Shown in pieces: positions 1-46,416 of a stretch of 46,416 nt of DNA. The stretch covers positions 1-46,416 of the forward strand of contig JASKKR010000015.1 in the NCBI GenBank assembly GCA_030154085.1. Reading direction: 5' to 3'. The stretch is from Candidatus Cloacimonadota bacterium. GTDB lineage: Bacteria > Cloacimonadota > Cloacimonadia > Cloacimonadales > Cloacimonadaceae. The stretch's first letter is position 1. Every line of letters begins with the position of its first letter. The translations under genes were made by a program, and so were the position numbers. The notes beneath the pieces are model-generated. The model made no database searches. It saw only the letters and a program-made list of their open reading frames with translations, and had not been told where the DNA came from.

Positions 1-134
1 TTTTATGGCTTTACCACATCGAGGGAGTTTGGCCATAAACAGGCAGAATGATCCTGACTGATATGCAGTTCTGGCTTGAGGCAATTATGCCAAGGTCTTC
101 AAGACTTTTCTAGTTTGCTTGTCATCCAAAAGAA

Positions 135-1061
135 TCAGCCATTTTTGGGTGATATGCTTCTTCCTAAAAGATAGCGTTGTTTGAGCTTCTTTAGATCTGC
201 ATATTGGGATAACAAGAGACCTACTAGGGTGAGTGTCAAGCCGATGATGGTGCGGCTATCAATGGCATCTCCAAGAATCCAGAATGCTAATGCAACCGTA
301 AATACTGGGATGAGATTTGAGAATATGTTTGATTTTGCCACTCCTAGGGTGCGGATTACATCGGTAAAGAGTACGAAAGCACCGATGGTGGCAAAGATAG
401 ACATTGCCATGATGGTGTAGATTCCGCGCAAGGAGTGCTCGACAGTCATGAAATGCCTGCCATCAACAATAAGAAACATCGGCAGGAAGTAGATAGCCCC
501 AAAGAGGGATTGATAGGCAACGATAGTAAGAGTGGAATATTTGAGAGTCAAAGGACGCACCATGAGTCCATAGCCCACAGATCCGAAAATTGCAAGCGCT
601 AAAAACATGACTCCAATCATAGTGGCTTTAAATTCACCTGAGCCAATGCTCATGATCACGACACCCATACAGGAGACGATCACCCCGAGGATTACCCAGA
701 CGCTGAGTCGCTCCTTGAGTAATAGCCATGCTCCAAGGGCAGCAAAGATAGGGATGGTGGCGATCACAATGCTGGCAAATGAACTGGAGACATATTGCAT
801 AGCATTGCCTTCGCCGTTAAAGTATAAAAATGGCTCAAAAAAGGCAACAATCATCAATCTCCAGAGATCATTTCTTTCGATCTTCTGCCATTTTTTAGCA
901 ATTGCCATAAAGGCAAAGAGGATTATGCTTGCCAAGAGCAGGCGAAGAAACACTACTTCATAAGGGCGGTAGGTTTCATAAGCAATCTTATACCATACGA
1001 AAGTGATAGCCCAACAAAACATTGCCCCAATGGCGCGCAGATACGTTACCCACAGCTTCAT
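135..1061 (-). CDS. EamA/DMT-family inner-membrane transporter
   Basis: This is a drug/metabolite transporter superfamily permease with two EamA-like halves. The protein is about 308 residues and is almost entirely hydrophobic, with roughly ten membrane helices and a short basic C-terminus. The first half carries the family-typical stretch FLRLLLASIILF and a conserved-looking acidic site after it (FNGEGNAMQYVSSSFASI); the second half begins near GVMFLALAIFGSVGYGL. I chose the ATG at 1061 (MKLWVTYLRAIGAMFCW), because the longer frame adds 24 charged residues that lie inside the upstream gene. It starts 2 bp after the stop of the sulfite-oxidase-fold gene and is the last gene of the long minus-strand run. 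The substrate cannot be predicted from sequence. Confidence 0.9.
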   Translation of the reverse strand: MKLWVTYLRAIGAMFCWAITFVWYKIAYETYRPYEVVFLRLLLASIILFAFMAIAKKWQKIERNDLWRLMIVAFFEPFLYFNGEGNAMQYVSSSFASIVIATIPIFAALGAWLLLKERLSVWVILGVIVSCMGVVIMSIGSGEFKATMIGVMFLALAIFGSVGYGLMVRPLTLKYSTLTIVAYQSLFGAIYFLPMFLIVDGRHFMTVEHSLRGIYTIMAMSIFATIGAFVLFTDVIRTLGVAKSNIFSNLIPVFTVALAFWILGDAIDSRTIIGLTLTLVGLLLSQYADLKKLKQRYLLGRSISPKNG

Positions 1062-1063
1062 AA

Positions 1064-1666
1064 TTAGATAAATTCCTTCACTTCGCCAGCTGGAATGTTT
1101 TTGATCACTCCGCCGTCGTTGATATCTCGACATGGTCCAGCTTCGATCTCACCACTATCAGTATAACCACGCATCTCCCAGAAGCCGGGTACATAGTAAT
1201 CCATAAGCTCTATTTTAACAATGCTTTTGGCAGATTTATAGCCCCAAAGATAAGGGACAAAGCCACGCACTGGACCTCCATAGTTTTCGTCCAACAACTC
1301 ACCGTCAAAAGCCCAAGCGATCATTGAGCGTTCCTGTTCGGCAATGTCGCGCGGGATAGAGGTGTCATAGATCATTCCAACCGACCAAAAACGTAAATAT
1401 TTACAGCTATCATTTGCCTTTACTATACGTAAGATCTCTGCCATGGGGATGCCAGTCCATTTGCCAAAGACAGACCACCGGGTGACGCTGGTGAGGCGGG
1501 CTTCCACCGTGGTTGCCGGTAGAGCCTGGAGATCCTGCCAAGAAAAAATCCGAGGCTCGGTGCATGATCCGCTCACCTCGATCTGCCATGTGTCCCGATC
1601 CAATCTTCCGGGATGACCTTCAGCCCAAAAGACAGGAGTGCCTATTCTTGCAAGTTTATGCATCAA
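1064..1666 (-). CDS. Sulfite-oxidase-fold (SUOX/YedY-like) protein lacking the Mo-ligand cysteine
   Basis: The 200-residue protein matches the oxidoreductase molybdopterin-binding domain: a TWQIEVSG-type entry strand, the LTSVTRWSVFGKWTGIP core, then GGPVRGFVPYLWGYKSAK and an aromatic C-terminal segment. In this family the core normally reads xxCVTRWS and the cysteine ligates molybdenum. Here residue 60 is serine (codon AGC), one base from cysteine, so the protein may be redox-inactive or use a different site. It has no signal or Tat peptide, so it is predicted cytoplasmic, and it has only the core domain without a dimerisation or cytochrome domain. The start overlaps the end of the NAD(P)HX repair gene by 11 bp, implying translational coupling. 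No molybdenum cofactor genes are seen in the window. Confidence 0.8.
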   Translation of the reverse strand: MMHKLARIGTPVFWAEGHPGRLDRDTWQIEVSGSCTEPRIFSWQDLQALPATTVEARLTSVTRWSVFGKWTGIPMAEILRIVKANDSCKYLRFWSVGMIYDTSIPRDIAEQERSMIAWAFDGELLDENYGGPVRGFVPYLWGYKSAKSIVKIELMDYYVPGFWEMRGYTDSGEIEAGPCRDINDGGVIKNIPAGEVKEFI

Positions 1667-3170
1667 TATCTCCGATGTGTTCTATAATATCACTAGGTAA
1701 AATGGTGAATGATTGACGCTTCCGAGATAGACGTTCGGCAGTTTTGCCCATAAGTAACGAAGCAGAGCAAGCTGCGTGCATCAGATCAAGTCCGGAAGCT
1801 GCCAATGCACTAATGATCCCACAGAGCACGTCCCCACTGCCACCTGTGGCTAGTGCATCGTTTCCAGCAGTTATGATTTGGATCTGGGAAGAATCACAAT
1901 AGACGCTGGTGTGTCCTTTAAGTAGTATCGAGCAGCCGAGCTTATGCTGAAGATCCCTAAGCTTGCCAATTGGATCCTGTTCAAGCTCTTCCAAACTGAT
2001 CTTTGCCAACCGGCAGAACTCAGCATGATGCGGGGTGAGCAGGAAATTACCGCCTTTAAGCAGAGGGATCAGTTCCGAGTTTCGGCTGAGGATGGTCAAG
2101 GCATCAGCATCTATGATAGTGGGAACTTTAGAATTTGAGAGAACTATCCTCAGCAGCTCAACTGCAAAGTCATCTAATCCCATGCCACAACCAATGGCGA
2201 TGGCATCAGCTTTGACGATGCTTTTGCAAAGAGCGCTCTCATCTGGCAGAGGATTTTCATTACTGATTTGGGGTATGCCAAAGACCATTATTTCGCATGG
2301 ATCAGCAAAGTAATATGGTAGACAATTTTCTCGGCTATATAGATAAGTGAGCCCAGCGCCTGCTCTTAGAGCTGCCTTGGCAGTAAGTTTGATGCTGCCC
2401 AAGTATCCTTTGCTGCCTCCGATGGCAATTACTCTGCCAAAATCTCCTTTGTGTCCAGCTTGATCTCTTACAGGAAGGATTAAGTCTTCATAATGATATG
2501 CCAAAATTCCGTTTCTATATTCACTTGGTATGCCGATCGGGATGGTGCACAGTTCACCGCACAGCTCTCTGCCTTTGCCCAGCAGGTGCCCAAATTTGAG
2601 TTCTGCAATGGCAAGCGTGGCATCCATCTTGAGGGCATATCCTGTGCCAGTATCAGCATCAATACCAGATGGAATGTCAACAGCGATTCGTATGGCATTA
2701 AGGCTCTCCAATGAAGAAAGAATCTCATAAATAGATTTTGGTAGTTCTCCATGAAATCCAATGCCAAAGACAGCGTCGATGCAGATATCTATCGGCTCGA
2801 TCCAAAGAGCAGCAATTTCGGCAAGCTCTCCTACTTCCCGGATGTCATAAATCTGAATGCCAAGCAGTTCACAAAGTTTTCGATTTATAGTCGTCTCAGA
2901 GCTCATGTGCCCTTCTCCCAAGCTGAGAATCGTTATTTCTTGACTATGGGGGAAAAGGTGTCTGGCGATCACATAGCCGTCGCCGCCATTGTTCCCTCTG
3001 CCACATAATAGCAGTATGCGTCCGGATACTTCCTCGGGATAATTATCTATGATCCAATCTGCAGATCTCACGCCAGCAGTCTCCATCAAGACGCGGGAAG
3101 GGATGCCAAATTCATCGATTGTGCGCATATCCATCTTGCGCATTTCTTCACGATTTAGCACGAGTTTCAA
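1656..3170 (-). CDS. nnr: Bifunctional NAD(P)H-hydrate epimerase / ADP-dependent NAD(P)H-hydrate dehydratase
   Basis: This enzyme repairs damaged NAD(P)H hydrates: the N-terminal YjeF-type half epimerises R and S forms, and the C-terminal ribokinase-like half dehydrates them using ADP. Visible motifs are GIPSRVLMETAG and GRGNNGGDGYVIARHL (epimerase), DIPSGIDADTG, then GGSKGYLGSIKLTAKAALRAGAGL and NDALATGGSGDVLCGII (kinase-like anion hole and catalytic Asp). The start is a TTG at 3170, giving MKLVLNREEMRKMD, which matches the usual N-terminus of the family; a strong AAGGAGG site lies just upstream. The first ATG at 3236 would add 22 unrelated residues from within the histidine kinase gene. It overlaps the kinase by 23 bp. 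The length of 504 residues is normal for the fused form. Confidence 0.93.
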   Translation of the reverse strand: MKLVLNREEMRKMDMRTIDEFGIPSRVLMETAGVRSADWIIDNYPEEVSGRILLLCGRGNNGGDGYVIARHLFPHSQEITILSLGEGHMSSETTINRKLCELLGIQIYDIREVGELAEIAALWIEPIDICIDAVFGIGFHGELPKSIYEILSSLESLNAIRIAVDIPSGIDADTGTGYALKMDATLAIAELKFGHLLGKGRELCGELCTIPIGIPSEYRNGILAYHYEDLILPVRDQAGHKGDFGRVIAIGGSKGYLGSIKLTAKAALRAGAGLTYLYSRENCLPYYFADPCEIMVFGIPQISNENPLPDESALCKSIVKADAIAIGCGMGLDDFAVELLRIVLSNSKVPTIIDADALTILSRNSELIPLLKGGNFLLTPHHAEFCRLAKISLEELEQDPIGKLRDLQHKLGCSILLKGHTSVYCDSSQIQIITAGNDALATGGSGDVLCGIISALAASGLDLMHAACSASLLMGKTAERLSRKRQSFTILPSDIIEHIGDIDA

Positions 3171-4710
3171 AATTCCTCCTTGTACTTTCCGTGGTATGCA
3201 GGCGGATCTCGAAGGTAGTTCCTTCTCCAACAGCACTTTCTACCACACGAATCCGACCATTGTGATATTCTTCAATGATGCGTTTTGCCAAGCTGAGACC
3301 CAAGCCCCAACCGCGGGTCTTTGAAGTGACTCCAGGATCAAAGATCTTCTTCCACTGTCCACGAGGGATTCCTTTGCCTTCATCACGGATGTGGATATAT
3401 ACATAGGGGCTTTTGTGTGTGGCGGTGATAATGATGTTTCCGCCTTTGCTTGACATAGCGTCAACACAGTTTTTGATCAGATTCTCCATCGTCCACTTGA
3501 TCAATTCTTGATCCATCATCACCTGGATTCCTTCGATTTTGCTAATTAGATGGATGTCAATCCTAGAGCCTAAATGCGGCATCCTGTTGCTAAAATATTC
3601 CACAACATCAGTGAGTAAAGCATGCAGATTGTGAGGTTCCAGTTTTGTGATACTGCCTACCTTTCCAAAACGAGAGGCGATGTTTTTGAGATGTTCTACG
3701 TCCGCTCTCATGAAGCTTAGCATCTGATCCATATCAGGTCGTTTAGCTCCGTCAGCAGTACTGCTTGCCATATAGTCTATCCATCCCATCAGAGATGTGA
3801 TAGGTGTGCCAAATTGGTGGGCAGTTTCCTTTGCTAGGCTTACCCACAGAGTATCCTTTTCTGTACGCCTCAAAAGGAGCAATCCATAGCCGCCAAATAA
3901 TATTACCATCAATGCTAGGAATAATTCCAGAATGATGATAAAGCGTATGAAAGATAGTGAATGTGGAATGGAAAAATAGATGTATCCCAAAGAATCTGCT
4001 TGATTTGAGAGTGGAACTTCCGTCATCGAAGCTTGAGCTGAAAGCAATTCAAACTGCTTATCGAGGGGTAGATCTTCAAAGGCAGTGTTTTCGCTAATGT
4101 TCACATTTCGCCAAAAGAGAGGCTGGCGATTGCGATCCGTCACTATCACGGAATAATCTATGTTGCGGATAAACTGTTCAAAGGATATTGGGCGACTATA
4201 AAAAGCATATCCCTTGAGGATGTTTTGGTCTATCAGCGGAGTCTGCACCATTTTGTTCATTAGCTCGCCCATGAAAAACTGTGTTTCTGGGCTGAGGTCT
4301 TCATATAGCGTATCCTGCGAGACAGGGATGTTTTTCCAGATTAGTGGTTGCATGTTTTCATCTGTAATGATGATCGGGATGGGGTTTTTCTGCATAAACT
4401 CAGTGGATATGTAGTCCCAAAGCTGCTGTTGGAAATCCTCTTGGGCAGTAAATTGGAGATATTTTGAGCTTACTTCTGTAAGTAGTTGCGCATATTTTTC
4501 TGCCAAGCGCAGATAACCATCGGTATAGGCTACATATTGGGCAAAGATCCTCGGCACATATTCCTGTTCCTTTCTGGCTTCATGGATCAAGACCTGTGTG
4601 TAGACCGCAAAGAATATGAAGATCAATAGTGATCCTAAGACCACATATAGCCTCATGGACTGATAGCGGTTATTTAGTTTTGGCCGTTTCCCAGTGTCTG
4701 TCGAGTTCAT
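3148..4710 (-). CDS. Membrane sensor histidine kinase with duplicated extracytoplasmic repeat
   Basis: A transmembrane histidine kinase of 520 residues. Membrane segments are at about 21-43 and 254-281, with the sensor region between them outside the membrane. The H-box is KETAHQFGTPITSL (His about 298), followed by the N-box ENLIKNCVDAM, the G1-type box DEGKGIP and the G2-type box GWGLGLSLAKRI, so all kinase motifs are present. No HAMP or PAS domain is evident. The sensor contains two similar 50-residue units (about 111-160 and 186-235), each with a TDxNxQPLxWxN motif followed by an EDLxxxxQF motif. No response regulator is adjacent. The ATG at 4710 has a GAGG site and overlaps mazG by 41 bp; the alternative ATG at 4656 has no ribosome-binding site. 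Confidence 0.9.
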   Translation of the reverse strand: MNSTDTGKRPKLNNRYQSMRLYVVLGSLLIFIFFAVYTQVLIHEARKEQEYVPRIFAQYVAYTDGYLRLAEKYAQLLTEVSSKYLQFTAQEDFQQQLWDYISTEFMQKNPIPIIITDENMQPLIWKNIPVSQDTLYEDLSPETQFFMGELMNKMVQTPLIDQNILKGYAFYSRPISFEQFIRNIDYSVIVTDRNRQPLFWRNVNISENTAFEDLPLDKQFELLSAQASMTEVPLSNQADSLGYIYFSIPHSLSFIRFIIILELFLALMVILFGGYGLLLLRRTEKDTLWVSLAKETAHQFGTPITSLMGWIDYMASSTADGAKRPDMDQMLSFMRADVEHLKNIASRFGKVGSITKLEPHNLHALLTDVVEYFSNRMPHLGSRIDIHLISKIEGIQVMMDQELIKWTMENLIKNCVDAMSSKGGNIIITATHKSPYVYIHIRDEGKGIPRGQWKKIFDPGVTSKTRGWGLGLSLAKRIIEEYHNGRIRVVESAVGEGTTFEIRLHTTESTRRNFETRAKS

Positions 4711-5431
4711 CCAGGCTTGCCTCGTGTATGTCGCTATTTTGATATTGATCTTCTACATGGCGGAAGCGACGGTAAAACTTTCGGTTCGCATCTTTTAGGG
4801 CAGCTTCGGCATCGATATTCAGCTTGCGTGCGAGGTTGACGATGCTAAAAAGCAAATCTCCCAATTCTTCATAGATGGCCTCGGGATCATTGTCTGCTAA
4901 TACTTCTTGCAGCTCTTCCCGCTCTTCATCAATCTTCGCCAAAACGGGGGCGAGATCAGGCCAATCAAAGCCTACAGATGCCGCCTTTTCTTGGATACGG
5001 TGGGCTTGAATCAAAGCGGGTAATGCTCTGGGGATGCCGTCCAAAACACTTTCTCTTTCATGCTTCTCTTGCTTTTTGATTCGCTCCCAATTCATCTTGA
5101 CCACATCAGCGTCAGATACGGAAAGATCTCCAAATACATGCGGATGACGGCGCACTAGCTTGCTACAGATAGCTTCTAAAACGTCAGCTTCGTCAAATTT
5201 GTTCTCTTCTTTGGCAATCTGAATCTGAAACACTATGTGCAAGAGCAGATCTCCCAGCTCTTCCTGCAAGGCTTCATCGTCCCCATCTTCTATAGCTTCT
5301 ACTACCTCATACAATTCCTCAATAAAGTTTGGAATCAAAGATCTTGGGGTCTGCTTGAGATCCCAAGGACAGCCTTTTTCTGGATCTCTCAAGGCTGCCA
5401 ATATTTCTACTAGGTCTTCAAATTTATTCAT
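4670..5431 (-). CDS. mazG: Nucleoside triphosphate pyrophosphohydrolase MazG
   Basis: MazG hydrolyses NTPs and dNTPs to the monophosphate and pyrophosphate, acting as a house-cleaning enzyme in the cytoplasm. The 253-residue protein has both MazG domains: the N-terminal one begins with LRDPEKGCPWDLKQTPRSL and carries EELYEVVEAI followed by EELGDLLLHIVF; the C-terminal one has EEREELQEVL and EELGDLLFSIVNLARKL. These paired acidic E-E-x-x-E/E-x-x-D patterns bind Mg2+. It overlaps the upstream ligase-like gene by 8 bp and the downstream kinase by 41 bp, so it is part of the same transcript. Confidence 0.95.
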   Translation of the reverse strand: MNKFEDLVEILAALRDPEKGCPWDLKQTPRSLIPNFIEELYEVVEAIEDGDDEALQEELGDLLLHIVFQIQIAKEENKFDEADVLEAICSKLVRRHPHVFGDLSVSDADVVKMNWERIKKQEKHERESVLDGIPRALPALIQAHRIQEKAASVGFDWPDLAPVLAKIDEEREELQEVLADNDPEAIYEELGDLLFSIVNLARKLNIDAEAALKDANRKFYRRFRHVEDQYQNSDIHEASLDELDRHWETAKTK

Positions 5432-6719
5432 GTGATTCTCGCTTATTACTTAGATTCAGCATTATTCCTAGGCTCAACCAGAACATGATGCTGACAATGT
5501 GCTGTTGGATAAATATATCAGTAATACAGGCAAACATAACGGCCATCATGCCTACGAATGCTCCATAATGCAGGATATCTTGAGATTGCGCCACGTACGA
5601 CTTCCAATAGCGACGCAATATAGAAAATATTATATACAAGTAGCTTAACCCTGCTATAATGCCCATCTCAACCATGAGATTCAGATATAGATTGTGCGGG
5701 TGCTGAGCATATAGCTGGCGTGCCGGAATTATCGTCGGATACCACTCTGTCCAAACCCCAAATCCAATCCCGGTAATTGGATTGTGATAGATCTGTAACC
5801 CTGCCAAATACCATGCTAGCCCACGAATTATAAGAGATACATCATTGTTAAAGCCCAATTCTATTCGGGATATCATCGTGCTGGGAATCACCAAAGGCAA
5901 TAAACCCAAAAAGATGATCCCAAGAAACCGCATCACTCGAACTCGGATCATAAAGAGAAAGATGCCAAATGCCACTGCTATGATTGCCATGCGGGTGTAT
6001 GTATAGAGCATTCCAAAAAGAATCAATAAAGCAGCAAGTGTATAGATGACCTTCCAGTATTGCTCAGTGCTGCGGAAAAGCAAGGATAGAGCAAAAAAGA
6101 ATGCCATCGTATAAAAGCCGTTGATGGTCATTGCCGTATACCAAAATGAGCCCAATCTTTCAAAGGGATTTTGGATTGCAATGTAGATTCCATAAGCACC
6201 CACGAAAGCTCCCACAGCCACGATTGCCTTCATCCAAATCACCAATGATTCTTCCTTCAATCGCGCATTCTGACAAAGGATTAGCGTGAGCACGGGGACA
6301 ATGACGGTGGTAAAAAACATCGTGTATCCCAAAGGATCTGATATGCGCAATGCGCTATAGATACCAAATGCCAAAATAAAAAAGATTGCCAGTGGATAGG
6401 GTATCTGGAGACTTAGCTGCTCTTTTTGATACATCTCCACGATGATCAAGAAGATAAAGAGCAAGAGCAAGAGAAAAAATACGCTCATCAAAGGCTTAAT
6501 TAGAGTTAGTGAAATGAGAATCAGCGAACCATGCAAACTCACACCATTGAAGATACTATATACCACCCAAGCGCCCATGACGCTGATCATCAAAATAAGA
6601 TACCTGGGTTCCAGCTCTTGTGCAAAGCTTCCCATGACCACGCTGATCAGTGCCACGATTCCGGTCAGAAAGAGCGTGATCACCCAGTTTTTGCTCTTGG
6701 CTGGATTGATTTGGTTCAT
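5424..6719 (-). CDS. O-antigen ligase / Wzy-like polysaccharide polymerase family membrane protein
   Basis: A 431-residue polytopic membrane protein with about ten to twelve helices and a large non-cytoplasmic loop. The segment GIGFGVWTEWYPTIIPARQL followed by QHPHNLYLNLMVEMG is characteristic of the Wzy_C/O-antigen ligase family, where a His-Asn pair and nearby Arg act on lipid-linked glycans. It would join or polymerise surface polysaccharide at the periplasmic face. It follows the Wzz-like gene with a 4-bp ATGA overlap, supporting a joint role in surface glycan assembly. Ligase and polymerase activities cannot be told apart from sequence alone, and no glycosyltransferases are present nearby. 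Confidence 0.85.
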   Translation of the reverse strand: MNQINPAKSKNWVITLFLTGIVALISVVMGSFAQELEPRYLILMISVMGAWVVYSIFNGVSLHGSLILISLTLIKPLMSVFFLLLLLFIFLIIVEMYQKEQLSLQIPYPLAIFFILAFGIYSALRISDPLGYTMFFTTVIVPVLTLILCQNARLKEESLVIWMKAIVAVGAFVGAYGIYIAIQNPFERLGSFWYTAMTINGFYTMAFFFALSLLFRSTEQYWKVIYTLAALLILFGMLYTYTRMAIIAVAFGIFLFMIRVRVMRFLGIIFLGLLPLVIPSTMISRIELGFNNDVSLIIRGLAWYLAGLQIYHNPITGIGFGVWTEWYPTIIPARQLYAQHPHNLYLNLMVEMGIIAGLSYLYIIFSILRRYWKSYVAQSQDILHYGAFVGMMAVMFACITDIFIQQHIVSIMFWLSLGIMLNLSNKRESHE

Positions 6720-7879
6720 TTTTTCAGACTTTTCTTTATCTCTGCAATGCGCATTTGATTGCGCTTCATGACCTCAAGGATCAAAGCTATGATTACTGCC
6801 AGGATAAAGCCAACAATGGTCGACACGATACAGATAAGTGCCCGTTTGGGATAATCCCTGCGTCCAGCCAAGCGGGGGGTATCCAAGACTTCGATCGTCG
6901 GCATATCACGTAATTCGGTGAGTCTTGCTGCTTCATATTGGGGATATAGATATTCATAGACGGTGCGGTTGATGTTCATATTCATCTCAAGGCGCAGATA
7001 TTCCGCTGTCACTTTGGGTAATGAACTGATGTTGATGAGATATTCCGGAGTTTTACCGCTTGCTTCCAATTCTCTGATCTGACGCTGAATGCTATTCTTG
7101 CGCAGCTCAGCTTCTTTTACTATTGGGCTATCATCCCCAAAGTTTGCCCGTGCGAGCTCCAAGTCCACATCTGCTTTCATGCTTTCTGCAATCAATGCGC
7201 TATAGGCTTCAACGATAGATTTTGCTTGTGATTCCAAGTGAATTGCTTTACTGTTTTCCTGGAACTTCTGACCCGCCACGATCAGCGAATCCAGCGTATT
7301 TTTTGCTTCATTCACCCGCTTCTCCAGAAACTGCCGATTCAGCTTGCTTTTAGTCACTTTCTGCTCACGATTGTATTCATCAAGTCGCTTTAACAGAAAG
7401 TTCACAATATCCAAGGATAGCTGCTTATCTTTGCTTTTAGCGCGCACCTTAACCAAGCCAGTGCCGTTGTCATAACCCATAGTGAGGATTTTTTTATGGA
7501 GTAGAATCAGTGCATCATCCATGTTCCTCAGACTGTCCGGATGATCCAGTTTAAAGTAGGACAGCAGATCAAATTTCCTGATAAGTTCCTCAGACATGGT
7601 GCGGGACTGCATGACGGTGATGAAGTTCTCAGCATTCTGGGTGTCTTCTGTGCCTAAGAAGTTGGCAGCAAGGCTAGAGAGACCAGGGATATTGATCGGT
7701 AATTGGGTGGTCTGATCTCCCACAGCAAAGAAGCTGGCGCTGGAACTAAATATTTCCGGTGTGAGCAAACTATATGTCACAGCTGCGATAGCTACGACAA
7801 GAACGATGCCGATGATCATTTTGCGATGAGCTGCTATGATCCGGATGAGCTCAAAGAGATCAAAGTTCTTTTCTTCCAT
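6716..7879 (-). CDS. Wzz-type polysaccharide chain-length determinant
   Basis: A polysaccharide co-polymerase of 387 residues that would set glycan chain length in the inner membrane. It has the standard layout: a short cytoplasmic N-terminus (FDLFELIRIIAAHRKM), a first helix at about 18-38, a long periplasmic coiled-coil region rich in charged residues (for example LEKRVNEAKNTLDSLIVAGQ), then a Pro-rich stretch PTIEVLDTPRLAGRRDYPKR before the second helix at about 347-370. No C-terminal tyrosine kinase domain is present, so this is the Wzz rather than the BY-kinase type. It begins 9 bp after the large secreted protein and overlaps the ligase-like gene by 4 bp. Confidence 0.9.
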   Translation of the reverse strand: MEEKNFDLFELIRIIAAHRKMIIGIVLVVAIAAVTYSLLTPEIFSSSASFFAVGDQTTQLPINIPGLSSLAANFLGTEDTQNAENFITVMQSRTMSEELIRKFDLLSYFKLDHPDSLRNMDDALILLHKKILTMGYDNGTGLVKVRAKSKDKQLSLDIVNFLLKRLDEYNREQKVTKSKLNRQFLEKRVNEAKNTLDSLIVAGQKFQENSKAIHLESQAKSIVEAYSALIAESMKADVDLELARANFGDDSPIVKEAELRKNSIQRQIRELEASGKTPEYLINISSLPKVTAEYLRLEMNMNINRTVYEYLYPQYEAARLTELRDMPTIEVLDTPRLAGRRDYPKRALICIVSTIVGFILAVIIALILEVMKRNQMRIAEIKKSLKK

Positions 7880-7888
7880 GTATCTTCC

Positions 7889-10408
7889 TTATTCGATACC
7901 AAACAGACGCTTCCAAAAGGAGCGTTTGGGTTGGGGATTGATGATTATTGTAGCTTTGCCGTCATTTATAAACTTATGTTCTTTTTCCTTCAGATAACCT
8001 TCGATGATGATTTGACTATCTCCCAAAAGAATTATTTCGCCAGCTAAGGTGATTGTTGCATCTTTGGGAACGATGAGGCTTGCCCCCGGTAAAAGCGTGA
8101 TCTTGCCATTCTTGTCCAAGCTGAGATTTGCATTCTTTGCCAAAGTCACTGATCCGGTAATCTCGCGTTCTCCTGTGAGATTTACTTTACCTTCTAGGAT
8201 ACTGGGCAGGGTTTGTACCATCTTCAAGAGACGAGCTTCACCGGCAGGAATCTCGATTGCTCCCTGCATCTTGTCATAATAAAGGATGCTGCCATCCATA
8301 GGATCACAAAAGCCTATATATTCGCCAAACCGTTTTTGGGCACTTTTATTAAACTTTATCATCAGAGTTTGAGGATCTGCCTGAGGAAAGTGCTCGGCAT
8401 ATGCTTCTGGTGGCACCAGGTTCTCTGTCTCCACTTCAAAAGGTGTAAAATAATTGCCTCTGCGGTTCACTAACATTAGATATGGGACTTTGTCTTCATC
8501 AAGATAGTATCCACATTGGATATATCCGGAATAAGGTGCATTAGGTTGTTCCAGCACATAGATATCTTCAATCAAAGAAGATGCTGGAATCTCACTTCGT
8601 TTTTCTGATTCTCCCATTATAGTCGCAGCATCGACCCACGTCAGCTCTTTAATGATGGCTCCGTATCTTTTGACTTTGGGATTTGAGTGTAAGATTGCAT
8701 TCATGGTGATTGGATCAGTTTCCGGCGTGCTATATATCCCAGGAGATAAGAGATGTGTATTTAGTCCCACGTAGTCGCCATATCCATCTGAACTCTGAAA
8801 AGATTGTAACCGATAGTGGAAGATACCATCAGCTTGATAAACCAAGGGCAGGTATAAGAGTGCTTTTTGTGTGGCATAAGGAGGGCGGATCCAGGTTATC
8901 CAAAAGTCTGGATTCCCCTTTGCCCATCTTCCAAAAGCCTGTACGATTGGATAGAAACGGCGGGAAGGATCTTGCAAGCGATATCTGATGCCTGCTTCAT
9001 AGACTCGAATCAGCTTATATTCCCACACGTCCTGCAAGAACTCTCTATCTTTGACTCCCGGCATAAAACTATAACCTGATCTCACCGGATATATATCTGG
9101 GGCGAAAATCAGCGGTTGAGCTTCATTGATAAAATGATCCAAATGATCATAGAAGATGCCTTTGTTCGCATCTATTACTATATTAGAAGACTGATAGTCA
9201 TAGGTGGCGGTCATGAGGTTGATATCTTTTTCGGCAAGTATATGATCTAAAATCTTATAGCTGGGGATTTGTCCTTGTAAAGGCTCATCAAAGGCATAAA
9301 ATCCGCTTACATTGCCTTGACCCTGGCGGATGAGATTTTGTGCTCGGGTGATGATCTTTTGCTTATATTCCGCATCAGCATTTACTAATTCATAGGCAAA
9401 CTGATCCTGCACTTTGACATAGTCTAGTTCAAGATCGCAATTACCATACCACCAAAGACGGGGATTAAGATTACTTAAGACAAATATTCTGTTGTCTGGT
9501 CGCTGCAGGAGATTGGCATCCAATAGTTCTTTATAGGGTATCTTGAGCACATATTCCACATACTCGTTAGTATCTTTGGATTGCTGATAATCTTGATATC
9601 TATATAGGTTCTGGGAACTGATATTATTTTCGGAAGCGGCTCGGATGACTTTAGCCCGCGAAGCATATGAACCTTCGCTCAGCTCATATCCTGCCACTTC
9701 AAATCTCAGCAGCGGATCACCGGCTTTGGTATTAGGATCTACATTGCTGATCCGAAACCTATAGGTGATCCAATAGTAGGCATCCTCATGATCTGGGGGA
9801 TTTATCTGATAGTGATTGAATTCACGCCCCATGCGCACATAACTGCCATAAATATTTGGCCAACGGTATCTGAGATCGCCCAAAGCATAGCCGGCGTTAT
9901 CTCTGCCTCGGGATGCCATCCAAATATGACCGTTTGAGGCTTCGGGGTCTTTATGAACCCGCCCTATGCGCTCGATCGCACCATCATTGCGGAATGCATA
10001 CCAAAATCTGCTATCTTTCCCATCTCCAGGGTTAACATCACGTTCGTCCAGATATTCTGCTTCGAATATATATTGGCTTGAAGTGGACAAAGGCGCGATG
10101 GCGTAGTGAAATTCTGATTCTGGGTCTGGGGAATATCCACGATCAGTGATCCAGGCATCCAGACCATGTTCATCCATGATGCGTAGCAACGTGGCTAGTT
10201 CTTGATCATCCTTCCTGGTCTCTATGATATTGCTATTATAACCCATCTCTTGCATCCAGTGTGAGAGGAGCTCTCGATTCTGAGCAAAAAACGGGAATGT
10301 ATTGTTTAGAAAAGAGTATGTTCCGATCAAATATTCATCGGAGTATTTTGCCTCCAATTGCATCATAAGCAAGACAAACATGGCTGCTATCAAGACAAAG
10401 CGTTTCAT
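7889..10408 (-). CDS. Large secreted protein of unknown function in the surface-glycan cluster
   Basis: I do not recognise a named family. The 839-residue protein starts with a signal peptide (MKRFVLIAAMFVLLMMQLEA) and is predicted to be periplasmic or exported. Residues about 110-330 are rich in aromatic residues and look like a beta-sandwich or carbohydrate-binding region. A middle region contains GFYAFDEP at about 367-374, followed by alternating helix and strand segments, suggestive of a TIM-barrel glycoside-hydrolase-like fold; the DE pair could be catalytic, but this is inference. The last 90 residues are a run of short hydrophobic strands (KVNLTG, TLAKNANLSL, GASLIVPKDATITL) like a right-handed beta-helix or bactofilin-like stack, ending in a basic tail. 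Its position next to wzz and the ligase-like gene suggests a glycan-related role. Confidence 0.8.
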   Translation of the reverse strand: MKRFVLIAAMFVLLMMQLEAKYSDEYLIGTYSFLNNTFPFFAQNRELLSHWMQEMGYNSNIIETRKDDQELATLLRIMDEHGLDAWITDRGYSPDPESEFHYAIAPLSTSSQYIFEAEYLDERDVNPGDGKDSRFWYAFRNDGAIERIGRVHKDPEASNGHIWMASRGRDNAGYALGDLRYRWPNIYGSYVRMGREFNHYQINPPDHEDAYYWITYRFRISNVDPNTKAGDPLLRFEVAGYELSEGSYASRAKVIRAASENNISSQNLYRYQDYQQSKDTNEYVEYVLKIPYKELLDANLLQRPDNRIFVLSNLNPRLWWYGNCDLELDYVKVQDQFAYELVNADAEYKQKIITRAQNLIRQGQGNVSGFYAFDEPLQGQIPSYKILDHILAEKDINLMTATYDYQSSNIVIDANKGIFYDHLDHFINEAQPLIFAPDIYPVRSGYSFMPGVKDREFLQDVWEYKLIRVYEAGIRYRLQDPSRRFYPIVQAFGRWAKGNPDFWITWIRPPYATQKALLYLPLVYQADGIFHYRLQSFQSSDGYGDYVGLNTHLLSPGIYSTPETDPITMNAILHSNPKVKRYGAIIKELTWVDAATIMGESEKRSEIPASSLIEDIYVLEQPNAPYSGYIQCGYYLDEDKVPYLMLVNRRGNYFTPFEVETENLVPPEAYAEHFPQADPQTLMIKFNKSAQKRFGEYIGFCDPMDGSILYYDKMQGAIEIPAGEARLLKMVQTLPSILEGKVNLTGEREITGSVTLAKNANLSLDKNGKITLLPGASLIVPKDATITLAGEIILLGDSQIIIEGYLKEKEHKFINDGKATIIINPQPKRSFWKRLFGIE

Positions 10409-10464
10409 ATTCTCTCCTCAGTTATGTCCCATATATTTCGCTTTCTTGGGAAGTCGTTGTTGCA

Positions 10465-11724
10465 TCAGATTCGAAGCTCCAGAAACGGCTTGAGTACTTC
10501 CGGAACCTGAAAGCTCCCATCGGCTTTTTGATACTGTTCTAATAACGCGATCATCAGGCGTGGCGTAGCCAGACCAGAGCCATTCAGAGTATGCAGATGG
10601 CGCATCTTACCTTCGGAATCTTTATAGCGAATATTGGCACGGCGAGCCTGAAACTCTCCAAAGTTGCTTACGGAAGACACCTCTAGATATTTTTTGCTCC
10701 CGGCTGCCCAAACCTCGAGATCGTAGGTCTTTTGGCTGGCAAAACTTAGATCACCGGTGCAAAGTGATACAACTCGATAGTGTAGCCCAAATGCCATGAG
10801 GATATCTTCAGCATCTGCCAACATCTCGTCAAGCGCTTGCTCAGAATTTTCTGGTTCGACAAAGCGAACCATCTCTACTTTGTTAAACTGATGCAATCTT
10901 TGCAGTCCGCGGGTATCTTTACCATAGCTTCCTGCTTCTCGTCTAAAACATGGCGTATATGCCACAAATTTCTTAGGCAAATCCTTGTAGGATAAGACCT
11001 CATCAGCATAGATATTGGTTACCGGCACTTCAGCAGTGGGGATTAAAAAGAGGTCATCTTCAGCGATGTGATACATATCGCTTTCCAGCTTGGGTAGCTG
11101 TCCCGTACCGGTCATGGTTTTACGTGTAACTGCCAAGGGTACCATGAGTTCAGTATAACCGTGGTTTTGGATATGATATTCCAGCATGAAATTGATGATG
11201 GCGCGCTCCAACTTGGCTCCTGTTGCAGTATAGATTGGAAATCCACTACCTGATATCTTGGCTCCCCGCGGAAGATCCAAAAAGGAATTTTGTGTTGCGA
11301 TATCCAAATGATCCTTGGGCACAAAATCCATAGTCGGTGGTTGCCCTACATAACGAATTACTTCATTGAAGGATTCATCTTTTCCGATTGGTACATCCGC
11401 CTGCGGTATATTTGGAATCGTGAGCAAAAGCGATTCAACAGTGGCATTGAGTTCTGCCAAATTACTCTGTAAATTCTTGATACGAGATGCTACATCAGCC
11501 ATCTCGGCTAGCTCTTGGGTAGCATCTTCATGGGAGCGTTTCTTTTGGGCAATGGTCTGTGAAACAGCGTTTTGCCTGGCTCTGAGATTGTCGAACTCAT
11601 ATTGCAATTTGCGGCGCTCTTCATCTTTGCCTAACAGCAGATCCAGATCGGCTTTTTCATTTTTATTTTGAATTGCCGTGCGAATTAAATCGGGATTTGT
11701 ACGGATAAATTTGAGATCAATCAT
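10465..11724 (-). CDS. serS: Seryl-tRNA synthetase
   Basis: This class II synthetase charges tRNA-Ser with serine. The 419-residue length is typical. The N-terminal two-helix coiled-coil arm (about 27-105, LDLLLGKDEERRKLQYEFD) binds the tRNA long variable arm. The catalytic core shows motif 2 in CFRREAGSYGKDTRGLQRLH and motif 3 in LNGSGLATPRLMIALLE, plus the serine-site segment IPTAEVPVTN. The start overlaps the tpiA stop by 4 bp (ATGA), so the two are translationally coupled, while a 56-bp gap separates it from the next gene. Confidence 0.98.
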   Translation of the reverse strand: MIDLKFIRTNPDLIRTAIQNKNEKADLDLLLGKDEERRKLQYEFDNLRARQNAVSQTIAQKKRSHEDATQELAEMADVASRIKNLQSNLAELNATVESLLLTIPNIPQADVPIGKDESFNEVIRYVGQPPTMDFVPKDHLDIATQNSFLDLPRGAKISGSGFPIYTATGAKLERAIINFMLEYHIQNHGYTELMVPLAVTRKTMTGTGQLPKLESDMYHIAEDDLFLIPTAEVPVTNIYADEVLSYKDLPKKFVAYTPCFRREAGSYGKDTRGLQRLHQFNKVEMVRFVEPENSEQALDEMLADAEDILMAFGLHYRVVSLCTGDLSFASQKTYDLEVWAAGSKKYLEVSSVSNFGEFQARRANIRYKDSEGKMRHLHTLNGSGLATPRLMIALLEQYQKADGSFQVPEVLKPFLELRI

Positions 11725-12506
11725 GAGTTTCTACCTGCTACTTGATCAAGGGCTATCTCAATCATTTTTAGATACTTATCAGCCTTGAGAGAGGCTCCAC
11801 CTATCAGCCCACCATCGAGGTCTGGCATCTTCAAGAGTCTTTCCAGATTTTCCGGTTTGACACTGCCCCCATATAATATTTTGATACCGTCTGCAAGTTC
11901 ATCTGTATAGCGGATTGCAAGCCATTTACGAATCATACGATGCACTTCCTGAGCCTGTTCGCCACTGGCTGTACGCCCGGTGCCGATTGCCCAGATTGGT
12001 TCATAGGCAATCATCATGTCTGACGGGCTATATAAAGTTACATTTCTTAGGCAGCCTTCCAATTGTTCCATGATCACTCGTTGGGTCTCTCCCTTGTTTC
12101 GCTGATCCAAATTCTCTCCAATGCAAAGGATGGGCTTGATCTCCTCTGTCAAAAGCGCCATGATCTTCTCGCGAATTATCTCGTCACTTTCAGAGTGATA
12201 TGCCCTGCGCTCAGAATGCCCTACAATGCAATATGGGATCGAAAGGGATGCCAACATAGCAGAAGAAACTTCTCCCGTATATGCACCCTCATTATGATTG
12301 CTCACATTTTGAGCAGCAATTTGAACACCTGTGCCTTCGAGCTCTTTCATCATAATTGCCAAAAATGGATATGCAGGAGCTAAAATCGGTAAAACTCCGC
12401 ATAATTCTTTGCCTTTTAGCTGAGCTCGGATCTCAGCACAAAACTCAAGTACTTCATTTAACCCTTTGTACATCTTCCAGTTACCAGCTATCACTATTTC
12501 TCGCAT
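11721..12506 (-). CDS. tpiA: Triose-phosphate isomerase
   Basis: A glycolytic enzyme interconverting dihydroxyacetone phosphate and glyceraldehyde 3-phosphate in the cytoplasm. Key residues are visible: AGNWKM (Asn and Lys of the active site), the catalytic His in VGHSERR, the catalytic Glu in AYEPIWAIGTG with the phosphate-gripping loop after it, and KILYGGSVKPEN. I place the start at the ATG at 12506 (MREIVIAGNWKM) because it has an AGAGGTGA ribosome-binding site and matches the family N-terminus; the longer frame to 12554 adds 16 unrelated residues. It is the first gene of the long minus-strand run, divergent from the Ppx/GppA gene. Confidence 0.98.
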   Translation of the reverse strand: MREIVIAGNWKMYKGLNEVLEFCAEIRAQLKGKELCGVLPILAPAYPFLAIMMKELEGTGVQIAAQNVSNHNEGAYTGEVSSAMLASLSIPYCIVGHSERRAYHSESDEIIREKIMALLTEEIKPILCIGENLDQRNKGETQRVIMEQLEGCLRNVTLYSPSDMMIAYEPIWAIGTGRTASGEQAQEVHRMIRKWLAIRYTDELADGIKILYGGSVKPENLERLLKMPDLDGGLIGGASLKADKYLKMIEIALDQVAGRNS

Positions 12507-12554
12507 TATCACCTCTGACCTTTTTTTACAATCTAGACACCAGTTTGTGATCAA

Positions 12555-12703
12555 GCAAGATAAGTCAAGATTTTTCGAGCAAAGTAATCAGTAGGACGAA
12601 CTTATATCACAATTTTTTTTAAAAATAGATGTACATATTGTTTTTTTTATTTTTTTTGTTACGATATTGTTTAGATTATCCAATATATTAAAAGGGAGGA
12701 TAT
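12555..12703. promoter_or_regulatory. AT-rich divergent promoter region between tpiA and the Ppx/GppA gene
   Basis: About 150 bp containing long T and A runs (around 12609-12660) must hold the promoters for both divergent transcripts. No convincing pair of -35 and -10 boxes stands out on either strand, so the exact promoters are not assigned. Confidence 0.45.
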
Positions 12704-13588
12704 ATGCCTCAAAATTCGGAAACTATTTTGCTTCTTGAATTCGGTTCAAACACCTGCAAGGTAATGCTCTGGGATAGTCACAATGCCCAAGTTTTAGTAG
12801 ACTATCGTTTGCCTTTGCGACTAGCAGCAGAGCTTTCAAAAAGAAAAGAGCTTTCCGAGAATGGGGTCAATAGCATGATATCCGCTATTCGGGACGTGCA
12901 AAATAGATTCAAGGATGCTCGCAAAATCATAGCTATCGGAACTCAGACCTTACGCAAAGCTAAGAATGCTCAGCAGATCGTCCAAAAAATTAAAGAGAAA
13001 TGCGGCGTAACTATCAAGATCTTGAGTCCTCAAGAAGAAGCACAAGCTGCCTTCAAAGGTGTCCAAGCAAGCATCAAGCCCAAAGGGAATACTATCTATT
13101 TTGATATCGGTGGGGGCAGCACGGAAATTATCTTTGCCAAAGATCAACGGGTCTATAGTGCACGCAGTTACGAACTGGGAGCAGTAAGCCTACACCAAAA
13201 ATTTCATTGCACTACCCCAATTTCAAACTGTAACTACTACCATGTTCAACAGGAAATTCTCAGAACTATTAAACCTATCAAGAAAAACATCGAGAACATG
13301 GTGGGTTCTGGTGGTTCTGTAGTAACTTGTGCTATGGTTGCTTTGGGAATCACCCAACCCAATGAAGATTTGATCAATGGACATATAATCCGGCGTTCGG
13401 CGATAATTGGACAAATCCAAAGATATCGTGCCCTGAGTGCCTATGAGATTGCAAAAATACCCGGAATGGATCCCTCCCGAGCAGATATCATCCTCCCGGC
13501 AGCAATGATTATCATCGGAATCATGGATTTATACCAGAAACCCGACTTTATAGCTTCCACAAAAGGTGTGCGTCACGGGATGATATAA
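12704..13588 (+). CDS. Short-form Ppx/GppA phosphatase (exopolyphosphatase / pppGpp phosphohydrolase family)
   Basis: A member of the sugar-kinase/HSP70-like ASKHA fold that hydrolyses polyphosphate or pppGpp. The 294-residue protein carries the phosphate-1 loop LLEFGSNTCKVML and the phosphate-2 loop YFDIGGGSTEIIFA, with VGSGGSVVTCAM later and a typical end of the core domain (IPGMDPSRADIILPAAMII). It lacks the C-terminal HD-like domain of long Ppx, so it corresponds to the short bacterial form. A GGGAGG site precedes the ATG. The gene stands alone and is divergent from tpiA. The substrate cannot be decided from sequence. Confidence 0.9.
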   Translation: MPQNSETILLLEFGSNTCKVMLWDSHNAQVLVDYRLPLRLAAELSKRKELSENGVNSMISAIRDVQNRFKDARKIIAIGTQTLRKAKNAQQIVQKIKEKCGVTIKILSPQEEAQAAFKGVQASIKPKGNTIYFDIGGGSTEIIFAKDQRVYSARSYELGAVSLHQKFHCTTPISNCNYYHVQQEILRTIKPIKKNIENMVGSGGSVVTCAMVALGITQPNEDLINGHIIRRSAIIGQIQRYRALSAYEIAKIPGMDPSRADIILPAAMIIIGIMDLYQKPDFIASTKGVRHGMI

Positions 13589-13642
13589 ATCAAATATTAC
13601 CCTAAAAACAAAGCTCTAAATGCTTGAAAAATATGGGTTCCT

Positions 13643-13712
13643 GATGCCTCCCCCGTTTCTCGCCCATTTGCGGAATGTGCAAGAAACGGGAAAATAAGGA
13701 GTTACGGCATTG
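13643..13712 (+). repeat. Dispersed hairpin repeat, copy A
   Basis: A roughly 70-bp unit that begins GATGCCTCCC and includes a 39-base imperfect palindrome (13652-13690) with outer arms CCCGTTTCTCGC and GCAAGAAACGGG, an inner stem CATTT/GAATG, then AATAAGGAGTTAC. The same unit occurs at 27911-27980 (reverse) and 46347-46416. Copy A is the most diverged of the three in the loop and 3' end. Confidence 0.85.
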
Positions 13713-13913
13713 CTCAAGGCATTCCTGGCGCGCCCAAAATGTTTCACAAGTTTAAATCAAGACGGTGAAAAACTATTGCATATCCTCTGAAATTGGTTCA
13801 TAAGGAAACAAGGTATCGTTTCTTTTGACCTGCTATGAATTCACGTATACCCACTCACTTTCCTAAAAGTTTAGGGCTCAGCCTCATCCCCAGATTACTT
13901 AACTGGCTTAAGT

Positions 13914-13951
13914 TTTATAAAAAGGGTGAAACCGAGATTGGCTTCACCCTT
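13914..13951 (-). terminator. Intrinsic terminator of the SpoVG-like/aminotransferase/kor/epimerase operon
   Basis: On the minus strand, arms AAGGGTGAA and TTCACCCTT (9 bp, perfect) are separated by 12 bases and followed by a TTTTTATA tract. It lies about 50 bp after the stop of the epimerase gene. Confidence 0.8.
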
Positions 13952-14003
13952 GCAATATTATACTATCGCCCTTAAAATCAAGTCATATATTTTGAGGGCA
14001 TAT

Positions 14004-14405
14004 TTAGTGTTTTTCTTTACAGAATTCTATCAAGACTCCGTTGGTTGATTTTGGATGCAGGAAGGCAATATCAGCGCCATGTGCACCAGGACGTGGCACT
14101 TTGTCGATGAGGCGGATACCTTCTTGCTCAGAATATTCCAAAGCAGCCGGAAGATCATCCACTGCAAAAGCAATATGTTGGATTCCTTCGCCTTTACTCT
14201 CGATGAACTTGGCAATAGGGCTATCATCTGCAGTAGGTTCGAGCAGTTCTATGCGAGTATCTCCCATCGGGAGAAATGCCACCCGTACTTTCTGTGCTGG
14301 TACTTCTTCTATCCCTTCCAGCTTGAAGCCGAGCTTTTCATAGAAAGCGATGCCTTCTTCAAGGTTTTTGACAGCGATGCCGATATGGCTAATGCGTTTT
14401 ACCAT
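14004..14405 (-). CDS. mce: Methylmalonyl-CoA epimerase
   Basis: A vicinal-oxygen-chelate enzyme that interconverts (R)- and (S)-methylmalonyl-CoA in the succinate/propionate pathway. The 133-residue length is standard. Metal ligands and motifs of the family are visible: [19 protein letters not shown] (first His), [11 protein letters not shown] (Glu), [11 protein letters not shown] (second His) and NGVLIEFCK (second Glu). It follows korC by 2 bp and is the last gene before the terminator. Its product feeds the Na+-translocating decarboxylase encoded at 21165-25442, which uses the (S) form. Confidence 0.95.
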
Positions 14406-14407
14406 CT

Positions 14408-14962
14408 TCAGCTCCTATTACTATCATATTCTTCAGCGAGCTTAAATCCAAGTTTCATAGCCTTGATATTGAGATCCTTAAAGGCTGGTCTTACGGATTC
14501 TACAATGGACGTTTCCAGGGATTTATCGCTGACGATTCCAGTGACTTTGCTAAGAAATGCTAAAGACAGCACGTTGGTTGAGATAGTGCCGCCCAACTGC
14601 TCCTGAGCGATCTCAGTGAAAGGCAAATCATAGGTATTGTCAGCAGCTAATGCCAGGTTCTTGACGAATGTGGTGTCGATGATCAAGATGCCGTTGTCAC
14701 GCAGGTCGTAGAGATATTTGTCGCAAGCTTCTTGGGTGAGAGCCAAAAGGCAATTGAAGTTTGTGGCTTCTGGGAAATAAATTTCGCTATCGCTGATAAT
14801 TACGTCGGCGCGGGAATATCCCCCGCGAGATTCCGGTCCATAGCTCTGGGTCTGAGTAACTTTGTGTTTGTCAAGCACTGCTGCGCGGGCGAGAATGATC
14901 CCGGCAAGGATCAATCCTTGACCGCCACTTCCGGAGAGTCGGATCTCATAGGGCTTTAACAT
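14408..14962 (-). CDS. korC: 2-oxoacid:ferredoxin oxidoreductase, gamma subunit
   Basis: The catalytic gamma domain of a four-subunit 2-oxoacid:ferredoxin oxidoreductase that makes acyl-CoA and reduced ferredoxin from a 2-oxoacid. The 184-residue protein begins with [21 protein letters not shown], the family's glycine-rich signature, followed by [20 protein letters not shown]. It overlaps the beta subunit gene by 7 bp. Subunit order korD-korA-korB-korC suggests a 2-oxoglutarate or branched-chain 2-oxoacid enzyme rather than pyruvate oxidoreductase, but the substrate is not certain. Confidence 0.93.
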
Positions 14963-15804
14963 TTTTCGCCTCCATTATTATCACTGACGCGACGGACAAG
15001 ATCGGCATAGGCAGCAGTATACTCCTGCCGGATTTCCTTGCGCAGAATGCCACGGATGATCTTGCCTTCCACCTTTTCTTTGGGAAGCTTGTCTACGGCG
15101 GCAAGCGGTACAGAATTGTCCCGGAATTCTTTCATCATCTGCGGTGCGCCACCTTTTTTGTTTAGGCGTCCGTAGATCACAGGGCAAGCTGCGATCACTT
15201 CGATGAGAGAGAAACCAGGATGCTCCAAAGAAGCTTGGATATAGTTTTGCATCTCAGTCACATGGAAAGCGGTGGTGCGAGCTACAAAGCTTGCTCCAGC
15301 ACCCATAGCGAGATCACAGACGTTGAAGTTGGGCTCGATATTGCCATAGGGTGCAGTGGTCGCAATAGCATCATGAGGAGTTGTAGGAGAACACTGTCCA
15401 CCCGTCATCCCATAGATATTGTTATTTATCAAGATCACGCTAAGGTCGATGTTTCTGCGGGCAGCGTGGATAAGATGATTGCCACCAATGGCGGTGCAAT
15501 CTCCATCACCGGTGACCACGATTACTTTTGTATTTGGTTTGTGCATCTTGATTCCGGTGGCATAGGCGATAGAGCGTCCATGCAAAGTATGCAGGGTATC
15601 CAGATCGATATAAACGGGCATCCTGGAAGAACAGCCGATTCCGGAGACCATTACGATATTATCGCGATCGAGATTCATGGAAGCTATTGCTCTGATGATC
15701 GCACCGAGAATGATGCCATTGCTGCATCCGGCGCACCACACATGCGGGAATTTCTTGTCATGACGCAGATATTGATGCACGACTTTTTGAGGGATATTAG
15801 CCAT
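14956..15804 (-). CDS. korB: 2-oxoacid:ferredoxin oxidoreductase, beta subunit (thiamine diphosphate binding)
   Basis: The 282-residue beta subunit binds thiamine diphosphate and Mg2+. Visible motifs are HVWCAGCSNGIILGA at the N-terminus, GIGCSSRMPVYIDLDTLHTLHGR, and the ThDP motif VTGDGDCTAIGGNHLIHAARRN with LINNNIYGMTGGQ. Cysteines in the CAGC and GCS stretches are at family-typical places. It starts 1 bp after the alpha subunit gene. Together with korA it forms the catalytic core that oxidatively decarboxylates 2-oxoacids produced by the neighbouring aminotransferase. Confidence 0.95.
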   Translation of the reverse strand: MANIPQKVVHQYLRHDKKFPHVWCAGCSNGIILGAIIRAIASMNLDRDNIVMVSGIGCSSRMPVYIDLDTLHTLHGRSIAYATGIKMHKPNTKVIVVTGDGDCTAIGGNHLIHAARRNIDLSVILINNNIYGMTGGQCSPTTPHDAIATTAPYGNIEPNFNVCDLAMGAGASFVARTTAFHVTEMQNYIQASLEHPGFSLIEVIAACPVIYGRLNKKGGAPQMMKEFRDNSVPLAAVDKLPKEKVEGKIIRGILRKEIRQEYTAAYADLVRRVSDNNGGEKC

Positions 15805-15805
15805 C

Positions 15806-17104
15806 TCAGATCACCTCCTTGATCTTGCGCAGAATGTCGTTTGGTGTAATCAATTGACCATTGACGCGCTGAATAGACACGATGTTGCTATCATTCTTGT
15901 CCTTAGTGAGTCTTCTGATTTCACGGATCAACTGTCCTTGATTTAACTCAGGGACGATCACAGTTTCCACATTGCGCAACATTTTGCGGACAGCATCATC
16001 CGGGAATGGCCAGATGGTCAGGGGACGCAAAAGTCCCACCTTGAAGCCTTCTTCGCGTGCCATAGAGATGGCAGCTTTGGCGGCTCTGGCAGTGATGCCG
16101 GCGGCAAAGATGGCGATATTGGCATCGTCCATTTCATGACTTTCGATCTGCACTAAATCGCGAATATTATAGGTAATCTTTTTGCGTAGGCGATCCATCA
16201 TGTCTCCCGCTTCCACAGCTTTGTTTGTGGGAAAACCTTGGCTATCATGGGTGAGACCTGTCACATGGAAGTGATAGCCATCGCCATAACTTGCTAAGGG
16301 GGAGAGATACTTTTGGTTTTCATCGTAGTGTTTATACCAGTGCGGAGGCACGGTGGGCTTAATTCTATTGATTACACGGACATTTGCCATATCGGGTAGT
16401 CTGACGGATTCGCGCATGTGCCCGATCACTTCATCCAAGAGTAATACAACGCAGGTGCGATACTTTTCGGAGAGATTGACAGCGCGAATGGTGAGTTCGT
16501 AGCTTTCCTTGACGCTTTCGGGATAGAGCACGATGGCTGGAGAATCTCCATGAGATCCCCATCTTGACTGCATAATATCGCCTTGCGCCGGACTGGTTGG
16601 CATGCCCGTGGACGGGCCCATTCTCTGTACGTTCACGACCACACACGGGGTTTCGGTGATCTTGGCAAAACCAATGCCTTCCTGCATCAGCGAGAAGCCG
16701 GGACCGCTGGTGGCGGTCAGAGCTTTTGCTCCCGCTAATGAAGCTCCGGTGATAGCGCAGATGGAGGCAATTTCGTCTTCCATCTGGATGAAGGTTCCGC
16801 CGCGTTTGGGGAGCTCCGCTGCGAGGATTTCAGCAACTTCTGTGGATGGGGTGATGGGATAGCCGGCAAAGAAGTTTACTCCGGCATCCAAGGCACCATA
16901 TGCCACGGCTTCATTCCCTTGCATAATGATAGTCTTACGTTCCAGATTGTTCTGCAATTCGCTTAATTTGCTTTCAGTTTTTGCAGGATTGACAGCCGCA
17001 ACTTTATCTTCGGTAGCCGCAGGACTCTTTGTAGCCGTGCTGATCTTTTTCTCTTGCATTACTTCAGGGTTCTTAGTGGTTTTGCTGGTCTTTTTCTCTT
17101 GCAT
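15806..17104 (-). CDS. korA: 2-oxoacid:ferredoxin oxidoreductase, alpha subunit with repeated low-complexity N-terminus
   Basis: The alpha subunit of 432 residues. The conserved domain starts near residue 60 (IMQGNEAVAYGALDAGVNFF) and shows FAGYPITPSTEVAEIL, MEDEIASICAITGASLAGAK, TSGPGFSLMQEGIGFA and RMGPSTGMPTSPAQGD, all typical of KorA/VorA. The first 60 residues are an extra Lys/Thr/Ala-rich segment with no relatives in the core family; it begins with two 15-residue tandem units, MQEKKTSKTTKNPEV and MQEKKISTATKSPAA. The start codon shares one base with the korD stop (TAATG) behind an AAGGAG site. The second repeat also starts with Met and could be an alternative start, but lacks its own ribosome-binding site. 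Confidence 0.93.
   Translation of the reverse strand: MQEKKTSKTTKNPEVMQEKKISTATKSPAATEDKVAAVNPAKTESKLSELQNNLERKTIIMQGNEAVAYGALDAGVNFFAGYPITPSTEVAEILAAELPKRGGTFIQMEDEIASICAITGASLAGAKALTATSGPGFSLMQEGIGFAKITETPCVVVNVQRMGPSTGMPTSPAQGDIMQSRWGSHGDSPAIVLYPESVKESYELTIRAVNLSEKYRTCVVLLLDEVIGHMRESVRLPDMANVRVINRIKPTVPPHWYKHYDENQKYLSPLASYGDGYHFHVTGLTHDSQGFPTNKAVEAGDMMDRLRKKITYNIRDLVQIESHEMDDANIAIFAAGITARAAKAAISMAREEGFKVGLLRPLTIWPFPDDAVRKMLRNVETVIVPELNQGQLIREIRRLTKDKNDSNIVSIQRVNGQLITPNDILRKIKEVI
17015..17104 (-). repeat. 45-bp tandem duplication at the 5' end of korA
   Basis: Two adjacent 45-base units (17060-17104 and 17015-17059 on the minus strand) begin with the identical stretch ATGCAAGAGAAAAAG and agree at roughly three quarters of positions. 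The reading frame is kept, so the copies encode two related 15-residue units. Confidence 0.8.
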
Positions 17105-17403
17105 TACTTCTCCTTGGCTCCAGTGATCGCAAAATCAGGACACAGACGATCACAGGTCTCGCAATGGATGCATTTTTCCGGGGCTTGGACATATGGCGAG
17201 CCGTCGCTCTTGCGACCAAGACATCCGGTGGGACAAAAAGCTACGCAAATTCCGCACTTTTTGCACCAATTGTGATAGATCAATACGGGAGAATCTTTCT
17301 CTGCCGGAGATTTTACTTCGGTGGCTTCTACTTCCATTTTTTCCAGAGCATCTTCTTCCTTGATGATCATGCCCATACGGTCTTTTATGACTTTGTTGGA
17401 CAT
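17104..17403 (-). CDS. korD: 2-oxoacid:ferredoxin oxidoreductase, delta (ferredoxin-like) subunit
   Basis: A 99-residue ferredoxin subunit that passes electrons from the catalytic subunits to ferredoxin. Two 4Fe-4S motifs are present in the C-terminal half: CKKCGICVAFCPTGCLG and CIHCETCDRLCP, both CxxCxxCxxxC(P). The N-terminal 40 residues are acidic and Lys-rich, without clear homology. It overlaps korA by one base and lies 40 bp downstream of the aminotransferase stop. Confidence 0.94.
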   Translation of the reverse strand: MSNKVIKDRMGMIIKEEDALEKMEVEATEVKSPAEKDSPVLIYHNWCKKCGICVAFCPTGCLGRKSDGSPYVQAPEKCIHCETCDRLCPDFAITGAKEK

Positions 17404-17443
17404 TATTATTCCTCCAGTTTATCTGTGTATCTCTTGTATATCT

Positions 17444-18658
17444 TTATTTTTTAAGTTGCTTTTTGAAGAAATTTCCCAAACGTTTTGCGCCTTCTTCGTT
17501 CTTTTCTATGGTCTCATAGGAGAAGTTTAAGCGCATAGTGTTTTTACCACCACCATCACAGAAGAACGAAGTTCCAGCTACATAGGCTACCTTTTCTTCT
17601 TGGATGCATTTCAAGAGCAATTCGTCCGTATCCATATATTCCGGAGCACTTGCCATCATAAATAGACCGCCTTTAGGCTTTGTCCACGTGATCTCTTCCG
17701 GCATATATTTATCCAAAGCAGCGAGAAAGCCCTTTTGTTTTACAGAGTACATCCGGCGGATCTCTTCGATCTTGGGATCCAGGAGTCCCTTTTCCATATA
17801 GCGAGCTGCGATTCTCTGAGTGAACGGAGGAGTACACAGATCAGTAGCTTGCTTCCCGACTACGATCTTGTCCAATACATCTGGATGACCAGCTACCCAA
17901 CCTATTCTGAATCCCGGGCAAAAGATCTTGGAGAAAGTGCCTAGCAATACCACATGACCAGTGCCATCTAGTTCATAGATGGTCTTTTGATCACTGCCTT
18001 CATAGCGCAGCTCACGATAGGGGCTGTCTTCTATGATCAGCACATCATATTTGTGCGCCAGCTCAATGATTTCCTTTCTGCGTCTTTCGGTCATAGTGAC
18101 TCCAGCCGGATTTTGAAAATCAGGAATAAGGTAGATGAATTTGGGCTTTATGCCCTTATCTGCCAGCTTTTTCAGCTCTGCTTCCATGATCTGAGGGTCC
18201 TCCCCTTCATCATCCATCGGGATGCCAATCATCTTGGCTCCGTAGGAATTGAAGGCAGAGAGTCCCCCTAAATAAGAAGGTAAACCTACGATCACGTAGT
18301 CTCCGCGGTCTATAAACATCTTGGCGATTAGATCCAGAGCCTGTTGGGAAGCAGTCGTGATGATGAGGTTGTCCACACTCATCTCGATGCCTTGGGATCT
18401 GTAGCGCTCTACTAATTGAGTGCGAAGTAGCATGTCGCCTTCAGTAGCGCCATATTGAAGTGCGGAAGCGGCTTCAGTATCCATAACTTCCATCATAATC
18501 TGTTTGAGTTCCACTGTTGGGAATGTCTCAGGGCTGGGGAACCCACCGCTAAAAGAAATCAATCCGGGGGTGCTGAGATATTTCAGCAATTCACGGATAG
18601 CAGACCGTCTCATCCCCTTAATATTGGTGGATAATGCTTCTGGTAAGTTGGTGATCAT
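17444..18658 (-). CDS. PLP-dependent aminotransferase, class I/II (LysN/2-aminoadipate aminotransferase-like)
   Basis: A fold-type I aminotransferase of 404 residues that transfers amino groups from amino acids to 2-oxoglutarate. Visible features: LISFSGGFPSPETFP near the N-terminus, ITTASQQALDLIAK (phosphate-site region), DFQNPAGVTM, IIEDSPYRELRY (PLP-ring Asp/Tyr), the Schiff-base lysine in LLGTFSKIFCPGFRIGW and the C-terminal substrate Arg in NTMRLNFSY. The short SGGFPS N-terminus resembles multi-substrate LysN/aromatic enzymes. The ATG at 18658 has a GGAGG site. Its position directly before korDABC indicates that it supplies the 2-oxoacids oxidised by that enzyme. Confidence 0.92.
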   Translation of the reverse strand: MITNLPEALSTNIKGMRRSAIRELLKYLSTPGLISFSGGFPSPETFPTVELKQIMMEVMDTEAASALQYGATEGDMLLRTQLVERYRSQGIEMSVDNLIITTASQQALDLIAKMFIDRGDYVIVGLPSYLGGLSAFNSYGAKMIGIPMDDEGEDPQIMEAELKKLADKGIKPKFIYLIPDFQNPAGVTMTERRRKEIIELAHKYDVLIIEDSPYRELRYEGSDQKTIYELDGTGHVVLLGTFSKIFCPGFRIGWVAGHPDVLDKIVVGKQATDLCTPPFTQRIAARYMEKGLLDPKIEEIRRMYSVKQKGFLAALDKYMPEEITWTKPKGGLFMMASAPEYMDTDELLLKCIQEEKVAYVAGTSFFCDGGGKNTMRLNFSYETIEKNEEGAKRLGNFFKKQLKK

Positions 18659-18677
18659 GATGATCCTCCATTTATCT

Positions 18678-18968
18678 TTATTTTTCTTCGTAAACTAAGA
18701 CTTTCTTGTTTTGCTTGCGCCAGGCTCGGTAAGCTTCCTTGATTTCCAGCTCCCAAACTATGCGCTTGTCCATATCTTCAAATGTGATGATATCTATATA
18801 ATAGGTCCGTTTATTCTTCCCAATGAAGCTTTTTTTAGGGAATTCAACAACAATTTCGCCTTCAATATTCAGGATCGTCAGCTCATTTAAAAATACCCCC
18901 TCAGCTATTTCCACTACAGCTCGGGCTTCAACGCTGCCGGATTGCACATCGCGAAAATGAATATTCAT
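18678..18968 (-). CDS. Small SpoVG-like protein
   Basis: A 96-residue protein whose pattern resembles SpoVG: an early strand with VEARAVVEIAEGVFLNELTI, a central NIEGEIVVEFPKKSF segment matching the family's 'VIEG..GlfV.mPs' position, and a strand/helix end (YYIDIITFEDMDKRIVWELEI). The match is by pattern only and it lacks the exact SpoVG signature, so it may belong to a related beta-rich family. SpoVG proteins bind nucleic acid and act as regulators. It is the first gene of the catabolic operon, 19 bp before the aminotransferase, with a promoter immediately upstream. Confidence 0.6.
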   Translation of the reverse strand: MNIHFRDVQSGSVEARAVVEIAEGVFLNELTILNIEGEIVVEFPKKSFIGKNKRTYYIDIITFEDMDKRIVWELEIKEAYRAWRKQNKKVLVYEEK

Positions 18969-18995
18969 ATCTACTCCATTGTTATTCTAGAGACC

Positions 18996-19023
18996 CCTAT
19001 AAAACTTATGCCTTTATGGTCAA
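18996..19023 (-). promoter_or_regulatory. Likely promoter of the SpoVG-like/aminotransferase/kor operon
   Basis: On the minus strand a TTGACC hexamer (19018-19023) is separated by 16 bp from TATAGG (18996-19001), about 28 bp before the start codon. No other strong candidate exists between this gene and the divergent nadC. Confidence 0.5.
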
Positions 19024-19444
19024 GTATTTTTTGTCAATAATCAGCGAAATTTAAAAACTTTCTGTATGTCTATACAAAACCAAATTCGGTACAGATTTGA
19101 ACTCTTTTCACATGAGGGAATTACCAACAATGCTGAATTGCCCTGGCTAAGGCTATTCTGCATCATTCCCAGCCCTCATCCAGCTCAGGACTGCATGCCT
19201 GCAAAACCACTTATAATCCAGCCCTAAGAACGCAGTACTGGGTCGAAATAGGCTCCTTGTGGTGAGGAAAGTTCAAGAGTGCAAATAGATCAAGTAGTTA
19301 GCCATATTTAATGTGGGCAAAAACAATCTTTTTCTTGACAAAAGAAGCAGAGATGAGATCTTGACCCTCAAAGAGGTTCAAGAGAAATATATGTGTATAC
19401 GAAGTATTAAGACCCTAGCCAATAATGAATTATATAGAGACATT

Positions 19445-19476
19445 AAGCATTTGCATTCCGCAAATGCTTTTTTTTT
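19445..19476 (+). terminator. Terminator-like hairpin directly upstream of nadC (possible attenuator)
   Basis: Perfect 10-bp arms AAGCATTTGC and GCAAATGCTT flank a 5-base loop and run into nine Ts. Only 4 bases separate the T run from the nadC ribosome-binding site GGGAGG, so there is no room for a promoter after it. It may be a leader attenuator, or the terminator of an unannotated upstream RNA, or a 5'-end mRNA hairpin if the TATATAG at 19431 is the -10 box. Confidence 0.75.
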
Positions 19477-19490
19477 GATTGGGAGGATCT

Positions 19491-20312
19491 GTGTTTTTAG
19501 AAGAGATTATACGTAAAAGTTTGGAAGAAGATATCGGCTCAGGTGACATCACCACAAACTATCTGGATCTAGAACCTATGACAACAACTGCCTATATGAT
19601 CGCCAAGGCAGATGGCGTCTTAGCCGGAATTGATGTGGCAAAAGCCGTATTTAGAATGCTTGACAAGGATCTGAAGATCACTTTATATCGCAAAGATGGT
19701 GATACCGTTAAACCACAAGATGAGATTCTTAAGGTCGAAGGAAATCCTGCCAGCATTCTGCAAGCGGAACGCACAGCGCTAAACTTCATACAGAGGCTTT
19801 CCGGGATTGCTACTCAAACTCGTGCAATGGTGGATAAAATCTCAAGCACTAAAGCTCGATTACTAGATACTCGTAAGACCACTCCGCTTCTCAGAAACCT
19901 CGAAAAATACGCTGTTCGCGTGGGGGGAGGGTTAAATCATCGCAATGGCCTATACGATATGATCATGCTGAAGGAAAATCATCTTAGAGCAGCCGGTGGC
20001 ATCAAAAAGGCTATTGATGAAATACGTAAAAAAAACGCTACATACAAGATAGAGGTAGAAGTCACCAATCTCGATGAACTAGCTGAGGCTGTCGCAGCTA
20101 AGGTGGATAGAGTCATGTTGGATAACATGAGCCTCAAAGATATCCGTGCTGCTGTAAAAGCATATAAAAAAGACGTGGAGATAGAAGTTTCAGGTGGCAT
20201 TACCGAAGAGAACATTCTGGCTTATGCCAAAACAGGCGTGCACTATATCTCCAGCGGTGCCCTCACGCATTCATACAAGTCACTAGACATCAGTTTGTTA
20301 TTTAAGGAGTAA
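19491..20312 (+). CDS. nadC: Nicotinate-nucleotide pyrophosphorylase (carboxylating; quinolinate phosphoribosyltransferase)
   Basis: Converts quinolinate and PRPP to nicotinate mononucleotide in de novo NAD synthesis. The protein of about 273 residues has the N-terminal LEEDIGSGDITTNYL segment, the ALNFIQRLSGIAT helix, the PRPP/quinolinate-binding stretch DTRKTTPLLRNLEKYAVRVGG followed by NHRNGLYDMIMLKENHL, and the barrel-end motif VEVTNLDE...MLDNMS...EVSGGI. I take the GTG at 19491 as start because it follows GGGAGG by 4 bases and gives the usual N-terminus; a TTG at 19479 would add four residues overlapping the ribosome-binding site. No nadA or nadB is nearby. A terminator-like hairpin immediately precedes it. 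Confidence 0.95.
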   Translation: MFLEEIIRKSLEEDIGSGDITTNYLDLEPMTTTAYMIAKADGVLAGIDVAKAVFRMLDKDLKITLYRKDGDTVKPQDEILKVEGNPASILQAERTALNFIQRLSGIATQTRAMVDKISSTKARLLDTRKTTPLLRNLEKYAVRVGGGLNHRNGLYDMIMLKENHLRAAGGIKKAIDEIRKKNATYKIEVEVTNLDELAEAVAAKVDRVMLDNMSLKDIRAAVKAYKKDVEIEVSGGITEENILAYAKTGVHYISSGALTHSYKSLDISLLFKE

Positions 20313-20316
20313 ATAT

Positions 20317-21033
20317 ATGGAAGAACAACTCAAGACCTTGGCAGCGATGCAGAAATTGGACGACAAGATCGGTCGATATCGCACCCTGCAGGAGGAATTG
20401 CCCAAACAACTCAATGAGATCAATGAGCGTGTGGAAGAAGCTACTGCAAATCTTTTGGCAGGGGAAAGTCATAAGGCTGAGATCAATAAACAGCAGCGAG
20501 CTTTGGAAAATGACATAAAGCAATATCAAGAACAAATCAAGAAGTATGCACACCAACTCAATGAGATCAAGACCAACAAAGAATACAAAGCCCTCAACAG
20601 TGAGATCGCCTATCTCAAAGACAAGATTTCTGAGATCGAATCCCAGCTACTGAGTCTCATGGAAGAAGAGAATCAAGCCATTGAAATAAACAAGGATCTC
20701 AAGGCAAAACTCGATGAGGCTGAAGCAAACAAGCGAGCCAAAGAAGGTGATCTGAAAGCTCAGATAGCAGAGCTGGAAATCCAAGTTGAACGCACAAGAG
20801 CGGAGCGTAATAAGCTCGCCAAGACCCTGCCGGTACCTCTTATAAAACGCTATGGTAACTTGATTAAGAACAAAGACAATCTCGCCGTGGTCTACAATCG
20901 TGATGGATCTTGTGGTGGATGTGGCTTTGTTTTGAGACAGCAGATGCGCATCGAGTTGCAACTTCGTAAGAAGATAATCTATTGTGAGAATTGTGGTAGA
21001 ATCATCGTGGAAAAGGATTTTATAGACGAATAA
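20317..21033 (+). CDS. Coiled-coil C4-type zinc-ribbon protein (DUF164/CT398-like)
   Basis: A 238-residue protein: residues 1-175 form a long charged coiled-coil hairpin (for example LNEIKTNKEYKALNSEIAYL), and the C-terminus has a zinc ribbon with CGGCGF and, 20 or so residues later, CENCGRII. This layout matches the widespread bacterial family of unknown function often called CT398 or DUF164, proposed to act as an adaptor in secretion or envelope processes or to bind nucleic acid. It begins 4 bp after nadC, in the same transcript, and is followed by a strong terminator. Confidence 0.9.
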   Translation: MEEQLKTLAAMQKLDDKIGRYRTLQEELPKQLNEINERVEEATANLLAGESHKAEINKQQRALENDIKQYQEQIKKYAHQLNEIKTNKEYKALNSEIAYLKDKISEIESQLLSLMEEENQAIEINKDLKAKLDEAEANKRAKEGDLKAQIAELEIQVERTRAERNKLAKTLPVPLIKRYGNLIKNKDNLAVVYNRDGSCGGCGFVLRQQMRIELQLRKKIIYCENCGRIIVEKDFIDE

Positions 21034-21059
21034 ACGGTAGCTACAGAGATATTGTTTTA

Positions 21060-21113
21060 GGCATAGAAACCGCTATGCCAAGAAAAAAGCCCCAATTTAA
21101 TTGGGGCTTTTTT
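21060..21113. terminator. Bidirectional terminator between the zinc-ribbon gene and the decarboxylase operon
   Basis: Arms AAAAAAGCCCCAAT (21083-21096) and ATTGGGGCTTTTTT (21100-21113) are perfect over 14 bp with a 3-base loop, so the hairpin has T runs on both strands and can serve both converging operons. A second small hairpin, GGCATAG/CTATGCC (21060-21079), lies just before it. Confidence 0.92.
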
Positions 21114-21164
21114 AATTCACAAAACCGGGGTCAAAGTCAGATCCGGGGTATTAGCACGCTAAAT

Positions 21165-22292
21165 CTAGGATCCAAAGATACCCAGCATCACTCCTGCCGC
21201 CACTGCTGAGCCTACCACTCCCGCTACGTTTGGTGCCATGGCATGCATGACCAGGTAGTTTGTGCGGTCATATTGTTGTCCGACCATTTGCACAACTCGC
21301 GAGGAAGCGGGCACAGCTGAGACTCCTGCTGCTCCGATGAGGGGGTTGATCTTACTCTTAAGGAAGAGATTCATTATCTTTGCAAAGATTACCCCAGTAG
21401 CAGTAGCCACACAGAAACTTGCAGCTCCCAAAAGGAAGATCTTGATGGTTGAAGCCGTCAAAAAGATATCAGCAGTTGTTTTAGCTCCGATAGTGAGTCC
21501 TATAAGCACTGTGACGACATCAATTAAGACGGTTCTAGCGCTTCCCGCGAGGCGATCGGTGACTCCACTCTCTTTGAGTAAATTACCCAAGAATAACATT
21601 GCTAAAAGTACTACAGAACCGGGGGCGATTAAAGCAGTGACAATGAACGCTACAATCGGGAAGAATATTTTCTCTTTCTTGGAAACGACTCGTAACGCCT
21701 TCATCTTGATCACACGTTCTTTTTTGGTGGTCAAGAGCTTCATGATTGGCGGCTGGATTACCGGCACCAGTGCCATATAGGAATAGGCAGCCAAGGCTAT
21801 TGATCCCAAGAGATGGGGCGCCATTTTGGAGGCTAAAAAGATCGAGGTGGGACCATCAGCGCCACCGATAATGCCAATAGAGGCTGCTTCCATGATATTG
21901 AATCCTAAGAGAAGGGATCCCATAAAAGTGGCAAAAATGCCAAATTGGGCAGCCGCACCCAAGAGGATGAGTTTGGGATTGGCAATCAGGGTGCTAAAGT
22001 CGGTCATAGCTCCCACTCCGAGGAATATCAGGGAGGGATAGATGCCTTTACTGACACCGAAGTAGAGATAGGAAAGCACGGAGCCTTCTGTCTCCACACC
22101 CATTCCTTGAGCTGCTACGCCGGGGATATTGCCAACGACCATTCCAAAACCGATCGGCACCAAGAGCAGAGGTTCATATTCTTTGCTGATGCCCAAATAA
22201 ATAAAGAACAGACCGGCAATCATCATAATGATGTTGCCCAATTCTATATTCAGGAATCCGGTGGTTTGGATAAATTGAATTAATTCTTGCAT
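21165..22292 (-). CDS. oadB: Na+-translocating decarboxylase, beta subunit (membrane carboxybiotin decarboxylase)
   Basis: The integral membrane subunit that decarboxylates carboxybiotin and pumps Na+ outward. The 375-residue protein has about ten helices and the conserved GGADGPTSIFLASKMAP motif containing the Na+-site Asp, plus the second-half motif AAGVSAVPASSRVVQ and the C-terminal GPNVAG-like stretch MAPNVAGVVGSAVAAGVML. It starts 3 bp after the biotin-carrier gene and ends the four-gene operon. Given the carboxyltransferase at the head of the operon, the most likely complex is methylmalonyl-CoA decarboxylase; oxaloacetate or glutaconyl-CoA decarboxylase are alternatives. Confidence 0.95.
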   Translation of the reverse strand: MQELIQFIQTTGFLNIELGNIIMMIAGLFFIYLGISKEYEPLLLVPIGFGMVVGNIPGVAAQGMGVETEGSVLSYLYFGVSKGIYPSLIFLGVGAMTDFSTLIANPKLILLGAAAQFGIFATFMGSLLLGFNIMEAASIGIIGGADGPTSIFLASKMAPHLLGSIALAAYSYMALVPVIQPPIMKLLTTKKERVIKMKALRVVSKKEKIFFPIVAFIVTALIAPGSVVLLAMLFLGNLLKESGVTDRLAGSARTVLIDVVTVLIGLTIGAKTTADIFLTASTIKIFLLGAASFCVATATGVIFAKIMNLFLKSKINPLIGAAGVSAVPASSRVVQMVGQQYDRTNYLVMHAMAPNVAGVVGSAVAAGVMLGIFGS

Positions 22293-22295
22293 GCT

Positions 22296-23039
22296 TTAAG
22301 ACTCCAATTCGATCAGAGGATCACCTTCTTGCACGCTATCTCCTCTTTTTACATGAATCTTTTTTACTTTTCCGTTCTTTGTAAAATGGATCTCGCTCTC
22401 CATCTTCATAGCTTCAAGAATCACCGCCACATCGCCATCGTGTACATATTGATTTACATTAACTGGCACATCGATGATGGTCCCAGGAATGGGTGCTTTG
22501 ACGACATTGTCATCCGAGGCAGCGGATTGGGCAGGGCTATTTTGCACAGTTTCTATTCTCTGATACTTAGGACTGGCTTTGCTCTTTGCATTTTTTTGAG
22601 CCGATGCTGTTACTTCATCACTTTCCAAAGTCATAAGCACGTCGCCCTCCTGAACAAGAGTACGCTCTTTGACCATGATCTTGCTGATAGTAGCATCTAT
22701 TGGAGAGGAAATCTCGGATTCCATCTTCATTGCTTCGATCACCACTATAGTCTGTCCACTTTTGACCTTATCGCCTTCGCGGACGGGAATCTTGATGATC
22801 ACTCCAGGCAGTGGAGCGCGAACTTCACCGGAGGCGAGGTCAATCCCACTGGTAAAAGATGGTGCCATGGGCACTGCTCTATCACGTCCTTCCAGTTTGG
22901 GAACATCGCTTTGGTGATCTTCTTCGATCTGAACCAAATAGTCGTCCCCATTGATATTTATTTTGGCATGATTGCTGGAGTGTTCCAAAATGCGGGCTTC
23001 AAATCGTTCCCCGCCGATGATCAGTTTGTAGGTTTTCAT
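22296..23039 (-). CDS. Biotin carrier subunit with two biotinyl domains
   Basis: The carrier that moves CO2 as carboxybiotin from the carboxyltransferase to the membrane subunit. It is 247 residues, about twice the usual size, because it has two complete biotinyl domains: residues about 71-140 with VVIEAMKMESEI (Lys105) and about 178-246 with VILEAMKMESEI (Lys212). Both contain the biotinylation motif AMKM with the flanking Glu and the APxPG entry turn (APLPGVI, APIPGTI). The N-terminal 50 residues resemble the small domain seen at the start of many decarboxylase gamma/carrier subunits (KLIIGGERFEARI). The two domains are separated by a flexible Ala/Lys/Ser/Gln linker (about 144-177). It overlaps the OadG-like gene by 4 bp. 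Confidence 0.93.
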   Translation of the reverse strand: MKTYKLIIGGERFEARILEHSSNHAKININGDDYLVQIEEDHQSDVPKLEGRDRAVPMAPSFTSGIDLASGEVRAPLPGVIIKIPVREGDKVKSGQTIVVIEAMKMESEISSPIDATISKIMVKERTLVQEGDVLMTLESDEVTASAQKNAKSKASPKYQRIETVQNSPAQSAASDDNVVKAPIPGTIIDVPVNVNQYVHDGDVAVILEAMKMESEIHFTKNGKVKKIHVKRGDSVQEGDPLIELES

Positions 23040-23881
23040 TTATTTCTCCTTAGAGGGATAAATTCGCGGTTTGGCATTGATAAGATACCGCTGGCGCGCC
23101 ATTGATTAGCAGGTGTGCGCCGGAAGGTGAGCACCATTTTGCGTTTTTCTTCCAGCTCCAGATCATGCAAATAAAGTGCTGTAATAGCAGCCACGATCAC
23201 GTTGCGGCTGAGGTCTTTCGGAGCTTTTTTGAGATTCTTGTTGGAATCAAGTTCCAAAGTCTTGTTTCCCTTCCCTTCCCGGGATAGGTGCACCAATTGA
23301 CTGATGATGATACTGGTGATTAACAATGCAGAAAATACTACAAGCATCCCCACGATAGTCACGCTGAGTCCATAGAGCACAATATCTTTAGAAAAGGCTT
23401 TCTTTACTTCCAGGACAGTCTCTGGCTTGATCCCCAAAGCTTGGATAGACTGATTGTCCCAACTATTATCGAGCGGGTCTTCGTTACCCAAAAGAGATCT
23501 TAGCTTTTTCGGTGGGATATTCAGACTGTGGGCTATCTCTGTTATAGTACTTAGTTCATTGAAGCCAAATTCCACGGTTTGTTTGGCCAGAACAGCTCTA
23601 TAGGGTGTGATGCCCAATTTGCTCAAGGTTGTCCCATCGAGAACTTCGTTACCGGGCTCGAGACCGAGGGCAGCTTTCCAGGCTTTGATATCTTGGATAT
23701 CCAGTTTTTCTGCTACTTGTAGGAGGGTATCTCTATTGTTAAACCTATATTCAGATTCCACTTCCGCTTCACGAATGAGAGAGAGCGAATCATTCACCGC
23801 GCCATTTTGGAGGGGAGCATCCATCTGTGCCCCCAGAATCAGTGGGATAACCAGCAAGATTACACAGGATAATTTATGCAT
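23036..23881 (-). CDS. OadG-like small membrane subunit with duplicated periplasmic N-terminal domain
   Basis: The C-terminal third is OadG-like: a single membrane helix (LSVTIVGMLVVFSALLITSI) followed by a charged cytoplasmic tail, as in gamma/delta subunits that hold the decarboxylase complex together. Unlike the usual short subunit, this 281-residue protein begins with a signal peptide (MHKLSCVILLVIPLILGAQ) and has about 150 extra extracytoplasmic residues. These contain two related units, each with a VAEKLDI/IAHSLNI helix, a KALGLE/RSLLGNE turn, and an LGITPYRAVLAKQ/LGIKPETVLEVKK end. I chose the ATG at 23881, which has AAGGG upstream and avoids overlapping the preceding gene; the ATG at 23911 has no good site. 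Identification as OadG rests on position, helix and length of the tail. Confidence 0.82.
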   Translation of the reverse strand: MHKLSCVILLVIPLILGAQMDAPLQNGAVNDSLSLIREAEVESEYRFNNRDTLLQVAEKLDIQDIKAWKAALGLEPGNEVLDGTTLSKLGITPYRAVLAKQTVEFGFNELSTITEIAHSLNIPPKKLRSLLGNEDPLDNSWDNQSIQALGIKPETVLEVKKAFSKDIVLYGLSVTIVGMLVVFSALLITSIIISQLVHLSREGKGNKTLELDSNKNLKKAPKDLSRNVIVAAITALYLHDLELEEKRKMVLTFRRTPANQWRASGILSMPNREFIPLRRNK

Positions 23882-23891
23882 TTCGAATCCC

Positions 23892-25442
23892 TTAAAGTGG
23901 TATGTTTCCATGCTTGCGTGGAGGGATAGTGTCTTTTTTATTGGCGAGCATCTCGAGGGCGCGCACTAAGCGGAAGCGTGTGGTGGCGGGCTCGATAATA
24001 TCGTCTATGTATCCTCGTTCTGCAGCGCGATACGGATTTGCGAAGAGATCACGATATTCTTCTTCGCGTTCGTTGAGCACCTGTTTGGGATTATCACTTG
24101 CTTTGACTTCTTTACGGAAGATGACCTCCACTGCGCTTTTAGGACCCATCACAGCGATCTCAGCGGTTGGCCAAGCATAGACCAAATCTGCTCGCATATG
24201 GCGGCTATTCATAACGCAATATGCACCACCATAGGCTTTGCGGATAATGACTGTGATCTTTGGTACGGTAGCTTCAGCAAAGGCATAAAGTAGTTTTGCA
24301 CCATTGCGGATAATGCCATTATGCTCCTGAGAAGTTCCTGGTAAAAAGCCAGGCACATCTTCAAATACGACTAAAGGGATATTAAAGGCATCACAAAAGC
24401 GTACAAAACGAGCAGCTTTGATGGAGGCATCGATATCAAGCACTCCTGCCAGTACTTTTGGTTGATTTGCCACCACGCCGACAGAATATCCATTAAGTCG
24501 ACCAAAGCCCACTACGATGTTTTGGGCAAAATTGCCCATCACCTGCAGGAATTCTCCATCATCCATAATTGGATAGATTACGTCGAGTATATCGTAGGGT
24601 TTAGTGGGATTTTCCGGGATCACTTCATCAAGCTCAGGGATTAATCTGGAGATGGGATCGCCACTCGGGAGAACGGGAGGGTCTTCCATGTTGTTATTCG
24701 GAATGTAGGATAGGAGTTTCTTGATCAAAAGCAAGGTTTCTTCTTCGCTATCCGTCATAAAGTGGGCTACTCCGCTTTTACTGGCGTGGATCTGAGCCCC
24801 GCCAAGGTGTTCGGTAGTCACTGTCTCATTGAGAACTGTCTTCACTACCTTAGGACCTGTGACAAACATATAGCTATTGTGCTTTTCCATGAACACAAAG
24901 TCTGTAATTGCGGGAGAATATACCGCTCCTCCAGCACAGGGTCCCAGGATTGCTGATATCTGGGGAATGACACCACTGGCCATTACATTGCGCCAAAAGA
25001 TCTCGGCATAGCCAGCCAGAGCATCCACACCTTCCTGGATGCGGGCTCCACCAGAGTCATTCAAGCCAATCAATGGGCATCCATTTTTTAGAGCCATATC
25101 CATGATTTTACAAATCTTTTCGGCATAGGTTTTGGAGAGGGAACCGCCAAACACAGTGAAATCCTGTGCGAAGAGATATACCACGCGTCCATTGATGGTG
25201 GCAGATCCTGTTACGACTCCATCGCCATCAAAGACGGTATTTTCCATACCAAAATTATGGCATTGGTGCCTCACAAAGAGATCAAATTCTTCAAAACTAT
25301 CGGGATCTACTAAAAGGGCAATCCTTTCGCGTGCTGTAAGTTTTCCTTTTTCATGCTGTTCGGCGATGCGTTTCTCACCACCGCCGAGCTGGGCTTTCTG
25401 CTTTCGAAGCCTCAGTTTGTCGAGGGGTTTGATGCTATCCAT
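23892..25442 (-). CDS. mmdA: Methylmalonyl-CoA decarboxylase alpha subunit / acyl-CoA carboxyltransferase
   Basis: The carboxyltransferase subunit of 516 residues that transfers the carboxyl group of (S)-methylmalonyl-CoA to biotin, releasing propionyl-CoA. Visible family features: [20 protein letters not shown] at the N-terminus, [20 protein letters not shown] and [12 protein letters not shown] (first oxyanion hole), [20 protein letters not shown] and [42 protein letters not shown] (second). It is closer in pattern to propionyl-CoA/methylmalonyl-CoA enzymes than to acetyl-CoA carboxylase. First gene of the operon mmdA, OadG-like, biotin carrier, oadB; no biotin carboxylase is present, which favours a decarboxylase rather than a carboxylase. 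Confidence 0.93.
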
Positions 25443-25529
25443 TTGTTATCTATCCTCTTTTTCATTTATTAAATTTGTGACAATTTGGAAGACAGTTTTC
25501 ACAGCTTTACTTTTACGTAAAGGGAAATC

Positions 25530-25548
25530 TTCCTATACCGTATAGGAA
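25530..25548. promoter_or_regulatory. Perfect 19-bp palindrome in the mmdA/M3-peptidase divergent region
   Basis: The sequence TTCCTATACCGTATAGGAA has perfect 9-bp arms around one base, and a second short palindrome TTTACGTAAA lies nearby at 25512-25521. It sits about 90 bp upstream of mmdA and 120 bp upstream of the peptidase gene, a typical place for a dimeric repressor or activator site. The factor is unknown. Confidence 0.45.
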
Positions 25549-25640
25549 ATCGCCAAATAGTCCAGGTTTTGGTAATTGATAGGTGGTTAGGGGGAAATGT
25601 GTTGACTGAATCTCCTTTACGAATTATCTTGTAAAAATAA

Positions 25641-25667
25641 TATAATTTAAACACACAAGGAGATGAA
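25641..25667 (+). promoter_or_regulatory. Likely -10 box and ribosome-binding site of the M3 peptidase gene
   Basis: A perfect TATAAT at 25641-25646 is followed by an AAGGAGAT ribosome-binding site directly before the ATG at 25668. The matching -35 region is poor (TACGAA at 17 bp), so the promoter may need an activator. Confidence 0.5.
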
Positions 25668-27749
25668 ATGCAAGATAATCCCTTAATGCGAAAGGAAAAT
25701 ACCCATCGCCTCAAAGCCATCCCTTTTGATGAAATCAAATTGGAACACTATATGCCCGCCATCGAGGAAGGTCTTCGGATCGCTCGTGCGGAAATTGATG
25801 AAATCAAAAACAATCCAGAACCCCCTACTTTCGAAAATACCATTGTAGCCATGGATAATTCTGGCGAGATGCTCGAATATGCAGCAACTGTGTATTTTAA
25901 CCTCTTGGGAGCTCATTCTGATGCTGACTTTAAAGCATTAGCACAAAAGATATCTCCCATGTTGGCAGAGTTTGGTTCCAGTATTTCTACTGATCCCAAG
26001 ATCTTTGCCCGTGTCAAAGCAGTATATGAATCTGAAGTAAAAGGCAAACCGGCTCCTGCTGTCCCAAAAGATTTTACCGACAAAGAAGCTCTCAAGAAGG
26101 CAGAACGCTATCGCTTGATCGAGCGTAAATACCAAGGCTTTATCCGTGGTGGAGCTATGCTCAATGATGCGGACAAGAAACGTTTTACCGAAATCGCCAT
26201 GGAACTTTCAGCATTGTCACCAAAGTTTAGTGACAATGTCTTAAACGCTACCAATAAATTTGAACTACATATTACAGATCCCAAGGACGTCGAGGGCATC
26301 CCGGCGGGAGCTTTAGAAGCAGCAGCATATTTGGCCAAAAAAAAGGGTAAGGATTCCGGGTGGATGTTCAGTTTACAGCCATCTAGTGTGCTGCCCTTGC
26401 TCACTTATTGTAAAAATCGTAAAATCCGCGAAAAAGTACAGAAAGCATATAGCTCAAGAGCTTTTAAAGATGAATTTGACAATCAAGACATCATTAAGCG
26501 TACTCTTGAACTGCGCAAAGAAAGCGCTCAGCTCCTTGGGTATGACAATTATGCAGACTACGTCCTGGAAGACCGCATGGCTGGGTCAGTTCAGACTGCT
26601 CGCGATTTCCTGGATCGTATCTATGAAGTGGCATATCCCAAAGCTATAGAAGAGCGTGAGGCAGTAGCCAAGCTCGCCAAAGAGCTCGACAATATTGATG
26701 AATTGCAGAGCTGGGACTGGGGATATTATAGTAACAAACTCAAAGAAAAACTTTTTGCCTTTGATCCCGAAGAATTACGCCCTTGGTTCAAGGTAGAAAA
26801 CGTGGTCGACGGCCTTTTTAAAGTGGCAAAAAAGATTTATGGCATCGACATGAAGCAAGTGCACGATGTGCCGGTCTATCATGAAGATGTGACCACATGG
26901 GAAGCTCACGACAAAGATGGTAGCTATCTGGGACTGCTCTATATGGACCTATTCCCAAGAGAGACAAAGCGTGGTGGGGCTTGGAAAAGCACATTGCACG
27001 GACAAGGCATGTTTGCTGACGGCTTATGGCGCCCACAGGTCTTAATCGTGGGAAGCTTGACTCCTTCTACAGACAAGAGTCCTTCGCTCTTGAGTATGGA
27101 TGAAGCACGCACTATTTTCCACGAATTTGGTCATGCTCTTCATTCTCTTTTAGCAGACGGTTATTATCATTCGCTTTCTGGCACGTCTGTGCTCTGGGAT
27201 TTTGTGGAATTGCCCAGCCAGATTATGGAAAACTGGCTCTTGGAAAAAGAAGCACTGAACCTCTTTGCTCGTCACTATCAGACTGGTGAACTGCTCCCAG
27301 AGGAGCTCCTCCAAAAGGTTATTGACGCCAAAAACTTCAATGCTGCTACTGCCAATATCGGTCAATTGCGCTATGCAAATCTGGACTTTGACTGGCATCT
27401 AGCCGATCCCAAGGAGATCAAGGATGTTAGTGAATTTGAAGATCAAGCAACTGAGCGATTCAGGCTGCTTCCCAAAATGTCGGATACTAACATTTCTTGT
27501 GCTTTTGCCCACATTTTCGCCGGTGGCTATGCAGCTGGATACTATTCTTATAAATGGGCAGAGGCATTGGAAGCAGACGCATGGAGCATGTTCGCTGAAA
27601 ATGGTATCTTTGATCCAGAAACAGCAGATAGATTCCGTAAGTACATCCTTTCCCGTGGTAATGCCTTCCCACCCGATCAGCTCTATGAAGCGTTCCGCGG
27701 ACGTCCGTTGGATCCTGATGCTTTGCTTAAGCGGGACGGACTGCTCTAA
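25668..27749 (+). CDS. dcp: M3-family zinc metallopeptidase (peptidyl-dipeptidase Dcp-like)
   Basis: A 693-residue oligopeptidase that removes dipeptides from peptide C-termini or cleaves short oligopeptides. The zinc site is RTIFHEFGHALHSLLAD, with HEFGH at residues 485-489, and the third ligand is expected in the Glu shortly after (VELPSQIMENWL). The C-terminal substrate-binding region FAHIFAGGYAAGYYSYKWAE is typical of the Dcp/OpdA subgroup. The length and the N-terminal segment (LKAIPFDEIKLEHYMPAIEE) match Dcp rather than PepF. No signal peptide is visible, so it is probably cytoplasmic, in line with an amino-acid-fermenting lifestyle. Confidence 0.94.
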   Translation: MQDNPLMRKENTHRLKAIPFDEIKLEHYMPAIEEGLRIARAEIDEIKNNPEPPTFENTIVAMDNSGEMLEYAATVYFNLLGAHSDADFKALAQKISPMLAEFGSSISTDPKIFARVKAVYESEVKGKPAPAVPKDFTDKEALKKAERYRLIERKYQGFIRGGAMLNDADKKRFTEIAMELSALSPKFSDNVLNATNKFELHITDPKDVEGIPAGALEAAAYLAKKKGKDSGWMFSLQPSSVLPLLTYCKNRKIREKVQKAYSSRAFKDEFDNQDIIKRTLELRKESAQLLGYDNYADYVLEDRMAGSVQTARDFLDRIYEVAYPKAIEEREAVAKLAKELDNIDELQSWDWGYYSNKLKEKLFAFDPEELRPWFKVENVVDGLFKVAKKIYGIDMKQVHDVPVYHEDVTTWEAHDKDGSYLGLLYMDLFPRETKRGGAWKSTLHGQGMFADGLWRPQVLIVGSLTPSTDKSPSLLSMDEARTIFHEFGHALHSLLADGYYHSLSGTSVLWDFVELPSQIMENWLLEKEALNLFARHYQTGELLPEELLQKVIDAKNFNAATANIGQLRYANLDFDWHLADPKEIKDVSEFEDQATERFRLLPKMSDTNISCAFAHIFAGGYAAGYYSYKWAEALEADAWSMFAENGIFDPETADRFRKYILSRGNAFPPDQLYEAFRGRPLDPDALLKRDGLL

Positions 27750-27770
27750 CTAAACAATAGCTATGATATA

Positions 27771-27808
27771 AATAGGGCGCTGCATAATGCTGTGCCCTAT
27801 TATTTGTT
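27771..27808 (+). terminator. Terminator of the M3 peptidase gene
   Basis: Arms AATAGGGC (27771-27778) and GCCCTATT (27794-27801) are perfect over 8 bp and are followed by ATTTGTTT. The T tract is broken, so the terminator is moderate. Confidence 0.6.
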
Positions 27809-27910
27809 TATGGCTTTTGCTGCGAGCATAATAGTAATTAGGTTAACTTAGCTTGGGCATATTCTCCAGTGGATAAATCATGATCTTCTATCTTCCCAGA
27901 ATCTACTTCA

Positions 27911-27980
27911 CAAAGCTGTAACTCCTTATTTTCTCGTTTCTTGCTCACTTCTCAAATGGGCGAGAAACGGGGGAGGCATC
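27911..27980 (-). repeat. Dispersed hairpin repeat, copy B
   Basis: Reverse-orientation copy of the roughly 70-bp unit seen at 13643 and 46347. The 39-base hairpin spans 27933-27971; one outer-stem position is mismatched relative to the other copies (AACGAG in place of AACGGG). It is nearly identical to copy C through the loop and the GGAGTTACAGCTTTG end. Confidence 0.85.
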
Positions 27981-28292
27981 AAGTGTGTTAGTTTTACAAG
28001 TAGTTAGAGTCCTATTTTTGTAAGATTATGCAGTGGGCATCTTCTCATCTATGGGCTAATATCACTTTGCCTGATATCTACGACTTGAGATGTATTAGCT
28101 TGGAATGAGATTTTATCCTATCACTTTTGACACATCCCCTTACACTGCGGCTGGCTGAACCTATATCATGTTGTATAGCTATTGGTTACAATTTGCCAGC
28201 CGAGGCTTTACGCATAATTTTATGAATAGCGGTTATTTCTATAAATAGCGTTGAGCCAAATAAAGTCACAGCTGGCAGACAAATAAAAGTAG

Positions 28293-30503
28293 CTAAAATT
28301 TTCTTCTGAGGAGATTAGCGTTTGTCACCACAGTTACAGAGCTTAAAGCCATTGCCATCTCAGCGATCACGGGATGCAGAACTCCAAATGCAGCCAAGGG
28401 AATGGCTACGAGGTTGTAAAAGAAAGCCCAGAAGAGATTCTGGCGGATCTTTGAGAAAGTCTTTGTAGAAAGCTCTAATGCCAACGGAACCAGATTTAGG
28501 TCTCCACGCAAGATGGTGACATCCGATGCTTCGATGGCGATATCGGTTCCTACGCCCATGGCGATCCCGATATCAGCTTGTTTGAGTGCGGGTGCATCAT
28601 TGATGCCGTCACCTATCATAGCAACTACACGTCCGGATTTCTGCAGAGCTTTGACCTTATCGGCTTTGTCTGCAGGAAGCACATTTGCCATCACTTCTGT
28701 GATTCCACAGCGACTTGCAATAGCCTTTGCGGTTGAAGGATTGTCACCACTCATCATGATGGGCTCAATACCTTTGTTTTTGAGTTCTTGCACGATGCGC
28801 GGAGCTTCATCCTTGATGGTATCTGCCACATAAAAGAGTGCCAGCACTCGTTCTTGATCAGCTAAATATATCTTTCCGGCATAGTCCAGCTCAGTGTTTT
28901 GTGGAATTTCGGAACTATCCAGATTTTGCTCTGCCATCCAGCTTTGGCTCCCCAAACTATATTTCTTGCCATCTATTACAGCGGAAATACCGCGTCCAGG
29001 GCTGCTGGTGAAATCTTTGATCGGCAAAGGATTGAGATTCTTATCACGCGCTGCCACATTTATGGCAAGTGCCAAAGGATGTTCGCTGGCTGCTTCCAGA
29101 GAGTGTGCCACCCGCAGAGCTTCATCTTCCGTTATATTTGAACTCTGGATCTGGATTAATTTTGGTTTGCCATGAGTGAGCGTGCCAGTCTTATCAAAGA
29201 GGATGGTATCCACGTCTTTCATCCGCTGCAAAGCTTCTCCACTGCGGATGAGGATGCCTTTGTTGGCTCCGATCCCACTGCCGACCATGAGCGCTGTGGG
29301 GGTTGCAAGCCCCAAGGCACATGGACAGGCAATCACCAAGGTCGCTATAGCTGCCATCAGAGCTGCTGCCAGACCTTGAGTAGGCTGAGCAAGTGGGATG
29401 AAAGAATAGATAAAGTTTCCGATCGTTGACATAAAGCTGGGGAAGATGAGCCATGAGCTGAACACAACAAGCGCCAAGACCAAGATCACCGGAACAAATA
29501 CAGCTGTAACTTTATCTGCAAGAAGCTGGATCGGAACTTTGGAGAGTTGTGCATCACTGACCATCTTGATTACTTGAGCCAAGAAGGTCTCTGAGCCGAC
29601 TTTAGTAGCCCGAGCTTGGAAATATCCATCAAGATTGATCGTAGCACCCAGGACAGGGTCATTGACGCTACGAGTGACAGGCATTGATTCACCTGTGGCT
29701 ATGGATTCATCTAAGGAGCTGGTCCCGCTGATGATTTCTCCATCAGTGGGTACCTTAGTGCCAGGCTTGACTACGAAGATATCTCCGACCTTAATATGGC
29801 TGATGGGGATTTCTTTTTCTTCCCCATTTTCCAGAATGATAGCTGTTTTGGCACCCAGAGAAATGAGCTTGCGGATTGCTTCGGAAGCCTTGCCCCGAGC
29901 ACGACTTTCCAGATATCTTCCAGTGAGATGGAATGATAGTATCATTGCTGCTATGCCAGCAAAATCATGGGCTGATATATCTTTAACAATTAGAGAAAGA
30001 GGACTTACCAGGAGAGACGAGAGAGTGCCTAAAGCGATCAAAAGGTCCATATTAGCTGCTCTGGAAACCACAGATCGGTAGGCGGAGATATAGACCTGGC
30101 GTCCAGGACCAAGAATTGCCAAGAGAGAGAGAGTAAACATCAACCACGCATCTGCCATATTCCCAAAGATCTTGCTTCCAAAGAACATATGCGGCACCAT
30201 CAGAACTACAACGATGGCAGTGATGATCCAACTGAAAATCATCCTTTTGCGGGCAGTGTGCATCTTCTTGATATGTTCGTCCTCGTCCAGATGGACGCTC
30301 TCTCTGACCTTATAACCGAGATCTGTTATACATTTAAAAATATCATCTTGCTTGAGTTTACTTTCGTCATATTCTACAAAAGCTTCTTCTAAGGCTAAGT
30401 TCACGCTAGCGGTTGTTACTCCGGGTAGCGCCTTTAGACCCTTTTCAATGTTTGCACTGCACGATGCACAGTGCATTCCGTCTATACCTATCTGCATTTG
30501 CAT
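28293..30503 (-). CDS. copA: Copper-type P1B ATPase
   Basis: A heavy-metal-exporting P-type ATPase of 736 residues. It has one N-terminal heavy-metal-associated domain with GMHCASCSANIEKGL, the A-domain TGES motif (IATGESMPVTR), the membrane metal site CPC at about 393-395 in IACPCALGLATP, the phosphorylation site DKTGTLTHG at about 437, and the hinge MIGDGINDAPALKQADIGIAMG. The CPC site and MxCxxC-type domain point to Cu(I). It lies 91 bp downstream of the ZIP gene in the same direction and closes the redox/metal locus. It may have its own weak promoter in the 91-bp gap. Confidence 0.94.
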   Translation of the reverse strand: MQMQIGIDGMHCASCSANIEKGLKALPGVTTASVNLALEEAFVEYDESKLKQDDIFKCITDLGYKVRESVHLDEDEHIKKMHTARKRMIFSWIITAIVVVLMVPHMFFGSKIFGNMADAWLMFTLSLLAILGPGRQVYISAYRSVVSRAANMDLLIALGTLSSLLVSPLSLIVKDISAHDFAGIAAMILSFHLTGRYLESRARGKASEAIRKLISLGAKTAIILENGEEKEIPISHIKVGDIFVVKPGTKVPTDGEIISGTSSLDESIATGESMPVTRSVNDPVLGATINLDGYFQARATKVGSETFLAQVIKMVSDAQLSKVPIQLLADKVTAVFVPVILVLALVVFSSWLIFPSFMSTIGNFIYSFIPLAQPTQGLAAALMAAIATLVIACPCALGLATPTALMVGSGIGANKGILIRSGEALQRMKDVDTILFDKTGTLTHGKPKLIQIQSSNITEDEALRVAHSLEAASEHPLALAINVAARDKNLNPLPIKDFTSSPGRGISAVIDGKKYSLGSQSWMAEQNLDSSEIPQNTELDYAGKIYLADQERVLALFYVADTIKDEAPRIVQELKNKGIEPIMMSGDNPSTAKAIASRCGITEVMANVLPADKADKVKALQKSGRVVAMIGDGINDAPALKQADIGIAMGVGTDIAIEASDVTILRGDLNLVPLALELSTKTFSKIRQNLFWAFFYNLVAIPLAAFGVLHPVIAEMAMALSSVTVVTNANLLRRKF

Positions 30504-30594
30504 GTCATCTACCTCTTTATAATAGTCTATATAAATGATATGATATTCAAAATGAGTGATTTGACAATAATAATCAAACCCAAAAGATGTTTAT

Positions 30595-31404
30595 TTAGAG
30601 GAGAGCCAGCGAGATTGCCATGATCAGCATTCCCGCGATCACACCTGTGATAGCTACATGATGTTCTGCATATTCCTCGGCTGTGGGAAGAAGCTCGTCA
30701 AAAGAGATGTAGATCATGATTCCTGCAACTCCGGCAAAGACTACACCAAAAGCAGCATCAGTGATGATCGCCTTAAACAAGAAAAATCCCAAAATTGCAC
30801 CGACGGGTTCAGCTAAACCTGAGAGGAAAGAATAGATAAAGGCTTTTCTACGGTTTTTTGTGGCATAATAAACTGGCACTGAGACAGCTATTCCTTCGGG
30901 GATATTGTGGATGGCAATAGCTACAGCTATGCTGATGCCAAGAGCGGGATCTTTCACGGCAGCCATGAAGGTAGCCAGACCTTCCGGGAAATTATGGATG
31001 CCTATGGCAAGAGCAGATAATACGCCCATCCGTAAGAGTTTTTGATCGTCAGGAATGACGGATTTCTTCTGTTCGAAATCCAAGTATTTCATTTCGTGAG
31101 GGTTTTCATAGGAGGGAACGAGAGTGTCTATCAGAGCAATAAGTCCCATTCCAGCAAAGAACGCTATAATGGTGTACCAATGCCCCATTCTGCTACCATA
31201 AATTGCACTCAAGGATTCCAAAGCCTTGGGAAAGATTTCCACAAAACTGACGTAGATCATCACTCCGGCAGAAAGCCCTAAGGCTGCAGAGAGAAACTTT
31301 GGGCTGAACTTTTTGGAGCTAAACGCCACCAGGGAACCAATCCCTGTGGACAGACCAGCGAAAAGAGTCAGCCCCAAGGCAAAGAGGACATTCTCTTCGA
31401 ACAT
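30595..31404 (-). CDS. zupT: ZIP-family divalent metal transporter (ZupT-like)
   Basis: A 269-residue membrane protein with about eight helices that imports zinc or other divalent metals. The two metal-site motifs are HNFPEGLATFMAA and HNIPEGIAVSVPVYYA, both characteristic of ZIP transporters, and a cytoplasmic loop separates helices 3 and 4. The start codon is one base after the stop of the FlgD-tailed thioredoxin gene and no ribosome-binding site is visible, so translation likely depends on re-initiation. This ties the transporter to the thiol-redox operon. Confidence 0.93.
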   Translation of the reverse strand: MFEENVLFALGLTLFAGLSTGIGSLVAFSSKKFSPKFLSAALGLSAGVMIYVSFVEIFPKALESLSAIYGSRMGHWYTIIAFFAGMGLIALIDTLVPSYENPHEMKYLDFEQKKSVIPDDQKLLRMGVLSALAIGIHNFPEGLATFMAAVKDPALGISIAVAIAIHNIPEGIAVSVPVYYATKNRRKAFIYSFLSGLAEPVGAILGFFLFKAIITDAAFGVVFAGVAGIMIYISFDELLPTAEEYAEHHVAITGVIAGMLIMAISLALL

Positions 31405-31405
31405 A

Positions 31406-32743
31406 TTAGTTTAGCTTAACGATTTTTCCGGATTGTTTGGTGTTTTTGAGGTGGTAGAAATAGATCCCGGCAGGGAGATCTTCAGCATTCCAAGAGATAG
31501 TGTTTTGTCCTTGCTTAAGGTTAGTGAGGGGAAGCTCTTTGAGCTTTTGACCTTTGATGTTAAATATCTCTATAGCTGCCGTCATCCCGGTTTTTTGGCT
31601 GTCTATTTCAAAGTTCACGCTGTGAAGGAAGGGATTTGGATAGCTTTTGCCCAGAGAGACTTGAGCCGGCACTTGGAAGAGATCGCTATTACTCGTTTCT
31701 CCCAAGGAATAGCTAAAGGGGATCTTATAAATACCGCCATTGTCTGATTCCAAAACAAAGTTTAGCCTGGCAGTGCCCTCTCCTTCTGCCCAGATATTGA
31801 GATCGAAGGACTTTGCTGCTTGGGCAGCAAAATTAAATGGGATCTGCATTGATCCCGGATAGCAATTGCCAGCGGTATCACAATAGTTCAGAGTCCAACC
31901 CTCAGGGGCGGAGATGGTCTCAATGCTGATCGTAATCTCATCTGCTTCGCCCATATTGTATACCCAAAAGAGTGGGGATTGATATACCCCATCGCCAGTG
32001 CCCTGAATGGCGTTGTCAAAAGGAACTGCCGCGCGAACGTAGAATTGAGGCATTTCTATAGTACTGGCGGCTTGGATGATGGCATTTCCTGGCATCTGGA
32101 TAAAGGCAAAAGCCCAAAGATGGTCTGCATTCCAAGATGGGTCAAGACTGAAAGTAGTGCTGAGGCTGATGGATTCCCCTTCACCTGAAAGAGAGATCGG
32201 CAAGCTTTTCACGCTGCGCACAAGGCGGGTAAGATCGGGGAGCAGCTCGTCTTCCAACAAATAGAAATAAAGAGTTCCGTCATCAGTAGTATAGGTATCA
32301 TTGTACATCGTAGTATTGACAGTGATTGCTCCCGATGCAGCGTCAAAATTTGTCACTTCCATTTTCACAGGTGAAGCCAGATAGCGGAAATTGCTGATGG
32401 CATCGATAAAAGGTTCGCCGGAAGCCACGGCGTCGTCAGCGCCATCCACTCGGACTTTGCCATTGAATATGACTGCTGGCAGCCCCGTGACGGCATAGTA
32501 ATCAAATCTGCTATCAACTTCATCATTGCTATAGCTTCCACTTTCGGTGAGCAAACGACTGATAATCGCTTCATTGGGTAAGAGATTGTCTTCCATGATT
32601 GCCAAGCCTTGCTGAGCATATTCACAAGCTCCGCACCAACTTGCACCGAAGTTTTCTACCATGGGAGTAGTTGGATAATAAGGGGGTTCAGCGCTTAATA
32701 TTGCACAGCTAAGGAGCAATAACAGGATGCTTACATATTTCAT
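31406..32743 (-). CDS. Secreted Omp28-like thioredoxin-fold protein with FlgD-type C-terminal sorting domain
   Basis: A 445-residue exported protein. After a signal peptide (MKYVSILLLLLSCAILSAE) a thioredoxin-like domain carries ASWCGACEYAQQG, with the redox pair Cys37 and Cys40, and the cis-Pro region VTGLPAVIFNGKVRVDG. The middle is beta-rich (about 120-350). The last 75 residues form a FlgD-like/type A sorting domain: SYPNPFLHSVNFEI, EIFNIKGQKLKEL and LPAGIYFYHLKNTKQSGKIV. It is therefore expected to be displayed outside the cell. It begins 8 bp after the barrel gene and is followed 1 bp later by the ZIP gene. Confidence 0.88.
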   Translation of the reverse strand: MKYVSILLLLLSCAILSAEPPYYPTTPMVENFGASWCGACEYAQQGLAIMEDNLLPNEAIISRLLTESGSYSNDEVDSRFDYYAVTGLPAVIFNGKVRVDGADDAVASGEPFIDAISNFRYLASPVKMEVTNFDAASGAITVNTTMYNDTYTTDDGTLYFYLLEDELLPDLTRLVRSVKSLPISLSGEGESISLSTTFSLDPSWNADHLWAFAFIQMPGNAIIQAASTIEMPQFYVRAAVPFDNAIQGTGDGVYQSPLFWVYNMGEADEITISIETISAPEGWTLNYCDTAGNCYPGSMQIPFNFAAQAAKSFDLNIWAEGEGTARLNFVLESDNGGIYKIPFSYSLGETSNSDLFQVPAQVSLGKSYPNPFLHSVNFEIDSQKTGMTAAIEIFNIKGQKLKELPLTNLKQGQNTISWNAEDLPAGIYFYHLKNTKQSGKIVKLN

Positions 32744-32751
32744 GGTTTCTC

Positions 32752-34185
32752 CTAAAATCTTGTGTTTAATTCCACTCGTAGACCTTCAAAGGGAGCTACA
32801 TAGCGGCAAATGCCATTACGGCAGACCTTCCCTCCGGATTCCTTACCGGCAAAGAGGGTGAGATTGGTGTGTTCAAACAGAGGATATTTAGCTTCAATAT
32901 TGGGCATATACTCCACGTTAGAGGAATTTTCCCACCAGCTACTAACGGTCAAGGATAACGCAAGCTTTTTGATGCTAAAATCAGCCTGCAACATTGGTTC
33001 ATAGTGGCTGTTTGTGTTCTGCCCCTGCTGTTTTTCAACTGTCTTGAACTCCCCAGTGAGCTGCAGTGGACGTCCATTTACGGTAAAATGCGCCACAAGA
33101 GTGGGGTAGAATTCTTTCTGCCAGGTGTGAGCAAGATCGTCCACCTTTTCAATATGCGACCACGAGAGCTGGTATAAATTTGTATCTTGATAAACGTCCA
33201 TAGCTAAGTGAAGGTCATTCATCTTCCGGTCTCTGGAATCATCCCAAGCTTCCGCGTAATCGGCATTCAGATAGATATCATCCATCAGTTTATATCCGGA
33301 GCGAATCTGCCAGCCTTCTTCGTCTAAACCGCTAGCAAGAACATCAGAAAGAGTCTCTCCATGATAATTTGCCAAAGGTAGATCTTGTAGGCGGAAAGAG
33401 AAGTCATCATAGCGCTTGTAGGCGCCGCCTATGCTGAGATCTCCCCACAGATAATCTGCATTTAGATATATGGCAGAGCCGTTTATGTCGCTTGCCCCCT
33501 GCACATGGTATTTTTTGCTAAGCGCAAACTCGGCGTAGGAATCCAGATTGCCTTGCGTAAAGATAGCGCGGGTCGCAAAGACATCTCGGAAGCTGTAATG
33601 TCCAAAGGCTTCCAGATTGCGATATCCCATTGCCGATGCTCCGAGGCGAAGCCCCTGCCACACAGGATATTGAATGTCCGAGCCATAAGCTAGATCATAG
33701 CGACCGGCGTAATCCTCACTCTCAATTGCGCCATAGATTGCCTTAAACTGCAGTTTATCCTCATATTTGAGAAGAAAGCTTTCCAAGCGATGATCTTCAT
33801 CAAATTCCAGATCTTCATAGCTGCGGAAGCTGATACCTTGACCGAAAGTTTCGCTAGTTGTTCCCACATGGATACTAAAAGCATTTTTGGCGTATTCTGC
33901 ATAAAGCTCTTCCCAGGCAACTGAGAGCCGGTTTGCATCTAATTCGTCCAAAAGTTCGGATTCTTGGTTGTTATAGCGAGGAAGATCGGCATTAAATTTC
34001 ATTCCGAAGCGGAAATCCTGGTACCCTATATTGAAACCAAAGCTATTTCGGAAATATGTATGAAGAGAATCCGACACAGTTCGGTAGACAAATTGGGTTT
34101 CATTGAGTCCATTAATCTGCAAGTTATTTTGTCCAAGGAGCACCACAGACATCAATGCTAAAAGGATGCTGAGCCTTAGTTTCAT
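32752..34185 (-). CDS. DUF6029-like outer-membrane beta-barrel protein
   Basis: A 477-residue protein with a signal peptide (MKLRLSILLALMSVVLLGQ) and many amphipathic strands ending in an aromatic residue (final residue Phe, LRVELNTRF), as in outer-membrane barrels. The C-terminal block GGKVCRNGICRYVAPFEG resembles the conserved end of the DUF6029 family found in Bacteroidetes; it contains a Cys pair. The assignment is by pattern, not search. It overlaps the TlpA-like gene by 4 bp, so it is made together with the thiol-redox proteins, suggesting a role in anchoring or exporting them or in a disulfide-containing surface complex. Confidence 0.8.
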   Translation of the reverse strand: MKLRLSILLALMSVVLLGQNNLQINGLNETQFVYRTVSDSLHTYFRNSFGFNIGYQDFRFGMKFNADLPRYNNQESELLDELDANRLSVAWEELYAEYAKNAFSIHVGTTSETFGQGISFRSYEDLEFDEDHRLESFLLKYEDKLQFKAIYGAIESEDYAGRYDLAYGSDIQYPVWQGLRLGASAMGYRNLEAFGHYSFRDVFATRAIFTQGNLDSYAEFALSKKYHVQGASDINGSAIYLNADYLWGDLSIGGAYKRYDDFSFRLQDLPLANYHGETLSDVLASGLDEEGWQIRSGYKLMDDIYLNADYAEAWDDSRDRKMNDLHLAMDVYQDTNLYQLSWSHIEKVDDLAHTWQKEFYPTLVAHFTVNGRPLQLTGEFKTVEKQQGQNTNSHYEPMLQADFSIKKLALSLTVSSWWENSSNVEYMPNIEAKYPLFEHTNLTLFAGKESGGKVCRNGICRYVAPFEGLRVELNTRF

Positions 34186-34730
34186 AGTTTGTCCTCATGT
34201 GGGTGATTATCGCAACTTTCACAATCTTCTTTATCGGAGCTAACTGGTTCCTCCTCGATGCCTAAAAGATCTCTAATATAGCCTTCATAGATTTTCTCAG
34301 TGCCGGGTTCAAAGCCGACATGGGAATAAACAATTGTGCCTTCTTGATCTACAATAAAAGTGTGAGGAGGATTTGAGACGTTCAGGATTGAGGCGATGCT
34401 GCGCTCGGGATCAAAGAGATTAATAAAGTCGTAATCTCTGCTGCGCAGATAGTTTTTGGCACGGTTTTGCGAGCGCGGGGCATCTAGAGAAATCAACACA
34501 ACTTTAAGTTCTTCATACTTGTCCAAAAGTTCTTGAAGATATGGCATTGCTATTTTGCAAGGCTGACAGTAGTCCGCCCAAAAGTCAATGATAATTGGAC
34601 CTTCACCCAAAAGGGACTTGAGGCTCACATTATCTCCGTTCATGTCTGGTAAACGGAAATCCGGCATGGTGGCTGCAGAGAGCAGGCTAAATGTTAGGAT
34701 CAAAATAAGGGTAAAAACTATGCTTTTCAT
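34182..34730 (-). CDS. TlpA-like periplasmic thioredoxin with Cys/His tail
   Basis: A 182-residue exported thiol-disulfide protein of the TlpA/ResA/peroxiredoxin-like family. A signal peptide (MKSIVFTLILILTFSLLSAA) precedes PDFRLPDMNGDNVSLKSLLG and the active site FWADYCQPCKIAMPYL (Cys55 and Cys58), with the cis-Pro segment NVSNPPHTFIVDQEG. The C-terminal tail is unusual: it carries a second CxxC (Cys170/Cys173) followed by HxH (His176/His178) near the end, a potential metal-binding tail. It lies 9 bp after the lipoprotein gene and overlaps the barrel gene by 4 bp. It is likely reduced by DsbD. Confidence 0.9.
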   Translation of the reverse strand: MKSIVFTLILILTFSLLSAATMPDFRLPDMNGDNVSLKSLLGEGPIIIDFWADYCQPCKIAMPYLQELLDKYEELKVVLISLDAPRSQNRAKNYLRSRDYDFINLFDPERSIASILNVSNPPHTFIVDQEGTIVYSHVGFEPGTEKIYEGYIRDLLGIEEEPVSSDKEDCESCDNHPHEDKL

Positions 34731-34739
34731 TGTGTACTC

Positions 34740-35843
34740 CTAATTATTTTGTGAGATCTCGCGAATGATCCCGCCATAGATGGTTGCATTGTTTTGAAAA
34801 ACCTGAGGCTTGTGTTGGGCAAAAACAACTAATTTGAAGTTCTGCGGAAGTCCTTCCGCCACACTAAGCTGGATGGGGATATCAGTCAGATCAGCAGAGG
34901 TGGAGATCTCAACAGATCCTTTGGCGCGAACTACATTGTGAAGTGGCTCACCAGCTATATTTGTATAGCCTACTTCATCGGTGATCAAGACATAGTTGAG
35001 CACCAAATCCTCACTTGGCAGCTCGATCAAGGGAGTTAAACTGACAGTCGCCGAGAGGTCTTGTCCTGCATAAACAAGATTGTCGATCGAATATGAGATG
35101 GGTTTATTGATCGTGAGCAGTTGATCTACGATGCCTTGATATTGGGCTGTGTCTTCAGGTAGCCCTCCCGATACTTTTTCGGTGCCCTGAAAGACAGCAG
35201 TTGGAGCGGAATAGGCTTGATAATATTGATATGTATTGTCCCCGGGGAGCATCAGTTCCATCTGAGTATGGTGTTCCAAATAGATGAAGTTATCAGGATA
35301 CTGCAGTCTGATATTATTTAGCTCAGCTTCTGCCGGTGGACAATTTGGGCAGGTACGAAAAGTGAAATACTCCACAATGACCAATTGCCTATCAGAGGGC
35401 TGCACACAAGTTTGATTTCCCCAAAATAACCATTTCCCATCTCGCCTCACCAGCCTTTCACCGATAAACAGACTATCTGCTAAAATGCTTTGATCAGAGC
35501 CCATTATCCATAGTCGCCAGTTCATTAAAGCATTGTTTGCATCAATTTGTTGGATTAGCACGTCACTGATGGAAGCAGTCGCGCCTTCATCTTGGACCCA
35601 AAATGATCTCATCCACTCTATGCGCTCGCTCCGGTTAACCCCATTGTGGAGATAGTCGGTGGCATACATAGCCTCGATTGCACTCATATCTGCGGCAGAG
35701 GCAGCGTCTAATGCCAGCACCAAGGGTTCCACAAAATCTGTCACAAAGTCTGTTTCTTCTACTGCCGTAAAATCGTGATCAAAACGGTCACAAGAAACGA
35801 GCATGAGCGAAAACACAGCTACGATGATGTTCAAATATCTCAT
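34740..35843 (-). CDS. Lipoprotein with NTF2-like and Omp28-like thioredoxin domains
   Basis: A 367-residue lipoprotein: the signal ends in the lipobox LMLVSC (Cys18). Residues about 33-143 look like a SnoaL/NTF2-like domain (AIEAMYATDYLHNGVNRSER then WRLWIMGSDQ and DGKWLFWG). Residues from 150 form an Omp28-like thioredoxin fold with the pair CPNC (Cys165/Cys168) in YFTFRTCPNCPPAEAEL and the cis-Pro segment YSAPTAVFQGTEKVSGG. The NTF2-like call is from pattern and is moderate. It shares a 4-bp overlap with dsbD, so it is the probable first receiver of electrons from DsbD or an outer-membrane-anchored client. Confidence 0.83.
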   Translation of the reverse strand: MRYLNIIVAVFSLMLVSCDRFDHDFTAVEETDFVTDFVEPLVLALDAASAADMSAIEAMYATDYLHNGVNRSERIEWMRSFWVQDEGATASISDVLIQQIDANNALMNWRLWIMGSDQSILADSLFIGERLVRRDGKWLFWGNQTCVQPSDRQLVIVEYFTFRTCPNCPPAEAELNNIRLQYPDNFIYLEHHTQMELMLPGDNTYQYYQAYSAPTAVFQGTEKVSGGLPEDTAQYQGIVDQLLTINKPISYSIDNLVYAGQDLSATVSLTPLIELPSEDLVLNYVLITDEVGYTNIAGEPLHNVVRAKGSVEISTSADLTDIPIQLSVAEGLPQNFKLVVFAQHKPQVFQNNATIYGGIIREISQNN

Positions 35844-37717
35844 TGTCTATCTCCTGAATCAGGGATTCCCGCTAAGGCATCGCGGATCATGTTTTTACTT
35901 AGCAATTCTGGGAAGATTATAGGTTCACGCTCAGGTATATATAGTGCATTAAAGGGCACTCCCAAGCGGTCATGATCCGTAATCCACTTCAGAATCACCG
36001 GGTCGTTGCGCGTAAAATCTCCCTTGAGCAGCACTACTCCATGGTCACGAAAAGCTTGCATGATGTCGTCTGTGAAGAGTACTGTTCTTTCATTCGACTT
36101 GCAATTTTTGCACCATTCTGCCCCCAAATCCACAAATACAGGTTTGCCATCTGTCAGAAGACGATCTACTAATTCTGGGCTGAATATATACCAGCCCTCG
36201 GGTGCATGCGGGAATTGCACCATCTCATCTCCGACCGGTGATACTACTACGCTCTGTTCATGCTCCTCTGTGATTGGTAAATATGTCCATGCTGCTGCTA
36301 CAATCAGGGCGAGCGGTAATATCGTGAATATCCACTGTATAAGCCGGGAATATTCGAAGCGTACAAAGCGTCCATATAACCAGATCGCAAAACCAAGTAA
36401 CAAGAGGAACCAGAGGACGTTCAAAAGATACAATCCATTCGTCAGAGCTAAGATGGTCTTGAGCATCGTATATACCAAATATAGGAGCACAAAGCCCATT
36501 AACTCCTTGAAGATGACCATCCAGTTACCAGGTTTGGGAATTATCTTCAAAGCTTTGGGGAATAATCCGATCAGAATGAAGGGGGAGGCAAACCCCAGTC
36601 CAATCATCAGGAAAAAGATCATAATCAAAAATGGTGGCATTCGCATTGCAAATGGAAGCGCCGCTCCCAAAAAAGGTCCTGTGCAAGAGATTGCCATCAA
36701 AAAGGCAAAGATCCCGCCAAAGAAACTGCCACTATAGCCTCCCTTTCTGGTAGCTTTGTTGGCGGTGTTCATGCCCGGAGCGGTGATCTCAAAGACACCT
36801 AAAAGTGATAGGGCAAAGACAAAGACGATCGACATTAGTGCTATGCTAAAATAGGGGTTTTGATTTTGTGTGCCCCATCCGGCGGATCGTCCGGCAGCTT
36901 GAATTCCGATGAAGATCACTGCCATAATGGCAAAAGAGATCAAAACGCCGATGGCATAGAACATCACGTGTTTAAACACTTTGGTTCTATCCTTTTGGGC
37001 TTGATTGATGATGGCCATGATGCGGATCGGCAGAATTGGCAAGACACATGGAGTGATATTTAGGATCAACCCTCCCAAAAAAGCGAATAGCAAATACTTC
37101 ATCACTTCCTGCCAAGGAGCAGCTTCGAGGGGAGCTTCTTTCGTTTCAGGTAAATCAGCGGTATCTATCTTTGGCTGTTCTAGTTCTGGCTCTGAATCAG
37201 CTCCCGAATTTACGGCGTCTGCTCCCATCGGCATAGCGACCGAATCTTCGACCTCTTCTTTTGCCTCAGCTGCCAAAGCCAAGATCTCAAAAGTCAGATC
37301 AGCTTCTTTGCTCTCGGGAGGATCACACATTCCGCTGTCATAGCAGAGGTTATAGTTCATATAGACATGGATTGTTTTTTTGCCAGGACGAGCTTGTGGC
37401 TTCACTGTAAAGGGAAGCGTTAGAGTTACTTCGGGATAATATACCCACTCTGTATCCGAAACAACTTTTTTGGGAGTAGGCAAAGTAAATTCGCCAATAA
37501 TCAGATCTGGATGTTCCGCTTCTATATAGAAATATGCAGGATCAGCTGGGTTTACACTTTGTTTACGATCAGAAGGTATCCTCAATGTGCCTAAGATTTC
37601 GCCGCTTTCGCCGGGTTTGAACGCAGATTTGCTCATTCCAAAATCCACCGTCTGAGCGACAATGCTAAAAGTACTCAGCATGAATATCATTAATAGCGCA
37701 TAGGATTTTGTGCGCAT
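35840..37717 (-). CDS. dsbD: Thiol:disulfide interchange protein DsbD
   Basis: Moves reducing power from cytoplasmic thioredoxin across the inner membrane to periplasmic thiol proteins. The 625-residue protein has all three parts: a signal peptide and N-terminal periplasmic domain with NYNLCYDSGMCDPPES, an acidic linker (about 150-195), an eight-helix core with ITPCVLPILPIRIMAI and AISCTGPFLGAALPF (the membrane Cys pair), and a C-terminal thioredoxin domain with GAEWCKNCKSNERTV (Cys about 536 and 539). Length and order match full DsbD. It is the first gene of the redox/metal operon; a TTGACA hexamer (37789-37794 on the minus strand) lies upstream but its -10 partner is weak. Confidence 0.95.
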   Translation of the reverse strand: MRTKSYALLMIFMLSTFSIVAQTVDFGMSKSAFKPGESGEILGTLRIPSDRKQSVNPADPAYFYIEAEHPDLIIGEFTLPTPKKVVSDTEWVYYPEVTLTLPFTVKPQARPGKKTIHVYMNYNLCYDSGMCDPPESKEADLTFEILALAAEAKEEVEDSVAMPMGADAVNSGADSEPELEQPKIDTADLPETKEAPLEAAPWQEVMKYLLFAFLGGLILNITPCVLPILPIRIMAIINQAQKDRTKVFKHVMFYAIGVLISFAIMAVIFIGIQAAGRSAGWGTQNQNPYFSIALMSIVFVFALSLLGVFEITAPGMNTANKATRKGGYSGSFFGGIFAFLMAISCTGPFLGAALPFAMRMPPFLIMIFFLMIGLGFASPFILIGLFPKALKIIPKPGNWMVIFKELMGFVLLYLVYTMLKTILALTNGLYLLNVLWFLLLLGFAIWLYGRFVRFEYSRLIQWIFTILPLALIVAAAWTYLPITEEHEQSVVVSPVGDEMVQFPHAPEGWYIFSPELVDRLLTDGKPVFVDLGAEWCKNCKSNERTVLFTDDIMQAFRDHGVVLLKGDFTRNDPVILKWITDHDRLGVPFNALYIPEREPIIFPELLSKNMIRDALAGIPDSGDRQ

Positions 37718-37967
37718 AAAACCTCCATCGGAATCATTAATTGCCGAAGATATGATAATGGAGATGAAGCTTCATAGCAAAGATATTTGTCAAGAACCAA
37801 ATATTCTCACTATCTTAATAATGTGTGCCAAACTGGCTTCTTTGGCATTATGTGGTTTGCTGAGCTGGTAGTACCAAAAGCTCACATGTGCGCTTGAGAC
37901 TAGGGGTATTGTGAGCAGCAAAAAAGGCAGGAATCTCTCCCTGCCTTCAATGTGTTTATTTTGGTGA
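37718..37967 (-). promoter_or_regulatory. Intergenic region with pyrophosphatase terminator and probable dsbD promoter
   Basis: The 250-bp gap contains the terminator at 37918-37947 and must hold the promoter of the redox/metal operon. A minus-strand TTGACA at 37789-37794 is the best -35 candidate; no convincing -10 box follows at standard spacing. Confidence 0.4.
37918..37947 (-). terminator. Terminator of the membrane pyrophosphatase gene
   Basis: On the minus strand, arms AAGGCAGG and CCTGCCTT (8 bp, perfect) with an 8-base loop are followed by a T run, about 20 bp after the stop codon. Confidence 0.85.
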
Positions 37968-40301
37968 TTATTTCACTATTATGATGTTTTCTTCGGTGTG
38001 TATTTCCTGTGGAGCAACATCATTGTTTTGACTTCTGACCTCTGACACATTCTGGATCTTGGGCGAATAGAGTGCTTCAATCTTGGGCGAATATGCCACG
38101 ATAAAGCCGCCAAAGACGATGGAAACCATGCTCATTAGTTTGATCAAGATGTTGATGCATGGTCCAGCCGTATCTTTGAAAGGGTCCCCAACTGTGTCGC
38201 CCACGATTGTGGCTTTGTGCACAGCTGAGCCGCTACCCCCGGATTGTCCGGTTTCAACATACTTTTTGGCATTATCCCAAGCGCCACCAGCATTGTTCAT
38301 CATCACTGCTGTCACAAAGCCGGTGGTGAGTCCTCCGATGAGAAGTCCTAGAACTCCAGCCACTCCCAAAATCAAGCCTATGATGATCGGTGTCAAGATG
38401 CCGATTAGGGCAGGCAGAATCATCTGCTGTTGGGCTCCGATGGTTGAAATCTTCACGCAGCGAGCATAATCCGGCTTGGTCTTGCCTTGTAGGATCCCGG
38501 GCATTGAAGTGAATTGTCTGCGGACTTCTTTGACCATCAAGCCGGCTGCCTTACCTACTGCTTTGATTGTGAGTGCAGAGAAGACATAGACCACCATTGC
38601 TCCGATAAAGATTCCAAGCAGGAATTTGGGGTTGAGCGGATTCACCTGATAGTATGCGATAAATTGGTTCAAACTGGCAGTTGATGCTTCGACGGCTTCT
38701 CCGATGTTGCCATAGGAGATGTGCAAGATTTGCGCTTCGCCCAGTTTATTGCCCATCATCACAAATCCATCACGCACCTTTTCCAGATATGCTGCCAATA
38801 GTGCCATTGCCGTGAGAGCAGCGCTACCGATGGCAAAGCCTTTGCCGATAGCTGCAGTAGTATTGCCCACAGCGTCGAGATTATCCGTGCGTTCGCGAAC
38901 TTCTTTGGGCAGATATGCCATCTGAGCATTGCCTCCGGCATTGTCTGCGATCGGACCAAAAGCATCCATTGCGAGAGTAACTCCCAGAGTTGCCAGCATA
39001 CCCACAGCGCCAAATCCGATTCCATAGAGTCCTAGCTCCACATGACTGAAGCCTCCGGATACTGCAAAAGCGATCATGATTCCGGCTGAGATGATAATCA
39101 CCGGCATGGCTGTGGAGAGCATGCCTACGCTGATCCCTTCCAGGATCACGGTTGCAGAACCATATTCGCCTTGCTTGACGATGTTGCGCGTGGCTTTATA
39201 CGAGTGTGACGTCCATATCTCTGTTGTATGGCCAATCAAAACTCCTGCAATGAGTCCCACCACGGAGGACAGGAAAATCCCTAAATAATATTCATCTGGT
39301 AATAGCGCTTTGCAGACGAAAAATGAAGCTATAGCGATCAAAACGGAACTGATATATACACTCTTATTAAGTGCACCCATCAACTCTCTCATGCCAGCTT
39401 CTTCTTTGGTAGAAACTATGAAGATTCCGAAAATAGAGAGCAGCGCACCTATCCCCGCTAGGATCAAGGGGGCTGAGATGAAGTTGAACATAAAATCTTT
39501 CATAGCAGGATTTGTCGATGAAAGTTGCAAGACCGTGCTCATGCCCAAGGCTGCTGTAGCGAGCACACTACCTGCATATGATTCATATAGGTCCGCTCCC
39601 ATTCCAGCTACGTCACCGACATTATCACCAACATTATCTGCGATAGTAGCGGGATTGCGGGGATCATCCTCCGGGATATCGGCTTCGACTTTCCCAACCA
39701 GATCGGCTCCCACATCTGCTGCCTTTGTATATATGCCTCCTCCCAGACGTGCAAAGAGCGCTTGAGTGCTTGCTCCCATGCCAAAAGAGAGCATCACCAC
39801 TGCTATTTTTTCCAAACTATACCCTATGGTATTGAGAATAAAAAACCAAGCAGACATATCGACGAGAGCCAAGCCTACCACTGTTAGTCCCATTACGCCA
39901 CCGGCACGAAATGCCACCTTCAAACCTTTGTTGAGACTTTCAGAACAAGCTTGAGCTGTGCGGCTGGATGCCATCGTGGCAGTATTCATACCGATAAAAC
40001 CTGCCAATCCACTCATGATGCCGCCACTTAGAAAACCCCAGGGAATCATCGGATCCAATACTTGCAGATAATATGCGAGAAACAAAAAAATAACAAGTGC
40101 TACTGCAAAAAATATGCCCACGCCCTTATATTGCTGAACGAGATACGCATAAGCCCCTTCCCTGACGTAGCCCGCAATTTCCTGCATCCGGTTATTCCCA
40201 GGATCACTGGCTTTTACATTACGATAAAAGAAAAAGGCAAAACAAAGAGCAGAAATAGCTCCAAACGGGGCTAAATACCATATTGGCGGGAAATGTGGCA
40301 T
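37968..40301 (-). CDS. hppA: Membrane-bound ion-pumping pyrophosphatase, probably K+-dependent
   Basis: Couples hydrolysis of pyrophosphate to H+ or Na+ pumping across the inner membrane. The 777-residue protein has about sixteen helices and the catalytic stretches GGGIYTKAADVGADLVGKVE and DDPRNPATIADNVGDNVGD, as well as DAFGPIADNAGGNAQM. The segment GNTTAAIGKGFAIGSAAL has Ala where K+-independent enzymes have Lys, which predicts the K+-dependent class that includes Na+ pumps. I use the ATG at 40301 (MPHFPPIWYL), preceded by GGAGG, rather than the ATG at 40346. The gene is alone, with promoter and terminator. The ion pumped is not certain. Confidence 0.95.
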   Translation of the reverse strand: MPHFPPIWYLAPFGAISALCFAFFFYRNVKASDPGNNRMQEIAGYVREGAYAYLVQQYKGVGIFFAVALVIFLFLAYYLQVLDPMIPWGFLSGGIMSGLAGFIGMNTATMASSRTAQACSESLNKGLKVAFRAGGVMGLTVVGLALVDMSAWFFILNTIGYSLEKIAVVMLSFGMGASTQALFARLGGGIYTKAADVGADLVGKVEADIPEDDPRNPATIADNVGDNVGDVAGMGADLYESYAGSVLATAALGMSTVLQLSSTNPAMKDFMFNFISAPLILAGIGALLSIFGIFIVSTKEEAGMRELMGALNKSVYISSVLIAIASFFVCKALLPDEYYLGIFLSSVVGLIAGVLIGHTTEIWTSHSYKATRNIVKQGEYGSATVILEGISVGMLSTAMPVIIISAGIMIAFAVSGGFSHVELGLYGIGFGAVGMLATLGVTLAMDAFGPIADNAGGNAQMAYLPKEVRERTDNLDAVGNTTAAIGKGFAIGSAALTAMALLAAYLEKVRDGFVMMGNKLGEAQILHISYGNIGEAVEASTASLNQFIAYYQVNPLNPKFLLGIFIGAMVVYVFSALTIKAVGKAAGLMVKEVRRQFTSMPGILQGKTKPDYARCVKISTIGAQQQMILPALIGILTPIIIGLILGVAGVLGLLIGGLTTGFVTAVMMNNAGGAWDNAKKYVETGQSGGSGSAVHKATIVGDTVGDPFKDTAGPCINILIKLMSMVSIVFGGFIVAYSPKIEALYSPKIQNVSEVRSQNNDVAPQEIHTEENIIIVK

Positions 40302-40367
40302 ATATACCTCCATAAAATAACTCAGGGAATATCTTGCGAATAACACACATTGCCTATGTGCATATCA

Positions 40368-40396
40368 ATATTTTGAGAACGAGACTATTCTGTCAA
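40368..40396 (-). promoter_or_regulatory. Likely promoter of the membrane pyrophosphatase gene
   Basis: On the minus strand a perfect TTGACA (40391-40396) is separated by 17 bp from AAATAT (40368-40373). It lies about 70 bp upstream of the start codon. Confidence 0.5.
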
Positions 40397-40704
40397 TGCT
40401 TTTCTGCAATACAGAGCCTCAAGGCTTGGTGTAAAATATCTTAAATAACAGGACGAAAATGCTTGTGTTGATTCCACTTTTTTCTTACAAAAGCAGAGGA
40501 ACAATGCTACAAACATAAAAAAGAAGATTGCATATCTCTACCTAACAGGAAAGTTACATAAGTTGATTTGAGCAAGCTCCTGGGGTCGTAAAAATAACTT
40601 GACTTATAATGATATACATAAAATATTGTGACAGTCGTTTGACATTAGATAAATTGTGAGTAACCAGGGGATTTCAGAGACCCTCACACAACCTGAGAAA
40701 CACT

Positions 40705-40754
40705 GAGTTGGAATTTACCCCAACATTTGGGACTCAAGAGTTGGAATATAACCC
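40705..40754 (+). repeat. Direct repeats upstream of the small barrel gene
   Basis: GAGTTGGAATTTACCC (40705-40720) and GAGTTGGAATATAACCC (40738-40754) are almost identical and 33 bp apart, about three helical turns. They could be paired protein-binding sites in the 5' region. Confidence 0.4.
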
Positions 40755-40780
40755 ATAACATACCCGATAAGGAGATCAAA

Positions 40781-41314
40781 ATGAAGAAAACTGTTTTACT
40801 CTTTGCTATCATTTTTATAGTTACTTCCGCCTTTGCCTTTGAAAAAGGCACTATTAATCCTGGAGGAACCGCTTCCGTTAAGCTGACGAAGGATAATTCT
40901 GACAGTGGTACTTTGACGACTATATCTATTCATCCTCAGCTGGGCTATTTGGTAGTAGATAACTTAAGTTTGGATGCTATGGTTATCTTTGAATCCCAAA
41001 GTATGAGTGGAGATGTAATAAGTTCGTTGGGTCTTGGCGTCGGTGGCAGATATTTCTTCAATAGGATTTATGGTGGCTTGGATTTTGAGTTTACGAGCTC
41101 GACTATAGACATAGATTTTATAGATAATAATATCACAGCTATGTATTTACAGCCCAAGCTTGGTGTTCTGTTTCCGCTTGGGGAGAAAGTATTTGTAGAC
41201 CTGAATGCGGCATATAAGCTTGGTATCGGAAATTATGGGGGCGATAGTGATGATTCTAATGAATCATCTGAACTATCATTCAATTTAGGCTTACAGTACT
41301 TCTTAAAAAGATAA
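40781..41314 (+). CDS. Small outer-membrane beta-barrel protein
   Basis: A 177-residue exported protein with a signal peptide (MKKTVLLFAIIFIVTSAFA) and about eight alternating strands (for example ISIHPQLGYLVVDNLSLDAMV, LGLGVGGRYFF, YGGLDFEF), ending in SFNLGLQYFLKR, close to an outer-membrane barrel C-terminus. It resembles the OmpA/OmpW-type small barrel domain. I use the ATG at 40781 with AAGGAG upstream; a longer frame adds 18 residues that break the signal peptide pattern. It has its own transcription unit and ends at a bidirectional terminator. Function unknown. Confidence 0.82.
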   Translation: MKKTVLLFAIIFIVTSAFAFEKGTINPGGTASVKLTKDNSDSGTLTTISIHPQLGYLVVDNLSLDAMVIFESQSMSGDVISSLGLGVGGRYFFNRIYGGLDFEFTSSTIDIDFIDNNITAMYLQPKLGVLFPLGEKVFVDLNAAYKLGIGNYGGDSDDSNESSELSFNLGLQYFLKR

Positions 41315-41335
41315 GTCATATTTCAGCCAAAAATA

Positions 41336-41372
41336 AAGACCTGCCTTCATTGGAAAGCAGGTCTTCTTTTTT
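41336..41372. terminator. Bidirectional terminator between the small barrel gene and the large surface protein
   Basis: Arms AAGACCTGC and GCAGGTCTT (9 bp, perfect) surround a 12-base loop, followed by CTTTTTT on the plus strand and TTATTTTT on the minus strand. Confidence 0.88.
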
Positions 41373-41380
41373 ATATATAT

Positions 41381-44300
41381 TTATTTTATCATGGTCAATT
41401 TACGGGTTTGATTTAGCTTCCCGGCTCTAAGTCGCAAATAGTAGATGCCAGATGCTACTTCTCGTCCAGAAGCGTCTTTTCCATCCCAGCTCACGGTATG
41501 AATACCGGCAGCCTTAGTCTCGTTTACCAGATCTAACACTTTCTGTCCTTTTAGGTTGTAGATAGCCAAGGTCACTTCCTCTGATTGAGCCAAATAGTAG
41601 CGAATGTTAGTCTTTGGATTGAAGGGATTGGGATAGATGCTTTGTAATTCGCTGTTTGGCATTGGGGCAATCGGATCATCAATGCCTACATTCCCAAGCT
41701 GCCACCAAGATTTGAGATCATCCATCCATTCCAAGCGATCTTCAGCTTCAGTGAGTTGAGAGAAGTCAAAGCTAAAATACATAGTGCGGAAGGATGGGGT
41801 CTCAACCGTTGTAGCATTTACTCCATTATAAAGATAGGCTTGCCCATTATATGGTCCGTCTTCAAAGGAATACACGTAACTTGCACCGATCTCAGGATAT
41901 GGCACTTGATCCACATATGGATCTCCCGCAGCGTCATTTGGAAAGATGCAATCCGGACTATTGGCATAGACTGGATATTCCCGGTTTACCGTGCCGACCG
42001 GAGTGCCGGGAAGAGCAAGGATAGTGCCATATTCATAATTGAGATTATCTGGTCCTCCCAACCCGTTTGTCCCACCTCCAAAACCTGTGGGGACATAGGA
42101 TGTGCGGAAATATCCAGACATCAATTTGCGAATAACACTGGAATTTGGATGTGCATGTTGGCTGCTGGCGAGGTTGTCGGATGCAAACCATAGATTTTTA
42201 GGCTCTGTTTCTGTCCCAAGATCCAAGAAATTGATCAGCTCTTCGGCAAAAGTGTACATCTTATCCGAAGCTGTGCCTGAATTTGCATAGGCGATGATAC
42301 CTTTATATTGAGCTGGAAAGCTGTAGCTGGGATATTCTTCCCAATCATAGATGTCATATGCGATTCCTAACTCTTCCAAGGCTGCTTGATAGGTCGGGAG
42401 TTCGATTCTCTGGTAATCCTGATTTCCGCTATATGCAATGAGAACTTCTGTATCCGCTGTAGGCAGGATCTGGAAACTATAATACTCAGTTGGGGCTGTT
42501 GCCGGCAGACTACCAATATTTCCCTCAGTGTCTTCCGCAGAGAAGTAGTATTTCACCTGAGAGCCTTGAGGCAGAGACGCTACCAAAAAATAATAATCGC
42601 TACCCTCAATGGTGGTCGCCTGAAGTTCTTGCCAGCCACTACCGACATCATAGATCAGCTTAGCATCCAGTGGTAGGGACATATCCGTCATATTGGCCAC
42701 AAACTCCATACTTTCGTCAAAGGTGTTGCCTATAGGTTTGTGCGTAATTATGGGAGTCTGTTCATCTATGCCTGGATAAAAGAGGATCGCCAAGTTGTCG
42801 TGCAAGATGTTTCCTGCCGGCTCTATGCCAATATAACTATTACCCTGGACAATCTCACGCAAATAGGTGAGCCCTGCATTTGCTGCTTCATTTTGGATCG
42901 CGATGGTGGCGCTGAGTCCATTGTCATGTGGGATGCTTGCACCCGTCTGGCTGGTTGCTACAGTGTGATATTGCATCTTGATCTCACCATTTTCATGCAG
43001 AATTACCTGAAACTTCAAAAGGCTGTCTCCTCCGCTCCCAGAGCGGAATCTCAGATTGTCCCATTGAATGATCGCATAACGCTCGGGAGCTGTGCCAAAA
43101 CTCTCAAAATAGATGTTACCGATGCCTTCATCAGCTTCTAGATCATCCCAATATACGGCAATGAGTGCCGGCATCTGGGCATAACCCGGGATGGGATACA
43201 TATAGTTGAACATATTACCATCATTGTCCCAGCCCATTTCAGGATAGGGATTGTACCAACTGCTTTCTGCGAAAAGGATTTCACCGTTTATGTCCACATT
43301 GGCACTGCTATAGTTTTCGCCATAAAAGGGGAAATCAAATCCCAAGGGTATGGGCTCGCTAAAATTGTCGTCTCCAGACCATGACGATACGCCATACATG
43401 ATGGTGGACTGACCCGTCTCGGAGATATCTATCCAATCATACACCGGTCCAGAAGGGGAATTGCTTTCCACAAAGTAATAGCCAAAGTCATCTGGTCCAC
43501 CTTCCATGATGCGATGAAAGACAGTGACAAGAGCCTCATAGATATTGTTTGCCGCATTCCCATCATCCGTAAGAATCTCAAAAACAAATCTTTGTTCGCC
43601 TTCTTGGGTGGGGATATAGGCTTCAGGAAACTCCAACAAGATACTGTCTCCTGCCGGAATGCTGAGCGCGGTATTATATGTATAGCCATATAGTAGATCA
43701 TCCTGCTCGTTGTATACTTGTAGTTCAAGTTCCAGATTATTTTCAAAGCTAATTGCTCCGGAGTTTCCGATCGTGAGGGTGGGGAAAATCTCTAGATTCA
43801 TAAATTCCATGGCTCTGGGAGATGATACATCTATTATATAGAGATCCGATATGGGATCTTCCAGCACATTTATGAGCACTGAGGCATCTACGCTTTGCAT
43901 GGACAACTCATCCAAAAGCGTAAACGTGATCTCTTGACTGCCAATATAATCGATAGCACTAAAACTTACTTCAAATCCATCAATTTCGATTTGGATAAAA
44001 TCATTTTCTTCGACACTGAGTACAGCAGCATCGGGGTCTGTAACGACTATGTATTCTGAAAAATCCTCGACATGAGTTTCGCTGGCAAAGAAGCTGATCT
44101 CTGCGGGTAGATTCAGTTCGGGATCAACCATAGCTTCTTGACCGAGCCGCACATCATCCAATATTACACCATAGGTATCGCATTCCCAGAGGAATCCCAC
44201 GTAGATATTCATCCCAACATAGCTATCTAGCGGCACACTCACTTGCTGATATGTGCTGCCAAAATCAATCTCGTGATGCAGCAGAGTATTAAAGTCATCT

Positions 44301-44644
44301 ATCTGATTGCCAGTAGTGGAGACATACACTTTTATGCTTTCCGTGCCATACCAGGCACGTGTATAGAACTCCAGATTATCGCCAGAATTAATCGACACTT
44401 GTGGCGTTATCAGCCAATCTTCATTTTGATTTGGGTGATAATTGTCAGCAAAAGCGATGTGAGTGCCGCTGTGAGCATAATTGCTGTTTTCCAAGACGCG
44501 CCAGGTCATGCCGTCACCATCGTCATAGTAAATCCAGCCATCGGGAAGAGTGCTGGAACCTTCAAAACCTTCTTCGATATGCCACTGCCCAAAGAGCAGT
44601 ACGGCGCACATCAGAAGGAAAATTGTGCTTAATGTTGTTTTCAT
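41381..44644 (-). CDS. Large secreted surface protein with cleaved-adhesin-like and FlgD-type sorting domains
   Basis: A 1087-residue exported protein. A signal peptide (MKTTLSTIFLLMCAVLLFGQ) is followed by a cleaved-adhesin/MAM-like jelly-roll (EGFEGSSTLPDGWIYYDDGD, NEDWLITPQVSI, about 20-165), Ig- or cadherin-like and CARDB-like repeats (about 170-375), a region like the nidogen-type FYGENYSSANVDINGEILF segment (about 430-620), further beta-rich and helical domains, and a C-terminal FlgD-like/type A sorting domain (SIYPNPFNPKTNIRYYL, LAIYNLKGQKVLDLV, VASGIYYLRLRAGKL). No protease active site is recognisable. It is likely to be at or outside the cell surface. The gene follows the regulator, separated by a duplicated start segment. 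Confidence 0.87.
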   Translation of the reverse strand: MKTTLSTIFLLMCAVLLFGQWHIEEGFEGSSTLPDGWIYYDDGDGMTWRVLENSNYAHSGTHIAFADNYHPNQNEDWLITPQVSINSGDNLEFYTRAWYGTESIKVYVSTTGNQIDDFNTLLHHEIDFGSTYQQVSVPLDSYVGMNIYVGFLWECDTYGVILDDVRLGQEAMVDPELNLPAEISFFASETHVEDFSEYIVVTDPDAAVLSVEENDFIQIEIDGFEVSFSAIDYIGSQEITFTLLDELSMQSVDASVLINVLEDPISDLYIIDVSSPRAMEFMNLEIFPTLTIGNSGAISFENNLELELQVYNEQDDLLYGYTYNTALSIPAGDSILLEFPEAYIPTQEGEQRFVFEILTDDGNAANNIYEALVTVFHRIMEGGPDDFGYYFVESNSPSGPVYDWIDISETGQSTIMYGVSSWSGDDNFSEPIPLGFDFPFYGENYSSANVDINGEILFAESSWYNPYPEMGWDNDGNMFNYMYPIPGYAQMPALIAVYWDDLEADEGIGNIYFESFGTAPERYAIIQWDNLRFRSGSGGDSLLKFQVILHENGEIKMQYHTVATSQTGASIPHDNGLSATIAIQNEAANAGLTYLREIVQGNSYIGIEPAGNILHDNLAILFYPGIDEQTPIITHKPIGNTFDESMEFVANMTDMSLPLDAKLIYDVGSGWQELQATTIEGSDYYFLVASLPQGSQVKYYFSAEDTEGNIGSLPATAPTEYYSFQILPTADTEVLIAYSGNQDYQRIELPTYQAALEELGIAYDIYDWEEYPSYSFPAQYKGIIAYANSGTASDKMYTFAEELINFLDLGTETEPKNLWFASDNLASSQHAHPNSSVIRKLMSGYFRTSYVPTGFGGGTNGLGGPDNLNYEYGTILALPGTPVGTVNREYPVYANSPDCIFPNDAAGDPYVDQVPYPEIGASYVYSFEDGPYNGQAYLYNGVNATTVETPSFRTMYFSFDFSQLTEAEDRLEWMDDLKSWWQLGNVGIDDPIAPMPNSELQSIYPNPFNPKTNIRYYLAQSEEVTLAIYNLKGQKVLDLVNETKAAGIHTVSWDGKDASGREVASGIYYLRLRAGKLNQTRKLTMIK

Positions 44645-44726
44645 CTTATTACCCCTTTTTTTAGTTTTTGTTTTTTTTTACTTTTTTGAGGAAAATTGTG
44701 CTTAATGTTGTTTTCATCTTATTACC
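44616..44726 (-). repeat. Perfect 38-bp direct repeat of the surface-protein start region
   Basis: An identical 38-bp segment occurs at 44616-44653 and 44689-44726, 73 bp apart. Each copy holds the GGTAATAAG leader, the ATG and the first nine codons of the surface-protein signal peptide. The upstream copy abuts the stop codon of the regulator gene at 44727. Confidence 0.9.
44661..44717 (-). other. Possible 18-residue leader ORF created by the start duplication
   Basis: From the upstream duplicated ATG (44715-44717) the frame reads MKTTLSTIFLKKVKKNKN and stops at 44661, 17 bp before the real start codon of the surface protein. It shares the same leader sequence as the real gene, so it may be translated; whether it matters is unknown. 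Confidence 0.3.
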
Positions 44727-46097
44727 TCATGGTTTGCTTATTATTTGTGGATTTTCAAGCTGTAAAAACCACTCAAAGGTTCCTGACACTTTACCACCTA
44801 AGGATTGATTCTCACCCCAATACAAAGAAAGTAAGCCCCGGGATTTTTGTTTGAATGATACATCAATATTTGCCAGTGATACATTGGGATTGGTGCCCAT
44901 CGTAACCAAAGCCACTTTACGCCCGTCTATCCCACCCTGTAAAAGTGCCTTTGCCAAAAGTTGTTCGTTGGTCTCTGCACTAAAATTCTTTACTTCATTG
45001 TTTTGAATCACCAGCTTGGGCTTCATGATAGTTTGTCCATATGCGTATGCCACATCTCCATGAACTTCTCCGTTCATAGTCCCTTCCGCTGGTACAAACA
45101 AGACTTCTCCACCAGGATAATTGATCGTGAAACTCTGATATGGGCTTTCTGTAAATGACCCAGTGTCTGCCACAATTCCTTGGATTATAAATTGTAGCCG
45201 ATAGTCTTTACTTTTGATCTCTATGGACTTCTTGTCCTTGTATTGTTCACATATTGATAGCGTCTCCTGTGCTAAGTATTCATAATCCACATCCAAAGCT
45301 TTCCAAAATTGCAACTCACTTTCTATCGCTTTGTCTGAAAGAGTTTCATGCAACAGTCCGGGCATCATGCCTACTCGAATCTTCTTGTTTCTGATGATCT
45401 CGTTACTGCGAGCAAAATGTCCAACTCTCAGCTTTAGCTTATCGGGATCCAGAAGCTGAATATTGCGCGTCTCGCCATTGAGATTTAGATAAGCATCGTG
45501 GTTTTTAAGAAGACGATTGAAATGTTCATAATCCGCATTGAAAGCTGCTAAAGAATATTCTTCATACTTCTCTCTTAACATCTCAGCGTCTTGATAGATT
45601 AGCGTCGTGCGAATATTATGCCTTCCAGCTTCCAGAAGAATCTTTTCCACTAATGGCATATTATATTTACCGGTCACGATCAAGAGCTTCTGACGGGGTC
45701 TGAGTTTTAGCGACTGCTTAAGAATTTTTGCTGCTATTGAGGAGAGCGAAAGATTGTACTCATTTTGTAAGATAGTTTGAATGACTCTGCGCTCATGAAT
45801 AGTATCCTCACCAATATGCTCTCCTAAAGCAAAATCCAAAATGTAGTTCTTGGCTGTTGCGCGATAGTATATTTCTTTGCTATTATTCGGGACATCTTCC
45901 ACTATCTCGATGAGCTCTTTTTCTAATAGCTGGGTGAGATTGTAATGTACCTTTTGTTTACTCACACCCAAAACCGTGGCAAGCTGCTGGCAGGTAGCCG
46001 CCGAACTTATAAGCTCGCGCAAAATGTTAAACTTGAGCTGATTTGCCAGTTCCATAACCTGGGTATGTTGGTTTATTACTTTAATATTTTTTATCAT
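44727..46097 (-). CDS. HTH regulator fused to a degenerate M29 aminopeptidase-like domain
   Basis: A 456-residue protein. Residues about 15-85 form an ArsR/GntR-like winged helix-turn-helix (FNILRELISSAATCQQLATV, LGVSKQKVHYNLTQLLEKELIE). Residues about 125-450 resemble the aminopeptidase T/M29 fold: RPRQKLLIVTG near the start, INYPGGEVLFVPAEGTMNGEV (Glu331 at the first metal-ligand position), and GTNPNVSLANID and WGENQSLGGKVSGTFEW. The other expected metal ligands are missing: the Glu before GTNPN, the His in the GxxHxAxG strand (here GLLSLYWG) and the HxD after GGK (here FEWF). I infer a DNA-binding regulator whose peptidase-like part senses a ligand. It is followed by the surface-protein gene. 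Confidence 0.8.
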   Translation of the reverse strand: MIKNIKVINQHTQVMELANQLKFNILRELISSAATCQQLATVLGVSKQKVHYNLTQLLEKELIEIVEDVPNNSKEIYYRATAKNYILDFALGEHIGEDTIHERRVIQTILQNEYNLSLSSIAAKILKQSLKLRPRQKLLIVTGKYNMPLVEKILLEAGRHNIRTTLIYQDAEMLREKYEEYSLAAFNADYEHFNRLLKNHDAYLNLNGETRNIQLLDPDKLKLRVGHFARSNEIIRNKKIRVGMMPGLLHETLSDKAIESELQFWKALDVDYEYLAQETLSICEQYKDKKSIEIKSKDYRLQFIIQGIVADTGSFTESPYQSFTINYPGGEVLFVPAEGTMNGEVHGDVAYAYGQTIMKPKLVIQNNEVKNFSAETNEQLLAKALLQGGIDGRKVALVTMGTNPNVSLANIDVSFKQKSRGLLSLYWGENQSLGGKVSGTFEWFLQLENPQIISKP

Positions 46098-46162
46098 ATT
46101 TTATCCTTTTACACTTTGCGGCAGTTGCTAAACAACCAGTATGACAAGCTATAATATGCCGC

Positions 46163-46178
46163 TATATATTGATATATA
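46163..46178. promoter_or_regulatory. AT-rich palindrome in the regulator leader, possible operator
   Basis: TATATATTGATATATA has perfect 7-bp arms about two bases and lies between the predicted promoter and the start codon of the HTH regulator, a position suited to autoregulation. Low-complexity AT sequence makes chance occurrence likely. Confidence 0.3.
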
Positions 46179-46199
46179 AGTATATATACCGAATACTGC

Positions 46200-46228
46200 A
46201 TGATTTACCCATGAGCTTTAATTGTCAA
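46200..46228 (-). promoter_or_regulatory. Likely promoter of the HTH/M29-like regulator gene
   Basis: On the minus strand a perfect TTGACA (46223-46228) is followed after 17 bp by AATCAT (46200-46205), giving a 5' leader of roughly 95 bases. Confidence 0.5.
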
Positions 46229-46346
46229 GATTAATTTTACTATTTTAGCATTATCTCTAATTAAAATACAATGATCCCAACTAAGACTTGGTTTTTTTCG
46301 GACTTTGCTCTTGAACTCCCTAACTGCTTGCAAAAGTAGGGCACTT

Positions 46347-46416
46347 AATGCCTCCCCCGTTTCTCGCCCATTTGAGAAGTGAGCAAGAAACGGGAATATA
46401 AGGAGTTACAGCTTTG
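46347..46416 (+). repeat. Dispersed hairpin repeat, copy C (runs to window end)
   Basis: Same orientation as copy A; the 39-base hairpin spans 46356-46394 with arms CCCGTTTCTCGC and GCAAGAAACGGG. It is almost identical to copy B, and the GGAGTTACAGCTTTG end reaches the last base of the window, so the element may be longer. Confidence 0.85.

Follow-up and report, generated by a model that had tools for sequence, protein, structure and literature searches.

ERIC sequences are known from the Enterobacterales and their relatives, while the matS, SlmA and Noc sites measure 13-20 bp and are not known to be evenly spaced over the whole chromosome. The dispersed repeat analysed here invites comparison with both, and with several other systems besides. 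As they are described in the sources (PMC2229807, PMC10969869), ERIC elements and prokaryotic MITEs resemble it in being imperfect palindromes of ~100-130 bp, intergenic, non-coding and present in ~100 copies; set against those same descriptions, our element stands apart in its hyper-even spacing, its 7-kb exclusion zone, its lack of target duplication, a centre that is better conserved than the ends, and signs of constraint acting in place. REP/BIME sequences, with their RAYT proteins, are likewise dispersed extragenic palindromes (PMC3733652, PMC2817692), and BIME-2 binds gyrase in E. coli (PMC6379681); the genome in question, however, has no Y1 transposase, and the element occurs as single copies and not as clusters, is 116 bp long and has arms that vary independently. 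As with the Noc and SlmA sites (PMC4726725) and with matS, there are many dispersed copies of what looks like a palindromic protein site, independent of orientation, but at 116 bp and with even spacing.

Two further systems bear comparison. Gyrase sites in E. coli consist of a 36-bp centre flanked by two 47-bp arms in which GC is phased at 10.75 bp (PMC6379681), and strong gyrase sites and the E. coli motif (PMC6379681, PMC12324340) resemble our element in a central dyad of ~36-39 bp, a total length of ~130 bp and, less clearly, a phasing of AT/GC content in the arms at 10-11 bp; the known gyrase motif is highly degenerate, whereas in the element many bases are invariant and the arms are asymmetric. 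Cis-immunity of phage Mu, which peaks at around 5 kb and falls off over 5-25 kb (PMC7350765), offers a parallel of another kind, in that exclusion acts over ~5-25 kb around each copy and the genome carries a Mu-like A/B operon; unlike Mu, the element has neither Mu-type ends nor 5-bp duplications, and no link between the operon's transposase and the element was found. In the open-licence literature searched, we came across no repeat described as evenly spaced in this way.

The stretch of DNA from which the analysis started (the 'window') comprises contig C3 in full, 46,416 bases of a 1.95-Mb Cloacimonadota draft genome (42 contigs, 99.75% complete), in which C17 and the short contigs C12, C14 and C18 have a tetranucleotide composition unlike that of C1. 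An initial annotation of the window had described three near-identical copies of a ~70-bp unit, at 13643-13712 (+), 27911-27980 (-) and 46347-46416 (+), two of them between convergent genes. All three copies are present, and the convergent placements are those of copy A, between genes for Ppx/GppA (+) and a glyoxalase (-), and copy B, between a peptidase M3 (+) and a heavy-metal ATPase (-); the nearest named relatives of this peptidase are in Candidatus Cloacimonadota metagenome genomes, at 66-68% identity. The unit itself had been drawn too short: the alignment of copies A and C runs to 97 nt and that of the family to ~116 nt, such that the span originally given for copy B covers the 3' two thirds of the full element (Table 1). 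Copy C reaches the contig end and several other contigs likewise start or stop at a copy, a common effect of repeats. Elsewhere in the window, a 58-nt direct repeat (86%; 44616-44746) extends across the starts of the adjoining genes 41381-44644 and 44727-46097, both on the minus strand; the former encodes a large secreted protein with a C-terminal FlgD-like and Por_Secre_tail sorting domain, which suggests a type IX-like secretion signal in a Cloacimonadota genome.

Table 1. Positions of the three copies of the element, and of their parts, in the window
Feature	Position	Strand	Basis
Copy A, full 116-nt element	13614..13729	+	model R1, 107.9 bits
Copy B, full 116-nt element	27894..28009	-	model R1, 133.5 bits
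Copy C, cut by contig end at model position 99	46318..46416	+	model R1, 115.6 bits, 3' cut
Copy A left half-site, columns 39-56, motif CYCGTTTCTYGCYCAYTT	13652..13669	+	column counts, 115 copies
Copy A right half-site, columns 60-77, CYCGTTTCTYGCYCAYTT motif inverted	13673..13690	-	column counts, 115 copies
Copy B left half-site	27954..27971	-	column counts, 115 copies
Copy B right half-site	27933..27950	+	column counts, 115 copies
Copy C left half-site	46356..46373	+	column counts, 115 copies
Copy C right half-site	46377..46394	-	column counts, 115 copies
Copy A constant 3' arm, columns 78-103	13691..13716	+	column variability

That these three belong to a high-copy, dispersed and intergenic family, as had been surmised, is borne out by ~115 copies in the genome, far more than chance would give. 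A covariance-model search returned ~111 places (E down to ~1e-6) and BLAST 41 (E down to 2e-45), whilst a sequence-only model found the same places as the covariance model and gave better support to the weak copies; the figure of 115 used throughout is a count that includes degenerate copies. Thirty copies align gap-free over 116 nt. Self-BLAST of C1 and of C35 shows the element to be by far the commonest dispersed repeat, and position-weight scans of C1, C35, the window and sixteen further stretches (~660 kb) found no solitary halves or fragments outside the known copies. With genes called by our own ORF and codon-usage script, not by a standard gene finder, no called gene holds a copy and all 99 placeable copies are intergenic. 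Where both neighbours were called (99 copies), 33 copies lie in convergent, 44 in tandem and 22 in divergent gaps, and convergent gaps are over-used (33/99 copies vs 14/95 gaps, p 0.003); the first 50 bp upstream of genes is avoided (1/88), the region behind genes is not (26/110), and orientation with respect to genes is not fixed (24 same and 20 opposite in tandem gaps). Within some groups of copies (C10_12287/C30_20849/C35_36699; C15_263/C33_26561; C35_121902/C9_29977) a flank of 100-170 bp is shared on one side but not on the other, and the match stops at the far end of the element, as though copies had been duplicated together with one flank.

The copies are spaced evenly along the genome. 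The 82 within-contig intervals have a mean of 14.3 kb and an SD of 4.0 kb (CV 0.28), a minimum of 7.0 kb and a maximum of 24.8 kb, these statistics being biased to short gaps because contigs end. When 115 copies were placed uniformly on the real contigs 20,000 times, the CV was ~0.98, with a lowest value of 0.67, and no placement matched the evenness observed; intervals shorter than 7 kb, of which 36 are expected and 21 were seen in the lowest of the simulations, do not occur in the genome. The result persists when placements are limited to the real intergenic gaps of C1, C35 and C3 (p < 1e-4). C4, C6, C17 and C8:1-40645 are stretches of 34-46 kb without a good copy, so the 'lattice' has holes, and without the seven weakest copies the CV is 0.33 and the longest interval 39 kb, but the minimum stays at 7.0 kb; short-range exclusion is therefore the firmer statement. 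Relative orientation of neighbouring copies is random, and a KOPS-like polarity signal was rejected on this account (41 same, 41 opposite). We consider that the even spacing probably reflects either a chromosome-wide architectural function or the footprint of an immunity acting near saturation.

Each copy contains a 39-bp imperfect palindrome, which the initial annotation had read as a hairpin with inner-stem differences that preserve pairing. This is so among the three starting copies, but not in the wider family, where stem positions vary without pairing being kept: over the full set of 115 copies, pairing at the variable stem positions is about what chance predicts, with pairs 49-67, 51-65 and 53-63 forming 52, 48 and 75 times against 52.1, 51.3 and 76.2 by chance, and pair 40-76 mildly associated (79 vs 69 expected). 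RNAalifold detected no compensatory pairs in 30 copies, and compensation and pairing in the hairpin as first proposed are no greater than in shuffles; a search of Rfam gave no match to the element, and to that extent the earlier view that it is not a described one stands. The arms in fact repeat a single degenerate 18-bp motif, CYCGTTTCTYGCYCAYTT, in inverted orientation, and vary almost independently of one another; this motif, or something close to it, is read in columns 39-56 on the left and, after complementing, in columns 77-60 on the right, a centre at column 58 makes 14 of 18 positions complementary where any other centre makes nine at most, and the positions that tolerate change are largely the same in both arms. 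Judged by sequence, an arm motif combined with independent variation is the signature expected of a dimeric double-stranded DNA site.

Variability along the element is a mosaic, in which columns C39, C52, G64, G66, A68-G70, G77, A83, A87 and T89-A91 vary in 0-1% of copies and neighbouring columns (e.g. 49, 51 and 76) in 39-55%; column variability also shows the AAAATAAGGAGTTAC core of the constant 3' arm to be nearly invariant across the family. Among 43 disjoint closest pairs with 135 differences, six fall in conserved columns against 58 expected (p = 2e-24), and in copies that share a flank the divergence is 6.2% for the flank and 3.0% for the core (seven comparisons, a small sample with partly overlapping pairs). 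This constraint on columns and core argues for selection in place, though constraint on the columns could come in part from constrained source copies of a mobile family. Conservation is highest at the centre and fades over several positions at both ends. Beyond the ends, in flanks that are specific to each locus, AT content peaks near columns -7, -18, -28, -40 and -52, a phasing with a period of 11 that holds over ~60 bp of 5' flank (p < 0.0005) and is weaker on the 3' side; AT content is not mirror-symmetric between the arms. Phasing of AT at ~11 bp outside the element suggests that the DNA may be wrapped.

Relatives of the element are patchily distributed within the genus. Model R1 gave one match among eleven congeners, in G011, and as the contig with this sole strong copy (C16) is 100% identical to our genome's own DNA over 3,116 bp it is probably mis-binned; both G011:C16 (L061; DNA, 3,116 bp) and G011:C41 (L231; MuA protein) are 100% identical to the genome studied here, and are probably mis-binned contigs or the result of very recent transfer. 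Sequence-only models, run across the eleven congeners, recovered ~49 diverged copies in G010 (with model R3), a single copy in G009 and nothing convincing in the others; a species-specific burst was rejected, given diverged copies in so distant a congener as G010. In G010 the dyad register is unchanged and the arms are CCCGTYSCTTSCMCGKMC-like, the two half-sites having drifted together, with some positions altered in both arms (e.g. A53 to G). Its density of ~1 per 55 kb is some four times sparser and the 14-kb rhythm is absent, and no intervals fall below 8.9 kb against 5.4 expected (p 0.002, contig sizes being partly assumed); a minimum distance is seen in both genomes, and thus the exclusion is common to two species while the 14-kb mean is not. 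The flank AT signal in G010 is on the 3' side only, with a period of 12 (p 0.009). The neighbourhood of copy B has no synteny in the congeners, no plasmid relatives were found, and no exact match to the core pattern occurs in the named genome contigs or the viral contigs searched. A different dispersed repeat of ~117 nt, seen in G005 (e.g. L091:998-1114, L098:17-133), occurs in all eleven congeners with 3-21 matches, twelve of them identical in G005, and is likely to be an active MITE of the genus; it was rejected as an analogue, since the family extends through the genus and includes identical copies that have probably moved recently. A hairpin repeat family built on GCATTGCTTACCCATTGCTTACC in G020:C1 (e.g. 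33600-33700, 51042-51142, 122404-122504) has half-sites with a faint match to model R3, and is possibly a remote relative of the element.

The initial annotation had offered a REP/MITE-like element or a family of small RNAs, with a linked RAYT gene as something that would support a mobile REP family; dispersal, non-coding character and multiple copies agree with this, the search for RAYT and the RNA pairing do not. A RAYT-driven family is not supported because Y1_Tnp (PF01797) is absent from the genome while five control genomes give matches. Target duplications are missing at the tested boundaries: flanks of 2-10 nt show no excess of matches at any of them, and none was convincing in G010. 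Sharp-ended terminal inverted repeats are not seen either, the ends fading and the outer arms being only vaguely alike. A search for rve did identify an 864-aa Mu-like A protein on C4 at 11465-14059 (PF09299; phrog_310 2.9e-71), with a CI-like repressor before it and a MuB/TniB-like ATPase after it, and a second, partial copy on C31. The operon (C4:9918-15293, L212; C31:1-1401, L229) comprises a CI/S24 repressor, a small ORF, the MuA-like protein and the MuB/TniB-like ATPase, and repeated TGTCCAAGCG words, present upstream of the small ORF and inside it, could serve as operators or as sites for the transposase. Of the eleven congeners, seven carry MuA relatives: G003, G004 (a short fragment), G005, G006, G009, G010 and G011. 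We found no link between this operon and the element.

It is against this background that a non-autonomous MITE, moved by a transposase with target immunity of the Mu, Tn7 or Tn3 type, has to be weighed; its copies would repel insertions over several kb, and a near-saturated genome would show even spacing as a by-product. The element is dispersed, non-coding, multi-copy and patchy between species, as MITEs are, and has no copy within several kb of another (7.0 kb in its own genome, 8.9 kb in G010), as target immunity would predict. Random insertion with ~11-kb exclusion near saturation fits the intervals (KS p 0.92, in one of several settings), the exclusion zone and not the mean spacing is what the genome has in common with the sparser G010, some copies share one flank, the genome encodes a Mu-like A, a MuB/TniB-like ATPase and a CI-like repressor, and the 5-25 kb of Mu cis-immunity matches the exclusion distances (PMC7350765). 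Set against this are the absence of target duplication at every tested boundary; the conserved centre and fading ends, which are the opposite of transposon ends; the failure to find solitary ends, fragments or an autonomous copy in the stretches scanned; the avoidance of conserved columns by recent changes; the lack of element-like sequence around the MuA locus across the first 20 kb of C4; and G005, which has a 91% identical MuA and yet no element. We regard this reading as the leading rival, somewhat less likely than the protein site favoured below.

The other explanations fare worse. Were the family neutral, recombination between copies might have removed close pairs and left the rest evenly spaced, and close pairs are indeed absent, with seven of the eight shortest intervals lying between inverted copies, which deletion would spare; but same- and opposite-orientation intervals are alike overall (p 0.24), inverted pairs closer than 7 kb are missing as well, and 116-bp copies with ~10% differences generally recombine poorly, making this highly improbable. 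Even less credit is due to transcribed hairpins, be they small RNAs, terminators or mRNA stabilisers: each copy can be folded and convergent gaps are over-used, yet compensatory changes do not exceed chance, Rfam offers no match, 22 copies sit in divergent gaps with gene orientation unfixed, and an RNA function leaves the even spacing without a reason. Least probable of all are packaging or transfer sites of a gene transfer agent or phage-like system, about one headful apart; the spacing of the element falls within the head-size range of some gene transfer agents, and packaging sites commonly have bent, phased DNA, but the exact core pattern is absent from viral contigs.

The data ask for three things: a process by which copies stay at a distance from one another, a site recognised in double-stranded DNA, and constraint that acts on individual copies. 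We favour, with a probability of roughly 0.45, an in-place double-stranded binding site for a DNA-wrapping protein with an architectural/topological role. We envisage a site of ~116 bp on which a sequence-specific protein would bind as a dimer to the two inverted 18-bp half-sites, with the DNA on either side wrapping around the protein complex; each copy would work where it stands and be held there by selection, and the copies would divide the chromosome into stretches of ~14 kb. Their role would most likely be that of anchors or topology-control points, either as a loop/supercoil-domain boundary or as a gyrase-type entry site, and gyrase is the leading named candidate, by analogy, because E. 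coli gyrase sites show a similar centre, arms and phasing. Against such a protein site stand the patchiness of the family (most congeners have no copy and one has a single copy), the fact that G010 keeps only the minimum distance and not the 14-kb rhythm, the regions of 34-46 kb without a copy (C4, C6, C17 and most of C8), and, with regard to gyrase, invariant bases unlike its degenerate motif and arms that are asymmetric in AT. The protein-site and target-immune mobile readings could both be true, if a mobile element has been domesticated. More tentatively, we speculate that the copies form a near-regular lattice of ~115 large, selected sites, one per ~14-kb domain, with a recognition sequence that co-evolves with its binding protein within the genus.

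Dispersed intergenic repeats are usually regarded as mobile debris, scattered at random, and from 46 kb alone neither the even spacing, nor the 7-kb exclusion zone, nor the dyad of two identical half-sites could be seen. Under either reading, architectural function or immunity footprint, the family would record cleanly, in a natural genome, a process for which laboratory work is normally the sole source; were the function architectural, the copies would predict domain boundaries at base-pair coordinates, and if they reflect immunity, their spacing would measure the range of that immunity in nature.
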